NCBI RefSeq assembly: GCF_005377625.1
Contig: NZ_CP040098.1
Location: 2,655,279 to 2,719,278, forward strand
Source of the DNA: Desulfoglaeba alkanexedens ALDC
GTDB taxonomy: Bacteria; Desulfobacterota; Syntrophobacteria; Syntrophobacterales; DSM-9756
Reading direction: 5' to 3'
Length of the DNA stretch: 64,000 nt
The translations under genes were made by a program, and so were the position numbers. Shown one piece after another: positions 1 to 64,000 of this stretch (the stretch's first letter is position 1; each line of letters begins with the position of its first letter). The notes beneath the pieces were generated by a model. The model saw only the letters and a program-made list of their open reading frames with translations. It searched no databases and was not told where the DNA came from.

Positions 1-1
1 G

Positions 2-3000
2 GTGGTGGCGGTGGTCGAAAGGGACACGGGGTTCCGGGTTTCCCTGGAACGGTTCCGATGGAACCCGCTTTCGAGGCTCAGCCTGAGGGGCCTGGCCGTT
101 CGGGATCCAAGCGGGCTCGAGGTCATTCGCTGCGGAACGGCCGAAGTTCGTTACGCGTTCTCGGCGGGTGCTCCGTACGTCGACCTGCGCTATATCATCC
201 TGGAACGGCCTTTTCTCAGGTTCGAAAAGGACGCGTCGGGGCGGTGGCGTGTCCCCGGTACGGGTGAATCCGGTCGAGAGGTGGCACAAGGCGACCGTAA
301 ACTGTGGCAGGAATGGCCGCTCCCGCCGATCCGGGTGGTGGAAGGCCGGCTGGTGGGCCTTCATGAAGGGAAGACGGTTTTTTCCGTGGATCGGGTGGAC
401 GGGCTGATGACTTTCACTGTGGATGAAGAATCCGGAAGCCCGGTCCTGGATATCCGCTTCGATCAGTGGGGAGGCGAATTCATTGAACCGAAGCTGGGCC
501 GAGCGCAGGTGGAAGGAAACGTGCGTTTGGCACCGGGTTGGGTGTCCTGGCACGCCGTGGAAGCCGCCGTGGGACCGGACAACCGAGTGAGGTTGGACGG
601 CCGCTGGCATTTCGAAGACGGGGGGCCTGCGGAAGTTCAGGTGGAAATTCGGTCTCTTTCCCCCACCGTTTTTACCAGGGAAGCCTCGCCGCGCACCATG
701 CCTTCCGCTTTTCAAGGGAACTTGTCGGTGAAAAGGGATACCGGGGGGAGGTGGGTCGCTGCATGCGATCTTCGAAGTGATCGGGGGGCGATTTCCGGAG
801 AGGGTTTCATCGAAACGTCCAGGGAAGGCGTGCACGTGGCCTGGGAAAGTCGGTTTGCCGGTGTTCAGGCGACGCTTCCCGGCCGGAACATCCCGGTGGC
901 GCTGGACGGGACCATGGAGATCTCCGGACGTGGCCCCGTGCTGGAGGAAACAACCCTTTTGTGGAAACTTGCCGTCACGAAGGGAAGCGCGGGTGCGGAA
1001 ACCATCGAGGCGGGATTTCTCGAAGGCGCGATCGGCGCCGGGGCTCTGGAGGTTCACAGATTGGATCTCGACAGCACGATGGGCGGGTTCCATGCCGCCG
1101 GCGCCATCCGTTTCGAGTTCGCGCCGGGACAAGGGCGGAACGGGCGTCTGCCGATCTTTCACGAGCTCGAGTACGAAGCCACTCAAGTGGACCTCGGCAA
1201 AGCCTCGGCGCTCGCCGGTGTGGGAGAACTTTCCGGAAAGCTGGCTTCCCGGGGGCGGATCAGCGGAACTTGGCCCGCCTTGCAGTGGGAAGGGCGCATG
1301 AATCTTTCCGATGCCCGATATTCGGACATCCAAGCCGATCGTGTCGACCTTTCCGGAAACGGGGTCCTCGGGGTAAAGGAAGGCGAAAAGACCTTGAATA
1401 TCCGGGCGACCGGAATGAATCTTCGAGGAACGCGGCTTCGATCGGTTTCGGTGGAACTGGAGCAGGAGGCGGCCGTGTGCCGATTCAGCGCGGCCGGTGA
1501 GGTTTTCGAAGAGGAGGGTTCGTTTTCTGTTTCGGGCCGGGTCGAAAACATCTGGGACGTTCCCCGGATTTTGACGTTGCAGGGCGGAAGGCTTCAATGG
1601 GGCGACAAGACCCTGCAGTTCAGCGGGTCGGCTCGGGCGGGCGGAGACCGGCTGGACGGACTCCGCCTGGAGTTGGTGCGGGCGGCCGAGCGACTGACGC
1701 TGACGGGAAGTCTGGCACGGGAAAAGCCGACCGACCTGGACGTGGAGCTCGTGGGTTTCCAGCCTAAGGAGTGGCCGGAACTCGCGGACCTTTTCGGCGG
1801 ATCGAATTCCCTCGATGGGACCGTTTCCGGCCGTGCTCACGTTTCCGGTGCCCTTTCCAATCCCCACGTACGTTTCGAAGTGGAATGGATGGATCTCCGC
1901 TACGCCAAGGCCTCGTTCGACCGCGCCGCATTTTCCGGGACGGCTTCCGGGGGGTTGCTGGAATTCAGGGGCCGATTGGCGGTCGATTCCGAAGAGGAAC
2001 CCATAGAGGTTACCGGAAACGTTCCCGTCGTCTTCTCCTTGTACCCGTTCCGTGCCCAGTGGGTTGCTTCGCGAGAAGGAGCGATCCGCGCCGCAGGCAC
2101 GAATGTCCGCATTGAACCTTTTGCCGGCTTGGTTCCCCATACCAGGACGGTTACGGGCTCCGCCACCTTTCAGGCCGAACTCCGGATCTCCCCTCACGGA
2201 TCGGCCCTGGAAGCGGAAGGGTTGGTGGAAGCCGGTTCGGTTCTTCTCACGTTTTGGTCTCATCCCCTGGAGAATGTGCGCTTCCACTGGAAGGCGGATT
2301 CGGAAACCATCGTGATCCGAGATGCGGTGCTGAATACCCTGGATGGGCGGGTGACCCTTTCGGCCATGGTTCGGCACCGAAATGGCAAACTAGAGGAAGC
2401 AACCCTGGTGGCACAGGGTACGGACCTGGTGTTCCCGGAACTTTTCGGGATTTCCGGTGAAGGATCGGGGCGCGCCCGGCTGGTGCAGCGCGGCCCCGTG
2501 GCGGCTCCCGTGATCGAAGCCGAGGTCACCTTCACGAAGGCGGCCATGTACCTTGGCGAACTGGAACTGGATCTGGCGAGGAACATCCAGGTGATCGGCG
2601 GCGACGACGACGATATGTCGGGGATCACGGAAGTTACCAGTGAAAAGGAAGCGACATCGAGTCTTTACCGGCGTACCGCCCTGGACGTGGCCCTGGTCCT
2701 TCCTCGCGACGGAGCCTGGGTCCGCGGCAAGGGCCTGGAAGCTGAAATCCAGGGGGAGGTGCAGCTCAAGAAAGAGGCCGCCGGACCGCTTCGGCTTTTC
2801 GGCACAGTGCAGGCCGTCCGCGGTACTTACAGCTTCCAGAGCGTTCGGCTGAAGATCACCGAGGGAGAATTGCACTTCATGGGGCACGAGCGGCCGGACC
2901 CCGTCCTGCAGGTGCTTTGCCAGAAAGACGTGCGGGATGCCAGTGTCTTCGTGCGCCTTACAGGCCCGCTCAGTTCGCCGCAGCTGGATTTCTCCAGCGT

Positions 3001-3397
3001 CCCCTCCATGGACCGCGTGGACATCCTGTCGTACCTTCTTTTCGGCCGGCCCGCGGGAGAACTGAGCGCTCAGCAGAGCACGGCGCTTCAGGAAAGGGGG
3101 GCGCTGCTTTTCGGCTCCGAGACCACGAAACTCCTCAAGGCCATCCTCGGACACACGCCTTTCGCCCCCGACGTCGTCCAGTTCAAAGGCACCGAAGAGG
3201 GAAGCGGGATAGTGGAAATCGGAAAATACCTCACTCCGGAACTCTACGTGACCTACGAGAAGGGACTCACCGCTGACGAAAACGATCAGGTGAGGGCGGA
3301 GTTCGAAATGAATCGCCACATCAGCGTCCAGAGCCAGTTCGGCCGGGAAGATCAAAGCGGCGTGGATGTTTTCTTTCGCTACGATTTTGGAGATTGA
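2..3397 (+). CDS. tamB: TamB family translocation/assembly module protein, 3' part
   Basis: The frame is already open at the first base, so the true start lies upstream. The visible 1131 residues are long, beta-rich and repetitive, as in the AsmA/TamB family that spans the periplasm and helps deliver proteins or lipids to the outer membrane. The C-terminal 250 residues carry the TamB (DUF490) signature: a short LTGPLSSPQLDFSS segment, then DILSYLLFGRP, and an ending in a beta-strand stretch with terminal RYDFGD. No BamA-like tamA partner is visible; it could sit upstream of the window. The domain assignment is confident; the exact cargo cannot be told from sequence. Confidence 0.85.
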   Translation: MVAVVERDTGFRVSLERFRWNPLSRLSLRGLAVRDPSGLEVIRCGTAEVRYAFSAGAPYVDLRYIILERPFLRFEKDASGRWRVPGTGESGREVAQGDRKLWQEWPLPPIRVVEGRLVGLHEGKTVFSVDRVDGLMTFTVDEESGSPVLDIRFDQWGGEFIEPKLGRAQVEGNVRLAPGWVSWHAVEAAVGPDNRVRLDGRWHFEDGGPAEVQVEIRSLSPTVFTREASPRTMPSAFQGNLSVKRDTGGRWVAACDLRSDRGAISGEGFIETSREGVHVAWESRFAGVQATLPGRNIPVALDGTMEISGRGPVLEETTLLWKLAVTKGSAGAETIEAGFLEGAIGAGALEVHRLDLDSTMGGFHAAGAIRFEFAPGQGRNGRLPIFHELEYEATQVDLGKASALAGVGELSGKLASRGRISGTWPALQWEGRMNLSDARYSDIQADRVDLSGNGVLGVKEGEKTLNIRATGMNLRGTRLRSVSVELEQEAAVCRFSAAGEVFEEEGSFSVSGRVENIWDVPRILTLQGGRLQWGDKTLQFSGSARAGGDRLDGLRLELVRAAERLTLTGSLAREKPTDLDVELVGFQPKEWPELADLFGGSNSLDGTVSGRAHVSGALSNPHVRFEVEWMDLRYAKASFDRAAFSGTASGGLLEFRGRLAVDSEEEPIEVTGNVPVVFSLYPFRAQWVASREGAIRAAGTNVRIEPFAGLVPHTRTVTGSATFQAELRISPHGSALEAEGLVEAGSVLLTFWSHPLENVRFHWKADSETIVIRDAVLNTLDGRVTLSAMVRHRNGKLEEATLVAQGTDLVFPELFGISGEGSGRARLVQRGPVAAPVIEAEVTFTKAAMYLGELELDLARNIQVIGGDDDDMSGITEVTSEKEATSSLYRRTALDVALVLPRDGAWVRGKGLEAEIQGEVQLKKEAAGPLRLFGTVQAVRGTYSFQSVRLKITEGELHFMGHERPDPVLQVLCQKDVRDASVFVRLTGPLSSPQLDFSSVPSMDRVDILSYLLFGRPAGELSAQQSTALQERGALLFGSETTKLLKAILGHTPFAPDVVQFKGTEEGSGIVEIGKYLTPELYVTYEKGLTADENDQVRAEFEMNRHISVQSQFGREDQSGVDVFFRYDFGD

Positions 3398-3460
3398 ACG
3401 ACGGCGGGTGCGCGCTGCGATCCTCCGATCGCGGCTTGAAACGACATGAAGGAGCTGACC

Positions 3461-3682
3461 ATGAAGATGCAGGAAATCAGGGAAATGGCCAAGAAACTCG
3501 GTGTCCGCTCGTTCGGTAAGTCCAAGGTTGAGCTGATCCGTGAAATCCAGCGGGCTGAAGGCAACTTCCCCTGCTTTGGTACGGCCCAAGGGTATTGCGA
3601 CCAACTCGACTGCTGCTTTCGAAGCTTGTGCCTCAACAGCGGCAAAAGCACGAAAAAGGCGAAAGCGAAGACAACATCATGA
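3461..3682 (+). CDS. small SAP-domain protein
   Basis: A 73-residue protein starting at the ATG preceded by AAGGAG with a 6-base gap; an ATG 15 bases earlier overlaps that ribosome binding site and is less likely. Residues 1-35 (MQEIREMAKKLGV, then KSKVELIREIQRAEG) form a SAP-like helix-turn-helix, a motif usually linked to nucleic-acid binding. The rest has four cysteines (CFG, CDQ, CCF, CLN) that could bind zinc. Short proteins of this form are, to my recollection, common in Desulfobacterota but have no assigned role. It lies just after tamB. Confidence 0.7.
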   Translation: MKMQEIREMAKKLGVRSFGKSKVELIREIQRAEGNFPCFGTAQGYCDQLDCCFRSLCLNSGKSTKKAKAKTTS

Positions 3683-3789
3683 CGTCGTCGGCCGGTTCCC
3701 CGGCTGCCGAAACGACGGGTTGCTCCGGAGATCAGGTTCGTAACCCAATGCTGCCCGCGGTGCTTTCGTATCCCATGGAAGGAGTTCTC

Positions 3790-4167
3790 ATGATGCAGGC
3801 GCAGCCCGGTTCGGACGAGAAGATCGTCCTGCTCAAGATCCAAAACCAGAAGAAACCCGAACAGGTCATCACGCTGTTTCGAGATCCGGGAACCGAAAGC
3901 TTTCACACCGAAGGTCTGAAAAGACTCTTTGGAGCGGAAGAGATCGTCATCGATACGAAAGACCTGGTCGAAGCCGTCATGGAATACGCCAAGGTGCTCT
4001 CGTTTCTTCTGGAAACTCTTTCGGAGGCGGAGGATCTGGGGCTGCCCTACGGCTACCGGGAGACCTTCGCATTCCAAGGTCGCACGTATTCCCTGGAACG
4101 CCAGGGGGAAGTGCGTCTGCTGCGGCGACTTCCCAGTGAAGAGGAAAAGCTGTTGTCGAGCCGATGA
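3790..4167 (+). CDS. conserved hypothetical protein, 125 aa
   Basis: The longer open frame begins at 3595 inside the preceding gene, but a strong GGAAGGAG sits five bases before the ATG at 3790, giving MMQAQPGSDEKIVLL. The product is acidic, with no signal peptide or membrane segment. It has a central helical stretch (LVEAVMEYAKVLSFLLETLSE) and a C-terminal part mentioning an aromatic FAFQGRTYSLER strand pair. I do not recognise a family. It is convergent with engB, which ends 44 bases downstream. Confidence 0.6.
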   Translation: MMQAQPGSDEKIVLLKIQNQKKPEQVITLFRDPGTESFHTEGLKRLFGAEEIVIDTKDLVEAVMEYAKVLSFLLETLSEAEDLGLPYGYRETFAFQGRTYSLERQGEVRLLRRLPSEEEKLLSSR

Positions 4168-4211
4168 TATCGGGCTGGGTGGGGCTCGCGGCGGGAAACG
4201 CGGAGCGGGCA

Positions 4212-4832
4212 TCACACCGGGGTTTCGGCGGAAGGGACGACAAGCGGCATGAGTCGGTCCCAGAGGAGGTCCCGGCCTTCGCGGGTCACGGCGGAAAAGA
4301 CGATGAGGTCGCAGGAGGTGAGAGCCAGAGCGGCGGCCGCTTGGGCGAGGTTTTTCGATCGCAGGGATTTCTTTACCTTGTCGGCTTTGGTGAGGACCGG
4401 AAGGGTGAGGACGCCGGTCGCCTGCAGCCAGTTCCACAGGGCGAGGTCGTCTGGGGTGGGGGGGTGGCGAAAATCGAGGATCTGCACCACGGCCCGGAGG
4501 GTGCGGCGTTCCTTGAGGTAGGTTTCCATCATGGGGCCCCACCGGGCGCGCACGGCCGCCGGGACCTTGGCGTAGCCGTAGCCGGGAAGGTCCACGAAGA
4601 AGAAGGCGTCGTTGATCCTGAAGAAGTTGATGGTCTGGGTCCGCCCGGGCGTGCGGCTGGTGCGCACCAGTTTCTTTGTCCCCAGGAGGCAGTTGATGAG
4701 CGAAGATTTCCCCACGTTGGACCGGCCCGCAAAGGCCACCTCCGGAAGCGACTCCCCGGGGTAGCCGGCCCGCTCCACCGCCGATCCGACAAACACGGCC
4801 GACTTAATGGTCACCTTCGGTTTGTCGCTCAT
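4212..4832 (-). CDS. engB: ribosome biogenesis GTPase YihA/YsxC/EngB
   Basis: A 206-residue GTPase of the TRAFAC class that assists large-subunit ribosome assembly. The G1 P-loop is GRSNVGKSS (residues 35-43), G2 lies at RTPGRTQT, G3 at DLPGYGYAK, and G4 is TKADK. Length matches the family. Its start overlaps the aminotransferase stop by four bases (ATGA arrangement), so the two genes are translationally coupled. EngB is usually essential and cytoplasmic. Confidence 0.95.
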   Translation of the reverse strand: MSDKPKVTIKSAVFVGSAVERAGYPGESLPEVAFAGRSNVGKSSLINCLLGTKKLVRTSRTPGRTQTINFFRINDAFFFVDLPGYGYAKVPAAVRARWGPMMETYLKERRTLRAVVQILDFRHPPTPDDLALWNWLQATGVLTLPVLTKADKVKKSLRSKNLAQAAAALALTSCDLIVFSAVTREGRDLLWDRLMPLVVPSAETPV

Positions 4833-5998
4833 CCGGAGACACGCCGCTGGTCGAGGGTGCTCAGGTAGGCCTCGATGCGATGGAGCCCTTCGGCGATATT
4901 TTCCAGCGAATTGGCGTAGCTGAACCGAACGTAGCCTTCGCCCCTGGATCCGAAATCAACGCCCGGTGTGATCCCCACTTTCGCCCTTTCAAGGATTTCA
5001 AAGGCGAAGCGCAGGGAGTCGTTCGTGAAACGGCGCGCGTCGGCGAAGACGTAAAAGGCCCCCGTCGGTTCGCTCCGGATCCCGAAGCCGATTTCCCGCA
5101 GGCGCCGTACCATAAAGCGGCGTCTTTCGTCATAGGTGCGCCGCATGCGCTCCACGTCCTTTTGCACCCGGGGGTCGGTGAGCGCGGCATAGGCCGCCCA
5201 CTGGGATATGGAATTGGCGGAGATGAAAAAGTTCTGCATGAGCGCCTGCATGGGGCGGATGAGGTCTTTGGGGACGATGAGGTATCCGAGGCGCCAGCCG
5301 GTCATGGCGAAAAGCTTCGAAAACCCGTTGAAGACGATACAGCGGTCTGTGAATTCCAGGAGCGAATGAGCCCGGCCTTCGTAGACCAGGCCGTGATAGA
5401 TTTCATCGCTCAGGATCCAGCGGCCCATATCGGCGATGGCGGCCATGCGGTCCGCATCCAGGAGGGTCCCCGTGGGGTTGGCCGGTGAATTGACGAGGAT
5501 GACTTTGGCGGCGGGAGTCAGCGCCTTCCGGATGCCCTCCGGCCGGTACTGAAAGCCGTCCTCTTCCAGAACGGGGACAGTCCGCGGGACGCCTTCCATA
5601 AACCGGATAAAGCTCGGGTAGCAAGCGTAATGGGGGTCCGAAAGGATCACCTCGTCGCCGCAGGCGATGAGGGCGCTCAAGGCCACCAGAAAGGCCGGAG
5701 AAGTGCCTGAGGTGATCATCACCTGGTCCGGTTCCAGGCGGGTGACGCCGTAGGTGTTGGCGTAATGGGCGCAAACGGCTTCCCTGAGCTTCGCCATGCC
5801 CAGGCTGTGCGTGTAGTGGGTTTCACCGCGACGGATGGCTTCTATGGCCGCTTCCTTTACGGCTTCGGGGGTTTCGAAGTCCGGTTCCCCCACTTCCAGA
5901 TGGACGATAGGTTCCCCCGCCTGCTCCATAGCCTGGGCTTTTTCCAACACATCCATGACCAGGAACGGCTTGATGTCCTGAACACGCCGGCAGACCAT
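4829..5998 (-). CDS. class I/II pyridoxal-phosphate aminotransferase
   Basis: A 389-residue fold-type I aminotransferase of the aspartate aminotransferase superfamily. Visible hallmarks are NSPANPTG (substrate/PLP contact), SDEIYHGLVY, the Schiff-base lysine in GFSKLFAMTGWRLGY, and the C-terminal RFSYANSLENIAEG arginine. The family transfers amino groups between an L-amino acid and a 2-oxo acid; substrate cannot be fixed from sequence, although this subgroup often handles aspartate, alanine or aromatic acids. It is coupled to engB downstream and follows the TPR lipoprotein with a one-base gap. Confidence 0.9.
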   Translation of the reverse strand: MVCRRVQDIKPFLVMDVLEKAQAMEQAGEPIVHLEVGEPDFETPEAVKEAAIEAIRRGETHYTHSLGMAKLREAVCAHYANTYGVTRLEPDQVMITSGTSPAFLVALSALIACGDEVILSDPHYACYPSFIRFMEGVPRTVPVLEEDGFQYRPEGIRKALTPAAKVILVNSPANPTGTLLDADRMAAIADMGRWILSDEIYHGLVYEGRAHSLLEFTDRCIVFNGFSKLFAMTGWRLGYLIVPKDLIRPMQALMQNFFISANSISQWAAYAALTDPRVQKDVERMRRTYDERRRFMVRRLREIGFGIRSEPTGAFYVFADARRFTNDSLRFAFEILERAKVGITPGVDFGSRGEGYVRFSYANSLENIAEGLHRIEAYLSTLDQRRVSG

Positions 5999-5999
5999 G

Positions 6000-6797
6000 T
6001 CAGTAACGGCTCCTCTCCAAATTTTCCAGGTAGCGTTCAGCGGCTTCGGCCAGAGCGCCGCCGGGTTCCAGCTGAATCACTTGCCTGAGGGCCGTGACCG
6101 CCTGCGCTGAATCGCCCATGAGGGCGCACAGCCGCCCGTAATGGAAATGCGCTTCCGCAAGGTTCGCATCGTAGGCTATGGCCCGGCCGATCGCTCGGCG
6201 GGCCGCCGCGCGGTCCCCCAGCGCTTCAAGGACCCGCCCCCGCTGCAGGTGAGCTCGAGCGAAACCCGGTTCGAAATGAAGCGCGTTGTCGTACTGAGCC
6301 AAGGCGGCGTTGAAATCGCCTCGCTTTTCATAAAGTTGACCCAGGTTGTAATGGGCGTAGTGGGGCGTGGTGTAAAACGGATTGGCCAGCGCCTTGCGGA
6401 AGGCCGCTTCGGCCTCGTCCAGTCGGCCGTTTCGAGCGTGCAGGGCCCCCAGGGTGTTCCATGCTTCGGAATAGTCCGACCGCAATTCCACGGCCCGAAG
6501 CAGGTGCGCCTGCGCCTCTTCGGGGAGTCTTCTGGCATCGTAGGCCAGTCCCAGAGCATAGTGGGTTTCCGGGTCCCGCGGGTTCTTTTCCTCGGCCATG
6601 ACCAGGTACTTGAGGGCCTGGCCGATGTCGCCCGCCCCGAGAAATTTCTCCCCCAACTCTTTGAGTTCGACGGCGCTCATCCGGGTTCCCAATGGATCGG
6701 TCCCGGAAGGTGCTGCGGCGCAGGCGGAAAGGAGCGCGGCGCACAGGATAAATGCCGGCGCCCAAAGGCGTTTCCCTGTGGTCTTACGGGCCGTCAT
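6000..6797 (-). CDS. TPR-repeat lipoprotein (PilF/PilW-like)
   Basis: A 265-residue protein with a lipoprotein signal: basic start, hydrophobic stretch and lipobox LLSAC. About five to six tetratricopeptide repeats follow (for example PETHYALGLAYDARRLPEEAQ and ARAHLQRGRVLEALGD). Pilot proteins of type IV pili (PilF/PilW) have this layout, but no pilus genes are near, so only a generic role as an outer-membrane-anchored scaffold is supported. It ends one base before the aminotransferase start. Confidence 0.75.
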   Translation of the reverse strand: MTARKTTGKRLWAPAFILCAALLSACAAAPSGTDPLGTRMSAVELKELGEKFLGAGDIGQALKYLVMAEEKNPRDPETHYALGLAYDARRLPEEAQAHLLRAVELRSDYSEAWNTLGALHARNGRLDEAEAAFRKALANPFYTTPHYAHYNLGQLYEKRGDFNAALAQYDNALHFEPGFARAHLQRGRVLEALGDRAAARRAIGRAIAYDANLAEAHFHYGRLCALMGDSAQAVTALRQVIQLEPGGALAEAAERYLENLERSRY

Positions 6798-6833
6798 GAC
6801 GTTCCTTCCGCTGCGGTTGGAACCGAATCGATT

Positions 6834-7706
6834 TCAGATCACCTTGTTCAGGCTGTATTCGATGATGCCCTCCGCGCCTCGCTTTAGGAGTTGGGGGACC
6901 AGCTCCCGTACCACATGCTTCGAGACCACCACTTCCACCGAAAGCCAGTCGGTCTGGTAGAGGTGTGCGGTGGTGGGTGAGGTGAGGCTCGGGAGCAGTT
7001 GGATCACGTCGTTGATCTTGGATTCCGGGACGTTCATCTTGAGACCCACCAGGTCTTCCGCTCGGAGCGCCGCCTGGAGCAGCAGGGCGATCTGTTCGAT
7101 CTTTTCCTTCTTCCAGGGATCTTCCCACGACGCCCGGTGGGCGATGAGCTGCGTGTTGGACTGCATCAGTTCCTTAACGATCCGGAGGCCGTTGGCCCGC
7201 ATGGTGGTGCCCGTTTCGGTGACTTCCACGATGGCGTCGCACAGCCCCGAAATCACCTTGGCTTCCGTCGCTCCCCAGGAAAATTCCACCTTGACGTCGA
7301 CGCCCGCATCGGCGAAATAGCGCCGCGTGAAGTTCACCAGTTCGGTGGCGATCTTTTTCCCATGAAGATCCTTCACGTCCCGAATCGCCGAATCGTAGGG
7401 GACCGCCAGAACCCAGCGGGCCGGCCTCTGACTGACCTTCGAGTAGATCAGGTCCGCGACCACCACCACGTCGGAGTCGTTTTCCATGATCCAGTCTTTT
7501 CCAGTGAGTCCAGCATCGAAGGTACCGTTTTCCACGTAACGGGACATTTCCTGGGCGCGGCAGATGGAACACTTGATTTCGGGGTCGTTGATTTCCGGAA
7601 AGTAGTTCCGGCTGCTCAACGAAATGCGCCATCCCGACTTCCGGAAGAGATCGATGGTGGCGTCCTGCAGGCTGCCTTTGGGAATCCCCAGCACGAGCTG
7701 TTTCAC
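6834..7706 (-). CDS. hisG: ATP phosphoribosyltransferase, long form
   Basis: First enzyme of histidine synthesis, joining ATP and PRPP. At 290 residues it is the long, self-regulated form: a catalytic two-lobed body ([12 protein letters not shown] at the start, GLTGKDWI, and [12 protein letters not shown] for the PRPP site) followed by the C-terminal ACT-like regulatory domain that binds histidine (from about residue 210 to the end, including [12 protein letters not shown]). Its start overlaps the hisI stop by four bases, so the pair is co-translated. The other his genes are not in this window. Confidence 0.95.
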
Positions 7707-8104
7707 TTCCTGTAAACCTCCTTGGGATCGAACACGCGTTCCTCAACGATGCGAAGGTCACCCCCTTCGAACCGCCGGTAAAAGCAGGTGGCGTAGCCTT
7801 CGTGGCAGGCGGCTCCACCCAGTTGCTTGACCTTGAAAAGGAGGGTGTCCAAATCGCAGTCCAGCCGGATTTCTTTCACCAACTGAACATGGCCGGACGT
7901 TTCCCCCTTCTGCCACAGTTGCTTGCGGGAGCGGCTCCAGTAGTGAGCCTTTCCGGTTTCCAGAGTCTTCTCCCAGGCCTCTTCGTTGACGAATGCGAGC
8001 ATGAGGACTTCGCCCGATTCGGCGTCCTGAACGATGGCGGGAAGAAGGCCGTTACCTTTACTGAAATCGGGTTTTGCCGTCAACAGGATGCCTCCAGCTT
8101 TCAA
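7703..8104 (-). CDS. hisI: phosphoribosyl-AMP cyclohydrolase
   Basis: Third step of histidine synthesis, opening the adenine ring of PR-AMP. The 133-residue single-domain form carries the expected motifs: [30 protein letters not shown], the Mg/Zn-binding [10 protein letters not shown] aspartates and the [10 protein letters not shown] cysteine region. There is no fused HisE pyrophosphohydrolase domain, so a separate hisE is expected elsewhere. Coupled to hisG downstream. Confidence 0.95.
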
Positions 8105-8161
8105 GTTGGTCTTTCCGGCCGGGAACGGTGCCGGTTCGGTGGGTTCGCGAACGGAGCCGTG

Positions 8162-9205
8162 TCAGCTGAACCCCGCCGCACGGGCCGCCAGTTGACCACA
8201 GGCGGCGTGGATGTCGGATCCACGGCTTTCACGGATCGTCGCCGTATACCCCGCCTTCCTGAGAATCTCCTGGAACTGACGTATGCGCTCTTCGGAAGGC
8301 GACTCAAAGGGCAGGTTCGGGTGCGGATTGAACGCGATGAGGTTCACCTTGGACCGGATGCCTTGGAGCCGTCGGGCGAGCTCCCGTGCGTGGATCGCGG
8401 CGTCGTTCACGCCTTTGAGCAGGATGTATTCGAAGGTGATCCGCTTCCGGGTCGGTATAGGGTAATCGCGGCACGCTTCCAGAAGCGGTTCCAGGGAATA
8501 CTTTCGGTTGATGGGCATCAGTTCACTCCGGACGGCGTCGTTGGGCGCGTGGAGGCTCAGCGCCAGGTTGACCGGACTTTCGCGGCCCAGCCGTTTGATC
8601 TGCGGGATCAGCCCGCAGGTAGACAGCGTGATCTTCCGGTGGGAATAGGCGAGTCCGCCCGGGTCGAGAAAGATCCGGAGGGCCTTCATGACGGCGTCGA
8701 AGTTGGCGAGAGGTTCCCCCATGCCCATGAAAACGATGTTGGATATGCGAAATCGGCTGCCGGCGTCCCGTTGAACCTGGCACAACTGGTCGACGATTTC
8801 GGCGGTACGAAGATTGCGCGCGAGCCCCAGGGTTCCCGTGAGGCAAAACCGGCAGCCCAGGGCGCAGCCCACCTGGCTGGAAACGCAGAGTGTGTGGCGC
8901 GGCGGGTCCGGAATGAGGACCGATTCGATAAGGGCCCCGTCACGGCAGGCGAAAAGGTATTTGATGGTTCCGTCTTCGGCTCGAACCTTCTCGCGCAGTT
9001 CCAGGGCATGGAGGTGCGTGCCGTATTCCAGTTGAGCTCGGAACAGTTTGCCCAGGTCGGTGCACTCGTCCCAGGTGCCGACCAGGCGGCCGTAGATATG
9101 CCGGTAGACCTGGCGGGCCCGAAAACGCCGTTCGCCGATCTGTTCCACCCACGATTCCAGTTCGCCCAGCGTGTAATCCTCGATGAACACACGTTCCATG
9201 GTCAT
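8162..9205 (-). CDS. rlmN: 23S rRNA/tRNA adenine-C2 methyltransferase RlmN
   Basis: Radical-SAM enzyme that methylates C2 of A2503 in 23S rRNA and A37 in some tRNAs. The 4Fe-4S ligands are in CALGCRFC; FMGMGEPLANFD and STCGLIPQI are family motifs. The methyl-carrying cysteines are CGQLAARA near the C-terminus (ACGQL) and C in the STCG region. 347 residues is normal for the family. Its stop region is followed by hisI, and its start overlaps the deacetylase-like gene by four bases. Confidence 0.96.
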   Translation of the reverse strand: MTMERVFIEDYTLGELESWVEQIGERRFRARQVYRHIYGRLVGTWDECTDLGKLFRAQLEYGTHLHALELREKVRAEDGTIKYLFACRDGALIESVLIPDPPRHTLCVSSQVGCALGCRFCLTGTLGLARNLRTAEIVDQLCQVQRDAGSRFRISNIVFMGMGEPLANFDAVMKALRIFLDPGGLAYSHRKITLSTCGLIPQIKRLGRESPVNLALSLHAPNDAVRSELMPINRKYSLEPLLEACRDYPIPTRKRITFEYILLKGVNDAAIHARELARRLQGIRSKVNLIAFNPHPNLPFESPSEERIRQFQEILRKAGYTATIRESRGSDIHAACGQLAARAAGFS

Positions 9206-10518
9206 CTCTTCCGGATGAGGTATTCCCTCTCAAGGCGGTCCTGCAGGAATACGCGGTCGTAGGAACGTAGGTTGGCGGTTTCGAACCATTCGCGGCCCAG
9301 CTCCTGGCAGGCCTTGCAGGCTTTTCGAGGCACGTGCACGGCAAAGATATGGTAGCCGCGGTCTGTGAGGGAATCCACGGAAAGGACGCCGCTGCAATCC
9401 CGGCACACGCGGATCCTTTCGCGCTGGTTTTCTAGAATGTTATCGGTATCGTAAAAGATGGTGCGCTCTCTTTCGTCGAATTTCTTGGTGTTCCGGTTTT
9501 TTTCGAGAATATCCGGACATTCTCTCCAATATTCGATGACTTTCCCCACCAAACTGTCGATATACTGTGTAGTATCCTCGGATTGGCGGATTTTTACGGG
9601 ATCGTAGTCGGGTTCCCGCACTGTGTGGTAGTCCAGCCCCGCCATCGCCAGGATGATCCCCAGGTTTACGTAGGGGAGGGCGCCTTCGATGGAGTAGCCG
9701 CCTTCCAGGACCGCGATGTCCGCGTCGAGGCGCTCGGTGAGTTGCGCGTAGCCCTGGGCGCAGAAGTTCATGTTCGTGATGGGGTCGGTGTAATGGTTGT
9801 CCTGGCCGGCCGAATTGACCACCAGTTCGGGTTGGAACTCCTTGAGGATCGGGAGCACGATGCCGTCGATCACCTGGAGGAAGCCTTCTTTCGAGGTTCT
9901 TGGCAGCAGTGGGATGTTGATGGTACTTCCGACGGCGGTGGGGCCTCCCAGTTCGTGAGGGAAGCCCGTTCCCGGATACAGGGTCCGGCCGTCCTGATGG
10001 AGTGAGATGTAGAGGGTGTCCGGATCGTGCCAGTAAATGTCCTGGGTGCCGTCGCCGTGATGACAGTCCGTGTCGACGATGGCCACCCGGTCGATCTTGT
10101 AGGCATCCCGCAGGAATTCGACCATCATCGCTTCGATGTTGATGTTGCAGAAACCCCGGGCTCCGTGAACCACCCGCATGGCGTGATGGCCCGGCGGCCG
10201 AACGAGGGCGAGGCCGCGGTCCACCTTGCGGTCCAGGACCGACATGGCGATGGTCTTGGCGCCTCCCGCGCTGATGAGGTGGGATTCCGTAACCACGCTC
10301 CATTCGTCGGGGGCGCAGAAATGGACCCGACGCAGGTCCTGCATCGTAGCCAGGTCGGGCTTGAATTCTTCGATCCCCTCGATATCGAGCACCCCTTCTT
10401 CGAACACCTGGTCCTGGGTGTAGAGGAGCCTTTCTTCCCGTTCCGGGTGCGTGGGGCTGATGGCCCAGTCGAAGGCGGGAAAGAAAACCAGGCCCAGCTT
10501 TCGCGGTGCGGTGAGCAT
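9202..10518 (-). CDS. histone deacetylase family protein with C-terminal CxxC pair
   Basis: Residues 1 to about 310 are an arginase/HDAC-fold zinc amidohydrolase: RPPGHHA, DTDCHHGDGTQ and LEGGYS are recognisable active-site segments, and SAGQDNHYTDP stands where SAGFDAHxxDP is usual. Bacterial relatives deacetylate acetoin-pathway proteins, polyamines or amidated metabolites; the substrate here is unknown. A further 120 residues end with CRDCSG and CKACQE, two CxxC pairs resembling a zinc ribbon, not part of a standard HDAC domain. The start has a good GGAGG. It lies beside the hydantoinase-family gene, suggesting linked amide-bond chemistry (inference). Confidence 0.85.
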   Translation of the reverse strand: MLTAPRKLGLVFFPAFDWAISPTHPEREERLLYTQDQVFEEGVLDIEGIEEFKPDLATMQDLRRVHFCAPDEWSVVTESHLISAGGAKTIAMSVLDRKVDRGLALVRPPGHHAMRVVHGARGFCNINIEAMMVEFLRDAYKIDRVAIVDTDCHHGDGTQDIYWHDPDTLYISLHQDGRTLYPGTGFPHELGGPTAVGSTINIPLLPRTSKEGFLQVIDGIVLPILKEFQPELVVNSAGQDNHYTDPITNMNFCAQGYAQLTERLDADIAVLEGGYSIEGALPYVNLGIILAMAGLDYHTVREPDYDPVKIRQSEDTTQYIDSLVGKVIEYWRECPDILEKNRNTKKFDERERTIFYDTDNILENQRERIRVCRDCSGVLSVDSLTDRGYHIFAVHVPRKACKACQELGREWFETANLRSYDRVFLQDRLEREYLIRKR

Positions 10519-10548
10519 GACGGCCTCCTTCGAAGCCGGCGGGAACGA

Positions 10549-12273
10549 TTACCCGGCGACTCCGGTCGTTCCGGTTCCGGCGGCGGTCAAATCCTCGTTC
10601 AGCTTTTGCGTGATGGTTCTGGAGTGACGGATGAGCCCGGGTTTCACCTGGACTTTTACCCGGAGGTTCCGGCCGGTGGTGTAAAAGCCGCGGACCATGT
10701 TGAACTGCTGCTGTTCGATGATTTCCATTTCCAGGTCGTCGGGGTCGGCGCCTTCGCGAAGCGCCTTGTCGCGCAGAAGTTCCTTCGCGAGAGCGACGGC
10801 CTTCTCCATAGTGAAGTCGCTTTTCACCGGCTGGTAAAAGTCTTCTTCCGGAGCGGTGGCGATGCCGCGTTCGGTGTCGGCGAAGAGCGTGAGTTCGCAG
10901 GTGGTGCGAGCGATGGCGGCGCCTACGGCGTTGGCCACTTCCCAGCGGGGGACCGTGCGGACCTTGTAGTCCGAAAGTTCCCTCAACCGGGACGCCACGA
11001 AAGGTGCGGGGCCTCCCAGTACGAGGATGGACTTGGGGTTCACTTTGTAGCCTTCCAGGAGCTCGTGAACCGTGTAGACGGGTTTGCCGTTGATTTCTTG
11101 AATCATCTGGTGGGCGGCCTGCAAGATCCGGTGGCAGGCGGTGTCGAAGACAAGCTGGGCCGTTTCTTCCAACGATTTTCCGAGAGCCGCGGCGATGGGT
11201 TCCAGACCGCGGCGCGCGGCGTCGACATCTCCACGGTCGTCCTTTGCGAGTACGAACAAGGCGTCGGTAGGCGTGGGCACCGACCCTCCGTAGGCCATGG
11301 CCCGGCCCATGCGTTCCGGACCCACTCGAAGTCCTCCGCCTGCCACCGAAACGGCGCTGTCGCCGCCCATGCCGATGGATACCGTCTTCAGGGAACGGAT
11401 GAGGGTCCGATACCGGGCTACTTCGATGCCGACGGGGTCCAGCAGCGGGGCGTCGCGAATCAGGACCGCCATGTCCGTGGTCGTGCCTCCCACATCGAGC
11501 ACCAGCGTCTCTTCGGCGTCCTGCACGAACGGAAGCGATCCCATGACACTGGCCGCCGGACCCGAAAGGATGCTTTGCCCCGGGTACTGCAGCGATGCGT
11601 CCATATTCATGGTGCCTCCGTCGGCCTTGAGCACGTGGATCGGGATGGCGAGGCCGTCGGTGCTAAGCGATTGGCGCACGGCGTTGAAAAAGCGTTTGTG
11701 GATGGGATATACCGCCGCGTTGAGATACGCCGTGGCGATGCGGCGCGGAAAATTGAGGTTTCCCGAAATGCGGTGACCCAGCACGACGAACTCGAAGTCG
11801 TCCCCGAGGGTTTCCTGGATCTGCAGTTCATGCTTGGGGTTCCTCACCGAAAACTTGGAAACCACCGCCACGTAACGGACACCCTGCTTCTTGAGGCGCG
11901 ATGTGATGGATTCGATTTCGGAAACATTGATGGGCTGAATCTCACGTCCCCTGTGGTCGATGGAACCCGAAATCACGTGGTAATGGTCCCCGATGCGAAA
12001 CGCCTCCGGGTCGATTCCCGGTCCGCTCGATACGATCACACCCACCGGGACGAGTTTTCCTTCCACGATGGCGTTGGTGGTGAGTGTGGTGCTCAGGACG
12101 ATTCGATCGAGTTCCTTGGGATGGATCCCGGCCTTCACCTCCTGGAGGCCCGTCCAGACGGTATCCAGCAGGTTCGCGGGGTTGGTCGGAACCTTGACCT
12201 GCCGCAGAACGCCTTCCTCACCCAGGAGCACCACATCGGTATGAGTGCCGCCCACGTCCAGTCCTATGATCAT
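10549..12273 (-). CDS. hydantoinase/oxoprolinase family protein (HyuA-like)
   Basis: 574 residues with the actin-like ATPase fold of hydantoinase A/oxoprolinase: phosphate loop GLDVGGTHTDVVL at the start, SGPAASVMGS and VLDVGGTTTDMAVL in the middle, and a GGPAPFVASRL adenosine motif. Such proteins couple ATP hydrolysis to opening cyclic amides (hydantoin, 5-oxoproline) or carboxylating ketones, generally with a HyuB partner. No hyuB is visible, so the reaction remains unassigned. The deacetylase-like gene follows 30 bases downstream and is probably co-transcribed. Confidence 0.85.
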   Translation of the reverse strand: MIIGLDVGGTHTDVVLLGEEGVLRQVKVPTNPANLLDTVWTGLQEVKAGIHPKELDRIVLSTTLTTNAIVEGKLVPVGVIVSSGPGIDPEAFRIGDHYHVISGSIDHRGREIQPINVSEIESITSRLKKQGVRYVAVVSKFSVRNPKHELQIQETLGDDFEFVVLGHRISGNLNFPRRIATAYLNAAVYPIHKRFFNAVRQSLSTDGLAIPIHVLKADGGTMNMDASLQYPGQSILSGPAASVMGSLPFVQDAEETLVLDVGGTTTDMAVLIRDAPLLDPVGIEVARYRTLIRSLKTVSIGMGGDSAVSVAGGGLRVGPERMGRAMAYGGSVPTPTDALFVLAKDDRGDVDAARRGLEPIAAALGKSLEETAQLVFDTACHRILQAAHQMIQEINGKPVYTVHELLEGYKVNPKSILVLGGPAPFVASRLRELSDYKVRTVPRWEVANAVGAAIARTTCELTLFADTERGIATAPEEDFYQPVKSDFTMEKAVALAKELLRDKALREGADPDDLEMEIIEQQQFNMVRGFYTTGRNLRVKVQVKPGLIRHSRTITQKLNEDLTAAGTGTTGVAG

Positions 12274-12555
12274 CGCCTTCCTCGAAGTTTACGGTCTGTA
12301 GGAGCGTTCGCATGAAACCGCCCGGTCAAGATCGTGTGGGAAGGAAATCTGCGAAAAAAACTTCCAGTCGGCAAATCTCCACCCTTTGTTCAGGTTGCAA
12401 ATGATGCTAACGAAAAGCAAGCATAGTGTCAATCTGCGTCTGGACAGGCTCTAGACGGTAGTGAAGGTTTGAAGGCAGCGGCAACGATTTCTTTACAACA
12501 AACACCAAAGCCGCTAGATTGCGTACCGCTCCCTCGGAGACCGAAAACCGCGCAT
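12274..12555. other. intergenic stretch without recognised feature
   Basis: Upstream of the hydantoinase-family gene. I see no convincing ORF or RNA gene; any promoter for the leftward pair would be in here, but no clear -35/-10 pair stands out. Confidence 0.4.
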
Positions 12556-12769
12556 TTAGAGCTTGTCCAAAAACAAGCTCATGAAAGTCGGGCCTGCACT
12601 TCCTTGTTCCTGTAGGAGCGGCCTTGGCCGCGATGCGGATCGCCGGCAAGCCGGTTCCCACAAGGCATGAGGCGCTGGCAAGTAGGGGCGCAGCGCCGCT
12701 GCGCCCCTACGCTAAAAAACGGACACTCAACCCCAAGAAAGGTGAAGGGTATTCTCAGACAGCGCCTTA
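12556..12769 (+). repeat. MITE-like dispersed repeat, copy A
   Basis: A 214-base element closely resembling the reverse complement of 25401-25610. Its ends are imperfect inverted repeats (TTAGAGCTTGTCC on the left; the right end read in reverse starts TAAGGCGCTGTC). It carries internal palindromes, including GCGGCCTTGGCCGC and TAGGGGCGCAGCG/CGCTGCGCCCCTA. No coding capacity. A shorter piece of its left end recurs at 13958-14008. Confidence 0.7.
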
Positions 12770-12791
12770 TGCAGAAAAGGCCGGTAAACGG

Positions 12792-13502
12792 ATGATACCC
12801 CTTCGTGACGTCAATCATTCAAATCGTGTGCCCGTAGTGACATATGCGATCATCGCCTGCTGCGTGGTGGCCTTTCTTTACGAACTGGCCCTGGGGCGTG
12901 AGATCGAGCGGTTTTTTCATCTGTACGGCCTGGTGCCGATTCGGTATACCGAACCGAAAATCGCTGCTCATTTTTCGTTTTTCGAGCAGGTGCTGCCCTT
13001 TTTCACGTCCATGTTTCTGCACGGCGGATGGCTGCACCTCATCGGCAATATGTGGACGCTCTACATCTTCGGCGACAACGTGGAAAGCGCTCTGGGAAGA
13101 GGCCGATACTTCGCTTTCTATGTTCTTTGCGGGCTGGCGGCCGCGTTGATCCACCTGGTGACCAACCTGGATTCGCGCATTCCGACCATCGGAGCCAGCG
13201 GGGCCATCGCCGGCGTGATGGGCGCCTACTTCGTCCTTTACCCCCATGCCCGGATTCTCGCCTTGGTACCCATCTTTTTTTTCCTACAACTGGTGGAAGT
13301 GCCGGCTTATGTCTTTCTCGGGTTCTGGTTTCTCATCCAGTTTTTCAGCGGCACCTTATCGGTATTGGGCGGCCAGGTCCAGGCGGGCGGCATCGCCTGG
13401 TGGGCGCACATCGGGGGGTTCGGCGCCGGTGTGCTGTTGCTGCGGGTGTTCAAGGTGAGGCGGACCGCTCGAACCATCCGTCCCGTGAGGCGCTGGCGAT
13501 AG
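12792..13502 (+). CDS. rhomboid family intramembrane serine protease
   Basis: A 236-residue protein with six or so membrane segments that cleaves transmembrane substrates. The catalytic serine is S136 in GASGAIAG and the histidine is H206 in AHIGGFGAG; the L1 loop motif LHGGWLHLIGNM (about 76-87) is also typical. The start at MIPLRDVN matches the family; the frame extends upstream only through repeat copy A. The C-terminus is short and basic. Gene stands alone on the plus strand. Confidence 0.92.
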   Translation: MIPLRDVNHSNRVPVVTYAIIACCVVAFLYELALGREIERFFHLYGLVPIRYTEPKIAAHFSFFEQVLPFFTSMFLHGGWLHLIGNMWTLYIFGDNVESALGRGRYFAFYVLCGLAAALIHLVTNLDSRIPTIGASGAIAGVMGAYFVLYPHARILALVPIFFFLQLVEVPAYVFLGFWFLIQFFSGTLSVLGGQVQAGGIAWWAHIGGFGAGVLLLRVFKVRRTARTIRPVRRWR

Positions 13503-13543
13503 AAGGTTTCAAGGTTTCTCGATGACGGGTATTAGGGCCCTGG

Positions 13544-13568
13544 GCGCAGGGCTTCTGGATCCCTGCGC
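13544..13568 (+). terminator. hairpin downstream of the rhomboid gene
   Basis: Eight-base perfect stem GCGCAGGG/CCCTGCGC with a nine-base loop, 42 bases after the rhomboid stop. No T-run follows, so it may be a dispersed palindrome or an RNA-stabilising hairpin and not a factor-independent terminator. Confidence 0.35.
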
Positions 13569-13648
13569 CTGGTTCCGGCCGATTTTAGAAATGACGGGCA
13601 TTTTGAATTTTGGGAAGGGTTCCTCGTGAGCCTGGGAGGCCGCAAGCC

Positions 13649-13957
13649 GTGTCCGCGATGGCCTGCCTCAAGCCGACGCCTTCGGGAACCGTGCTCACGG
13701 TGACGATGCAGCCGCGGGCCGCCCGCACCGAACTGGTGGGACTCCAGGGCGAAGGTCTCAAGATCCGTGTCACTGCTCCACCCGTGGAAGGCGCGGCGAA
13801 TCGGGAATTAGCCGGGTTTCTCGCCGGGCTGTTTCACGTGGCCAAGGGGAGCGTCACCGTCGTGCAGGGCGAAAGATCGCGCCGGAAGGCGGTCCTTCTG
13901 GCCGGAGTGGACCTGGAAACCGCGGAACGCAGGCTGAGAGAACTGGGCGTCGGGTAA
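13649..13957 (+). CDS. YggU/DUF167 family protein
   Basis: About 102 residues from a GTG start with GGGAGG eight to nine bases before it; a TTG start at 13610 would be longer but lacks support. The DUF167 core is clear: QPRAARTELVG, LKIRVTAPPVEGAANREL, and KGSVTVVQGERSRRKAVLL. The family is widespread, cytoplasmic, and without a firmly known function. Confidence 0.85.
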   Translation: MSAMACLKPTPSGTVLTVTMQPRAARTELVGLQGEGLKIRVTAPPVEGAANRELAGFLAGLFHVAKGSVTVVQGERSRRKAVLLAGVDLETAERRLRELGVG

Positions 13958-14008
13958 ACAGCTTGTCCCAAAACAAGCTCATGAAAGTCGGGCCCTGAGT
14001 TTCCTTAA
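13958..14008 (+). repeat. partial copy of the MITE-like repeat (copy C)
   Basis: Begins directly after the YggU stop and repeats the first about 50 bases of copy A (AGCTTGTCC, AACAAGCTCATGAAAGTCGG). It contains an AGCTTGT/ACAAGCT palindrome that could act as a weak hairpin between the YggU and acyl-CoA dehydrogenase genes. Confidence 0.6.
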
Positions 14009-14051
14009 GACGGGCCGCGGATTCTATGGATATCAATAGAAGGAGGGGATC

Positions 14052-15200
14052 ATGGATTTCGAACTGACCGAAGAACAAAGGATCATTCGGGATACGGCCG
14101 TCAAGTTCGCAAAGAACGAACTGGAACCCGTCGCAGCGGAACTGGACCGCACAAAAAACCGTGACATCCTGAAGAAAAACCTGAAAAAGCTTGCGGAACT
14201 GGGCTTCATGGGTTTGAACGTGGATCCGGCCTACGGCGGGACCGGAGCGGGCGTGGTGGCTTTTTCGCTGGCCATGACGGAACTCGGGCGGGCCTGCGCA
14301 TCTACTACGGTGACCATTTCGGTGACCAACATGGTGGCCGAAGTGATCCAGGCGGTGGGGACCGAGGCGCAAAAGAAGAAATACATTCCGCCCCTTTGCA
14401 GTGGTGAATTCGCCGCGGGGAGCTTCGGGCTTTCCGAAGCGGGAGCCGGTTCGGACCCTGCCGCCATCCGCACCAGCGCGGTGAAAGACGGCGCTGACTG
14501 GGTGCTGAACGGCAGCAAGACGTGGATTTCCAGTGCCGAATACGCCGGAGTGTTCGTGGTGTGGGCCGTGACCGACAGGGACGCCCCCAAGGGAAAGGGC
14601 ATCACCTGTTTCCTGGTGGAACCGGGAACCCCCGGCTTCACCATCGGAAAGGATGAAAAGAAGCTGGGTCAGCACGGATCGTCCACCAACGAACTTCTCT
14701 TTGAAGACTGCCGGGTTCCGGAAGAAAACGTGCTGGGTAAGCTGAACGACGGCTTCCGGATCGCCGTCTCTGAACTGGCCGGGGGGCGGATCGGCGTCGG
14801 ATCCATGGCGCTCGGCATCGGTTTGGCGGCCATGGATTTCGCCACCCGTTACGCCAAGGAACGCATCCAGTTCGATGTGCCCATCGTCAAGCACCAGGCT
14901 ATCCAGTGGATGATCGCCGACAATTACACGAGGCTGGAAGCCGCGCGGCTGCTGCTGCTTCGAGCGGGCTTTCTCAAGGAACAGAAGAAACCCTACTCGA
15001 AGGAAGCGTCCATGGGGAAGGTCTACGCGACGGAAGCGGCCAACAAGGCCTGTTACGACGCTATCCAGATTCTCGGCGGTTACGGCTACACCCAGGATTT
15101 TCCGGTCGAACGCCACTACCGGGATGTGCGGGTGACGAGCATCTACGAAGGAACCAGCGAAATCCAGCGGATCATCATCGCGCGGGAGCTCCTGAAATAA
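14052..15200 (+). CDS. acyl-CoA dehydrogenase
   Basis: 382-residue FAD flavoenzyme catalysing alpha,beta-dehydrogenation of an acyl-CoA, electrons passing to ETF. All family segments are present: N-terminal helical domain, FGLSEAGAGSDPA for FAD and substrate, W-I-S at KTWISSAEYAG, and the catalytic glutamate in SIYEGTSEIQR at the C-terminus. AAGGAGG precedes the ATG. It resembles the short-chain/butyryl-CoA type; chain length is not predictable. It stands alone, with no etf genes adjacent. Confidence 0.95.
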   Translation: MDFELTEEQRIIRDTAVKFAKNELEPVAAELDRTKNRDILKKNLKKLAELGFMGLNVDPAYGGTGAGVVAFSLAMTELGRACASTTVTISVTNMVAEVIQAVGTEAQKKKYIPPLCSGEFAAGSFGLSEAGAGSDPAAIRTSAVKDGADWVLNGSKTWISSAEYAGVFVVWAVTDRDAPKGKGITCFLVEPGTPGFTIGKDEKKLGQHGSSTNELLFEDCRVPEENVLGKLNDGFRIAVSELAGGRIGVGSMALGIGLAAMDFATRYAKERIQFDVPIVKHQAIQWMIADNYTRLEAARLLLLRAGFLKEQKKPYSKEASMGKVYATEAANKACYDAIQILGGYGYTQDFPVERHYRDVRVTSIYEGTSEIQRIIIARELLK

Positions 15201-15306
15201 CCCTTCAGGCTGCCCGATGCCGTGGGAAAACCTTCGGAGCGGGTAGACTCAGCGGGTTTCCCGGTCCGAGTTTTTTTACCGTGCAAATACACCCCCCTCA
15301 CCCCAA

Positions 15307-15337
15307 CCCTCTCCCATCAAGGGAGAGGGGGATTTTT
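15307..15337 (+). terminator. likely terminator after acyl-CoA dehydrogenase
   Basis: Nine-base stem CCCTCTCCC/GGGAGAGGG with a five-base loop, followed by ATTTTT. The sequence is also a common dispersed palindrome in high-GC proteobacteria, so repeat and terminator are both possible readings. Confidence 0.5.
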
Positions 15338-15352
15338 CCCCTCGTTTGACCT

Positions 15353-15436
15353 CGTTCCCAAGCTCTGGCTTGGGAACGGCCTCACCGAAGCTGGAGCTTC
15401 TGCACAGTTGTGTTCCCAAGCTGGAGCTTGGGAACA
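15353..15436. repeat. two related palindromes
   Basis: CGTTCCCAAGC/GCTTGGGAACG at 15353-15378 and TGTTCCCAAGCT/AGCTTGGGAACA at 15411-15436. The two hairpins share the TTCCCAAGC arm and look like REP-type units between the acyl-CoA dehydrogenase and the convergent nitroreductase gene. Confidence 0.6.
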
Positions 15437-15479
15437 AGAAGCAAAAGATCTGCACCCGTTTCCACTTTAGTCAGCGCTA

Positions 15480-16022
15480 CTAAAACTTTTCCCGGTGAGT
15501 GAACTCGCTGACCTCACGGCGCTTGGGCGCCGAAGGAACCTTGGACGGGTAGCCGAGGGGCACGAGCACCACCAGTTCATAGCCATGGGGAACCCCCAGG
15601 ACTTGCGCGGCCTTGTCATGGTCCAAAAGACCGACGATCACCGTTGCCAGGCCGGCATCGTGGGCGGCAAGGCAAAGATTCTGGGTGGCGATCCCCAGGT
15701 CGAAAAGGAACCAGTCTCCAAACTTGGTGGTGACTTCGTTCTTATAGTAACCGGAACTCTGAAGCTTGCCGCACATGGCGAGAACCACAGGGGCGTTCAC
15801 GATGGCCTTGGCGGCGGGATTGCCTTTCGCCAGAGTGGCCTGTAGTCTCTCTTTAACCGCCGGGTCGCGCACCACGACCACTTCCCAGCACTGGGTGTTG
15901 GCCCAGGAAGGCGCCCATTTCACCGCCTCCAGCACCTGGTTCAGAAGTTCTTCCGGGACGTCCTTGTCTTCATAATTCCGGACACTTCGTCTCTCCTGGA
16001 TCGCCTTCATCACTTCCGCCAT
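15480..16022 (-). CDS. nitroreductase family flavoprotein
   Basis: 180 residues from the ATG preceded by GGAGGTG six bases upstream; the in-frame extension to 16178 has no ribosome site. The FMN-binding N-terminal signature is IQERRSVRNYEDKDVP, followed by EAVKWAPSWANTQCWE and, near the C-terminus, LVPLGYPSK. Members use NAD(P)H to reduce nitro groups, quinones or other electrophiles. Substrate unknown. Convergent with the acyl-CoA dehydrogenase. Confidence 0.9.
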   Translation of the reverse strand: MAEVMKAIQERRSVRNYEDKDVPEELLNQVLEAVKWAPSWANTQCWEVVVVRDPAVKERLQATLAKGNPAAKAIVNAPVVLAMCGKLQSSGYYKNEVTTKFGDWFLFDLGIATQNLCLAAHDAGLATVIVGLLDHDKAAQVLGVPHGYELVVLVPLGYPSKVPSAPKRREVSEFTHREKF

Positions 16023-16263
16023 AGTGCACCTCCATGGGTTGACCGGTTGACGTATGGAAACAAGTCGAAAGCATTCGTTCGCAAGAAAAAGCCATCGGGG
16101 TCCCCGCTGTACGGTTCCGCGGATTCGCGATGCCATGACGATATTTTGTATCTTTTCACAATTAGGGGGAACACTCAAGCCCGGAGCTCGGCCTGCGGAG
16201 GAAGGCGAGGAGTCGCGGTTCGGCGGCCGAACAATTCCCGTTCGCCGATCTTTCCCGCCACGT

Positions 16264-17076
16264 TCAACGCCGGCCGTTCCGGCTGGAAAAAGGGGCGGTA
16301 CGAAATACCTCCGCCGGCAGGCTGAAGGCCAGTTCTTCGAAACTCCAGGGGACCCGGGGCGTGGAAATCGGGCATGGCCAGGGCCAGCCTTCCGGAACCG
16401 GGCTTTCGAGGACGATGGTTTCTTCGCGCGTGGGATGGGTCAGCACAAGCTTCCAGGCGAGAAGCGCCACCTGGCCGTCGGGCAGCGGGGCGGGAGCCCC
16501 GTAGCGGAGATCGCCGGCGAGCGGGAAGCCCCTGCTTGAAAACTGCACCCGTATCTGGTGCTTTCGACCGGTCTCCAATCGGACTGACAGGAGACAGCGC
16601 GTGCCGGATACCGCGAGCCGCCTGTAGGAAAGCCGTGCATGGCGGCTTCTCTCGGCGGGTGCCGGGAGGATTCGGCTGGATCGTTCTCTCCCCGGGACCA
16701 TGTGGTTGTGCAGAACGCCGGCTTCATCGGGCACGACGCCTTCCACCACCGCGAGGTACTCCTTGGTGACGGTTCCGCTTCGGAACTGCTCGGAAAGGCG
16801 CGCGGCGGCCTTGGATGTTCTGGCGAAGAGGACCACGCCGGCCACCGGGCGGTCGATCCGGTGGACCAGGCCCAGGAAGACGTTCCCGGGCTTTCGGTAC
16901 CGTTGCTTCAGCCAGGCCTTCGCCAGGTCGAGAAGGGAGGGGTCCCGGGTGCGGTCGCCTTGAACCAGGAGCCCGGCCGGCTTATAAAGGCCGAGCAGGT
17001 GGTTGTCTTCGTAGAGGACCGGCCACCGAGGATCGAAAAAATGATGGGTCGGATGTTCCGTTTTCATTACCGACAT
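16264..17076 (-). CDS. RluA family pseudouridine synthase
   Basis: A 270-residue RNA-modifying enzyme that isomerises uridine. The catalytic aspartate is in LVHRIDRPVAGVVLFA; YKPAGLLVQGD and the C-terminal TGRKHQIRVQ are further family motifs. There is no N-terminal S4 domain, as in the shorter TruC/RluA-like members, so the exact target (rRNA or tRNA) cannot be assigned. Divergent from the RsmG fusion gene, starting 11 bases away. Confidence 0.92.
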   Translation of the reverse strand: MSVMKTEHPTHHFFDPRWPVLYEDNHLLGLYKPAGLLVQGDRTRDPSLLDLAKAWLKQRYRKPGNVFLGLVHRIDRPVAGVVLFARTSKAAARLSEQFRSGTVTKEYLAVVEGVVPDEAGVLHNHMVPGRERSSRILPAPAERSRHARLSYRRLAVSGTRCLLSVRLETGRKHQIRVQFSSRGFPLAGDLRYGAPAPLPDGQVALLAWKLVLTHPTREETIVLESPVPEGWPWPCPISTPRVPWSFEELAFSLPAEVFRTAPFSSRNGRR

Positions 17077-17087
17077 CGAGGGAATTC

Positions 17088-18575
17088 ATGACGCGCTTTG
17101 AGCGCTCCGCCGACACGCTGCCTGTTCCGGCCGGCCGGGATGGCATGCGGCAGATCCTGACCCGCTGCGGCATCACCTTTACGGACGCCCAGTTGGACCG
17201 CCTCTGGACCTACCACCAACTGCTCCGCCGTTACAATCCGGAACTGAATCTCACGCGCATTCACAATTTCGCCAACATGGTGATGAAGCTCTACGTGGAC
17301 TCCATTCTGCCCGGCCGGATGGCGGAACTCCCGTCGCCGCTCATGGACCTGGGAACGGGGCCGGGCATGCCGGGCATCCCCCTCAAGATCGCTCATCCCC
17401 ACCTCCACTTGCTCCTCGCCGAAAGCCGCGGGAAACGCGTGGAATTTCTAAAAACGGTCTGCCGCGAACTGGGTTTCGACGACGTGGAGATCATCGGCAG
17501 AGGTATTGAAGCGGATTTCGCCGTTCCGGTCCGAGGCGTCGTCACTCGGGCGGTGGAAGCCATGGCGGCGACCCTGAGTCGCGTGCGGGGATGCGTGGAA
17601 AAGGGCGGCCGGGTGCTGTTCATGAAAGGACCCAACTGTGATGCGGAAATCGCCGAAGCGCTGCGAACTCACGAGGGATCGTTCATCCTTGAAGCGGACA
17701 CGCGTTACGTCCTTCCGGGAACGCCTCATCGTCGGCGGCTCGTGGTATTCCAGCGCGTCGACGAACCCGTGTCGCGTTCCAACGAATCGCCGGGCTCCCC
17801 AAGGCGGACCGTGAAACGGATCGAAAGCGCCCAGAACCCTGTCTTCAAGGAGCTGAAACGACTCCTTTACGGCCGCGGTGTCAAGAAAGCGGGGAAAACG
17901 CTTGTGGCCGGCTCGAAGCTGACAGCCGATGTGGCGGCGCGTCACCGGGATAGGGTGGAGGGCTGGATCAGCCGCGGCGATGAGCCGCCGCCTCCGGCCG
18001 ACCTGGAGGAACGGGTCTCGTGGATCGCGCTGGCTCCTTCGCTTTTCGACGAACTGGACGTGTTCGGAACCCGGTGCCCCATGCTTCTGGCCGGTGTTCC
18101 CGACATGCCGGCCTGGGAACCCGCCTCGGGGCTTCAGAAAGGATGCAGCCTTCTCATCCCCTTCCAGGATCCGGAAAACGTGGGTGCGGTGGTTCGTTCC
18201 GCGGTGGCCTTCGGGGTCGAACGGATCGTTCTTCTGGAAGAAAGCGCCCATCCGTTTCATCCCAAGGCGCTGAGAGCGTCGGGAGGCGCCGCCTTTCAGG
18301 CGCGCTTTCTGAGGGGACCCTCCCTGTCACAGCTGCCTCGAACACTACCCATCCTCCCGCTTTCCCAAGACGGGATGCCCCTGGAGGGAGTCGACTTTCC
18401 CGAGGCGTTTGGACTGCTGCCGGGCATCGAGGGGGCGGGGCTTCCCGCCGCCTGGCGCTTTCGGGCGATCGCCGTTCCCATCTCCCCCGAGGTGGAATCC
18501 CTCAACGCCGCCACCGCCACCGCCATCGTGCTCTACGAATGGTCCCGCCGCAGGAGGATCGAGGATGCCTCTTGA
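17088..18575 (+). CDS. rsmG: fusion of 16S rRNA G527 methyltransferase RsmG and SpoU/TrmH methyltransferase
   Basis: 495 residues from the ATG after GAGGGA. Residues 1 to about 230 are RsmG (GidB): DLGTGPGMPGIPLKI is the SAM-binding loop, AESRGKRVEFLKTV and VVTRAV follow. Residues about 245-495 are a SPOUT-class RNA methyltransferase: N-terminal IESAQNPVFKELKRLL substrate domain, then QDPENVGAVVRSA, FGLLPGIEG and the knot motif ISPEVESLNAATA. One polypeptide therefore carries two unrelated SAM folds acting on RNA. RsmG makes m7G527; the SpoU target is unknown. No frameshift or internal stop is visible. Confidence 0.9.
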   Translation: MTRFERSADTLPVPAGRDGMRQILTRCGITFTDAQLDRLWTYHQLLRRYNPELNLTRIHNFANMVMKLYVDSILPGRMAELPSPLMDLGTGPGMPGIPLKIAHPHLHLLLAESRGKRVEFLKTVCRELGFDDVEIIGRGIEADFAVPVRGVVTRAVEAMAATLSRVRGCVEKGGRVLFMKGPNCDAEIAEALRTHEGSFILEADTRYVLPGTPHRRRLVVFQRVDEPVSRSNESPGSPRRTVKRIESAQNPVFKELKRLLYGRGVKKAGKTLVAGSKLTADVAARHRDRVEGWISRGDEPPPPADLEERVSWIALAPSLFDELDVFGTRCPMLLAGVPDMPAWEPASGLQKGCSLLIPFQDPENVGAVVRSAVAFGVERIVLLEESAHPFHPKALRASGGAAFQARFLRGPSLSQLPRTLPILPLSQDGMPLEGVDFPEAFGLLPGIEGAGLPAAWRFRAIAVPISPEVESLNAATATAIVLYEWSRRRRIEDAS

Positions 18576-18692
18576 TCGTTCCGTTGCTCCGGAAAAAAGC
18601 GGACGGACCGAAGCCTCCGCCCGCTCTGACCCCCCGATCCATACCAGGCGGCCGTCCCTTCCGGGCCGGTGTCTTCCGCCGGGTATTCAGAA

Positions 18693-19349
18693 TTACGCTT
18701 CGATGGGGACGATCACAACGTTCACACGCCGATTCAACTGGCGGCCGCTTTCCGTGTCGTTGGTGGCCACGGGGCTCGATTCACCGAACCCGACCGTTTC
18801 GAGGCGAGCCGAGTGGACGCCCCGGGCGATCAATGCATCCCTCACCGCTTCCGCGCGGCGCCGGGAAAGCTCCAGGTTGTAGGCTTCCGATCCTGTGCTG
18901 TCCGTATGCCCTTCGATGCGAATGCGCGTCTGCGGATAGTCGTTGAGAACGCGGGCTACGCGGTCGATTTCCTCGTAAGCACCGGGTTTGATGGTCGACG
19001 AACCTACGTCGAAAAAGAGGTCGGATTTGAAGGTGACGGCCAGAACGTTCTGGTCGCGCCGGATGCTCGCATCCTCAACTCCGGCCAAAGCCCGTCTCAT
19101 GTCCTGCTCTTGGCGGTCCATGTAATTTCCGATCATGCCACCGGCGATGCCTCCCGCCAAGGCGCCGATACCGGCTCCGATGAGCGTCCCTTCCGTATCG
19201 CCCCCGATGGCTTGACCCAGGATGGCCCCGGTGGCCGCACCGACTCCGGTTCCGATCATGGCTCCCTTTTCCGTTTGATTCCGGGGCCCCGCACAGCCTG
19301 TGATGACAAAGACGAGCACCAGCCCCACAAGCACAAGATTCCTTTTCAT
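18693..19349 (-). CDS. OmpA-family lipoprotein with glycine zipper (YiaD-like)
   Basis: 218 residues from the ATG preceded by AAGGAGG. A lipoprotein signal ends in VITGC. Residues 30-85 form glycine-zipper segments (GTGVGAATGAILGQAIGG and GIGALAGGIAGGMIG) that insert or oligomerise in membrane. The C-terminal half is an OmpA peptidoglycan-binding domain: DVGSSTIKPGAYEEIDRVA, IEGHTDSTGSEAYNLELS and NRRVNVVI. The product should tether the outer membrane to the cell wall. Confidence 0.93.
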   Translation of the reverse strand: MKRNLVLVGLVLVFVITGCAGPRNQTEKGAMIGTGVGAATGAILGQAIGGDTEGTLIGAGIGALAGGIAGGMIGNYMDRQEQDMRRALAGVEDASIRRDQNVLAVTFKSDLFFDVGSSTIKPGAYEEIDRVARVLNDYPQTRIRIEGHTDSTGSEAYNLELSRRRAEAVRDALIARGVHSARLETVGFGESSPVATNDTESGRQLNRRVNVVIVPIEA

Positions 19350-19461
19350 TACGATCCTCCTTGGAGTCAATTCGCCGCAATACATTTTATGATTAATCCA
19401 GTCCGCGTTCCATGGCAAGAAAATCAGGATGGTCCGGTAGCCTCTTTCGGTCCTGACGGCC

Positions 19462-19491
19462 TTGGGGTGTACCCTTTTTTTACGCTATAAT
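19462..19491 (+). promoter_or_regulatory. sigma-70-like promoter before the DnaJ-like gene
   Basis: Perfect -10 TATAAT at 19486-19491 with TTGGGG at 19462-19467 separated by 18 bases. Transcription would begin about 40 bases before the DnaJ-like ATG. Confidence 0.6.
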
Positions 19492-19541
19492 ACAATCAGA
19501 AAAACTTCGAGGACGTTTTCCGGTAGGGGGACGATGGCGCC

Positions 19542-20198
19542 ATGAAAGACTACTACAAGATCCTGGGAGTGCCCAGGTCGGAGAGCATCGACGGCATCAG
19601 GGCGGCGTTCCGGAACCTGGCGAAGAAACACCATCCCGACAAGCGTGGAGCGGAAGAAACGCGGAACTTCCAGGAAATCACCGAAGCCTACAGCGTGCTT
19701 TCCGATCCTGAATCGCGGAAACGGTATAACGAAAAGCTGAAGGAGAGCGAAAACCTCCGGCGGGCGGGTCCGCGGTGGAAGGACCCGCCCACGGTTCGAC
19801 GTTCCGTCGAGCACGACGTGACGCTCCCGGCGGCTGGACTCTCGGAATGGTTTTCGGACATCTTCGACGAAGTTTTCCACGACCTTTTCGAATTCGGCTT
19901 CTCTGGGCCGTGCAGCCGGTCCGTTCGGGAGGCGGAACTGGTGCTGAGCCGTGAAGAAGCAGAACGGGGCGGGGATCTCTCCGTTCCGGTGGCGCGATCC
20001 TGCCCGGTCTGCGGCGGAACGGGAAGACGTGGAGGCTACTGGTGCCCGCGGTGCGCCGGAGCGGGCGAGGTGGAAAGCGACAGGACCATCCGGGTGCGCA
20101 TACCGGCGGGGGTGCGTAACGGCGCCGTCTTGCAACTTTCGGTAGAAGTTCCGCAGGGGCGGCCTTTGAACCTTAGGCTGCATGTCCGAGTTTCATGA
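19542..20198 (+). CDS. DnaJ-like co-chaperone, short form
   Basis: 218 residues. Residues 1-65 are a J domain (YYKILGV, KKHHPDKR with the HPD triad that activates Hsp70, RKRYNEKL). The middle lacks the G/F region; near residue 150 a single zinc-ribbon-like unit CPVCGGTG/CPRCAGAG replaces the four-repeat finger of DnaJ, and a short client-domain remnant follows (RVRIPAGVRNGAVLQLSV). It is therefore a reduced type I J-protein and not the housekeeping DnaJ. Confidence 0.85.
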   Translation: MKDYYKILGVPRSESIDGIRAAFRNLAKKHHPDKRGAEETRNFQEITEAYSVLSDPESRKRYNEKLKESENLRRAGPRWKDPPTVRRSVEHDVTLPAAGLSEWFSDIFDEVFHDLFEFGFSGPCSRSVREAELVLSREEAERGGDLSVPVARSCPVCGGTGRRGGYWCPRCAGAGEVESDRTIRVRIPAGVRNGAVLQLSVEVPQGRPLNLRLHVRVS

Positions 20199-20325
20199 AC
20201 CCGCTCCGTTCCGTTGGAAACCCTGCCGGCTCTTGCCATTGGGAAGCGGCGGGGGGTCTTGAAAGCCGCCCCGCCGACCGCTGAGGCCCAAGCTGATTCA
20301 GGATTTTCGCTGGCACGGACGCGGG

Positions 20326-22398
20326 TCAAGCCGTCTGAACTTTTCGAAAATCGGCCACGTTGGAGAAGAGTTCCGAAATGCGGCTGAGGAGCGCCAGCCG
20401 ATTTCGGCGGATGTTCTCGTCTTTGTCCATGACGAGTACGGCGTCGAAGAAACGGTCGATAGATTCGCGAAGCTGCGCCATGGCTTCGAGAGCGGCGTCG
20501 TAGTTGGCCGCCGCGAGAGACGATCGGACGGCGTTTTCCGCCTTGAGGAACCGGTCGTGGAGGGTTCTCTCGGCGTCTTCGCGGAAAAGGTCCGCGGCCA
20601 CGGGAGCCGCTTCGGGTTCTTTCACGATGTTGGCCACCCGCTTGAACGCCACCGCCAGACTTTCGAAGTCGGGCCGCCGGCGAAAGGCGGTGAGCGCCCT
20701 CGCTCGGGCCACCACGTCCACCATGTCATCGAAACCGGTCGCCAGAACCGCCTCAACGATATCCGCCGGAAACCCGTACTGGCTCACCAGGTGGTGCTGG
20801 AGGCGCCCTTTGAAAAATTCAAGCACGCCGTCCTTGACCGCCTGGCGAGGCTCCGTCATTTTGCCGCCCAGCAGCGGGATGGCCCGGTCGATCAGGTCGG
20901 CCAGGGAAACCCGCAATCCCTTCTCCAGGACGATCCTGATGATTCCAAGCGTCTGGCGGCGCAGAGCGAAGGGGTCGGCGGCTCCCGTCGGCAGCAGCCC
21001 GACGCCGAAGCAGCCGACGATGGTGTCGATCTTGTCCGCCATGCTGAGGAGCGCCCCTTCCAATCGTTGCGGAATGGGCCCGCCGGCTCGAATGGGCAGA
21101 TAGTGTTCGTAGATGGCTTCCGCGACGGCCTCCGGTTCTCCCTGCAGCTTGGCGTAGGCCCTTCCCATGACGCCCTGGAGTTCCGGAAATTCACCCACCA
21201 TGCCGCTCACCAGGTCCGCCTTGCAAAGATGCGCCGCTCGAAGCAGGACGTCCAGGCGATCCGGAGCCAGCCGTTCGCCCAGCCAGCGGGCCAAAGCCGA
21301 AAACCGCTCTATCTTTTCCCAGCTGGTTCCCAGCTTGGAATGAAAAACCACGTCTTTGAGTTGCTGCGCGCGGGCTTCTAGGGAGATCTTCAGGTCTTCC
21401 TCGTAGTAGAAGCGGGCGTCTTCGAGGCGCGCGCGGATGACCCGGGCGTTGCCGGCGGCTACCAGCGCGGCGTTTCGGGGAATGGTGTTGGCCACCGTGA
21501 CGAAATGAGGGAGGAGCCTTCCGTCGGCGCCTTTCACCGCGAAGTAACGCTGGTGTTCCTTCATCACCGTGATGGGCACTTCGGGGGGAAGCTCCAGGTA
21601 CTTGGCCTCGAATTCCCCTAAGAGCGGGAATGGGTACTCCACCAACTGTGTGACTTCGTCGAGCAGGTCCTCGTCTTCCACGACGGTGCCGCCGACCTTC
21701 GCCGCGGTTTCCTGCACGCCCCTTCGGATCATTTCCCGGCGTTCACCGTGGTCCAGCACCACCGAATGCCTGCGAAGATTTTCTTTGTGGGCCGCCGGAT
21801 CCTTCACCGTGATCCATTCGGGACTCATGAACCGGTGCCCAAAGGAACGGTCGCCGCTGTCCACGTCACCGTAGCGGAAGCGAAGAACTTCGCTTCCCAA
21901 CAAGGCCACGATCCAGTGAATCGGCCTGGCGAAAGTGACCGCAAGGCTTCCCCAGCGCATGGACTTGGGGAAGGGGATGTGCGCGATGAAATCGGGGAGC
22001 ATCTGCTCCAAAAGCTCCCGGGTCGGGAGTCCTGTTTCTTCACGCACCGCGCAGATGTATTCGCCCTTGGGCGTCGACTTCACCTGGAGGTCCTCCACGG
22101 CCAGCCCCTGGCTCTTGGCGAACCCCTGGGCGGCCTTGGTGGGCCGCCCTTCCGCGTCGAAGGCCGCATTCCTGGGGGGACCGATGATTTCCACGGAACG
22201 TGACTCCTGGTGATCCGCCACTTCGGGCAGCCACAGGCAAAGACGTCTCGGGGTGCCGAAGGTCCGAGGAGCGCCGTGCGCCACGCGGTGATCGTCAAGG
22301 AACCGCGTCATTTGCACGCTCATGGCCTCCAACGCCGGCAAAACGTAGCCGGTCGGGATCTCTTCACTTCCGATTTCAAGGTAAAATTCTCGTACCAT
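20326..22398 (-). CDS. glyS: glycyl-tRNA synthetase beta subunit
   Basis: 690 residues, standard for the beta subunit of the bacterial alpha2beta2 enzyme that charges tRNA-Gly. Typical segments are the N-terminal FYLEIGSEEIPTGYVLPAL, GPPRNAAFD, MKEHQRYFAV and the long helical C-terminal region ending in the DALR-like anticodon-binding domain (FDAVLVMDKDENIRRNRLALL). It lies 57 bases after glyQ and is surely co-transcribed with it. Confidence 0.97.
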   Translation of the reverse strand: MVREFYLEIGSEEIPTGYVLPALEAMSVQMTRFLDDHRVAHGAPRTFGTPRRLCLWLPEVADHQESRSVEIIGPPRNAAFDAEGRPTKAAQGFAKSQGLAVEDLQVKSTPKGEYICAVREETGLPTRELLEQMLPDFIAHIPFPKSMRWGSLAVTFARPIHWIVALLGSEVLRFRYGDVDSGDRSFGHRFMSPEWITVKDPAAHKENLRRHSVVLDHGERREMIRRGVQETAAKVGGTVVEDEDLLDEVTQLVEYPFPLLGEFEAKYLELPPEVPITVMKEHQRYFAVKGADGRLLPHFVTVANTIPRNAALVAAGNARVIRARLEDARFYYEEDLKISLEARAQQLKDVVFHSKLGTSWEKIERFSALARWLGERLAPDRLDVLLRAAHLCKADLVSGMVGEFPELQGVMGRAYAKLQGEPEAVAEAIYEHYLPIRAGGPIPQRLEGALLSMADKIDTIVGCFGVGLLPTGAADPFALRRQTLGIIRIVLEKGLRVSLADLIDRAIPLLGGKMTEPRQAVKDGVLEFFKGRLQHHLVSQYGFPADIVEAVLATGFDDMVDVVARARALTAFRRRPDFESLAVAFKRVANIVKEPEAAPVAADLFREDAERTLHDRFLKAENAVRSSLAAANYDAALEAMAQLRESIDRFFDAVLVMDKDENIRRNRLALLSRISELFSNVADFRKVQTA

Positions 22399-22455
22399 GA
22401 TTCCCTCGTTTTCCGATGACGCTCGGATCGCGGTTCAGGCACTCTCGCCGGGCCG

Positions 22456-23328
22456 TCATGCTTTCTTGAGCAGGGGAAAGCCCATGGCTTCCCTCTGAAC
22501 TACGTAGCCGTGCGCGGCGAGGCGGGCCAGGTTGCGGACCCGCGCGATGTAGTTGGTCCGTTCGGTGACGCTGATGGCCCCGCGCGCGTCCAGCAGGTTG
22601 AAAACATGGGAGCACTTGAGGCAGTAATCGTAGCAGGGAAGCACCAGTCCCCTTTCGCTCATGCGCACGGATTCCGACTCGTACATGCCGAAGAGCTTGA
22701 AGAGCATGTCTACGTCGGCCTGTTCGAAATTATAGTGAGACCATTCCACTTCGCCCTGGTGGTGGACGTCGCCGTAACGGATCTTTTCGTTCCAGGCCAG
22801 GTCGTAGACATTGTCCACGCCTTGAAGGTACATGGCGATCCGTTCCAGGCCGTAGGTCAGTTCGACGCTTACGGGGCTGAGGGTGATGCCGCCCGCCTGC
22901 TGAAAATAGGTAAACTGTGTGATCTCCATGCCGTCGAGCCAGACTTCCCAGCCAAGGCCCGAAGCGCCGAGTGTCGGCGATTCCCAGTCGTCTTCCACAA
23001 AACGGATGTCGTGGTCCAGCGGATCGATCCCGAAGCTTCGGAGGCTCTCCAGGTAGAGCCCCTGGGAATCGGGAGGCGACGGTTTCAGGATCACCTGGTA
23101 TTGATAGTAGTGCTGAAGGCGGTTGGGGTTTTCGCCGTAGCGGCCGTCGGTGGGCCGTCGAGAAGGTTCCACGTAGGCCACTTGCCACGGTTCAGGACCC
23201 AACACCCGCAAGAAAGTGGCCGGGTTGAAGGTGCCGGCACCCACTTCCAGGTCGTAAGGCTGCTGAATGACGCACCCTCGGTCCGACCAGAACCGGCTCA
23301 ATGCATGGATAAGCTCCTGAAACATCAT
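22456..23328 (-). CDS. glyQ: glycyl-tRNA synthetase alpha subunit
   Basis: 290 residues from [20 protein letters not shown] lies about seven bases before this ATG, and an ATG at 23343 would swallow that site. The class II catalytic core is shown by [28 protein letters not shown]-type segment ([28 protein letters not shown]) and [11 protein letters not shown]. It activates glycine, and the beta subunit binds the tRNA. Confidence 0.97.
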
Positions 23329-23577
23329 GGAAGGCTCCTTCAAAACGGTTTGAAAAAGTTTGACACGACTCCTCGGTCCCCATGGAGCAACCCCCGGGAG
23401 GCAGGTGAAGGAAAACGACCGAAAAGTGTTGTGAAATTGGCTAAGTAGCAGTCGAAATTAGAAATTGTCAAGGGCAAATGAAAATCGTCCCAGGGCAATC
23501 GCACGTCATAAGGCTGAACTTCCGGCTTCCCATGTGCCAGACGACCTTGGTGACCCATAACCCAAGGAGGATGACAC

Positions 23578-23784
23578 ATGGAGACTGTAGAGAAACCGGG
23601 GCTTATGGAGGATTTGTCGTTCGTCACAGATCCTCGAGTCGTGGCGAAGACGAGGCACAAGCTGATCGACATCGTTGTGATCACCCTTTGCGCCGTGTTG
23701 GCCGGCGCAGACGAGTGGACGGAAATCGCCGAGTTTGGCCGTATCCAGTGTACATCTCGCTCTTTGAAAGAGGTTATTTTATAA
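23578..23784 (+). pseudogene. N-terminal fragment of an ISAs1-family transposase
   Basis: 68 residues; the first 55 match the DDE-associated N-terminal domain of ISAs1 transposases (DPRVVAKTRHKLIDIVVITLCAVLAGAD, EWTEIAEFGR). The frame then runs into unrelated sequence and stops, with no catalytic domain downstream. First of several transposon relics behind glyQ. Confidence 0.75.
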
Positions 23785-23883
23785 TGTCTATATGAAAATA
23801 GAAGATTCACCAGTAATGTCGATTGGTTATTCTGCCATGTTTTTGGGTTCCACCCCACTGCCCCGTATCCTGAATTTTCATCG

Positions 23884-24347
23884 TTTGTTGTTGACAGTGC
23901 CGGCATGAACGAGGCCGAGCCGGCCGAGTACTGTCGCCGGAAAGGGCTGTATCCCGAACAGTTGGCCCGGTGGTGCAGGGCCTGCGAGACGGCCAACGAC
24001 TGGGACCGCGAGGCGAACCGCCGGCTAAAAAGCGAGCAGAAGGCCGATCGCAAGCGTATCCGCCGGCTCGAACGCGAGCTGCACCGCAAGGAGAAGGCGC
24101 TGGCCGAAGCGGCGGCACTGATGGTGCTGCGAAAAAAAAGCCGAGGCGATCTGGGGGGAGCCCGAGGGCGAATGATCAGCGCCCCGGATCGCCGTCGAGC
24201 TGTCGAGCTGATCGAAGAGGCCCGCAAAAGCGGTGCACGGCTGGAGCCGGCGTGCCGGGAGCTGGGGATAACCGCGCGTACCTATCAGCGCTGGACCAGA
24301 GACGGCTAGGTGAGAACCGACCGGCGACCCGAGGTGCCACGGCCGGT
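23884..24347 (+). pseudogene. 3' half of IS3-family orfA plus start of orfB
   Basis: In-frame from about VDSAGMNEAE. Residues show the later part of an IS3 OrfA (EYCRRKGLYPEQLARW, coiled-coil RIRRLERELHRKEKALAEAAAL), run directly into an OrfB-type beginning (MISAPDRRRAVELIEEARKSGAR, YQRWTRDG), reach a TAG at 24307-24309, and continue recognisably (VRTDRRPEVPRPV) for a few residues before the HEPN remnant. The missing N-terminal half matches the fragment at 55824-56036. Confidence 0.75.
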
Positions 24348-24587
24348 CGTTATTTCTACGCTGTTTTCATGTGCCATTTGTCCATTGAAAAAGCCTTGAA
24401 AGGTCTCTACTACAAAGTTTTGGATGAAGTGCCGCCAAAAACACATAATTTGCTTTATCTGTTGAATAAGATCGGCAAAAAACCTGAACCAAAATTAGAA
24501 AAATTCATCATAAAGCTGAATACGGCCAGCGTTGCCACTCGCTACCCGGATGATCTGGCAAAAATACAAGGTGCCTATACCGATTGA
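24345..24587 (+). pseudogene. truncated HEPN-domain protein
   Basis: Recognisable from about YAVFMCHLSIEKALKGLY through PPKTHNLLYLL to VATRYPDDLAKIQ, a HEPN domain of the kind paired with MNT nucleotidyltransferases in toxin-antitoxin modules. The N-terminus is replaced by the IS3 relic and the C-terminal helix is lost at the join with the next fragment. No longer expected to be functional. Confidence 0.65.
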
Positions 24588-24672
24588 GGCGTCTGCGTTT
24601 ACACCTGAAGAGTGGAAGACTGAAAAATCTTTAATCGTGGATTATGTTAAGAATGGAGTCCTAATACAGTGA
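24550..24672 (+). pseudogene. C-terminal fragment of a nucleotidyltransferase-type gene
   Basis: A 40-residue frame overlapping the HEPN fragment: PIPIEASAFTPEEW and SLIVDYVKNGVLIQ resemble the tail of small MNT-type nucleotidyltransferases, the usual partner of HEPN proteins. A deletion seems to have fused the two remnants. Low certainty because of length. Confidence 0.4.
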
Positions 24673-24759
24673 CGATGCTAACCAATAAATGAAGCGGATG
24701 CTTCGCACCGCTTATTTACATGATCGTCGAGCTGGCCAGGGAGGAAGCCCGCCGGTTCA

Positions 24760-24924
24760 ATGAAGCCGACCATTACCGTAGCCGACAACGGCAACCTGCA
24801 GATCCACATCCCGATGCTGATCCGGCGTATGCGCGGCCGCAAGACGGTCATCGCTCCCCTCTTTTCATGGGCGAAGCGGTTGATTTCGAAAGAAAAAACG
24901 TCCGGTTGCAGCATCGAGCGATGA
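24760..24924 (+). pseudogene. small ORF, probable remnant of a mobile-element-associated gene
   Basis: 54 residues starting MKPTITVADNGNLQIHIPM, then RRMRGRKTVIAP and a divergent basic tail. The start resembles small proteins I associate with recombinase-containing mobile loci, so I read it as a degraded cargo gene. The assignment rests on memory of similar short proteins and is weak. Confidence 0.3.
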
Positions 24925-25129
24925 CCTAAGACAACCGCCAAAAACGGCAACCAGCCGCAAACCCATATCAATCAAGGATGTAGCTTTCCGGACGAGCTTC
25001 GGACTTGGTCCTTCGATGCCGGAGAATCAGGGGTCAAACAGAGAAAGAAAGGCTGGAAGATGGGGAGAATCGATGGTGCAAAGAGGTGCTTTGGAAAGAT
25101 GTGAAACGGGCGCAAATCCTTTAGAAACA

Positions 25130-25182
25130 AGGGAAGAAAGAAAACCCGTCACCCAGGAGGTTGACCCCAGAGAGACGGGTTT
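25130..25182 (-). terminator. factor-independent terminator after tRNA-Ala
   Basis: Read on the minus strand: AAACCCGTC stem, loop, GACGGGTTT, then TCTTTCTTCC. It starts 12 bases beyond the 3' end of tRNA-Ala. Confidence 0.75.
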
Positions 25183-25194
25183 GTCTTTTCTAAA

Positions 25195-25270
<76 letters not shown>

Positions 25271-25400
25271 GGAAGCGGAGATTCTATAACAAAGGCTTTC
25301 GAGGAGTGTCAACCTTTTTCACCGCGTTCGGGCTGTGGGCTGCATGAAGCTTGAGCGGAACGGGGGTCTATGCCGCCGGCGCATAGAGGGCGCGAGCCGC

Positions 25401-25610
25401 TTAGAGGCTGTCGAGAATACCCTTCACCCTTCCGGCGATTGAGTGTCCGTTTTTTCGCGGAGGGGCGGTTCGTGAACGGCACAGAAGGAGTAACTCGTGC
25501 CCTGTAGGAGCCGGCTTGCCGGCGATCCGCATCGCGGCGAAGGCCGCTCTTACAGGAACAAGGAACCTCAGGGCCAGACTTCGATGAGCTTGCTTTTGAA
25601 CAAGCCCTTA
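25401..25610 (-). repeat. MITE-like dispersed repeat, copy B
   Basis: 210 bases, inverted relative to copy A at 12556-12769 and similar along its full length (shared parts include TGTAAGAGCGGCCTTCGCCGC-type palindrome, GATGCGGATCGCCGGCAAGCC, AACGGACACTCAA and GTGAAGGGTATTCT). Ends are imperfect inverted repeats TTAGAGGCTGTCGAGAA and TAAGGGCTTGTTC. Located between tRNA-Ala and tRNA-Leu. Confidence 0.7.
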
Positions 25611-25673
25611 CCTGAAGGGCGGCGGAACTGTCCTTGACACTCATCGGGACCGTTTGTAGTATGCCCGGACACC

Positions 25674-25761
25674 GCCGGAGTGGTGAAACAGGTAGACGCG
25701 CTGGACTCAAAATCCAGTGGGCCTTGCGCCCGTGAGAGTTCGAGTCTCTCCTCCGGCACCA
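25674..25761 (+). tRNA. tRNA-Leu (anticodon CAA)
   Basis: 88 bases, type II with long variable arm (TGGGCCTTGCGCCCG), encoded CCA. Acceptor GCCGGAG/CTCCGGC; anticodon stem CTGGA/TCCAG encloses CTCAAAA, giving CAA. Confidence 0.95.
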
Positions 25762-25770
25762 GAAAAAAAC

Positions 25771-25807
25771 AAGGGTCCAGGGAAATCGGCCGGGACCCTT
25801 TCTTCTT
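25771..25807 (+). terminator. terminator after tRNA-Leu(CAA)
   Basis: Eight-base stem AAGGGTCC/GGACCCTT followed by TCTTCTTC, starting ten bases after the tRNA 3' end. Confidence 0.75.
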
Positions 25808-25930
25808 CATGGTCAACACACCGGATCACCCCCGAACTCGTAGTGGCGCAAACCCAGGATGACAAGTCCCTCCGGTCTGGCCGCCGGGATCGGCGAAGAC
25901 CGACGTCCTGGAGATACCAGGCGAAGGAGA

Positions 25931-26015
25931 TGCCTGGGGCGGGGATCGAACCCGCACGGGGATTAACCCCAAGGGATTTTAAGTCCCTTGTGTCTGCCTG
26001 TTCCACCACCCAGGC
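25931..26015 (-). tRNA. tRNA-Leu (anticodon TAA)
   Basis: 85 bases without encoded CCA. Acceptor GCCTGGG/CCCAGGC, long variable arm (GGGGTTAATCCCC), T loop GGTTCGATCC. Anticodon stem AGGGA/TCCCT encloses CTTAAAA, giving TAA. Convergent with tRNA-Leu(CAA). Confidence 0.93.
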
Positions 26016-26175
26016 GCGGGAATTCGAAAAAACCTAGCACACCGAAGAAAGCTGCGACAAGTGAATTCGGCCCGCTCGACGTTGCCCTGGCCGTGCGGCG
26101 GAGCTTTTCGAAACAATTGACAAGGATTCCGCAGATGTGATAATCGACCGTTGCGTTGATCAAGGCGTAACAAGA

Positions 26176-26251
26176 GGGCGACTAGCTCAGTGGAGAGAGC
26201 GTTGGTCTCCGGAACCAAAGGTCCCGGGTTCGATCCCCGGGTCGCCCTCCA
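26176..26251 (+). tRNA. tRNA-Arg (anticodon CCG)
   Basis: 76 bases with encoded CCA. Acceptor GGGCGAC/GTCGCCC; anticodon stem TTGGT/ACCAA encloses CTCCGGA, giving CCG; T arm CCCGGGTTCGATCCCCGGG is strong. Confidence 0.95.
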
Positions 26252-26349
26252 GTAAAAGCAACATGTTAAGACGCATCTCAGAACTTAACGTCAGCGTCAG
26301 GTTGCCTATAGGTTGCAGATGGATGCATGGCGTCATTGACCATGCTGTC

Positions 26350-26454
26350 TAGGAGCGTGTTCGAAAGCTCTGAATCGACCCTTCGGGGCGACGCAATTTC
26401 GCACACTTAGCGTACCCAAAACTGCCAAGATCGGCATTCTCGCACAGCCTCTTA
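26350..26454. repeat. short MITE-like repeat, copy D
   Basis: About 105 bases with imperfect terminal inverted repeats (left TAGGAGCGTGTTCGAAA; right end read in reverse TAAGAGGCTGTGCGAGAA). The core CTTAGCGTACCCAAAACTGCCAAGATCGGC recurs in similar form in copy E at 61156-61261. Its right tip supplies the stop codon of the adjacent methyltransferase gene. Confidence 0.65.
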
Positions 26455-27270
26455 CAGTTCCTTCCTTGCGGAAATCGTCCCCCGGAAGAACACATCCGTT
26501 TCTTCGATCCGGTCGTAAAAGCCGTTCAGAGCAAAGCCAGATAGTTCCAGGAGCGCCCTCAGGTGCTCGAGTGTGCAGGAGCCGTTCAGGCACCAGGCCC
26601 AGGCGTCCATTTCTTCTTCGAAGCCCTCGGGAAGCGGCCCGGTTCGGAAAAGATCGGTTACCAGGAGACGGCCTTCCGGTTTGAGGGCTTCCCGGCAACA
26701 GCCGAGAAGCCTCGTTTTTTCCGGAAAGAGGTTGAAGACGCCGTTCATCAGGATGAGGTCGAAGGATTCAGGGCGGAAGGGGAGTCTTTCGGCGTCGGCA
26801 CAGATCCATGCCATCCGGTGACCCTGGAGGGCGGCGATTTCGCGCCCGAGCCGCAGGGCGGCCGGCACGATATCCGCGTTAACGATCTCGATGGAGCCGC
26901 CGAACTCCGAGGCGACGGCCAGGGAATCCAGGCCGCATCCGCACCCCAGGTTCAAAATGGTCATGCCGGAAACGGCGTCTAAAAGGGCGAGCGGGTTGCC
27001 GCAGGGCGCAATGGAGCGGCCGAGCTCAGAGGGGATCGTTCGAAGGAGAGTTTCCGGGTAGCCGAGTTTCCGGGCGAGGGAAACGCCGAGGAACGGTGAC
27101 GGGGGTAGTGCCGGCGGGTCGCCGTGGAGCTTCGCGTAGAAGCCGACCACGTGGCCCTTGATGCGCCGGGTGCGATCCCACGCCGTTTGCACAGGACTTT
27201 TTCCGGGTTCGGCGGTCTTTTCGGAAACGATCGAGGCGGGGGTGACTTTCCCGCCGGCGGGCCCGTTCAT
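26452..27270 (-). CDS. SAM-dependent methyltransferase, ArsM-like class I fold
   Basis: 272 residues from MNGPAGGKVT, chosen because AAGGAGG lies about ten bases upstream; the frame opens at 27318. The Rossmann SAM loop is ILNLGCGCGLDSLAVAS, then INAD-type acidic end (IVNADIVPAA), CADAERLPFRPESFDLILMNGVFNLFP and LKPEGRLLVTDLF. The arrangement resembles arsenite methyltransferases and other small-molecule C/O/As methylases, but the conserved arsenite cysteines cannot be confirmed here. Divergent from the monooxygenase-like gene. Confidence 0.8.
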   Translation of the reverse strand: MNGPAGGKVTPASIVSEKTAEPGKSPVQTAWDRTRRIKGHVVGFYAKLHGDPPALPPSPFLGVSLARKLGYPETLLRTIPSELGRSIAPCGNPLALLDAVSGMTILNLGCGCGLDSLAVASEFGGSIEIVNADIVPAALRLGREIAALQGHRMAWICADAERLPFRPESFDLILMNGVFNLFPEKTRLLGCCREALKPEGRLLVTDLFRTGPLPEGFEEEMDAWAWCLNGSCTLEHLRALLELSGFALNGFYDRIEETDVFFRGTISARKEL

Positions 27271-27390
27271 GAAGCCTGCGCCTCCTTCCCCGTCGATTGA
27301 CCGTCGCCGGTCGGCCATGATACGAACAAACTGGTGTTGCGATGGTGGCGTGCGAACACTTACTCACCGGATTCAGCAAAGGGGAAAACA

Positions 27391-27678
27391 ATGGCCGTTC
27401 GAGTCTTTATTGAGCGAGAGATCGATCCCGGAAACGAAATCAAGCTCCATAACCTGCTCCTCAAGCTGCGGGCCAAGGCCATCCAGGCCCGGGGATACAT
27501 CTCGGGACAAACGCTTCGGTCCGTGGACGACCCCAACCGCTTTCTCGTCATCAGCACCTGGAATTCCCTGGAGGAATGGAGAAACTGGGAAAACGACCCC
27601 GACCGTAAAGCGATCCAGGAGGAGATCGATAAACTACTTCGCGTTCCTTCCAGGGTGTCCGTTTATGTTTACGAGTGA
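27391..27678 (+). CDS. ABM-fold (antibiotic biosynthesis monooxygenase-like) protein
   Basis: 95 residues, dimeric ferredoxin-like ABM fold: IEREIDPGNEIKLHNLLLKLRAKA, GYISGQTLRS and the aromatic STWNSLEEWRNW signature. Such small proteins act as cofactor-free monooxygenases or haem/quinone-handling enzymes; the reaction is unknown. GGGGAAAACA precedes the ATG, a modest ribosome site. Convergent with queH, eight bases apart. Confidence 0.8.
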   Translation: MAVRVFIEREIDPGNEIKLHNLLLKLRAKAIQARGYISGQTLRSVDDPNRFLVISTWNSLEEWRNWENDPDRKAIQEEIDKLLRVPSRVSVYVYE

Positions 27679-27685
27679 AACCCTT

Positions 27686-28282
27686 TCATTCGGTGTCGCC
27701 GCCGGCGGGGAATCGATCGGAGGCTTTCCGGGCGGTCCTGCGGCGTGAAGGGGAGATGAAGAAGCGTTCCTTTTCACTGTAGATGCAGCCGCAGTAGAGC
27801 TGACGATAGATTCCCGACTTTTCGGCGCGCGCCTGCCCCGCTTTCCAGCCTTCACGAAAATCTTCGTAGTAAAAGGGAATTCCGTATTTTTTCGATGCGT
27901 TTTCGGCGATGTGCCGGGCCAGCTCATGCTTCTGTCGCTTGCTGTAAAGGAGTGTGGTCGTGAAGGCGTCGAAGCGGCTCTTGGCGGCGCAGCGCGCCGC
28001 GGCTTCCAGTCGAAGCGTGTAGCAGATGAGGCACCGGTCGCCTTCGCGGAAGGCGACGCTTCTTAGAAACTGCTCCAGCGGGTAGTCGCTTCGGACGATG
28101 AGCGGAAGACTCTCCTGCTCGGAAACGGCTTGCAGCGCTTCCAAGCGCCGCTGGAATTCCTGGTAGGGGTGAATGTTCGGATTGAAGAAAAAGCCGCGGA
28201 CCTCCCAGCCGGCGGCCCGGAGACGGTCCAACGGGTAGAAGGTGCAGGGGCCGCAGCAGGTGTGGAGCAAAATGCGAGCCAT
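27686..28282 (-). CDS. queH: epoxyqueuosine reductase QueH
   Basis: 198 residues starting MARILLHTCCGPC. QueH (DUF208) performs the last step of queuosine synthesis, reducing epoxyqueuosine in tRNA; it is the cobalamin-independent alternative to QueG. Cysteine ligands for its metal centres are visible in HTCCGPC, CLICYTLRLE and YCGCIYSE. The C-terminus is short and basic. Follows mpl with a 58-base gap on the same strand. Confidence 0.9.
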   Translation of the reverse strand: MARILLHTCCGPCTFYPLDRLRAAGWEVRGFFFNPNIHPYQEFQRRLEALQAVSEQESLPLIVRSDYPLEQFLRSVAFREGDRCLICYTLRLEAAARCAAKSRFDAFTTTLLYSKRQKHELARHIAENASKKYGIPFYYEDFREGWKAGQARAEKSGIYRQLYCGCIYSEKERFFISPSRRRTARKASDRFPAGGDTE

Positions 28283-28340
28283 GGCGGCGCTCCTCGAAGC
28301 TCGGGCTCGGAATCCGGGGACAGGGCCTCCCCCTTGCTGA

Positions 28341-29798
28341 TCAACGTACTCCGGAGTTCCTGGCGACTTCCGCCGTCCTCCGAAGCCTTTCCAGAAGCCG
28401 ATACGGAACCCCATCGAAGTCTCCGTTGCTCATGCATAACACCACATCGCCCGGCCGGCAAACCTCCATCAGGGCGTCGAGGAGCGGGGCGCTCTCGGAA
28501 AAGCATCGAGCCTCGACGCCTCTCGAGCGGATGGCTGCAACCAGCGCACGGGTGTCGAGCCTTTCGCCTTCCGGCACCTTTTCCAGGTCGGGAGGTTCCT
28601 TGACGGCGGTCCAGTCGGTATTGTCGAAGGCTTCCGCGTAGTTCGCCTGGAAGATCCTGCGCCGGCTGGAATTGGTTCGTGGTTCGAAAACCGCTAGGAT
28701 CCTCTTCCCCGGGTAGCGGCCGCGAACGGCCCGGACGGTTTCCCGGACGGCCGTGGGATGATGGGCGAAGTCGTCGATCACGACGACGCCCCCGGCTTCT
28801 CCCAAGATTTCCTGGCGCCGTTTCACGCCCAGGAAGGTTTTCAATCCCTCGGCGAAGGCTTCCTGCGCCAGTCCGGAAAGAGAGACCGCGGCCGCCGCCG
28901 CCAGGGCGTTGAGCGCGTTGTGACGGCCGGGAAGCGGGGATTCGAACCATCGCGCCTTTCCATCGGGGGTGCGCGCGAGAAAATCCAGGCCCCGGGGCCC
29001 GTTCCTGATCTCCAGCAACCGCCAGTCGGCGTTTTCCGAGGCTCCGTAGGTGACCACGCGTCCGGGGCATTCGGCCCGCAGGTCCCCATGATGCGGATCT
29101 TCGGCGTTCAGGACGAGCGCGCCGTCTGCGGGGATGATCCGGCAGAAGGACTTGAAGGTTTCGAGGACGTGTTCGAAGTCCCTGAAGATGTCGGCATGGT
29201 CGAATTCCACTCCGGTCACGATCCCGATCCACGGGCGGTAGTGGATGAATTTCGGGCCCTTGTCGAAAAAGGCGGTGTCGTATTCGTCGCCTTCCAGGAC
29301 CATGAAAGGACCTTCTCCCAGGCGGTGGCTGGCGCCCCAGTTGTTCAGGATGCCGCCCACGAAGGCGCTGGGGTCCGTTCCGGCCCGGTCAAGGATCCAC
29401 GCGAGGAGCGCCGCGGTGGTGCTCTTGCCGTGGGTTCCGGCCACCACCAGGCTGCGGCGCCTGTCCAGGAAGAAGCGTTGGACGGCCTGGGGCATGGAAA
29501 GGTAAGGCAGCCCGCGCTCCATCACATAGCGGGCTTCGGGGTTGTCCCGCCGGATCACGTTCCCGATGATGACCAGGTCCGGGGAGGCGGCCTCCAGGTT
29601 TTCGACCCGGTACCCTTCGAAGGGAACGATCCCCGACTGTTGGAGGTGGGTGCTCATGGGAGGATAGACCTGCCGGTCGGAACCGCTCACGCGATGCCCC
29701 AGTTCCTTGAACAGGGTTGCGAGGGTTCCCATGGCGATGCCGCCGATTCCCATGAAATAGACCGAAAGAGGGCGTTGGCGATCCATAAGGTCGGGCAT
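28341..29798 (-). CDS. mpl: UDP-N-acetylmuramate:murein tripeptide ligase Mpl
   Basis: 485 residues of the Mur ligase family. Mpl attaches recycled L-Ala-gamma-D-Glu-mDAP tripeptide to UDP-MurNAc. Motifs: N-terminal FMGIGGIAMGTLA, ATP loop GTHGKSTTAALLAW, VLEGDEYDTAFFDKGPKF, and DDFAHHPTAVRETV. The EYDTAFFD segment separates Mpl from MurC. It sits downstream of a serine hydrolase and an LD-carboxypeptidase, which fits wall-peptide recycling. Confidence 0.93.
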   Translation of the reverse strand: MPDLMDRQRPLSVYFMGIGGIAMGTLATLFKELGHRVSGSDRQVYPPMSTHLQQSGIVPFEGYRVENLEAASPDLVIIGNVIRRDNPEARYVMERGLPYLSMPQAVQRFFLDRRRSLVVAGTHGKSTTAALLAWILDRAGTDPSAFVGGILNNWGASHRLGEGPFMVLEGDEYDTAFFDKGPKFIHYRPWIGIVTGVEFDHADIFRDFEHVLETFKSFCRIIPADGALVLNAEDPHHGDLRAECPGRVVTYGASENADWRLLEIRNGPRGLDFLARTPDGKARWFESPLPGRHNALNALAAAAAVSLSGLAQEAFAEGLKTFLGVKRRQEILGEAGGVVVIDDFAHHPTAVRETVRAVRGRYPGKRILAVFEPRTNSSRRRIFQANYAEAFDNTDWTAVKEPPDLEKVPEGERLDTRALVAAIRSRGVEARCFSESAPLLDALMEVCRPGDVVLCMSNGDFDGVPYRLLERLRRTAEVARNSGVR

Positions 29799-29839
29799 GA
29801 AGACTCCGTGATTTCAGCGTGGCATCGTTGCTTGAGGGA

Positions 29840-31048
29840 TCAGGGTTCGGCCCGCGACGTGCGGAAGATGCCGCCGTCGGTCGCGGGAGACTTGGCGGTT
29901 TCCGGTCTCGCATGTGCCGGCCTGTCCGCATTCCATGCCGCCATGACGCTATCGTGGACCAGGGGGCGGAAGGTCCGGATCCTTTCGTCGTATCGAGACG
30001 GGTGCACCCGGTTGGTTAGAAGGATGACGGCGATTTCCTGTTCCAGGTCGAGCCAGAAGGAGGTTCCGGTGAACCCCAGGTGGCCGACGGTCCGCTCCGA
30101 AAAGCGGCCTCCGGTGCTGGACCCCGTGTCGCTCGGCGTGTCGAAGCCCAGGGTCCAGCGGTTGTCTTCGCGGGTGGTCTGACGTGTCCAGAACCGGCGC
30201 ATTCCGTCGCCTAAGGAACCGGCTCCGGCGCCTTCTCCACGGTACCATCGCCACAGGCGGGCGAGCCACAGCCAGACGCTTCGGGCCGTACCGAAAAGCC
30301 CGGCATGGCCGGCGACGCCTCCCAAGCAGAAGGCGTTCTCGTCGTGGACTTCCCCTTGGAGCAGCCGATTTCTCCAGGAGCACTGTTCCGTGGCGACCCA
30401 TCGGTCGCGTTCGTTCCGAGCGCGTTCGGGGACCGATTCCGCCCTTTCCGGCGGAGGAAATTGCCGATAGCCGAGTTGATCCCGGCAGCCGGCGATCCGG
30501 AAAAACTCGGAAGCTGCGTCGTCCAGGGATCGACCTCCGCAGTCTTCCAAGATGAATCCCAGAAGGATATAGCCCAGATCGCTGTAGCGGGATCTGCGGC
30601 CCGGAGGCGCTTCGGTTTCTTCGGACAAGATGCAGCAGGCCAGTCGTTCCCGCCGGGTTTCGGGGGGGGCGTGGATCAACTCGCGAAAGTACGGCCGATA
30701 GGCGGGAAGTCCCGAGGAATGGCTCAATAGATGCCGAAGGCGGATGTCCGCCGTGCTGCGGGACAGCAGACGGCGAGGAAAAAAACGGGCGAGGGGATCT
30801 TCGAGGTCCAGCCGCCCCGCCGCCGTTTCCCAAAGGTAAAGGGACGCCGTGGCCATGGGCTTGGTGAGCGATGCCAGGTCGAAGCCGGTTTCCGGCGTCA
30901 CCGGAGGCCCGCCGCGGCGGGTCGTACCCCAAGTCCTCTCGAACGCTATGCCGGAAGGACCGGCCACCAAAAGCGACGCGGCGGAGAAGAGCCCGCGGTG
31001 AAGGGCGTCGTCGAAGAGGCGGTCCAGGGAGTTAGGCATCGGAATCAC
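29840..31048 (-). CDS. serine beta-lactamase-fold hydrolase (PBP4B/EstB-like)
   Basis: 402 residues, class C beta-lactamase fold. The nucleophile motif SxxK is SLTK in FDLASLTKPMA; the second motif is YSDLGYIL and the third region is HLGFTGTS. No signal peptide is seen, so it may act in the cytoplasm or be exported otherwise. It overlaps the ldcA stop by 17 bases and precedes mpl, so a role in trimming muropeptides or amino sugars is likely but inferred. Confidence 0.85.
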   Translation of the reverse strand: MIPMPNSLDRLFDDALHRGLFSAASLLVAGPSGIAFERTWGTTRRGGPPVTPETGFDLASLTKPMATASLYLWETAAGRLDLEDPLARFFPRRLLSRSTADIRLRHLLSHSSGLPAYRPYFRELIHAPPETRRERLACCILSEETEAPPGRRSRYSDLGYILLGFILEDCGGRSLDDAASEFFRIAGCRDQLGYRQFPPPERAESVPERARNERDRWVATEQCSWRNRLLQGEVHDENAFCLGGVAGHAGLFGTARSVWLWLARLWRWYRGEGAGAGSLGDGMRRFWTRQTTREDNRWTLGFDTPSDTGSSTGGRFSERTVGHLGFTGTSFWLDLEQEIAVILLTNRVHPSRYDERIRTFRPLVHDSVMAAWNADRPAHARPETAKSPATDGGIFRTSRAEP

Positions 31049-31952
31049 GGAAAGGGGTTTCCAGGGGTTCGAGTGTGCCGTCGTGAGTGTTCAGGGAAAA
31101 CGGTAACCCCAGCGGCAGAACCGGGTTGGGTTTCCCATGGCCGAAAGGGAGGCCGGCCACCACCGGAAAGCCATATCCCTGGACGCTTTCCAGGACGATG
31201 GATCGAAGTTCGTCTGCAGGGCAGCAGTCCGCGAACCGGCCCAGGAGCAGGCCGGAAAGGTGTTCCCAGAGCCCAGCCAGCCTCAGGTGGTTGAGCATGC
31301 GGTCGATGCGGTAGGAGGCTTCGGCGCGGTCTTCCAGGAAAAGGAGGCAGTCGGAAACATCAGGACAGAACGGCGTACCGAGAAGGTGTGTGAGGCAGGT
31401 GAGGTTGCCGCCAAGCAAGATGCCCGTCGCCCTTCCCGGGCGCACCACCATTTCGGGATCGATGGGCCGGGAAAAGGACGCCGCGCCCGACAGGGCCTCG
31501 ATCACATCCCGCAGCGCCTGGTCGTCTTCCACGAGATCCAGGCCGTTGGGGCCGTGGAACGTGATCCATCCGGACCCGGCCCAGAGGCTCGCATGAAGGA
31601 AGGTGATGTCGCTGTAGCCCAGGAAGAGTTTCGGCTCGGTCCCGAGCCTCGAAAAGGGGATCCGGGAGAGGATGCGGCTGCTTCCGTATCCGCCCCGAAG
31701 GCAGAACACGGCCTTGACCGAGGGGTCCCTGAAGGCTCGGAGAAGGTCCTCGGCCCTCTGATGATCCCGCCCGGAAAGGTAACGATGCGCCGAGGCAATA
31801 TGAACGCCAGGCAACGGGCGGTAGCCTTCACGCTCAAGGGTTCGGCGCAGGGCTTCGACGGCGCCGGCGGGGAAGGTGCTCGCCGGGGCGATCAGGGCGA
31901 TGCCGTCGCCCTGTTTCAGGGCGAAGGGCTTGAAACCCGTGCGTCTTCCCAT
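31032..31952 (-). CDS. ldcA: LD-carboxypeptidase (peptidase S66)
   Basis: 306 residues. LdcA removes the terminal D-Ala from recycled murein tetrapeptides in the cytoplasm. The family's Ser-Glu-His set appears as GGYGSSRIL (serine), FLEDRAEASYRID (glutamate) and LPFGHGKPN (histidine). Its product, the tripeptide, is exactly the Mpl substrate two genes downstream. Confidence 0.92.
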   Translation of the reverse strand: MGRRTGFKPFALKQGDGIALIAPASTFPAGAVEALRRTLEREGYRPLPGVHIASAHRYLSGRDHQRAEDLLRAFRDPSVKAVFCLRGGYGSSRILSRIPFSRLGTEPKLFLGYSDITFLHASLWAGSGWITFHGPNGLDLVEDDQALRDVIEALSGAASFSRPIDPEMVVRPGRATGILLGGNLTCLTHLLGTPFCPDVSDCLLFLEDRAEASYRIDRMLNHLRLAGLWEHLSGLLLGRFADCCPADELRSIVLESVQGYGFPVVAGLPFGHGKPNPVLPLGLPFSLNTHDGTLEPLETPFRDSDA

Positions 31953-31962
31953 GCTCCCTTCT

Positions 31963-32736
31963 TCAATCTTTTCGGTTTCGGTCGAAAATGATCTTCAGAC
32001 CCTTCAGGGTGAGGTAGTCGTCCACTTCGTCGATGGCGGGACATTCGGCGGCGATGAGCGACGCCAGCCCCCCGGTGGCCACCACCTTGATGTCCGACTG
32101 GATTTCCTTTTTCATCCTCGAAATGATGCCTTCCACCAGTCCCGCGTATCCAAAGACGATTCCGGCGTTCATGGAGGCGATGGTGTTTTTGGCCAGTATG
32201 GAGCGGGGCCGGGCGAAGATTTCGACGCGGGGAAGCTTGGACGCCTTGTGAAAGAGCGCTTCACAGGAAATCATGATGCCCGGGGAAATCACGCCACCCA
32301 TGTATTCGCCCCGGTCCGAAACGTAATCGAAGGTGGTGGCGGTGCCGAAATCGACCACGATCACCGCCTGCCGGAAGGTTTCGTAGGCGGCGACGGCGTT
32401 CACGATCCGGTCCGCTCCCACTTCCTTGGGATTGTCGTAGAGGATCGGCATTCCGGTGCGGATGCCCGGCCCCACCACCAGGGGCTGCAACCTGAAGTAT
32501 TTGCGGCAGAACCCGTCGAGGTTGTTGAGCACGGGGGGAACCACGCACGAGATGATCACATGGGAGACTTCAGCGGCCGGAAGCGGCGAGGAGTCGAAGA
32601 GGCTCCTTACGATGATGCCGTATTCGTCGACGGTCATGTTCACTTCGGTTCGGATGCGCCAGTCCTGAACGATCTTTTCGCCTTCGAAGAGCCCCATGAC
32701 GGTATTGGTGTTTCCAATGTCCATGGCGAGAAGCAT
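31963..32736 (-). CDS. coaX: type III pantothenate kinase
   Basis: 257 residues. Phosphorylates pantothenate, the first step of coenzyme A synthesis. ASKHA-fold loops: MDIGNTNTVMGLFEG at the start, GADRIVNAVAAYE in the middle, and VVDFGTATTFDYVS; GGVISPGI follows. Type III enzymes are not feedback-inhibited by CoA. Ten bases separate it from ldcA. Confidence 0.95.
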   Translation of the reverse strand: MLLAMDIGNTNTVMGLFEGEKIVQDWRIRTEVNMTVDEYGIIVRSLFDSSPLPAAEVSHVIISCVVPPVLNNLDGFCRKYFRLQPLVVGPGIRTGMPILYDNPKEVGADRIVNAVAAYETFRQAVIVVDFGTATTFDYVSDRGEYMGGVISPGIMISCEALFHKASKLPRVEIFARPRSILAKNTIASMNAGIVFGYAGLVEGIISRMKKEIQSDIKVVATGGLASLIAAECPAIDEVDDYLTLKGLKIIFDRNRKD

Positions 32737-32784
32737 CGATGATTCCTCGATCGGGGTCGGTGGTTTTCGGTTCCGGGGGGCGCC

Positions 32785-34140
32785 TCAAGCATCCATATGC
32801 CGGCTGATGGCTTCCGCCATCTCTCCAGCCAGGGACTGAATTCGGCTTCGGTCTCTTCCTTCAATCATGACGCGGATGACGGGTTCGGTGCCGGACGGGC
32901 GGATGAGCAGGCGCCCGTTTTCGCCCAGGGCGGAAGCGATGCGGTCCTTCAGCCGGACCAGCTCGTCGATGTCTTCGATGGGGCGGCGCTGTTTGACGCG
33001 AACGTTCACGAGGGTCTGGGGAAAGCGTTCCATGATGGTTTTCAATTCCGAGAGCGGCTTGTCTTCTTTGAGCATGACGGCCAGGAGCTGAAGGGCCGAA
33101 AGGATGCCGTCGCCCGTTGTGCCGTGATCCATGAAAACGATGTGCCCCGACTGTTCTCCACCCAGGTTGTAGCGGCCTTCATTCATCTTTTCGACCACGT
33201 ACCGGTCGCCGACCGCTGTCCGGAGCAGCTGGGCTCCGTGGCGTTTGAGCGCCGCTTCCAGGCCCATGTTGCTCATGACGGTGGCCACCACGGTACGGCG
33301 GTTCAGGCGGTTGGTTTTCATGAGATGAACGCCGCAGATCGCCATGAGATGGTCGCCGTCGAGGATTTCCCCGGTTTCGTCGGCGAAGATCACCCGGTCG
33401 GCGTCTCCGTCGAAGGCGATGCCGGCGTGCGCGTGGTATTCTCGAACGAGCCGTGCCATCTGTTCCGGGTAGAGGGCGCCGCAATGATCGTTGATGTTCT
33501 TGCCGTTGGGGCGGTCTCCCACCAGCACGACCTGGGCGCCCAGTTCTTCGAAGACGGCCGGGGCGACCCGGTAGGCCGCGCCGTGGGCGCAGTCCACCAC
33601 CAGCTTCAGCCCGTCCAGGGTGAGTTCCCTGGGGAACGTGTTCTTGAGGTACACGATGTAGCGGCCCTGGGCGTCGTCGATGCGCTTGGCCCGCCCTATT
33701 TCGGAAACGGGCGGTCGGGGCAGCCGTTCGACGTCGCCCGAAACGATCAGGCGTTCGATCTGGGCCTCGATTTCATCGGGGAGTTTGTAGCCGGTGGGGG
33801 AGAAGATCTTGATCCCGTTGTATTCGTAAGGGTTGTGGCTCGCGGAAATGACGATCCCGGCGTCGGCTCTCATGCTGGACGTGATGAAGGCGATGCCGGG
33901 CGTGGGAAGCGGCCCCACCAAGAGCACGTCCACGCCCATGGCGCAGATCCCCGCCGTGATGGCGGTTTCGATCATGTAGCCCGAAAGGCGGGTGTCCTTT
34001 CCGATGACGATCTTGGGGCGCCGGTGGTGATTTTTGAAAAGGTGGGCCGTGCCGGCTCCGACTTTCATGGCGAGGTCGGTGGTCATGGGGAATTCGTTGG
34101 CGATCCCCCGAATGCCGTCCGTCCCGAACAACTTGTCCAT
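32785..34140 (-). CDS. glmM: phosphoglucosamine mutase
   Basis: 451 residues from [12 protein letters not shown], after GAGGAGG; the frame upstream to 34284 lacks support. GlmM makes glucosamine-1-phosphate for UDP-GlcNAc. The phosphoserine loop is [13 protein letters not shown], the Mg loop DGDADRV, and the sugar-binding GGEQSGH; the phosphate-binding C-terminus includes [12 protein letters not shown]. Gene order ftsH-folP-glmM is common in bacteria. Confidence 0.96.
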
Positions 34141-34216
34141 CCGTCCTCCTCCTGTCGCGTTCCGATGAGGCCCGCCGCGTTTCGAGAACCGACTCAAAGG
34201 CCCCGGCGCTCCGGGG

Positions 34217-35086
34217 TCACGGGGTTGACCAAGCACCCCGAACAGCGTCGGCCATGGCGGCGGCCTGCCGGTGAAATCCCACATCGTGGACGCGTACGAT
34301 GTGAGCGCCGGCCGCCGCGGCGAAGGTATTCACAACCGCCGTTCCCACTTCCCGTTCTTGCGGCGGGCGATCCAGGACCGTCCCGATGAATCGCTTGCGG
34401 GATGCGCCGAAAAGGACGGGGCGCTCCAAGACGTGAAAGACGTCCAGGTCCCTCACCAGCCGGAGGTTGTGGTCGACCGACTTTCCAAAGCCGATCCCCG
34501 GGTCCACGATGATCTGCGACCGTTCCACGCCACGCTCCACCGCGAAACGGATGCGTTCTTCCAGAAACGCCACGATTTCCGAAAACAAGGAATCGTAACG
34601 GGGCGATTGCTGCATGGTCTTCGGTGTTCCCAGCATGTGCATGACAATGAGCGGAACCCGGGTTTCGGCGGCCACCGACGCCATTTCGGGATCAAAGCCC
34701 AGGGCGCTCACGTCGTTCACTATGTCGGCTCCGGCTTCCAGCGCGCGCCGAGCCGTTTCCGCCTTGGTGGTGTCGATGGAAATGGGGATGTCGCTGAATT
34801 CGCGAATGCGCCGGATCAAAGGAACCACCCGCTCGATTTCCTCTTCCAGAGCCACCGGATCGGAAAAGGGGCGGGTCGATTCACCGCCGATGTCCAGGAT
34901 GTCGGCCCCTTCCTCGATGAGCCGGCGGGCGTGAAGCAGAGCGGCGTCCGGTTCGTAGCAGATGCCGCCGTCCGAGAAGGAATCGGGAGTGACATTCACG
35001 ATCCCCATGACCTGAGTGCGGTCGCCGAGGACCCACGGGCGGGATCGCAGGCGGAGGGTATAAACGGGGCGGCGGCGGACGGTCAT
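34217..35086 (-). CDS. folP: dihydropteroate synthase
   Basis: 289 residues. Joins p-aminobenzoate to the pterin diphosphate in folate synthesis. Family signatures [35 protein letters not shown] and [13 protein letters not shown] are all present. Its start overlaps the ftsH stop by four bases. The p-aminobenzoate it needs would come from the pab genes at 40.8-43.8 kb. Confidence 0.96.
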
Positions 35087-37095
35087 CGGGTTCCGGATCC
35101 TTCGTCGGAAGAACGATCGCGGTCGTCACCGGGATCCGCCTCACGGGATGGAGTGGGGGCCGGAGCCGCGGGATCCGGGGCCGGTTCTTTCTGCGGAGTC
35201 TCACCCAAGTCGGTCCGGCCCGGGTCGCTTCCGGCCGGCGGCGGGGAAGCGGCCGGGCCCGGGGCGGATTCGCGCGGCGGCGCCGGGGGCTTGGCGAGAT
35301 CGGGGCGGAACTTGGCGATGATGGCCTCCAGATCCCGGGTTTCCAAGGTTTCCCGTTCGAGCAGGGCCGAGGCGACGGAATCCAGGATTTCCCGGTTTTC
35401 TTTTAGAATCCCGAGGGCACGCTGGTAGTTTTCCTCGACGATCCGGCGCACTTCCTGATCGATCTGGATGGCCGTCCGTTCACTGTAATCGCGGTGATGC
35501 TGGGTGAGTTCCCGGCCCAGGAAAACCTGGTCGTCGCGCTTTCCAAAGCTCAAGGGACCCATCTTCTCGCTCATGCCCCATTCGCAGACCATGCGTCGCG
35601 CCAGCTCAGTGGCCCGGTCGATGTCGTTGGAAGCGCCTGTGGTCTGGTGCTTGAAGACCAGTTCTTCCGCGGCCCTTCCGCCCATGAGGGTGGCGATGGT
35701 GTTCAGGAGGTAATCCTTGGGGTAGGTGTGACGTTCGTCCGTCGGCAGTTGCTGGGTGAGGCCCAGCGCCCGCCCTCGCGGAATGATGGTGACCTTGTGG
35801 ACTGGATCGGTTCCCGGAAGCAGCCGCGCCACCAGGGCGTGACCCCCTTCATGGTAGGCCGTGATGCGCTTTTCTTCTTCGCTCAAGATCATGCTCTTGC
35901 GCTCCAGGCCCATCATGACCTTGTCCTTCGCCTCCTCGAAGTCAGCCATATGGATGCGGTCCTTGTTGTGCCGCGCCGCCAGAAGCGCCGCTTCATTCAC
36001 CAGGTTTTCCAAGTCGGCCCCGGAAAAGCCGGGAGTGCCCCGGGCAAGGGTTTCCACCTCCACGTCTTCCGACAATGGTTTGCCTCGAAGATGGACCTTC
36101 AATATGCCTTCCCGACCCCGGATGTCCGGAACAGGCACCACCACCTGGCGATCGAACCTGCCGGGGCGAAGCAGGGCGGGGTCCAGCACGTCCGGCCGGT
36201 TGGTGGCTGAAATAAGGATCACGCCTTCGTTGGATTCGAACCCGTCCATTTCGACGAGAAGCTGATTCAGGGTCTGTTCGCGTTCATCGTGGCCGCCCCC
36301 CAGGCCGGCGCCCCGGTGGCGCCCGACGGCGTCGATTTCGTCGATGAAAATGATGCAGGGCGCATGCTTCTTGCCCTGCATGAAAAGGTCCCGCACGCGG
36401 GAGGCGCCGACGCCCACGAACATCTCCACGAAATCGGACCCGCTGATGCTGAAGAAGGGAACGCCGGCTTCACCGGCGATGGCCCGCGCAAGGAGCGTCT
36501 TGCCCGTCCCCGGCGCGCCGACCAGCAGAACTCCTTTGGGGATCCGGCCTCCCAGTCGCGTGAACTTCTTCGGGTCTTTCAAGAATTCGACGATTTCCTG
36601 GAGCTCTTCCTTCGCCTCTTCAATGCCGGCCACGTCGTTGAACGTCACCTTCCGGGCGTTTTCGCTGAGCAGCCGGGCCCGGCTCTTGCCGAACGTCATG
36701 GCCTTGCCGCCCCCGACCTGCATCTGCCGCATGAAGAAGATCCACACCCCGATGAGCAGCAGCATGGGAAACCAGCTGATGAGGATGGTCATGTACCAGG
36801 GGGATTCTTCCCTGGGTTTGGCCTGGATGTCCACGTTGTGGTCCCGAAGGATGCCGAGCAGTTCCGGATCCTGCGGCGCGAAGGTCTTGAAGGGCTTTCC
36901 GTCCACGTAGACGCCCAGAATGTCGTTGCCCCGGATGGTGACCTGCGCCACTTCCCCTTTTTGGACCGAGGCGATAAATTGGCTGTACGTGGTTTCCAGG
37001 CGGCTCTGCTGCGGCTGGTTGAACATGTTGAAAAGCAGAATCACCATCAAGCTGATGACCAGCCACAAGGCCAGATTCTTGTAAAACGGGCTCAA
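35083..37095 (-). CDS. ftsH: ATP-dependent zinc metalloprotease FtsH
   Basis: 670 residues from a TTG start that has AGGAGG eight bases upstream. Two membrane helices (about 7-27 and 110-130) anchor it. AAA domain: Walker A GAPGTGKT, Walker B IIFIDEID, and second region of homology [17 protein letters not shown]. Protease: HEGGH zinc site (HExxH) and the acidic ligand in [10 protein letters not shown]...NDIDRAT. A proline-rich, acidic tail of about 60 residues follows the usual end. It degrades membrane and regulatory proteins. Confidence 0.95.
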
Positions 37096-37277
37096 TCCTA
37101 TGTCCTCCTGAGATTTTCCGGTACGACCGTTCGTCGACCCCACTTCATTGCAGGATGCCGAGGCGGCGGATCGGAACGTCCGCCCGCGGCCCGCGCGGCG
37201 GCGAATGCTTGGAAGGCGTCTCCAGGCGGCTGGAAAACGTACCGGTTCTTGGGATCCCGCGCCCCAAACGGCCAATA

Positions 37278-37306
37278 ATTCTACGCCGGGACGCGCTTTT
37301 TGCCAA
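37278..37306 (-). promoter_or_regulatory. sigma-70 promoter for ftsH
   Basis: On the minus strand TTGGCA (37306-37301), a 17-base spacer and TAGAAT (37283-37278). This predicts an ftsH leader of about 175 bases and may drive the whole ftsH-folP-glmM-coaX-ldcA run. Confidence 0.65.
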
Positions 37307-37344
37307 TATTAAGATTTTACCACGGCTCGCGCACCGGGGGAATT

Positions 37345-38481
37345 TCAACTCCCGCATCCCGCCGGCGAGGTCCGGTCCTTTTCCGACGCCCCCGCAGCGG
37401 GACAGCCCGTGGCGCTCTTCGCCGAACCGCCGCTCAGTCCGGCCAGTTCCCGTTCCAGCACCATCCTTTTCCGCTCCGAAGCATGAGGGTCCTCTTCGAG
37501 CATCTTCCGGATCCCCTTCCGATACCATTGGATTCCCATACGAGTCTTCGGCAGGAACGCTTCCACCGCATCGGGCAGGCGGCCGTTGGCCACGTTGTCC
37601 ACCACGCTCATCCTGGCTTCCGCGTCCAACAGCGGCGCCCGGGCGGTGAAAGCCGCCCACAGGCGCCATTCGTCCGACGAGGGACCGCCCCAATGCCGGT
37701 GGAGGTGGTAGAGTCGATACAGGAGGAGCGTGAGTTCCCGTTCCTCCTCTTTCAAGAAAGGACGCCGGCCGTAGATCCGGATCGCTTCCCTTCCCACCTG
37801 CTGAATGAAATGGGCGTGAAACCACCGGAGCAGGAGCACCGAGCCTTCCCGGCTCAACTCCCGGCCGGCCCAGTAGACGGGGTTCTGGATGTTTTTGAGG
37901 TGAATCGCCCATCGGACCATACGATAAAGGTGCCGGTGCTTTTTGAGGGTCTGCACCAGAGGACTGTCCTGGAATTTCCGGTAGGTTTCATAGGCCTTCT
38001 GATATTCGTTGAGGCGTCTTTCGGCAAGGAGCCGAAACGGGCCGAACCGCGTCAGGCGAATGATACGGGTGTTCACGCGGCGTGCGAGAAGGAGCGATTC
38101 CAGAAGCGTCGCTTCGTATTCCGGCTTCGGCGCGTCCGGGTGGTAGACGGCGGCGACGGAACAAACGACCCTTGCGGCTTTTTGGAACAAGGCCTCGAAT
38201 CCCACGTCCAGGTCGGCCGGTGAAACGTCCCAGACTTCCCGCCGGAGCTCTTTTACCAGCTGCAGCGCCCGTCGGTCCCGTTCGTCCAGGGCCGCCGATT
38301 CGCCGAAAGCGTCCAGGTCTTCGACGCCTTCTTCGATGAGGCGCTGCCATGAGCGCTTGAGCCGCCACCGGAAGAAAGCGACGGCCGCGAACACCAGGAT
38401 CGTGGCCGAAAGGAGACCGATACTCAGCCAATGGGCCCAGGCGAAGTCGTAAAGGGCGTCGATCGTCAGTGGGGGTTGCAT
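37345..38481 (-). CDS. membrane-anchored hypothetical protein, 378 aa
   Basis: No family recognised. One N-terminal membrane helix (about residues 16-40, WLSIGLLSATILVFAAVAFF) is followed by a long, charged, mostly helical cytoplasmic region rich in Arg, Leu and Glu. A low-complexity segment ends the protein. DUF-type proteins of this plan occur beside ftsH or rdgC in related bacteria as far as I recall, without a role. It lies 21 bases after rdgC. Confidence 0.65.
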   Translation of the reverse strand: MQPPLTIDALYDFAWAHWLSIGLLSATILVFAAVAFFRWRLKRSWQRLIEEGVEDLDAFGESAALDERDRRALQLVKELRREVWDVSPADLDVGFEALFQKAARVVCSVAAVYHPDAPKPEYEATLLESLLLARRVNTRIIRLTRFGPFRLLAERRLNEYQKAYETYRKFQDSPLVQTLKKHRHLYRMVRWAIHLKNIQNPVYWAGRELSREGSVLLLRWFHAHFIQQVGREAIRIYGRRPFLKEEERELTLLLYRLYHLHRHWGGPSSDEWRLWAAFTARAPLLDAEARMSVVDNVANGRLPDAVEAFLPKTRMGIQWYRKGIRKMLEEDPHASERKRMVLERELAGLSGGSAKSATGCPAAGASEKDRTSPAGCGS

Positions 38482-38502
38482 CTACCTGGAGCCACCACGG
38501 GC

Positions 38503-39639
38503 CTAAAACGGAGGGGAATCCGGCGCATTCCCTTCGATCCACCGTTTGAGCTGAGGAAGGGCGTCCGATTCCCAACCGGGATTCAAGCGAAGCTTCAGGA
38601 ACTGGAGGAACAACGCGTCGATCAGCGTGAGGAATTCTTCCAGGAAGTACATCGTTTCCAGAAAACGGCCCTCAGGGTCGTTTGCTTCGTGTTCGGACGA
38701 CTGCCTGGGGATCTTCAGACCCTTGACGCCCCACAGGTCCCGGTCCATCACCCACTGGTAATCGTTGTCGCCGACCCGGGCCGCCATCTGGATCTCTTCC
38801 ACCAGTTTCCCCTGCTGCAGAGCGGTCCGCGCTTCATGTAGGGCGCCCGCCTGCGTGGTGCAGATGATCCGTTCCCTGCCGTCGTCCTGGCGGCTCAAAA
38901 CGATCCGTTCGCCCAAGGTCAGTTCCGCACTCCGGCCTTCATCAACGGCCGCCGTACCGCCTCCGGCTTCAGTGAGAAACCAGAGCCAGGTGAGGAATTC
39001 GTAGCCGAGAAAGCGCCCTTCATGCATGGCGTGAGGCGACTTCAGCGGGACGAGGGATGCCAGGTGGTCCTTTTCCCCCGCTGAAAGGGGCAGCAGATGC
39101 ATGGCCCACTGGGCATGGTAGAGCGGCACGGGGTAGAGCCGGAAATGGCGTTCAAAATGCTCCAGGAAGCCTTCAATCATCTTGAGGCTGGTGGTCCCCA
39201 CAAGCAGCCAGTGGCGGCTCGGATGCCAAACCACATCACAGCCTGAGGGCTGCGGCAGCATCCGGGCGATGAGTTCGTTTCGGACGTCTTCCCGGATCTT
39301 CTGGCGCTCCAGCCGGGATGGCCCGCGCCCTTCATGTTCCTTGCGATAGGTCTGGACCGCCTGCCTCACGTGCTGTTTGAGAACGATGGCGGACACCTTC
39401 CGCTGGTCGACTCGATAGTGGAACGCGGCGTATTCTCCCCGGTGATAGCTCGCGAACTCGAAAGACGAATCGAAAAGGTCGTCCCAAGAGGCAAAGCCGG
39501 CGGCCGATTCGGCTCCTTCAGGAAAGTCGTCGAAGCGCCCGGCCTTCAGGCTTTCGTCGACAAAAGTCCAGAAGTCCTCCACCGTGGGTTCGGGGACAAA
39601 AAACCGCGTGAACGCAGCCGATGCCGATTGGATCGTCAT
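38503..39639 (-). CDS. rdgC: recombination-associated protein RdgC-like
   Basis: 378 residues. The N-terminal half matches the RdgC plan: KVSAIVLKQHVRQAVQTY, the RQKIREDVRNELIARMLP helix, and the WLLVGTTSLKMIEGFLEHFERHF pair of strands. RdgC forms a DNA-encircling dimer that restrains RecA. An inserted GYEFLTWLWF segment and a longer C-terminus distinguish this version from the 303-residue enterobacterial protein. Assignment is by motif pattern only. Confidence 0.7.
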   Translation of the reverse strand: MTIQSASAAFTRFFVPEPTVEDFWTFVDESLKAGRFDDFPEGAESAAGFASWDDLFDSSFEFASYHRGEYAAFHYRVDQRKVSAIVLKQHVRQAVQTYRKEHEGRGPSRLERQKIREDVRNELIARMLPQPSGCDVVWHPSRHWLLVGTTSLKMIEGFLEHFERHFRLYPVPLYHAQWAMHLLPLSAGEKDHLASLVPLKSPHAMHEGRFLGYEFLTWLWFLTEAGGGTAAVDEGRSAELTLGERIVLSRQDDGRERIICTTQAGALHEARTALQQGKLVEEIQMAARVGDNDYQWVMDRDLWGVKGLKIPRQSSEHEANDPEGRFLETMYFLEEFLTLIDALFLQFLKLRLNPGWESDALPQLKRWIEGNAPDSPPF

Positions 39640-39845
39640 GAGTGAACGCTTTCCCGCTTTCGGTTAAAAAGATCTGATGACGGGAGGATGCGCCGGCGAT
39701 ACTAGGGTGCCGCCCGTCACCGCCGATCGCCCCTGGGGGGCGGGAGTTTCATTGTAACCCGCCGAGGGCGTTTGGGCGCGCCGGCGGTGTCTCCCGCAGC
39801 CCCGATCCGGAATCACCCGGACAGGAAGGAAGCCGGAACCCGGGG

Positions 39846-39974
39846 TCACTTCCGCTTCGATTCCCCGGCCGCCTGAGGCAGGAGTCCTTTGGCTCGAAGC
39901 TTTTTCCGCTTTTCGCGGCGCCGCCGGCGCCGCTCCAATTCCCGTCGTCGTTCAACCTTCTTCTGGCGTGCCAC
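39846..39974 (-). CDS. small strongly basic hypothetical protein, 42 aa
   Basis: From a GTG preceded by GGGAGGATG-type site; the sequence is dominated by Arg/Lys/Glu (KKVERRRELERRRRRREKRK), predicted a single helix. It could bind RNA or be a spurious low-complexity frame. Ribosome site and position in the gap between rdgC and the HELIH gene support it modestly. Confidence 0.4.
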   Translation of the reverse strand: MARQKKVERRRELERRRRRREKRKKLRAKGLLPQAAGESKRK

Positions 39975-40150
39975 CTTCCATCCTCCCACTGTCAGCCCAT
40001 CCAACGAAAAAAAGAGCCGGACTCCAATCGGCCGGCCGCGCCGTCGGGTTCGCGCACCTCGACAAGGCGCTCTTCTATTAACGGAACCCGTACCCACCGT
40101 CAACGGGAATCTCCGCCGGGTGAGTTCCGCTTCGCGTTCCCTCAGGCCCT

Positions 40151-40687
40151 TCAGGAACGGGTCAGGAAGGTTTCCATCGCGCGGCAGTCGCTGAAGGCGG
40201 CGAGCACTTCCTTAAGGCCCTCGATCTTGCGATCCTTGAGCAGCTCGTAGGTGAGCGCATGCACGCGCCGTTCCTCCTCTTCCCGCTCCCGCAGCGCCGC
40301 ATCGTAGCGCTGGACGAATGTGGCGAACCGGATGACGTGGATCAGTTCGTGGGCCACGATATAGGCGGCCAGGGGAAGCAGTCGGATCTTCGGGTCTCGC
40401 CGCAGGACGTTCAGGATGACATGATCCTGGAGGCAGATCTTGAAGTAGTCGCCGTGACGGCTGGCCAGCGGTTTTTCGTCGGGATGACGCGTATAGCGCA
40501 GAATCTGGGCAAAAGCGAAGTCGGTGACCTCATCCACCGCCAGTTGGCACAGCGACTGGATGTCGTAGCGGTATCGCTTCCAGTCCGAAGTGGAGATCCG
40601 GTAACGATCACCGATCAATTCTTCCGAAATATCGATCGCGTTTCGAAGTACCTCGATCTCTTCGAGACTGAAAGGAACTCGTTCCAT
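40151..40687 (-). CDS. HExxH-motif hypothetical protein
   Basis: 178 residues, no signal peptide. A zinc-protease-like HELIHVIRFATF motif sits at about residue 114, within a helix, followed by a charged coiled segment (REREEEERRVHALTYELL). The N-terminal part is helical and acidic. The single HExxH suggests a metallopeptidase or metal-dependent scaffold, but a third ligand cannot be placed with confidence. I recall no named family. Lies between rdgC and the pab operon on the same strand. Confidence 0.6.
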   Translation of the reverse strand: MERVPFSLEEIEVLRNAIDISEELIGDRYRISTSDWKRYRYDIQSLCQLAVDEVTDFAFAQILRYTRHPDEKPLASRHGDYFKICLQDHVILNVLRRDPKIRLLPLAAYIVAHELIHVIRFATFVQRYDAALREREEEERRVHALTYELLKDRKIEGLKEVLAAFSDCRAMETFLTRS

Positions 40688-40821
40688 GCGAACCTGTTCG
40701 CCTGCGATAAATAGGGCTGTTCGTTCCGCGGCGCCCGCCGGGCGGTCGAAAGTGACCGGTTCCTCCCTCTAGCACGATTTTCGTAATTGAGTCAAGCACA
40801 TGCCTGTCATGAGGGCGCCGT

Positions 40822-41679
40822 TCAACATGGAACTGATGCGAACAGCTCGTTTCGAAGCGAGGCGTCCAGGGCGCCGCCTTTCCATTTCAGGTCTTTTCCG
40901 TCGACGGCCGCCGCCGGCATGATGCCCATCATTGAATTGAGGACCCAGATCCGGTCGGCCGAGGCCAGGTCTGCGGGCGAAACGGTGATTCGACCGATGG
41001 TGATACCGCGTTTTCCGAGTAGCCCCGTCACCTTGTCCAGGGTGACGCTCGGGAGCTGATACGGGCTTTCCGGAATCCACCATGAACCGCTCCGTTGGAT
41101 AAGCAGGGCGCCAGTGGCGGTTTCGGCCACATGCCCCTTCTCATCGAGGATCACGGCCTCGTCCTGGCCGGCGTCCAGGGCGGCCTGTCGAGCCGCCAAG
41201 TAATACAGGTAATTCAGGGTCTTGTGGCGGGAAAGGGGAGGGGCGAACCCTTCGCGGTGCACGTGGAGCCTCCAGCCTCGGGTGTACCGGGCCGTTGTCG
41301 GCGGTTCATAAGGGGCGGCGGTGACAAGGCAGCTGCCCCGCCCGGAACGGGGAAGCCCCAGCTCCGGGCTTTCTCCGCGCGTGAGAACGATCTTGATGCG
41401 CGAAACGGCATCCACCAGCCGGTTGGCTTCGATCAGCGATACCATGACGGCTTGCCAGTCCAGGTCCGGCGGTGGCGGAAGCCGCAGAGCGGCCGCGCTT
41501 CGCCTGAACCGTTCCAGGTGTTCCTGCAGGTGGAAAATGGTGCCGCGTTCCGCTCGAAGCGTTTCGAAGAGGCCGTCACCGTAGAGTAGACCTCGGTCCA
41601 GGGGTGAAATGCGGGCGCGGCCGAGAGGCAGCCGCCGTCCGTTCAGCCACACGAAGGGTTCAGGGGTTGGCTTGACCAT
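40822..41679 (-). CDS. pabC: aminodeoxychorismate lyase (class IV aminotransferase fold)
   Basis: 285 residues of the fold-type IV PLP family. N-terminal WLNGRRLPLGRARISPLDRGLLYGDGLFETLR is characteristic; the PLP lysine is in SRHKTLNYLYY, and DEKGHVAETATGALL follows. Context (directly after pabB, one-base overlap) points to PabC, which releases pyruvate to form p-aminobenzoate; a D-amino-acid or branched-chain transaminase is the alternative. Confidence 0.88.
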   Translation of the reverse strand: MVKPTPEPFVWLNGRRLPLGRARISPLDRGLLYGDGLFETLRAERGTIFHLQEHLERFRRSAAALRLPPPPDLDWQAVMVSLIEANRLVDAVSRIKIVLTRGESPELGLPRSGRGSCLVTAAPYEPPTTARYTRGWRLHVHREGFAPPLSRHKTLNYLYYLAARQAALDAGQDEAVILDEKGHVAETATGALLIQRSGSWWIPESPYQLPSVTLDKVTGLLGKRGITIGRITVSPADLASADRIWVLNSMMGIMPAAAVDGKDLKWKGGALDASLRNELFASVPC

Positions 41680-43082
41680 CAGGCCTGCTTTCCCTCAAGG
41701 GATCGAACGACCTCGAAAAAGGTCCGTCCCTTGTGAAGGGTTTCCTCGTATTCGTCCTGTTCGTTGGAATCATAAACCACGCCGCCTCCAACGGACACGT
41801 GGCCGAGGCCGCGGGTGACGACGGCGGTCCGGATGGCGACGTTGAGATCCAGGTTGTCGTGCCATCCCACGTAGCCGATGGATCCCGTGTACACGTGGCG
41901 AACGGTGGGTTCCAGTTCGTCGATGATTTCCATGGCCCTGATCTTGGGGCATCCCGTGATGGATCCCCCCGGAAAGGTCGCTCGAAGGAGATCGCCCGCG
42001 GTCGTCCCCGGAATCAGGGTGCCCGTAACGATGGAGACCAGGTGGAAGACGTTTTGGTACCGTTCGATCCGCTTATGTTGCAGAACCCGGATACTTCGAG
42101 GCTTGCAGACCCGGCCCAGGTCGTTACGCAGCAGGTCCACGATCATGGACAGTTCCGCGTCGTCCTTTTCGCTTTCCGCCAGCTCCCGGGCCAGGGCCGC
42201 ATCCTCTTCCGGCGTCGAACCCCTCCGGCGGGTGCCCTTGATGGGCCGCGTTTCGATGGTGCTCCCGCGCCGAAACAGGAACCGCTCCATGGACGTGGAA
42301 AGCACCTGGTGATCTCCGGCGTTCACGTAGGCGAAAAACGGCGCGGGGTTTTTCTCGAAAAGCGCCTTCCAGAGTCGGATCGGCGGACCTTCCAGCGGGA
42401 AAGAAAAACGTTGAGAAAGATTCACCTGGTAGACGTCACCCGCTCGGATGTATCGGCGGATCCGGCGGACCGCTTCCAGGTACCCTTCCCGGGTAAAGTT
42501 GCTGGAAAGCCTGCCGGTCCTGAGCGAGGCCAACGGGGCTTGTCCCTGCGCCTCAGGCGCCGGTGCCCGGATCGGAGGGGCGCCGTTGGGGTCGAGCTGA
42601 ATCTCATGCGCCAGTCCTTCCCGGCGGTCGTGGACCAGGATCTTCGTCGGGAACGCAAAAAAAAGGTCCGGGAGCTCCAAATCGTCACGGGCGGTTTGAG
42701 GAAGCCGTTCGATGGAGTTTTTCAGCTCGTAGGCGAGATATCCCACCGCTCCCCCGGAAAAGGGCTCGATCTCCGGCAGATCCCGGGGCGCCGTGGTTTC
42801 CAGGGCCCGGTCCAAAAAGGACAGAGGGTCGCCGCGGCCCGTCCAGGTGCCCCCGGCGTACGTCGCCTTGAGGTCCCGGCCCTTGCTTTCGATGACGAGG
42901 AAGGGATCGCAGGCGGCGATGGAAAAGCGCGCACAGTCCAAGTCGCCGCCGCTCAAAAGCACCGTGGCGTAAGGCCGGCCGGCGACGGTGAGGGCCTGCT
43001 CCAGGAAGGCGTCGTCGCTCATGGGAAATCGCCGCTCCCAGCTCCACGACGGCGCCTTCACGTCAAAGCAACCAGACATCAT
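41679..43082 (-). CDS. pabB: aminodeoxychorismate synthase component I
   Basis: 467 residues of the chorismate-utilising family. N-terminal domain is anthranilate-synthase-like; the catalytic part shows PIKGTRRRG (lysine that distinguishes PabB-type enzymes), ELSMIVDLLRNDLGRV and FPGGSITGCPKIRAMEIIDELE. It adds ammonia from PabA to chorismate. The start overlaps the pabA stop (ATGATG). Confidence 0.93.
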   Translation of the reverse strand: MMSGCFDVKAPSWSWERRFPMSDDAFLEQALTVAGRPYATVLLSGGDLDCARFSIAACDPFLVIESKGRDLKATYAGGTWTGRGDPLSFLDRALETTAPRDLPEIEPFSGGAVGYLAYELKNSIERLPQTARDDLELPDLFFAFPTKILVHDRREGLAHEIQLDPNGAPPIRAPAPEAQGQAPLASLRTGRLSSNFTREGYLEAVRRIRRYIRAGDVYQVNLSQRFSFPLEGPPIRLWKALFEKNPAPFFAYVNAGDHQVLSTSMERFLFRRGSTIETRPIKGTRRRGSTPEEDAALARELAESEKDDAELSMIVDLLRNDLGRVCKPRSIRVLQHKRIERYQNVFHLVSIVTGTLIPGTTAGDLLRATFPGGSITGCPKIRAMEIIDELEPTVRHVYTGSIGYVGWHDNLDLNVAIRTAVVTRGLGHVSVGGGVVYDSNEQDEYEETLHKGRTFFEVVRSLEGKQA

Positions 43083-43753
43083 GACGCGGCCTCTTTGCAG
43101 GCCACACCCGGAACCTTTTCCGTCCCCGCAGCCCAGCGGGGAAAGCGGTCCGGGTCTGAGGAGCGTACCGCCGGAACGATTCCCCGGCCTGGATGCAGAG
43201 CGAGAAAGTTGGCCACCAGCTCCAGGCCGTATTCGCTCAGAAAGGATTCCGGGTGAAACTGAACCCCCATAATAGGGAGCCTGCGGTGCCGGATGGCCAT
43301 CACCACGGCGTCTTCGGCGAAGGCCAGCGGGACGATGTCCCGGGACCCGATGACGGCCTGCAGGGAATGGTAGCGTGCAGCCTGGAAGGGGGAGGGGATT
43401 CCCGAAAGGAGCCCTTCACCTCGGTGATGAACCAGGCAGCGCTTGCCATGCACCGGCAGTGGCGCCCGGGTGGTCCGCCCTCCGAATACCTCGTTGATGG
43501 CCTGCATGCCCAGGCAGACTCCCAAAATGGGGATCGAAGAGCCCAATCGACGGATCACTTCCTTGCTGATCCCCGCGTGAGCCGGATCCTTGGGCCCCGG
43601 CGAAATGCAGATCCAGTCGGGATCCAGTTCCCGGACGCCTTCGACGGTTAAGACGTCGTGGCGATAAACGCGGACCTCCAGGTCGAATTCGCCGAAGAGA
43701 TGCACCAGGTTGAAGGTAAAGGAATCGTAATTGTCGATCACAACGAGTCGCAT
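43079..43753 (-). CDS. pabA: aminodeoxychorismate/anthranilate synthase glutamine amidotransferase
   Basis: 224 residues from MRLVVIDNYDSFTFN; GGGAGG is seven bases before this ATG. The GATase class I triad is C in LGVCLGMQAI, and H/E in FHPESFLSEYG. It supplies ammonia to PabB. Some 30 additional C-terminal residues follow the usual end. A trpG-like dual role with anthranilate synthase is possible. Confidence 0.93.
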   Translation of the reverse strand: MRLVVIDNYDSFTFNLVHLFGEFDLEVRVYRHDVLTVEGVRELDPDWICISPGPKDPAHAGISKEVIRRLGSSIPILGVCLGMQAINEVFGGRTTRAPLPVHGKRCLVHHRGEGLLSGIPSPFQAARYHSLQAVIGSRDIVPLAFAEDAVVMAIRHRRLPIMGVQFHPESFLSEYGLELVANFLALHPGRGIVPAVRSSDPDRFPRWAAGTEKVPGVACKEAAS

Positions 43754-43770
43754 CCCCATGCCTCCCTCAA

Positions 43771-43808
43771 CAAAAAAAGCCACCCCGCCGTTGAGGCTGG
43801 GTGGCTTT
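43771..43808 (-). terminator. strong terminator between the RRM gene and pabA
   Basis: Minus-strand ten-base stem AAAGCCACCC/GGGTGGCTTT with an 18-base loop, followed by TTTTTTG. It ends the RRM transcript; being only about 20 bases before pabA it could also act as an attenuator on the pab operon. Confidence 0.8.
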
Positions 43809-43906
43809 CGCCTGGAACATACCTCGAAGTACTGCTTCACCAGAAGGAAACCCCGTCAACCACGCCGTGCGAATCGAGAAGGTTTCCCCGGCGCCGTTGG
43901 GGGATT

Positions 43907-44245
43907 TCAGTACCTGGAACGACCTCCCCTGCCGCGGGGCGGGCCGCCCTCACGGTCGTTTCGGCGGCCGCCGAACCCGCCGCCCCTGCCGCCTTCTTCC
44001 CTGGGCCGGGCCAGGTTGACGGTGAGGGTGCGGTCATGGAGCTGAGTTCCGTTGAACATACTGATGGCTTTCTGAGCCTGGGCCTGGGTTTCCATTTCCA
44101 CGAAGGCGAAACCCTTGGAGCGGCCGGTGTCCCGGTCTTTGATCAGTGTAACCGACGCGACCGTTCCGGCCTGTGCGAACAGGCTGCGCAAGTCTTCCTC
44201 CGTCGCATCGTACGACAAGTTGCCCACGTAAAGCTTGTTTTCCAT
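43907..44245 (-). CDS. RRM RNA-binding protein with Gly/Arg-rich tail
   Basis: 112 residues. RNP2 LYVGNL and RNP1 KGFAFVEM define a single RRM of about 80 residues; the tail (EEGGRGGGFGGRRN, PRGRGGRSRY) is RGG-like. Bacterial and cyanobacterial Rbp proteins of this form are often cold-induced and bind RNA. Single gene with its own terminator. Confidence 0.92.
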   Translation of the reverse strand: MENKLYVGNLSYDATEEDLRSLFAQAGTVASVTLIKDRDTGRSKGFAFVEMETQAQAQKAISMFNGTQLHDRTLTVNLARPREEGGRGGGFGGRRNDREGGPPRGRGGRSRY

Positions 44246-44573
44246 TTCTCTCCGATCCTGGCTTGTTCATGGCTCGATCAATGGTGTGACGGAGGCAGTG
44301 CCGGTCTGCGTCACGGGGTCCATGGCGGCGCCATCAAAACGGCGGCCCGCTTTTGCAAAGCGGGGCGTCGATGGCAAGGAGCGATCAGCGTGCTTTGCCG
44401 ACACGGTCGACCGGCGGAGGGCCTTCGGGAATCCGGAGCGTAACGCGTGGATTTCACGGGGGCTTCTCGACGGATCGTGCTGCGCGGCGAACCGTTCTGA
44501 TCGGACCTCAAATGTACGATACAGAGCTTTGAAGAGGAACGCAAGCTGAAGTTTGACCGTACGGTAAGTATTT
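44246..44573. other. intergenic stretch without recognised feature
   Basis: Upstream of the RRM gene and before the cytochrome relic. No ORF or RNA gene I can support. Confidence 0.35.
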
Positions 44574-45068
44574 GCACGAAGGGGCTTCGACTTCGACGGA
44601 TTCTGTGTTGGCGCGGGACCGCGCCGGCGTGCCGAACGCTACGAAATGCTCCAGACCTGCAGCCAGTGCCATTCTCTGAATTTCGCCCGGGCCGAGCTCG
44701 AAAAAGGCGACCGTATGATCCGTGAAGCGGACCGGCTCATGGCCGAGGCCATCCGCATCGTTTCCGGCCTGTACAAGGACGGCGTGCTGAAGAAGCCGAA
44801 AGCCTACGACTACACCTTCCCAGATCTCCTCACCTTCCACGATGCGCCCACTGTGATCGAGCAGCGACTTTTCCTCATGTTTCTCAAACATCGCATGCGA
44901 ACTTTTCAAGGAACCTTCCATGCCAACCCGGACTACGCGCTCTGGTACGGCTGGAGTGAGATGGTGAGAGACCTCACCGCCATACGAGAAATGGCGGAAG
45001 ACCTGGGCGGCAAGGCGAAGCCGTTGGCCAGTATGCAGCAGTCTTCAGTGGATCAAGATAAGCCATGA
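44574..45068 (+). pseudogene. C-terminal remnant of an HAO-like multihaem cytochrome
   Basis: An open frame with GRRRAERYEMLQTCSQCHS (one CxxCH haem site), then a helical region GDRMIREADRLMAEAIRIVSGLY and FHANPDYALWYGWSEM, characteristic of the C-terminal part of hydroxylamine-oxidoreductase-type octahaem cytochromes. The preceding seven haem sites and the signal peptide are missing. An ATG at 44646 exists but probably is not a true start. It ends shortly before IS copy 1, so the gene was likely broken by rearrangement there. Confidence 0.65.
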
Positions 45069-45086
45069 TCTTTGCTGGAGACTTGG

Positions 45087-45972
45087 CAGCAATTCCCGGA
45101 GCGGATGGTCCTTGGATGGAAAGCGGGCGTGAAAGGAGAGTCTTCGAGTGTTCAGCGGACCGTTTGGGGTGATCGAGGGTGCGAACGTCCCGTTCAGGGA
45201 TGCCACCTCGAGCGTGAGGGTTCACATCCTTGGCTTGAAGGCGCACCTCCGCATCGGTTTTTTGGGTGAAAGGCTCAGGTTCTGCATGGGGGCGATTCCT
45301 TTCTCCGCCCTACGAGGTGTTATAGGCGATGATCGGGGTCAGCTCCCATCGGAAAAGACCTTTTCCCACGAAAAACAGCCCGTGCCGTCCAGGGCCAGGA
45401 TGTAGCGGCCGTCCAGCACGGTCATCTGAGCCAGCGCCTTGCCGCGCTGAAGCCGCGAGAAGATCTCGCGGAAGGCGGGTCGGAACACATAGGGCGAAAC
45501 CTCATCGAGAATCTCCCGCATGGTGCTCTCGGAAGAGACCTTCTCGATGTGGTAGAGCGCGTGCAGGTTGTGATCCCGAGCCGACCAGCGTTTCTCAAAG
45601 GCCGGAAGAGAGGGATCCTTCAAAGAAAACATGGCGAAGGCGCTCATGGCCGCATCCGCAAAGGAGATCTGCGGCCTGCCTTTGCGGGGATCGGGAAACT
45701 TTTCGAACTCACGGCGCACCGCCCTCACCAGGGCCATCCGCATTCAGATGCTTGCGAAATCGGATCTTGGAGGAATGAGCGTCTTTTCTGGGCTTTATAG
45801 CAAAATAGCCTACCAGAGACGCGGGCGGCTGTCCAGCATGAAACAGCAAAATAGTCGAAAAAATTCGCCTCCGAAACCCCCTTCGGAGCCCGAAATCACC
45901 CCCTGGGTTCGCGAAAACCAAATCCTTCAAGGCCCGGTTTTCAAGGCTTTACAGGGGCTCCGGAAATTACTG
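45087..45972 (-). mobile_element. insertion sequence, copy 1 (internally deleted)
   Basis: 886 bases bounded by terminal inverted repeats CAGCAATTCCCGGAGC (left) and, read inward from the right, CAGTAATTTCCGGAGC. Compared with copy 2 (59406-61042) it is inverted and lacks about 757 bases of the transposase, joined at the base pair around 45350. No target duplication could be recognised. Confidence 0.8.
45339..45930 (-). pseudogene. DDE transposase N-terminal remnant (IS copy 1)
   Basis: Two frames: HSSKIRFRKHLNAD at the start, a frameshift near 45745, then RREFEKFPDPRKGRPQISFADAAMSAFAMFSLKD through ALDGTGCFSWEKVFSD, where the internal deletion ends the reading frame. Similar along this length to the copy at 59577-60819. 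The IS4-like superfamily is suggested by layout, not by a confirmed match. Confidence 0.75.
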
Positions 45973-45994
45973 TGATCTGCTGGACCTGATTTAA

Positions 45995-46735
45995 TTAAGC
46001 CGTCTTTACCTTGATCTTAAGATGTTGAGCTCGCACCCGGTTTTTGGCCCCTAGAAAACGCGCCAGAAACTCGGTCCTGGGATTATAAAACAATTCATCC
46101 GGGGTATCCGTTTGCTCTATCCTTCCTTCGTTGAGCACTGAAACCCGGTCACCCAGAGAAATGGCCTCGTCCTGGTCGTGGGTGACATAGATTGTGGTTA
46201 TCCTTCTCTTTTGCTGGATATTTTTAAATTCACCCAGTATTTTCTCCTTGGTCATGGGATCCAGGTTGCTCATAGGCTCATCCAGAAGCAACACTTGTGG
46301 AGAAGGTGCAAGGGCCCTTGCCAAGGCCACCCGCTGCCTTTCTCCTCCGCTCAAATTGCTAGGATATCTCCGCGCAAGATCCGCGATATTCATCAAATAG
46401 AGCATTTCATTCAGTTTGGTCTCAATCTCATGGACGCACCTCTTTTGCATTTTCAACCCATAGGTGATATTAGAGGCCACATCAAGGTGAGGAAATAGAG
46501 CTAAATCCTGGAGCAGGTATCCGACATGCCTCCGGTTAACCGGTATCCTGTCTATCGACACCCCATCGAAAAGTATGGATCCCTCATACTCGATCAACCC
46601 GCTGACGATATTCAGCAAGGTTGTCTTCCCTGCACCCGTCGGCCCCAAAAGCACCATAAACTCCCCGTCCACAATCTTTAGGTTTATATTGCGACAGATA
46701 AAGTTGCTGATATTTCTCAGCTCAATGGCGGGCAT
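45995..46735 (-). CDS. NitT/TauT-type ABC transporter, ATP-binding protein
   Basis: 246 residues. Walker A GPTGAGKTT, signature LSGGERQRVALARAL, Walker B LLLDEPMSNLD, and switch histidine in THDQDEAISLGD. No C-terminal regulatory domain. It follows the permease with a one-base gap and is the last gene of the AT-richer nif block. Family transports nitrate, sulfonates, bicarbonate, thiamine precursors or metal-complex ligands; here the substrate is unknown. Confidence 0.92.
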   Translation of the reverse strand: MPAIELRNISNFICRNINLKIVDGEFMVLLGPTGAGKTTLLNIVSGLIEYEGSILFDGVSIDRIPVNRRHVGYLLQDLALFPHLDVASNITYGLKMQKRCVHEIETKLNEMLYLMNIADLARRYPSNLSGGERQRVALARALAPSPQVLLLDEPMSNLDPMTKEKILGEFKNIQQKRRITTIYVTHDQDEAISLGDRVSVLNEGRIEQTDTPDELFYNPRTEFLARFLGAKNRVRAQHLKIKVKTA

Positions 46736-46736
46736 A

Positions 46737-47489
46737 TCATCTCCATTTGCCTGTCAGCTTGTGTTCCATGTAAATGAAGAACCTCTCAAAGGATAGACAC
46801 ATCACCGACAGGACTATCAGGCATACTATGACAATATCTATCCTGATGAGGCTTTCGGCCCTCATGAGCAATGCCCCGATACCGGTGGGAATGGCTACCA
46901 TCTCAGCGGCTATTATCACCCGCCAGGCCATCCCTGCTTCGAGCCTCAAACCAGTACATATATTAGGAAGGGCAAGGGGCACAAGTATGGTGCTCAAGAT
47001 TCCTCCTTCAGATGCCCCCAAGGTCTTTGCGACCTTGATAAGATCCTTATCAACGGTCTTGATACCGGTAACGGTGTTATAAAGTACTGGAAAGAACGAA
47101 CAGATAAATATGATCATGATGGGAAGCATCTCACTTATTCCAAACCAGAGCATCAGGACGGGCAGCCAGCCCACAGCAGGAATAGGATAAAGCAGGCTAA
47201 AAATCGGATGAAATGTCTTATTTATACTTTCCTTATAGCCCATCAAAATCCCCATTAACAAACCGGCAATAGACCCGGTGATAAAACCGATCAGGACTCT
47301 GGTCAGGCTCTTCAAAAAGTTGGTCGGCAGAACTCCATTGGCGGTCAGATGATAAAATTCGTGCACGACCGCACTAAAGGGCGGGAAAAAGAAATGGCCC
47401 GGGATCAGCTCCAGTCTGGCTGCCATTTCCCAGATAAACAAAAAGACAAATACAGGGAACAGGCTGTAAGCAGCTTTTATCCTCTCCAT
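46737..47489 (-). CDS. NitT/TauT-type ABC transporter, permease
   Basis: 250 residues, about six membrane helices, SsuC/TauC/NrtB type. The EAA loop that contacts the ATPase reads KTLGASEGGILSTILVPLALP, followed by AGMAWRVIIAAEM. Separated by 66 bases from the binding-protein gene upstream. Confidence 0.92.
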   Translation of the reverse strand: MERIKAAYSLFPVFVFLFIWEMAARLELIPGHFFFPPFSAVVHEFYHLTANGVLPTNFLKSLTRVLIGFITGSIAGLLMGILMGYKESINKTFHPIFSLLYPIPAVGWLPVLMLWFGISEMLPIMIIFICSFFPVLYNTVTGIKTVDKDLIKVAKTLGASEGGILSTILVPLALPNICTGLRLEAGMAWRVIIAAEMVAIPTGIGALLMRAESLIRIDIVIVCLIVLSVMCLSFERFFIYMEHKLTGKWR

Positions 47490-47555
47490 TTAAGCTCCTC
47501 GTAATTAGCCGGGTGATTAGGGCGAAGGCTGTTGGATAACTTCTGCCTTCAACCT

Positions 47556-48584
47556 TTAGTCTATCCACCTGTTTACAAAATCCTCCGCCCTAAATGAGTC
47601 TTTTATGTATTCTAATTCAACGCATACCTCTATCGTTTTCTGGATTTCTATTGGATTAATAGCAGTAGTATTAACCAATCTTACCGTTAATGATTTAAAT
47701 ATTGATAAGGGAGTGATCACGATTTTGGAAGCCGCATCAATGGCTTTGACAGGAAATATCTTTTTCCCGGCAACCTGTAATTCTCCGGCAACAATCTCTG
47801 CTGCCTCTTCAGGATGACCATTGATAAATTGTGTTGCTCGCTCAGTAACCTTCACCAATTTTTCGACTATATCAGGATACTCATTTATGAGTTCTTCCCT
47901 TACCACCAAAACACTGCCCTGCATATTCAGCCAGAGATCTTCTGCCGTCAAAAATACTTTGAACCCTAATTCTTCTGCCATGGTGGGAAATTGCTCAGAA
48001 ATAAAAGCCGCATCCAATTGGCCCATTTTCAGGGCAAGAAGGAGCTCAGGGGGATTCATCCTTCTGACCTTTTTTAATATTTCCTTCTTGTCTAAGCGGT
48101 GTTTTTCTATCATCTTATGCAGGAGTGCATCAACGGGACTGCCTTCTCGAGTGCATCCAATACGAATGCCTTCCTTTTTCAGGTCGCCGATAGTCCTGAC
48201 TCTGTGAGGATTAACAACAAAGCCATATCCGTATTTATGGATTCCAGCTACAATCTTTATCGGCACATTGGCATTGGCCTTAGCAGTTATAGCCGGAATC
48301 AAACAGATGTAAGCGGCATCAATATCACCTTGCGCCAGAGCAACGGCAAGAGCCATGCCGGTTATATAGTATTCATACCTGGCAATGGTTAAGCCTTCCT
48401 CTTTATACCAGCCCTTTTTTCTGGCTATATGAGCACAGGCAGAATGAGTAGTAAATTCTACTGCTATGCTGATGGGCTTTGTTTTGGCAGAGACAGGATC
48501 TTCGCTGGATCTTCCACGAGCGAGTGCGATGGGACAAACAAGAGAAACCAGCAATACCAGAGATGTCGCCATCAGGCTTTTCAT
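47556..48584 (-). CDS. NitT/TauT-type ABC transporter, substrate-binding protein
   Basis: 342 residues from the ATG nine bases after GGAGG; a second ATG at 48593 lies too near it. Signal peptide (LMATSLVLLVSLVCPIALARG) with cleavage near ALA-RG. The body is NMT1/SsuA-like: HSACAHIARKKGWYKEEGLTI, GMALAVALAQGDIDAAY, GSPVDALLHKMIEK and a late LVRLVNTTA region. Substrates in the family are small anions or sulfonates. It starts only 20 bases after nifE, so it belongs to the nif operon. Confidence 0.88.
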   Translation of the reverse strand: MKSLMATSLVLLVSLVCPIALARGRSSEDPVSAKTKPISIAVEFTTHSACAHIARKKGWYKEEGLTIARYEYYITGMALAVALAQGDIDAAYICLIPAITAKANANVPIKIVAGIHKYGYGFVVNPHRVRTIGDLKKEGIRIGCTREGSPVDALLHKMIEKHRLDKKEILKKVRRMNPPELLLALKMGQLDAAFISEQFPTMAEELGFKVFLTAEDLWLNMQGSVLVVREELINEYPDIVEKLVKVTERATQFINGHPEEAAEIVAGELQVAGKKIFPVKAIDAASKIVITPLSIFKSLTVRLVNTTAINPIEIQKTIEVCVELEYIKDSFRAEDFVNRWID

Positions 48585-48603
48585 GCTGATCATCCTCCGG
48601 AAG

Positions 48604-49926
48604 CTATAGGTTTAGGCTTGCGAGTTTCCATACCGGGGCATGAACGGCATTATGGACACTAGCGGCAAGATTCAGAAACCCCTTGAAGCCCACATATGGG
48701 CCGGCACATTTGAGCTGTGGAAAGAGGCAGAACCCAATGCCGAATTTATGAGAAAGAAATTGTTCTTTAATGCCTCCCATAAAGACATCGGGTCTCAATT
48801 CATCAAGCAGGTGCTCCAGATCCTGTTCTGACGCATCGTCTATTATATAGGTGCCCGGGTTAACGTTCCGCCAGGCATCCTTATAAGTAGACGAATCGCC
48901 GAATTGAGAGCCTGTAAATGTTACCTCGATTCCCATGTCATCCAGGGCCTTGACAAGAGAGGCCATGCGCGCAGCTCCAAAAAAAAGGGCTGCTTTCTTG
49001 CCTTTGAGTCTAGGTAAAAGACGCTCGAGCCCAGGTTTTATGGCTTTATATTCTGTGGCAATGACCTTTTCAGCCTGCGATTCCAGACCGAAGTATTGTC
49101 CGATCCTGCGCAGGCTGGCTATGGTCTGGGAAAGTCCCAGGAAAGTGACCTCCAAATAGGGTATTCCATACCTCTTCTGAAGGCCCTCCGTCAAAAAGCG
49201 CGCTGAATTCTGGCATATAAGCAGATTGAGTTTTACCCTATGCGCAGCAGTGATTCCCTCATAATCCGCATGACCAGTAAAGACGCAGCGAACCCTTATG
49301 CCCATCTGTTCCAAAAGGGATTTCAAGACCATGCTCTCGCCATTGATGTTGTAGTCGCCGATGATGTTTACGTCGTGCAACCCCGCTTCCGTTCGTTCAC
49401 CCTGGCCGACCAGGTGGTCTAAAAGGGATTCAAAGGCGATCCTATGACCGCTTGCCTGACTGTCTCCTTTAAAACCCGGGCAGTTGACAAAGATGACCGG
49501 AAAGCCGAATTCCTTTTCCATCTCTTTGCAAATACCGGCTATGTCATCACCAATAATGGCCGCGCTGCATGTGGCATAAACAAAGCAATACTTTGCATGA
49601 GGCATGACGGCCCTTGCCTCTTTAAGTGTCCTTATAAGTCGTTTACCGCCGCCGAAGACGATATCCTTTTCTTTCAAGGCAGTGGAAAACACACGAAAGG
49701 GCCTGCCTCTCACGGTGCCGCCATAGTAGGCGCAACCCACAGGCCCGTGCACTATATGGATAGCGTCTTCCAATGGGGCGAGCATCCAGCGCGCCCCGTA
49801 AAATGCACAACTGCGCTGTGTGATTTTCCCCGGGGTAGATGGACGGCTGCAGAGGGGAAGATCGGCGCCGTTTTTCCTTTTTTGGACCAAATGGGTCCCG
49901 ATATTGCAATTTAGGCAATCGTTCAT
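48604..49926 (-). CDS. nifE: NifE-like nitrogenase cofactor scaffold protein
   Basis: 440 residues from ATG (GTG at 49935 also possible; AAAGG lies nine bases before the ATG). Its cluster cysteines C40 (SCAFYGA), C65 (GPVGCAYY) and C120 (YATCSAAIIGDD) match the P-cluster-type site of NifE, and a C in LLICQNSARF matches the cofactor-holding cysteine. At the NifD histidine ligand position it reads PQLKCAGPYVGF, with no histidine, as expected for a scaffold. An unusual CLNC pair sits at residues 4-7. NifE works as NifE2N2, yet nifN is absent from the window. Confidence 0.85.
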   Translation of the reverse strand: MNDCLNCNIGTHLVQKRKNGADLPLCSRPSTPGKITQRSCAFYGARWMLAPLEDAIHIVHGPVGCAYYGGTVRGRPFRVFSTALKEKDIVFGGGKRLIRTLKEARAVMPHAKYCFVYATCSAAIIGDDIAGICKEMEKEFGFPVIFVNCPGFKGDSQASGHRIAFESLLDHLVGQGERTEAGLHDVNIIGDYNINGESMVLKSLLEQMGIRVRCVFTGHADYEGITAAHRVKLNLLICQNSARFLTEGLQKRYGIPYLEVTFLGLSQTIASLRRIGQYFGLESQAEKVIATEYKAIKPGLERLLPRLKGKKAALFFGAARMASLVKALDDMGIEVTFTGSQFGDSSTYKDAWRNVNPGTYIIDDASEQDLEHLLDELRPDVFMGGIKEQFLSHKFGIGFCLFPQLKCAGPYVGFKGFLNLAASVHNAVHAPVWKLASLNL

Positions 49927-49955
49927 TTTATTCACGCCTTTATTCGGATAGAGAT

Positions 49956-51464
49956 CTATTGGTGTATGCGATCATCCGGGAATTTGCTGTCCAGGAGCGT
50001 ATTCACTATGAGGTCAAGCAGGTACTCGCCTCCCCGGTAGCCCACGTAGGCCCGGCGCTGGTAGCCGACGCGGTCGTATATTGGAAATCCGATACGCACC
50101 AGCGGCGCATTCGCTTCTTTTGAAATATTTGCAGCCTTGGAGTTGCTCAGGATCAGATCGATCTTGTTCTTTTTGATATATTCCTCCCATTCAAACATGT
50201 CGCTGCCGTTTAAGATGACCGGCTCGAAATCATATTCATGTACTGTCTCCCATACATCTTTGACAAACTGTTTGCTTTCCGTCCCGCTTCCAACGATTAC
50301 CGGTACCATGCCCAGTTCGCAGGAAAACCTTGAGGCCGCTGCGGCGATGTCAGGATCTCCGTATATAGCCACGCGCACGCCCATGGTATAGTGAAAGGTG
50401 TCAGCCATCGCGTCAATCAGGATGCCGCGTTCGTCCTTTATCTCATCCGTAATAGGCTTTCCTGTTATCTCCGAAAGATTTTTTATGAAGGAATCGGTGT
50501 AGCGTATACCTAAGGGCATTGGGCCAATTATAGCCGGCACCTTGAACCGCTTCTCAAGGTAGGTTGCGCCGGCTTCTCCTGCATCATGACAGAGGGCGAA
50601 TGTGGCCAGAGAGCTTCCCATATCGACAATCTCTTCAACCCTGGTGCCTCCCTTGGGATAATAGGGCATGGATTGGGGCAGGCGCAGAGGGCAATCAAGC
50701 GTTCCGGATATGTCAAACAGGATGGTACCCTCTATATCCATCAACTTAAGGATGTGTTTTATCTCCCTGATATCCCCGGGGGTGATCATGCCCGGGATGA
50801 TATTTACCTTGTTGTTCGGGGAGCTCCGTTTGGCCAGAGTCTTTAAAAATGCGGCGGACGCCCGGTTGTATCCCTCCACATGAGAACCGACAAAGCTGGG
50901 GGTATGAATTATAATGAACTTGACCTCATCAAAGATATCGGGGCCGAATTCCTCTTCCAGACTGTCTCGGGCCTCCTCCAGAAAACCTTCCATGTCGTCC
51001 CCGATGATCTCGCTTGAGCACACAGTGACAATGGCAATGACCTCGGGGTGGTAACGGATGATAAGATTGCGCAATCCCTCGATGAAGTTCTTCCGCCCGC
51101 CGAATACCGCCGTCTCTTCATGAAAGGAGGCCGTAGCGATAGAGACAGGCTCCCTGAAGATACGGGAGAAGGTATACCGTGGATAGGTGGTGCAACCCTG
51201 TGCGCCCTGGACAAATGGGATGCATTTATGGACCCCCACGCCCGCCCACAAGGCCCCAAACGGCATGCAGATGCGGCCTGGATCCATAACAAAGGATCTA
51301 TTTGATGAAGGAATGATATCCTGATCCGGCGCCTGATATTCAGGACAGATAGGCTCCTTTTCTATATACATTTGATCATATGTAATGCCCTCAATAGGGA
51401 TCTCGGGCAAGGCGTTAAGTTCTTCTATGGTGAGCCTTCCATTCAGTTTTAAAGATGTAGTCAT
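49956..51464 (-). CDS. nifK: nitrogenase beta subunit (NifK, Vnf/Anf-like)
   Basis: 502 residues from MTTSLKLNG, with AGGAGG six bases upstream and ten bases after the nifD stop. P-cluster ligands are all present: C66 (GRICMPFG), C91 (GAQGCTTY), C149 (VTVCSSEIIGDD) and S190 (HTPSFVGSH). FREPVSIATASFHEETAVFGG is the standard docking segment. The beta subunit pairs with NifD and holds one side of the P cluster. The N-terminal extension of Mo-NifK is short here. Confidence 0.92.
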   Translation of the reverse strand: MTTSLKLNGRLTIEELNALPEIPIEGITYDQMYIEKEPICPEYQAPDQDIIPSSNRSFVMDPGRICMPFGALWAGVGVHKCIPFVQGAQGCTTYPRYTFSRIFREPVSIATASFHEETAVFGGRKNFIEGLRNLIIRYHPEVIAIVTVCSSEIIGDDMEGFLEEARDSLEEEFGPDIFDEVKFIIIHTPSFVGSHVEGYNRASAAFLKTLAKRSSPNNKVNIIPGMITPGDIREIKHILKLMDIEGTILFDISGTLDCPLRLPQSMPYYPKGGTRVEEIVDMGSSLATFALCHDAGEAGATYLEKRFKVPAIIGPMPLGIRYTDSFIKNLSEITGKPITDEIKDERGILIDAMADTFHYTMGVRVAIYGDPDIAAAASRFSCELGMVPVIVGSGTESKQFVKDVWETVHEYDFEPVILNGSDMFEWEEYIKKNKIDLILSNSKAANISKEANAPLVRIGFPIYDRVGYQRRAYVGYRGGEYLLDLIVNTLLDSKFPDDRIHQ

Positions 51465-51474
51465 GGTATTCCTC

Positions 51475-52920
51475 CTAAATAAAATCGTTGTCCCTGACGA
51501 ATTTCCAGACAGGCGCGTAAACCCCCTGATATATATCCCTGGCAAAGTTCACCATGCCCCTGAAGCAGGCATAGGGACCCTTTTCATAGGAATGTGAATT
51601 TACTGTCGGCACCCCAAACTTGCGGCAGAGATATTTTTCCTTTAAGCCGGTGAGAAACAGGTCGGGCTTAAACCTCTCCAGACACTCCTCGATCTCGAAT
51701 TCATTGGGACTGTCCACAAGGAAAACACCGTCTTCCGCCCTGGCATTGATTTTTTCGTAGTCGTCATCATGGGCAAAGGTGCACATGCCAAAGACCACCT
51801 TCATACCTAATTCGTGCATAAGCTTCTGCCAGTGCCATACCCGTGGCCCGCCTACATAAATGCCCACTCTTTTGCCTGACAACTTTTCCCTGTAGAAATC
51901 TATGGCCGGAGATACGACCTTGAGTTCTTGTTCAATGATCTGCTCTGCCTTCTGCTTCATATCTTCAGAGCCGAAGAATGCGGCAACCTTTCTTAATGCC
52001 TCTGCTGTCTGCTCCAGGCCGAACAGACTTACGTTCACATAGGGGACCTCAAAACCTTCAACTAGCAGCTTAGAGATATAGGTGCAGGACCGCTGGCAGT
52101 GGAGTACATTCAGCTTGACATCAGGCAATTTCATTAAATTTTCAAGGCGCTCGCCGCCGGTAAAGACCAATACGACACGACACCCCAGCTTTTCAAAAAG
52201 AGGCTTGATATAAGCCAGATCCCAGTCCATATTGAAGTCGCCGACAATGGCAATGTCATACGGCCCCTTTTCCTCTTCGTTCATACAGGCTTCCGGGTGT
52301 TTCTCTCTATACTCCGTTATCTGTTCATAGAACTGGATATTGAAATGGTGATGCCCAATAGACTGGCTAACCCCGCAAAAGCCAGGAGAATCAAAAACAA
52401 ATACAGGCTTGCCGATCTCTTTTTGAACCCTTCGGGCCACAGCATGGCAGTCATCTCCGATAAGCCCGCTGGTGCACGTGGTAAAGATCAGGATGCCTCC
52501 AGCGCCCGGGACAAGACGCCAGGCCTCAAGGCATGCCTTTTCGAGCTTTTCCGTGCCCCCAAAGACCACATCCTTTTCCTGCAAGTCTGTGCTGATAGCA
52601 TGCCTGCGGTTATGAGAATCATTGCAGAGCACACCGGGACCTGCCCAGGAATAAATGGCCGAAAGATTCCTCCGGGTGCCCCACTGATACCAGGCGCATC
52701 CGGCCGGTGAATGGACTACCTGAATACAGTCGCCGATTGGTCCGCCAATGACTCCACGGCATCCGGCAAAGGCGCAACCGCGCTCAGTCATATCCCCGGG
52801 TATGGTTTTGATATTGTTTGCGGGGATATTGGGCTCTTTTCTGTTTGTGAGCGCATGATGCATATATCTCTCAGGTATAGTAATGTCGCATTTTAACTTG
52901 TATTCTTCTGGAATAGCCAT
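51475..52920 (-). CDS. nifD: nitrogenase alpha subunit (NifD with Vnf/Anf-like loop)
   Basis: 481 residues. P-cluster ligands C49 (RGCAFAG), C75 (SPAGCAWY) and C149 (TTCTSGLIGDD); active-site cofactor ligands C275 (LHCQRS) and H443 (NSHSYEKGPY); catalytic-site Q186 and H190 (GVSQSIGHH), V57 and R83. All correspond to essential residues of A. vinelandii NifD. The cofactor loop reads VGGPRVWHW (355-365), which is the form of vanadium/iron-only alpha subunits and not the GGLRPRH of molybdenum NifD, and position E380 of NifD is T381 here. The metal used cannot be decided from sequence. Confidence 0.93.
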   Translation of the reverse strand: MAIPEEYKLKCDITIPERYMHHALTNRKEPNIPANNIKTIPGDMTERGCAFAGCRGVIGGPIGDCIQVVHSPAGCAWYQWGTRRNLSAIYSWAGPGVLCNDSHNRRHAISTDLQEKDVVFGGTEKLEKACLEAWRLVPGAGGILIFTTCTSGLIGDDCHAVARRVQKEIGKPVFVFDSPGFCGVSQSIGHHHFNIQFYEQITEYREKHPEACMNEEEKGPYDIAIVGDFNMDWDLAYIKPLFEKLGCRVVLVFTGGERLENLMKLPDVKLNVLHCQRSCTYISKLLVEGFEVPYVNVSLFGLEQTAEALRKVAAFFGSEDMKQKAEQIIEQELKVVSPAIDFYREKLSGKRVGIYVGGPRVWHWQKLMHELGMKVVFGMCTFAHDDDYEKINARAEDGVFLVDSPNEFEIEECLERFKPDLFLTGLKEKYLCRKFGVPTVNSHSYEKGPYACFRGMVNFARDIYQGVYAPVWKFVRDNDFI

Positions 52921-52947
52921 CTCTTGCCTCCATATAGAATAGGATAA

Positions 52948-53823
52948 TCAGTGACTGCACAGAGCACAGGGTGCAGTATTGACGGTGGTATACGGATAAG
53001 GGCATGCCTCTTGCTGAACCTCTCTTCCTGGTTCCTCCCCGGGTACCCCTGCCGCATCGGCCCTGCATTGCTTGCAGAGATACCATTGGTTGATTATTGG
53101 GAGACATTGCGCTCGGACCCTGCTGATTTCGTTTGGCGCAGGCGAAGGCAGCCCGGAAAAAATGCCCAAAGGGATCAAAGGCATAATGTTCATGATATGG
53201 GCGCCTGCGTCCCTCATCTCTCGGGCAATCTCAACAACGTGGTCAGAATTGATACCCGGAATGAATACAGTATTTACCTTTACAAAAAATCCCATACGGC
53301 TGGCCTGATAAATCCCTTCCATCTGACGTTCCAGTAATATTCGGGCACCTTCCAGTCCGTGATAGACATGCCCCTTCCACATGACCCTTGTATATATTCT
53401 CTCGCCTATTTCCGGATTTACCGCATTGAGCGTTACCGTAAGATAATTCACGCCCAGTTCTTTCAGAAGCGGAAGCTTATCTGCGAGCAGTAGTCCGTTG
53501 GTACTCAGACACTTTGTTAGACCCGGGAAATACTCTTTGACGAGGGCAAAGGTCTCGAATGTGGCCTCGTTGGCCAGAGGATCACCCGGACCGGCAACGG
53601 CGGCAATCTGAATACGAGGTTCAAGGGTAAGCGCCTGTTTCAGGCGGCTTAATGCCTTGCTTGGCCTGATGACTTCCTGGGTGATACCCGGACGATTCTC
53701 AAGCGCGCCTACACTTCGCACACAATAACCGCATCTAATATTGCAAGTAGGAGCGACCGGCAGGTGAATCCGACCAATCTGGAAATGCGCCTCCGGGTCA
53801 TAACAGGGATGTGCTAACCACAT
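52948..53823 (-). CDS. nifB: NifB radical-SAM cofactor assembly protein
   Basis: 291 residues from MWLAHPCYD with AAAGGAG before the ATG. Makes the NifB-co (Fe8S9C) precursor. Radical-SAM ligands C27-C31-C34 (TCNIRCGYC); the auxiliary-cluster residues HPC (5-7), and CKQCRADAAG near the C-terminus; AGPGDPLAN and NIMPLIPLGIF complete the family pattern. It has no NifX domain, so it is the short, archaeal/clostridial-type form. The tail ends in CPYPYTT and CALCSH, an extra cysteine cluster. Position between nifI2 and nifD is unusual. Confidence 0.9.
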   Translation of the reverse strand: MWLAHPCYDPEAHFQIGRIHLPVAPTCNIRCGYCVRSVGALENRPGITQEVIRPSKALSRLKQALTLEPRIQIAAVAGPGDPLANEATFETFALVKEYFPGLTKCLSTNGLLLADKLPLLKELGVNYLTVTLNAVNPEIGERIYTRVMWKGHVYHGLEGARILLERQMEGIYQASRMGFFVKVNTVFIPGINSDHVVEIAREMRDAGAHIMNIMPLIPLGIFSGLPSPAPNEISRVRAQCLPIINQWYLCKQCRADAAGVPGEEPGREVQQEACPYPYTTVNTAPCALCSH

Positions 53824-53834
53824 GGTTTCTCCTT

Positions 53835-54212
53835 TCACGCAAGAGCTTGAGCGCCCTTTTCTCCTGTCCTGATCCGGAGCGCTTCTTCCACCGGGCAGAC
53901 AAAGATGCGCCCATCGCCGTAATGACCGGTCTGATTGGCCTGAATAATTGTATCTACTATCCTGGTGATGTCTTCATCATCCACGACCAGATACAAAAGG
54001 CGTTTAGGGATATATTTCATGCCACCATGTTTAGCCATTTGACTGACTTCCGGACTTACTGAAAAACTTACTTCATCGACAATGCCTTTCTGTTTTCCCC
54101 GGCCAAACACCCTGTAGTTAAAGACGGTAATTGATGGAAAGCCAATCTCTTCCAAGGCCTTTTTGGTACTGTAGACCTTGTTTACCCGGATAATCGCGTA
54201 GATTTCCTTCAT
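53835..54212 (-). CDS. nifI2: PII-like regulator NifI2
   Basis: 125 residues of the GlnB superfamily. Contains the T-loop region GRGKQKGIVDEVSFSV and GDGRIFVCPVEEALRIRTGEKG. NifI1/NifI2 bind the nitrogenase in response to 2-oxoglutarate and ATP and switch its activity off when fixed nitrogen is plentiful. Position after nifI1 is standard. Its stop lies 12 bases before the nifB ATG. Confidence 0.93.
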   Translation of the reverse strand: MKEIYAIIRVNKVYSTKKALEEIGFPSITVFNYRVFGRGKQKGIVDEVSFSVSPEVSQMAKHGGMKYIPKRLLYLVVDDEDITRIVDTIIQANQTGHYGDGRIFVCPVEEALRIRTGEKGAQALA

Positions 54213-54221
54213 CTGCTCCCC

Positions 54222-54539
54222 CTACATCCCCTTGGCGCCGGTCCTGATCGTATAGGCCTCTTCAACCGGCGTAATAAATATTTTTCCGTCGCCAAAATGA
54301 CCTGTTCGCCCCTTTTCTATAATGGTATTTGCGATTTTATCCACCTTATCATCGTCTGTTACGATCATAAGCATCGTCTTAGGCAATTCGTCATAATGAA
54401 TACCGCCGACATCCAGTCCCTTTTGTTTGCCCCTTCCAACCACATCTATCTTGGTAAGCGCGACAAAACCTTCTTCAGCCAGGGCATCTACGACTTCTTC
54501 CACCTTCTCGGGCCTAACGATTCCCTTTATCATCTTCAT
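54222..54539 (-). CDS. nifI1: PII-like regulator NifI1
   Basis: 105 residues. Motifs VVGRGKQKGLDVGG (T loop) and GDGKIFITPVEEAYTIRTG. Forms a heterohexamer with NifI2 that inhibits the dinitrogenase. It follows nifH by about 90 bases on the same strand; nifI1-nifI2 between nifH and nifD is typical of methanogens and anaerobic bacteria. Confidence 0.93.
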   Translation of the reverse strand: MKMIKGIVRPEKVEEVVDALAEEGFVALTKIDVVGRGKQKGLDVGGIHYDELPKTMLMIVTDDDKVDKIANTIIEKGRTGHFGDGKIFITPVEEAYTIRTGAKGM

Positions 54540-54632
54540 ATTTTTCTCCTGGTCTAGATTGATATGTTCAGGGTTGACAACCTCTGAGCCTATGAACCTT
54601 GAACGGTGAACCTTTTTCCCAATTTCCGCGGT

Positions 54633-55809
<1,177 letters not shown>

Positions 55810-55823
55810 ATGGAGGATCGGAT

Positions 55824-56036
55824 GATGCAATGTTCCGAAGAGGGTAAAGAAGCTGTTCTGAAAAAAATAATACCGCCACACAACCCGTCGATCATCGAGC
55901 CGGCCAGGGAGGAAGGCATCATCGAGGCGACTCTGTACCTTTGGCGTCGGCAGGCGCGCGAGCGGGGCCTGTTGCTGCCGGACTCGGATAGGGTGCCCGA
56001 CGTGTGGAGCGCGCGGGACAAGTTCAATGCCGTTAG
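55824..56036 (+). pseudogene. N-terminal half of IS3-family orfA
   Basis: In frame from MMQCSEEGKEAVLKKIIPPHN to WSARDKFNAV, the helix-turn-helix part (IIEPAREEGIIEATLYLWRRQA) of an IS3-family OrfA. It ends abruptly at 56036 against an OB-fold gene fragment. The matching C-terminal half, starting VDSAGMNEAE, is at 23.88 kb. Confidence 0.75.
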
Positions 56037-56246
56037 GGTCGCTAAACCGAGGTGCCTTATCTTGTCGTGCTGGTGGAGATCCAGGAAGGCCCATGGATCA
56101 TGGGAAACCTATACGACATGGACCCGGTGCGGGCCGACATGGAACTGATCGGCAAACCGGTGGAACTCGGCTGCCGAGTCTTTCCCGGCGACAAGTACTC
56201 CGACGGTCCCATAGCCCGGCCGGCATTCCGGCTTGCGCGCCAATAA
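56036..56246 (+). pseudogene. truncated duplicate of the Zn-ribbon OB-fold gene
   Basis: Nearly identical in sequence to 59095-59306, the last about 70 residues of the intact OB-fold gene, including the stop codon region (PWIMGNLYDMDP, GKPVELGCRVFPGDKYSDGP). The N-terminal zinc ribbon is missing; the fragment is fused to the IS3 relic. Confidence 0.85.
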
Positions 56247-56499
56247 AGTCCCCTCTAGAACGCAACGGATCCCGCAGCGCGGGTAATCTTTACGGAGGGA
56301 AAAGTTCTTCGGCGGCTTCGAAATGAACCCGGCCCAAGAGGACCATGGCGGTAAAGGCAAATGGCCTTGACACCGTCTTCCAGATGGTCTAAGGCGTTAC
56401 GAAAAAGTTGTGTGTTGGGGGTGTCCTCTTGGCAGAGCTGAGAGCTTACCTTCGAACTTGAGCTGGGTAATATTAGCAAAAAGGAAACACCGCACTTCA

Positions 56500-56700
56500 A
56501 GTGGTACGGTGCTGCGGGATCGAAAAGGCGCTGGGCACACACCAAAACGGATTCTGGCTGCTGGTGACGAATCACCAGGAAAAGGAGGGTGAAGTTTTCC
56601 AGGTGGCGGCGCCGGAGGCCATCGTCCCATATCGGGAAAAGGTGGTGATTGAGGGGGCACTTCGCGACATCGAACATTTTGGGAGTGCATCAAGATTGAC
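56500..56700 (+). pseudogene. IS1634-type transposase fragment
   Basis: A short stretch of DDE transposase C-terminal region: NGFWLLVTNHQEKEGE, VAAPEAIVPYREKVVIEGALRDIEHF, then degraded sequence. The 56247-56499 and 56701-56838 flanks show nothing I can name apart from the leader of the next operon. Confidence 0.6.
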
Positions 56701-56838
56701 AAGAAGGTCATCCGAGAGCGATGCAAAAAGATTTACATGGGAAGCAAGCAGAGGCATAAACGGAGAAGGAAGGGGATGCCGTATATGTGAAATCTCTTCC
56801 AAAGACCCATCCGATCCAAACCGGTAGGAGGAAGCGTC

Positions 56839-57606
56839 ATGAAAATCAAGGACCATGTATCCATCGTCACCGGCGGCGCCTCCGGGCTCGGGGAAGCCAC
56901 TGTCCGCGCCATCGTCGAAGCGGGGGGCAAGGCCGCTATCTTCGATTTGGCCGACCAACGGGGAGCCGAATTGGCCAAGGAACTCGGCGATGCCGCCATC
57001 TATTGCCATGTGGACGTGGCCGACGAGAAATCGGCCGAAGACGGTGTGGCGAAAACCGTTGAAGCCTTCGGGGCCGTCCACTCGGTGGTCAACTGCGCGG
57101 GCATCGGTATTGCGGCGAAGGTGGTGGGTAAAAAAGGCCCCATGCCGCTTGACCAGTTCAGCAAAGTCATCTCGGTCAACCTGGTGGGGACCTTTAACGT
57201 CACGAGGCTGGCCGCGGTGCGGATGATCGAAAATGCACCCAACGAGGAAGGCGAGCGGGGCGTGGTGATTAACACCGCCTCTGTGGCCGCCTTTGAGGGG
57301 CAGATAGGCCAGGCGGCCTACTCGGCATCCAAGGCGGGCATCGTGGGCATGACGCTGCCCATTGCAAGAGAGTTTGCCGATCACGGCATCCGCGTCGTCA
57401 CCATCGCGCCCGGGCTCTTTGAAACCCCGATGTTTGCGTCCCTTCCCGAGAAGGCCCGGGAGTCGCTGAAAGCTCAGCTGCCGTTTCCGTCCCGCTTCGG
57501 CCGGCCGGCCGAGTTCGCCATGATGGTCAAGTGCATCCTTTCCATCCCGGTGTTAAACGGCGAGACCATCCGGCTGGATTCGGCCATGCGGATGCAGGCA
57601 AGGTAA
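56839..57606 (+). CDS. SDR-family 3-hydroxyacyl-CoA dehydrogenase-like protein
   Basis: 255 residues, short-chain dehydrogenase/reductase. NAD(P) loop TGGASGLGEA (12-21); NAG-type segment VVNCAGIG; catalytic serine in NTASVAAF and YxxxK in AAYSASKAG. Length and the C-terminal FETPMF, RFGRPAEFA region resemble type II 3-hydroxyacyl-CoA dehydrogenases. AGGAGG precedes the ATG. First gene of a three-gene operon with a thiolase and an OB-fold protein. Confidence 0.9.
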   Translation: MKIKDHVSIVTGGASGLGEATVRAIVEAGGKAAIFDLADQRGAELAKELGDAAIYCHVDVADEKSAEDGVAKTVEAFGAVHSVVNCAGIGIAAKVVGKKGPMPLDQFSKVISVNLVGTFNVTRLAAVRMIENAPNEEGERGVVINTASVAAFEGQIGQAAYSASKAGIVGMTLPIAREFADHGIRVVTIAPGLFETPMFASLPEKARESLKAQLPFPSRFGRPAEFAMMVKCILSIPVLNGETIRLDSAMRMQAR

Positions 57607-57638
57607 CAGCCGTAACTTATCCAACGGGGGAATCGATC

Positions 57639-58820
57639 ATGAGGAAAGTCGCTATTGTAGGGACCGGGCATACGGATTTCGTTTCCGGGTCCCCGAAAAC
57701 CGAAATCGAGATGTTCTGCGAGGCGGCCGCCGAGGCCATGGGCGAATGCGGCATCGGCCCGGAGCGTATCCAGGCCTTATACTGCGGCAACGTTTTCGGA
57801 GACTTTGCCGAGGGGCAGGGAATGATCCAGTCCTATATCGCAAACGAACTAGGCCTCCACCACGTGCCGGCCACCCGGTTCGAAGGTGCATGTGCATCCG
57901 CCACCCTGGCTATTCGGGACGCCTTCGTGTGGGTGGCGTCCGGGTTTTACGACATCGTGCTGGTAGGCGGCACGGAAAAGGCCACGGCCATGGGCACACC
58001 TCTTGCCACGAGGACCTTTGCCATGGGGACGGACGCCAAGTACGAATCTGCCGCCGGCCTCACCTTTCCTGGCTTTTTCGCCCTGCTGGCCCACCTCTAT
58101 GCCGACAGGTATAAGGTTCCCATGGAGCGCCTCAGGGAGCAGATGTCGCTGGTTTCCGTTCAGTCCCATTTCTACGGAACCAAAAACCCGCACGCACAGT
58201 TCAAACATAAGCAAGTCACGGTTGAGCAGGTCTCCAGCGGATTCCTGGTCGCCTCCCCGCTCCGCCTCCTCGACTGCTGCCCGTTTTCCGACGGGGCGGC
58301 CGCGCTGGTGCTCGCTTCCGAGGAAGCGGCCAAGAAACTCACGGACAAGCCGGTTTACATCACAGGCGTGGGCCAGGCCTCCTCTCCCCGCCTAAGCGCC
58401 CAGGCGCCCTACGTGCCTCGTATCCGCGCAAGAGAAATATCGGTCAAGCAGGCATACGACATGGCCGGTATCGGCCCCTCGGACGTCGATATCTGCGAGC
58501 TGCACGACTGCTTCAGCATCGCCTCGATCATCGCCGCTGAAAACCTTGGTTTTGCGGAAAACGGAAAAGGCGGGGAACTCTGGGAAAAGGGCGAGACCAA
58601 GATCGGCGGCAAAATACCCATCAACATCTCCGGTGGGCTCAAGGCCAAGGGGCATCCCATCGGCGCCACCGGCGCATCCCAGACATGCGAGATCGTCCGG
58701 CAACTGCGGGGGGACCTGGCCGATAGCGGTAGGCAGGTGGAAGGCGCCAGGATCGGCTTGGTCGATACCCTGGGCGGCGACGGCATCATCGCCAACCTGG
58801 TCCTGCAAGCCGGCTGGTAA
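57639..58820 (+). CDS. SCP2-type thiolase/acetyl-CoA acetyltransferase
   Basis: 393 residues from MRKVAIVGTGHTDFV. Thiolase superfamily of the SCP-x kind: nucleophile cysteine in FEGACASATLAI, HDCFS segment, and GHPIGATGASQ histidine. The C-terminus ends in DTLGGDGIIANLVL, without the second active-site cysteine of classical thiolases. Such enzymes form heteromers with OB-fold partners (as BbsAB) and cleave or condense unusual acyl-CoAs. Confidence 0.9.
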   Translation: MRKVAIVGTGHTDFVSGSPKTEIEMFCEAAAEAMGECGIGPERIQALYCGNVFGDFAEGQGMIQSYIANELGLHHVPATRFEGACASATLAIRDAFVWVASGFYDIVLVGGTEKATAMGTPLATRTFAMGTDAKYESAAGLTFPGFFALLAHLYADRYKVPMERLREQMSLVSVQSHFYGTKNPHAQFKHKQVTVEQVSSGFLVASPLRLLDCCPFSDGAAALVLASEEAAKKLTDKPVYITGVGQASSPRLSAQAPYVPRIRAREISVKQAYDMAGIGPSDVDICELHDCFSIASIIAAENLGFAENGKGGELWEKGETKIGGKIPINISGGLKAKGHPIGATGASQTCEIVRQLRGDLADSGRQVEGARIGLVDTLGGDGIIANLVLQAGW

Positions 58821-58892
58821 TAGACAGTCGCCGCACTCGGTGCTATAACCCGAAGCATGCAGCAATGATCGACAAATCCGAGGAGAAAGGCC

Positions 58893-59306
58893 ATGGAATA
58901 CAAACTTCCCTTCCGTGAATATCACAAGGGGTTGGTCCAAAACCGGCTCCTGGGGCTCAAGTGCAACCAGTGCGGCACCGTCACCTGCCCGCCGCAGATG
59001 AGCTGCAGAAACTGTGCCTCATACGACCTGGAAGTCACCCAGCTATCCGGCAGGGGCAAAATCACCAGTTTTACCACCATCTACGTTGCCCCCGAGGGTC
59101 GCGAGACAGAGGCGCCCTATCTTGTCGTGCTGGTGGAGCTCGAGGAAGGCCCATGGATCATGGGAAACCTATACGACATGGACCCGGTACTGGCTGACAT
59201 GGAACTGATCGGTAAACCGGTGGAGCTCGGCTGCCGAGTCTTCCCCGGCGACAAGTACTCCGACGGTCCCATAGCCAGGCCGGCATTCCGGTTTGTCCGC
59301 CGATAA
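58893..59306 (+). CDS. Zn-ribbon OB-fold acyl-CoA-associated protein (DUF35)
   Basis: 137 residues. N-terminal rubredoxin-like zinc ribbon CNQCG and CRNCAS (C22/C25, C39/C42 by count), then an OB-fold with FTTIYVAPEGRE and GPWIMGNLYDMDP. Known partner subunit of SCP2-type thiolases, thought to bind acyl-CoA. Immediately downstream of the thiolase. Confidence 0.9.
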   Translation: MEYKLPFREYHKGLVQNRLLGLKCNQCGTVTCPPQMSCRNCASYDLEVTQLSGRGKITSFTTIYVAPEGRETEAPYLVVLVELEEGPWIMGNLYDMDPVLADMELIGKPVELGCRVFPGDKYSDGPIARPAFRFVRR

Positions 59307-59405
59307 GGGACGTAGCAAAGATAAAGTGAACATTTGTTAGTTGCACAAAAGCTTTGCTGTTGATAAATTATAAGATAAACGAACTGGAAATGGTTGAAAA
59401 AAGTT

Positions 59406-61042
59406 CAGCAATTTCCGGAGCCCGTGTAAAGCCTTGAAAACCGGGCCTCGGAGGGTTTGGTTTTCGCGAACTCGGGGGTCATTTCGGGTTCCGAAGGGGG
59501 TTTCGGAGGTGAACTTTTTCAACCATTTTGTTTTTTTTATGCTGGACACCGGTCCGCGTCTCTGCTGGGCTACCTTGCCATGAAGCCCGGCAAAGACGCG
59601 TCTTCCTCCAAGATCCGACCTCTCAAGCATCTGAATGCGGACGCCCTGGTGAGGGCGGCGCGCCGTGAGTTCGAAAAGATCCCGGATCCCCGCAAAGGCA
59701 GGCCGGGGATCTTGTTTGCGGATACGGCTATGAGCGCCTTTTCGCCATGTTTTCTTTGAAGGATGCCTCTCTTCCGGCCTTTGAGAAACGCTGGTCGGCT
59801 CGGGATCACAACCTGCACGCGCTCTACCACATCAAAAAGGTCTGTTCCGACAGCACCATGCGCGAAATTCTCGACGAGGTTTCGCCCCATGCGTTCGGAT
59901 CCGCCTTCCGGGAGATCTTCTCGCGGCTTCAGCGCGGCAAGGCCCTGGCTCAGATGACCGTGCTGGACGGCCGCTACATCCTGGCCCTGGACGGCACGGG
60001 CTGTTTTTCGTCGGAAAAGGTCTTTTCCGACGCCTGCCTTCGAAAAACCTCCCGCATCGGCAAGACCACCTATTCCCTTCAAATGATGGGAGGCGCCTTC
60101 GTCCACCCGGACCACAAGGCCGTGATCTCCTGTCTCCCCGAAGTGATCCGAAGAGAAGACGGCGACACCAAAAACGACTGCGAACGCAACGCCGCCGGCC
60201 GTTGTATCGAGGGGTTAAACCCACCGATCACGTCTTCCTCTTCGAAAAAGCCGACGAGGCCATCGCCGAGGGCCGGGCTGTGGAGTTCTGGCACGCAGCG
60301 GAAGACAACCCCGAAACGCTCCATTACTTCCGCTTCCTGAACGACCTTCCCCTCACCAAGTCCCATTCCGACCTTCGAATGAACCTCCTCGAATAGCGGC
60401 AGGTGACCCCCAAGGGGTTTCTGCGGTTTTCCTGGGTCACCGATATCCTCATCCGCCGGGAAAACGCCGTCACCTTGATGCGGATCGGCCGGGCACGCCG
60501 GCGCATCGAAAACGAAACCTTCAACACCTTGAAAAACCAGGGCTACCACCTCGAACACAACTACGGCCTGGGCCGAAAACACCTTAGCGCCGTCTTCGTC
60601 ACCCTCATGATGTTGGCCTTCTGCGTGGACCAGAGCCTCCAACTGTGTTGCCCGCTGTTTCAGGCCGTATGGCGAAAGCTCCAAACCAAACGGGACCTCT
60701 GGGAGAGGATCCTGGCCATGTTCTGGGACTTCCGCCTGGAGTCCATCCGGATGCTCTACGAGGCCCTTCTTTACGGATACAAAAGGCTGACCCCGATCAT
60801 CGCCTATAACACCTCGTAGGGCGGAGAAAGGAATTACCCCATGCAGAACCTGAGCCTTTCACCCGAAAAACCGACGCGGAGGTGCGCCTTCAAACCGGGC
60901 ATCTGAGCCCCTCACGCTCCAGGTGGCATCCCTCAACGGGACGTTCGGACCCTCGATCACCCCAAACTGCCCGCTGAACACTCGAAGACTCTCCTTTCAT
61001 GCCCGCTTTTCACCCAAGGACCATCCGCTCCGGGAAATGCTG
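59406..61042 (+). mobile_element. insertion sequence, copy 2 (full length, decayed)
   Basis: 1637 bases between inverted repeats CAGCAATTTCCGGAGC (left) and, read inward from the right, CAGCATTTCCCGGAGC. It begins 99 bases after the OB-fold gene stop. Inverted relative to copy 1 at 45087-45972. The 3' non-coding region (about 60820-61042) is shared with copy 1. Confidence 0.8.
59577..60819 (+). pseudogene. DDE transposase gene of IS copy 2
   Basis: Read in three pieces: KPGKDASSSKIRPLKHLNAD to SAFSPCF, frameshift near 59750, then FSLKDASLPAFEKRWSARDHNL through GRCIEG, frameshift near 60210, then TDHVFLFEKADEA to MNLLE, an in-frame TAG at 60394-60396, and TPKGFLRFSWVTDIL to the end at IAYNTS. 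The DDE-like regions include LDGRYILALDGTGC and LGRKHLSAVFVTLMMLAF. Defective in at least three places. Confidence 0.8.
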
Positions 61043-61155
61043 CTGCCATGTAAATCACATGGACCCATCACAAAAACGTCAAAATATTTTGCTCAAAGAT
61101 AGTTGATCTTAGAACAGATTGCGCAACGTAGGGACGGAAAGCTACAGAGGCCCTA

Positions 61156-61261
61156 TTAGGAGCCTGTCCTAAAATTCAAAATCAACTCTTTCAGACAATG
61201 GAATCTCGCATAGTTAGCGTACCCAGAACCGCGAAAATCGCCACTCTCGGACAAGCTCTTA
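61156..61261. repeat. short MITE-like repeat, copy E
   Basis: 106 bases with ends TTAGGAGCCTGTCCTA and (reverse of right end) TAAGAGCTTGTCCGAGA. Core AGTTAGCGTACCCAGAAC matches copy D (26350-26454). Confidence 0.65.
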
Positions 61262-61599
61262 GATAGTCGTTTGATGCTCAGCATGTGTTTAACCGGCTTC
61301 TCTTTGATTCTTTCACGAGAAAAAGTATCTGGAAAGCCGGAGAAATGCACTATCTAATAGGGTTGTCGGAAAGGAGGTGATAACGTATAAATTCTTATTG
61401 GAAGAGGAAGTGGCGTGTATAATAAAGAACGGCATGAGGGATAGAGGAGAGATAAGCAATAGAGTTTGAGGCGTTGGGGATGGATAAAGAGCATATCCAC
61501 ATACCTTGCAGTGCTAATGCGAAAGTAGCAGCTGGTGAGACAGTTGGGATATTCAAGAACATAACAGCTAAAAACGAGAAGAATTTGAGGATGTTTATC
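61262..61599. other. intergenic stretch, AT-richer
   Basis: Upstream of the propeller-like gene. No gene recognised; possible transcription signals are not distinct. Confidence 0.35.
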
Positions 61600-62682
61600 A
61601 TGAAAAAAGGACTTTATTTTATACTTGCGATTTTGGCGGGACTGCTTTGCAGTTCATCTGTTTCACATGCTGAATCACACCACGATGACGAGGCGCCCAG
61701 CGCGCACCACGGAAACAATAACATTTCATGGCATTGGGATAAAAAATGTACTGGTTCAGTTCCTGCCGGGGCAACGGTGGTTTCCATAGTAGAAGTTCAG
61801 CGTTTTTCAGTGCCCACGGCCAATCAGGGCATAGCAGTGGACAGAGACCATTTTTATGCTATCGATAATCGCGTTATTACCAAACACCGTAGGGACAATG
61901 GTGTTGAGGTTGCGCGTTGGGAGTGGACGGGAAATTCAGGCCGGATTCTCGTGATTCACATGGATGGCGGTGTTGTCATAGGAGACAAGCTGTATGTAGC
62001 TCACTCAAATTGGGATGAGTGGCCCATGACCAGTTCCGTCGAGATATTCGACACTGAAACCATGGAACATATTGGAACTCATAGTTTCGGTGAACGCTGG
62101 GGCTCATTAACCTGGATTGACTGGTATGATGGATACTGGTGGGCAGTGTTTGCAAACTATAACCGTTTTAAAGATCGTCCGGACCCAGCAAATCCGGACG
62201 GCTACGATGTCCTTCCCGGGAACGAGGATCAACGCATATCGGTTAAAGATGTCTATGGATACAAAAGACGAACCGCTTTAGTAAAAATGAACAGGGATTT
62301 CGTCCGGTTGGAAGGCTGGGTTCTTCCCGACGAAATTCTTATTCCGGAGCGCACCGGAAGCATGAGTATTTCGGGAGGATCGTGGGGACCAGACGGGTAT
62401 CTGTAGCTAACCGGTCATGATTCGCCTGAACTCTACAAATCCAAACTGCCAACATTCGGTGCTACCCCTGAATTGGTTGACGTCATTAATTTGCGGCATA
62501 ATGATTCTCCTGTCACCATCGAAGATGTCATGATTCGCGGACAAGGAATCGCCTGGGACCGGACCGGAGATTGTCATACCATATATGGGATTATTCGCGC
62601 CGAGGAATCGGAAGAAGATCAGGGAATAACCAATCAGGCAGTTGAAATGCGCGCTACCTTCGAAAGGATGAAGGACATGTAA
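61600..62682 (+). pseudogene. secreted propeller-like protein interrupted by TAG
   Basis: From MKKGLYFILAILAG, with GAGG nine bases before the ATG, signal peptide cleaved near SHA-ES. The body has repeated aromatic strand units (QGIAVDRDHFYAIDNR, VIGDKLYVAHSNWDEW, SVEIFDTETMEHIG, YWWAVFANYNRF), suggesting a beta-propeller. At 62404 an in-frame TAG follows SWGPDGYL; the same frame then continues with a related segment (LTGHDSPELY, GQGIAWDRTGDC) to a normal stop at 62680-62682. Either a pseudogene, or read-through. No named family. Confidence 0.6.
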
Positions 62683-62758
62683 AAAGCAGCGAGTGATTAT
62701 TAGTTAGAAAATTAGTGTGGGGATAAAATAGTCGAAAAGTAATGTAAGGAGACGATAA

Positions 62759-64000
62759 ATGAATATATTTAAAAAATGTCTGTGTTTTTTTCCGGCTGTT
62801 GCGCTGACTGTTTTATTTTCTGTCAATACGGAATCAGCGGATTATTTTTCGTGGGTCCCGGCAACGTGCGACGACAGTCAGCATCAGCCCGCAGGCGCTC
62901 CATGCCCACACTCCTTCCACTCGAAACTGCAGATCCTTCACAGTTCGGACAACGAATCCTCGTTCCAGGATCCGAACACCCTCGAGAAAAAGATTCTAAA
63001 CTATGCAACCCTCGAGGATGGCCTCAGAAAGCTCGCAAGGCGTGAGTGCATACCCTCGATACACATAACGGCCGGGGACCACACCATACCCGGACCGTTC
63101 TACCAGTGCGCATCCGAGGTCTCCTGGCTCGGCGCCCCCGGTCTTGGCGACATAGCGCTCTACAACGCCATGGGACTTGATGCCAACGGCATGGGCAACC
63201 ACGAATTCGACGGCGGTATAAACGATTTTGCGAGGATGCTTGATAGGGCCCATTACCCCTTCATCGCCGTGAACCTGGATTTCAGCGCAGTGGAACTGGA
63301 GGACGGCACTCCCCAGATCCGGATCGGGCGTGACGGCATGGCCTGCTCCCTCAGCCGCGGAAAGGTCGTAAAAAGCTGCTGGCTGAATGTGGGGGGCGAA
63401 AAGGTGGGGCTGATCGGACGGGCTCCCGCCGATTTCTTCAACGTCATAAAGGATCCGACCAATACCCTGCCGGGCCTTGACTTCGTGGGAGGCAGGGACC
63501 CGGTTACCAACCAGCCCCTCGTGTCGGCGGTCGGCCAGGTCCTCGAACAGGTTGATCTGCTGGAAGGAAAGGGGGTCAAGCGCATCATCCTTATTGATCA
63601 TGCGCAGGACTTCACCGGGGATCCGCTGTCCGCTAGCACCCTTCGTGGGATCGACGTGATCGTAGCGGCCGGGAGCACCGGCTTCATGGCGAAGGCAGAA
63701 GCGGACGGCCCGTTCAATCTTCTCAGGGAGGGAGACGTCCCCGGGGCGGACTACCCGACGGTCCGCACCGACAGCGTTGGCAACCAGGTTCTCGTCGTGA
63801 ACAGTGATCAGCAGTACCGCTACATCGGTAACCTCATCGTCGAGTTCGATAGGGAGGGACGCATCGTTTCCGTGGATGACCGCAGCGGACCGGTTGCCAC
63901 AACCGCCGAGGCCGTGGATGCCCTCGGTGATCTTCTCGGCCGCCCCATAAGGACACCCGCCAGAGTCGAAAAAATCTTTTCCGCGCTCGAGGAAACCCCG
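62759..64000 (+). CDS. secreted metallophosphatase/5'-nucleotidase-like protein, 5' part
   Basis: Starts MNIFKKCLCFFPAVAL with AAGGAGA upstream; the frame stays open to the window edge (about 414 codons), so it is partial. Signal peptide to about residue 27. The calcineurin-like fold appears in LQILHSSDNESSF, HITAGDHTIPGP and GMGNHEFDGGIND. Versus UshA-type enzymes, DxH is replaced by DNE and the GHxH region by AAGSTGFMA, so some metal ligands are missing or moved. DNA in the first about 100 bases is AT-rich and the remainder GC-rich. Confidence 0.75.
   Translation, partial: MNIFKKCLCFFPAVALTVLFSVNTESADYFSWVPATCDDSQHQPAGAPCPHSFHSKLQILHSSDNESSFQDPNTLEKKILNYATLEDGLRKLARRECIPSIHITAGDHTIPGPFYQCASEVSWLGAPGLGDIALYNAMGLDANGMGNHEFDGGINDFARMLDRAHYPFIAVNLDFSAVELEDGTPQIRIGRDGMACSLSRGKVVKSCWLNVGGEKVGLIGRAPADFFNVIKDPTNTLPGLDFVGGRDPVTNQPLVSAVGQVLEQVDLLEGKGVKRIILIDHAQDFTGDPLSASTLRGIDVIVAAGSTGFMAKAEADGPFNLLREGDVPGADYPTVRTDSVGNQVLVVNSDQQYRYIGNLIVEFDREGRIVSVDDRSGPVATTAEAVDALGDLLGRPIRTPARVEKIFSALEETP

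Follow-up and report, generated by a model that had tools for sequence, protein, structure and literature searches.

Three genes for an ABC transporter are built into a nif operon of Desulfoglaeba alkanexedens ALDC, within the 64,000-nucleotide stretch of DNA analysed here (the window). The same arrangement is found in Candidatus Smithella cisternae M82_1, and operon membership is real in these two genomes. From the genome context, we give about even chances to the reading that this cassette imports a metal oxyanion or metal chelate for the nitrogenase cofactor.

The nif operon and its transporter genes

All genes of the block lie on the minus strand, in the order nifH-I1-I2-B-D-K-E followed by the transporter genes. 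The nifH gene (54633..55457; TIGR01287, 451 bits against a cut-off of 394) precedes two genes of the P-II family, nifI1 (54222..54539; P-II, 92 bits) and nifI2 (53835..54212; P-II, 87 bits), and a nifB of the radical-SAM form encoding 296 aa (52948..53838; Radical_SAM, with 269 bits to the nifB model, below its cut-off of 344). The product of nifD (51475..52920) surpasses the cut-off of the N2-ase-Ialpha model (507 against 486 bits). Matches to nifK (49956..51464) reached 386, 376 and 355 bits for the vnfK, anfK and nifK models, all below their cut-offs, and nifE (48604..49935), which is 88% identical to its Smithella M82 counterpart, likewise scored below cut-off against both its best model, N2-ase-Ialpha (426 bits), and the nifE model (390 bits). 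On the plus strand, opposite to nif, a weak TPP-riboswitch-like match lies at 56407-56502 (35 bits; gathering score 54.3).

The P-cluster and cofactor ligand residues are kept in the window NifD, where the corresponding Cys and His align with those of VnfD and AnfD. Its nearest solved relatives are nitrogenase alpha chains, the best being 9spz_A (626 bits), and in pairwise comparison it shares 60-62% identity with the group III NifD proteins that contain selenocysteine. A whole-genome Oxidored_nitro search returned just three genes above cut-off; with three component-1 genes in total, nifN is therefore missing, and the description of nifE without nifN in the initial annotation is borne out. 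The same is true of its remark that nifV was not seen: no nifV-like gene of the window genome exceeds the curated cut-off, and the best match, far below it, sits in a 553-aa open frame resembling LeuA. With a nitrogenase-type NifD carrying P-cluster Cys and cofactor Cys/His, with nifE and without nifN, the window nitrogenase is, judged by sequence, of the known F-Mc (group C) type; its D and K subunits are not those of the Isr/Mar-type group IV. Group C/F-Mc nitrogenases usually have no nifN, and among them Methanocaldococcus FS406-22 has been shown to fix N2 and Caldicellulosiruptor to grow in an N2-dependent manner (PMC8809328, PMC8209448, PMC3464626, PMC7216921). In seven genomes (L097-L103), TGA replaces a P-cluster cysteine of NifD (alpha-Cys62) and a tRNA-Sec match accompanies each, marking these as selenocysteine nitrogenases; selenocysteine in group III NifD has been known since PMC3760896.

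The three transporter open reading frames are intact and co-directional. Closest to nifE is an NMT1/SsuA-type substrate-binding protein of 345 aa (47556..48593; NMT1_2, 78 bits; SsuA_fam, 125 bits, below the cut-off of 163.5), which TauA likewise matched. It is followed by a 250-aa ABC permease of the SaoP/TauC/SsuC type (46737..47489; BPD_transp_1; SaoP 154 and TauC 135 bits, both below cut-off; NtrB also matched) and by an ABC ATPase of 246 aa (45995..46735; ABC_tran; best NCBIfam matches PhnT2, WtpC and PotA) with a complete nucleotide-binding domain and a missing TOBE tail. Gaps of 10, 66 and 1 bp separate nifE from the binding-protein gene, the latter from the permease gene, and the permease gene from the ATPase gene. 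The initial annotation had put the first of these at 20 bases: the close spacing stands, but the distance is 10 bp from the start ATG at 48593 and 19-20 bp only from a second in-frame ATG at 48584. It had rightly stated that the three genes share strand and base composition with nif, at 45.7% GC for the transporter and 49.6% for nif. The flanks have 62% and 56% GC, and on account of this difference the nif-transporter block looks acquired.

The NitT/TauT label given earlier to the transporter fits two of its components, the binding protein (NMT1/SsuA class) and the permease (TauC/SsuC class, though below equivalog cut-offs). It does not fit the ATPase, which is not of the SsuB/TauB/NrtD class without TOBE and for which ntrCD scored far lower than PhnT2, WtpC and PotA. 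An AlphaFold model of the binding protein (pLDDT 88.8) gave NitT/TauT-class structural matches, at approximately 15-22% identity, whose ligands are taurine or 2-aminoethylphosphonate, sulfonates, thiamine, PQQ, nitrate and bicarbonate. The comparison confirms the predicted fold class of the binding protein and leaves its ligand undecided. Conserved residues of the protein include Glu46, His50, His119, Arg178 and Glu200. It has no detectable sequence relation to ModA and is not a binding protein of the ModA or TupA class found in ModABC and TupABC, and a search of a plasmid collection with it returned zero relatives.

A single capture shared with Smithella, and later trimming

Candidatus Smithella cisternae M82_1 (MAEO01000128) carries the same transporter after nifE in the same gene order, and by blastn the two regions are approximately 92% identical in DNA from nifH into the ATPase gene. 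A nifHDKEB set without nifN has been reported for this organism, and the passages of that report on the subject make no mention of a transporter beside nif (PMC5606693). In Smithella the transporter is directly followed by a nifV-type (homocitrate-synthase-type) gene (388 bits, below the cut-off of 463); placed between nifE and this gene, it is thus an internal part of the operon and not a terminal one. Comparison of the two copies gave a dN/dS of 0.30 for the binding protein, 0.16 for the permease and 0.25 for the ATPase, at a dS of approximately 0.2-0.3; the nif genes measured in the same pair (nifH left out) gave 0.08-0.40. Values so far below 1 at this divergence indicate that purifying selection has continued to act on the transporter after the copies diverged. 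Thus the earlier claim that the transporter is built into the nif operon is upheld, both by the shared arrangement and by a dN/dS below 1 for all three genes.

Recurrence of the linkage was surveyed by sequence in this phylum, with the F-Mc clusters of Bacillota and archaea covered through the literature. When 395 phylum genomes were searched with the binding protein, and the surrounding DNA taken for all matches, homologues were present in 32 (approximately 8%, window included), and in all cassette loci but one the permease gene adjoins that of the binding protein. Within the fetched DNA, nif genes accompany the cassette in two of the 32 genomes, the window and Smithella M82, a count from which more distant nif genes would escape where cassette contigs are short. 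Conversely, a NifD search of 394 phylum genomes gave 11 F-Mc clusters, nine of which are without this transporter type next to nifE, the exceptions being the same two; a contig scan with NifE, which relied on two short peptide patterns, yielded only Smithella M82. The three phylum genome samples overlap heavily. The window and Smithella transporters are sisters, next to a stand-alone cassette (L053). Together with the DNA identity of approximately 92%, this position points, for the genomes sampled, to a single capture of the cassette by an F-Mc nif operon. The initial annotation had let its proposal stand or fall with conserved adjacency to nifE-without-nifN clusters. Such recurrence was not found (2 of 11 clusters, one event), which within the phylum largely goes against that proposal.

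Other insertions were seen in nif clusters of the survey. A cyanase gene, cynS (approximately 195 bits, cut-off 113), lies within F-Mc nif operons of distant hosts (L096:6804-7253, L100:7264-7710 and L103:12246-12680) and as a decayed copy at L102:12093-12348, in two different positions: nifI2-cynS-nifB and nifK-cynS-nifE. Two ordinary nif clusters from the window's own family (L006:2954-3094 and the matching part of L007) have a short ORF between nifE and nifN whose end is 53-57% identical to the cyanase C-terminus.

The window copy differs from that of Smithella at both ends. DNA homology between them starts 14 bp before nifH and ends at a breakpoint inside the ATPase gene (46038..46042, minus strand; blastn end at 46040), past which the window ATPase terminates after a few new codons. 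At 246 aa it is shorter than those of 17 relatives (347-411 aa); the Smithella ATPase has a TOBE_2 tail, whereas the window protein retains the nucleotide-binding domain alone. Both the ATPase tail and nifV were looked for in the window and neither is present. Beyond the break lies a 134-aa ORF (45339..45743, minus strand) which by eye resembles a transposase fragment and has no Pfam or NCBIfam match. Upstream of nifH, a sigma-54-type promoter is present in Smithella and none was found in the window; scans for sigma-70 promoters and terminators were near or below chance. Trimming at both ends makes expression of the window operon uncertain; it may be altered, or the operon may be in decay. In Smithella M82, the sigma-54-type promoter and the complete nifH are separated by a truncated nifH (L052:5051-5440), and it is just before the complete gene that the DNA common with the window starts.

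Cargo of the transporter

Neighbouring genes were recorded across the 32 cassette loci, and the commonest are mostly adjacent to the cassette and co-directional. DUF364 genes, whose 'heavy-metal chelation' role is putative, occur in 11 of the loci (adjacent and co-directional in nine), PadR regulators in seven, and full-length copies of an Alginate_exp-type porin in five. In a structural paper, DUF364 is described in the company of PadR regulators and of transport genes for molybdate, tungstate, vanadium and iron (PMC2954201). Outright mod or tup genes are found in only two cassette loci. In one of them (L060), the cassette comes after modA, modB, an ATPase gene and a porin gene, in that order. 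In the other (L046), tupA- and modA-type genes stand ahead of the cassette with a modB-type permease, an ATPase and the porin, and behind it are a tupB-type permease, a further ATPase and an HTH/PBP regulator. Importers of the molybdate, tungstate and NitT/TauT types thus share a single co-directional stretch (L046:2579-13750) with the porin and the regulator. The window genome's own modA-modB locus opens with the same porin type (44.5% identity over 440 aa), and in the closest cousin nif cluster (L096; NifD 81%) a modA gene (104 bits against a cut-off of 62.5) comes after nifE, along with the beginning of a porin of this type. By association, the DUF364, PadR, porin and mod/tup neighbours favour uptake of a metal oxyanion or chelate.

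The initial annotation had proposed metal-oxyanion import among several options, and it is this option that the genome context supports; the lack of a detectable relation to ModA and the restriction of mod/tup genes to two loci tell against it. According to this reading, a three-gene ABC importer cassette, whose relatives in other genomes of the phylum sit with metal-uptake genes, would have entered an F-Mc nif operon on a single occasion, at a site between nifE and nifV. The cargo would be either a metal oxyanion, with molybdate or a relative such as tungstate or vanadate as the most likely choice, or a chelate of a metal of this kind. Each time the nif operon is transcribed, the imported metal would become available to NifB, NifE and NifDK for building the cofactor. 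The window copy would later have lost its ATPase tail, nifV and the Smithella-type promoter. An operon position held in two genomes under purifying selection argues for metal import, as does an ATPase resembling WtpC, PhnT2 and PotA that carries TOBE_2 when full length. Against it, the genome already possesses a modA-modB locus, the nif link is a single event, and the structural neighbours of the binding protein bind organic sulfonates, nitrate, bicarbonate, thiamine and PQQ. If metal import is correct, the cassette would reveal which form of metal feeds nifN-less nitrogenases.

The strongest rival, which we consider plausible yet improbable, is that the cassette entered the nif operon by rearrangement as a passenger, serves general uptake unrelated to nitrogenase and is now damaged in the window. 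Its plausibility comes from the single capture event and from the missing ATPase tail, nifV and promoter of the window copy, and the cassette family normally lives without nif; it sits poorly with a dN/dS of 0.16-0.30 for the three genes at the dS observed, and with a Smithella cassette that has nif genes on both sides. Were it true, the locus would show a minimal nif operon being assembled, moved and trimmed between distant bacteria. We think it distinctly less probable that the imported compound, for example a sulfonate, is one that the nitrogenase itself reduces. The analogy is with Rhodobacter capsulatus, whose growth on isethionate requires both SsuCAB and IsrBHDK (PMC11423573), and the binding protein does match SsuA_fam and TauA. 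However, IsrDK belongs to group IV, with approximately 17% similarity to NifDK (PMC11423573), the window NifD scores above the nitrogenase cut-off with its ligand residues kept, and no sulfonate-metabolism genes were seen beside the cassettes. This earlier suggestion survives with nothing in its favour beyond the isethionate-reductase precedent.

Import of an organic acid that replaces homocitrate, or feeds its synthesis, would suit a genome without nifV over cut-off, and nifV follows the transporter in Smithella. But there the homocitrate-synthase-type gene is the immediate neighbour of the transporter, which therefore did not originate as a homocitrate replacement; with no such partner seen beside cassettes elsewhere, this proposal of the initial annotation loses ground, and we hold it to be very unlikely. 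Slightly less credit still can be given to uptake of cyanate or another small nitrogen source, as by related NrtABCD/CynABD-type transporters. Cyanate was taken seriously after cyanase genes had been met within several related nif operons, and the binding protein belongs to the nitrate/bicarbonate fold class, but a test of 29 genomes with the cassette, among them the window genome and Smithella, found cyanase in none, and the four cyanase-bearing genomes have no cassette. Cyanate uptake was rejected because cyanase is absent from those 29. The least probable of all is a thiamine-precursor (HMP) importer of the ThiY/NMT1 type, a role suggested by the Pfam name NMT1/THI5 and by the thiamine-bound 4nmy and the HMP-precursor protein 3ix1 among the structural matches. 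Thiamine-precursor uptake is not supported, since none of 22 cassette loci has a TPP riboswitch at the gathering score; the single TPP-like match near the window cluster scores below cut-off and lies on the strand opposite to nif.

Comparison with known systems

In its boldest form, the metal-import reading posits a new class of metal-oxyanion or chelate importer, in which a binding protein of the NitT/TauT fold works with a TOBE-type ATPase, often alongside DUF364, and which feeds a NifN-less nitrogenase. We put this forward tentatively, as a possibility to which we attach clearly less than even weight. If the cassette does carry a metal form, a metal-uptake family is present in approximately 8% of the phylum sample, currently labelled by sequence models as nitrate, sulfonate or taurine transport.

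In its nif genes the window resembles the F-Mc/group C clusters of Methanocaldococcus FS406-22, Caldicellulosiruptor and Desulforudis, which share nifH, I1, I2, D, K, E and B without nifN and the same NifD type. They differ in that published descriptions, on which alone this comparison is based, mention no NitT/TauT transporter in nif. An ABC importer adjoining nitrogenase genes has a precedent in VupABC, the vanadate importer beside vnf on the Nostoc C052 plasmid. A Vup-type transporter was considered after PMC2954201 had named vanadium genes and was rejected, as VupA and VupB are not homologous to the window proteins; the ATPase alone matches, at 30%.

Among named families, SaoX/SaoP (NCBIfam) provides the permease's best match (154 bits) and the binding protein's second (72 bits), yet these scores are far below the cut-offs of 295 and 300. 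With SsuABC, TauABC and NrtABC the cassette shares the fold of its binding protein and the class of its permease, whereas its ATPase is a TOBE-type one of the PhnT2/WtpC/PotA class, and no sulfonate or nitrate enzymes were seen near the cassettes. From ModABC, WtpABC and TupABC it differs in its binding protein, of the NMT1/SsuA class and without detectable relation to ModA; it resembles them in being a three-gene importer with a TOBE-type ATPase, in occasional co-location with their genes and in a common porin type.
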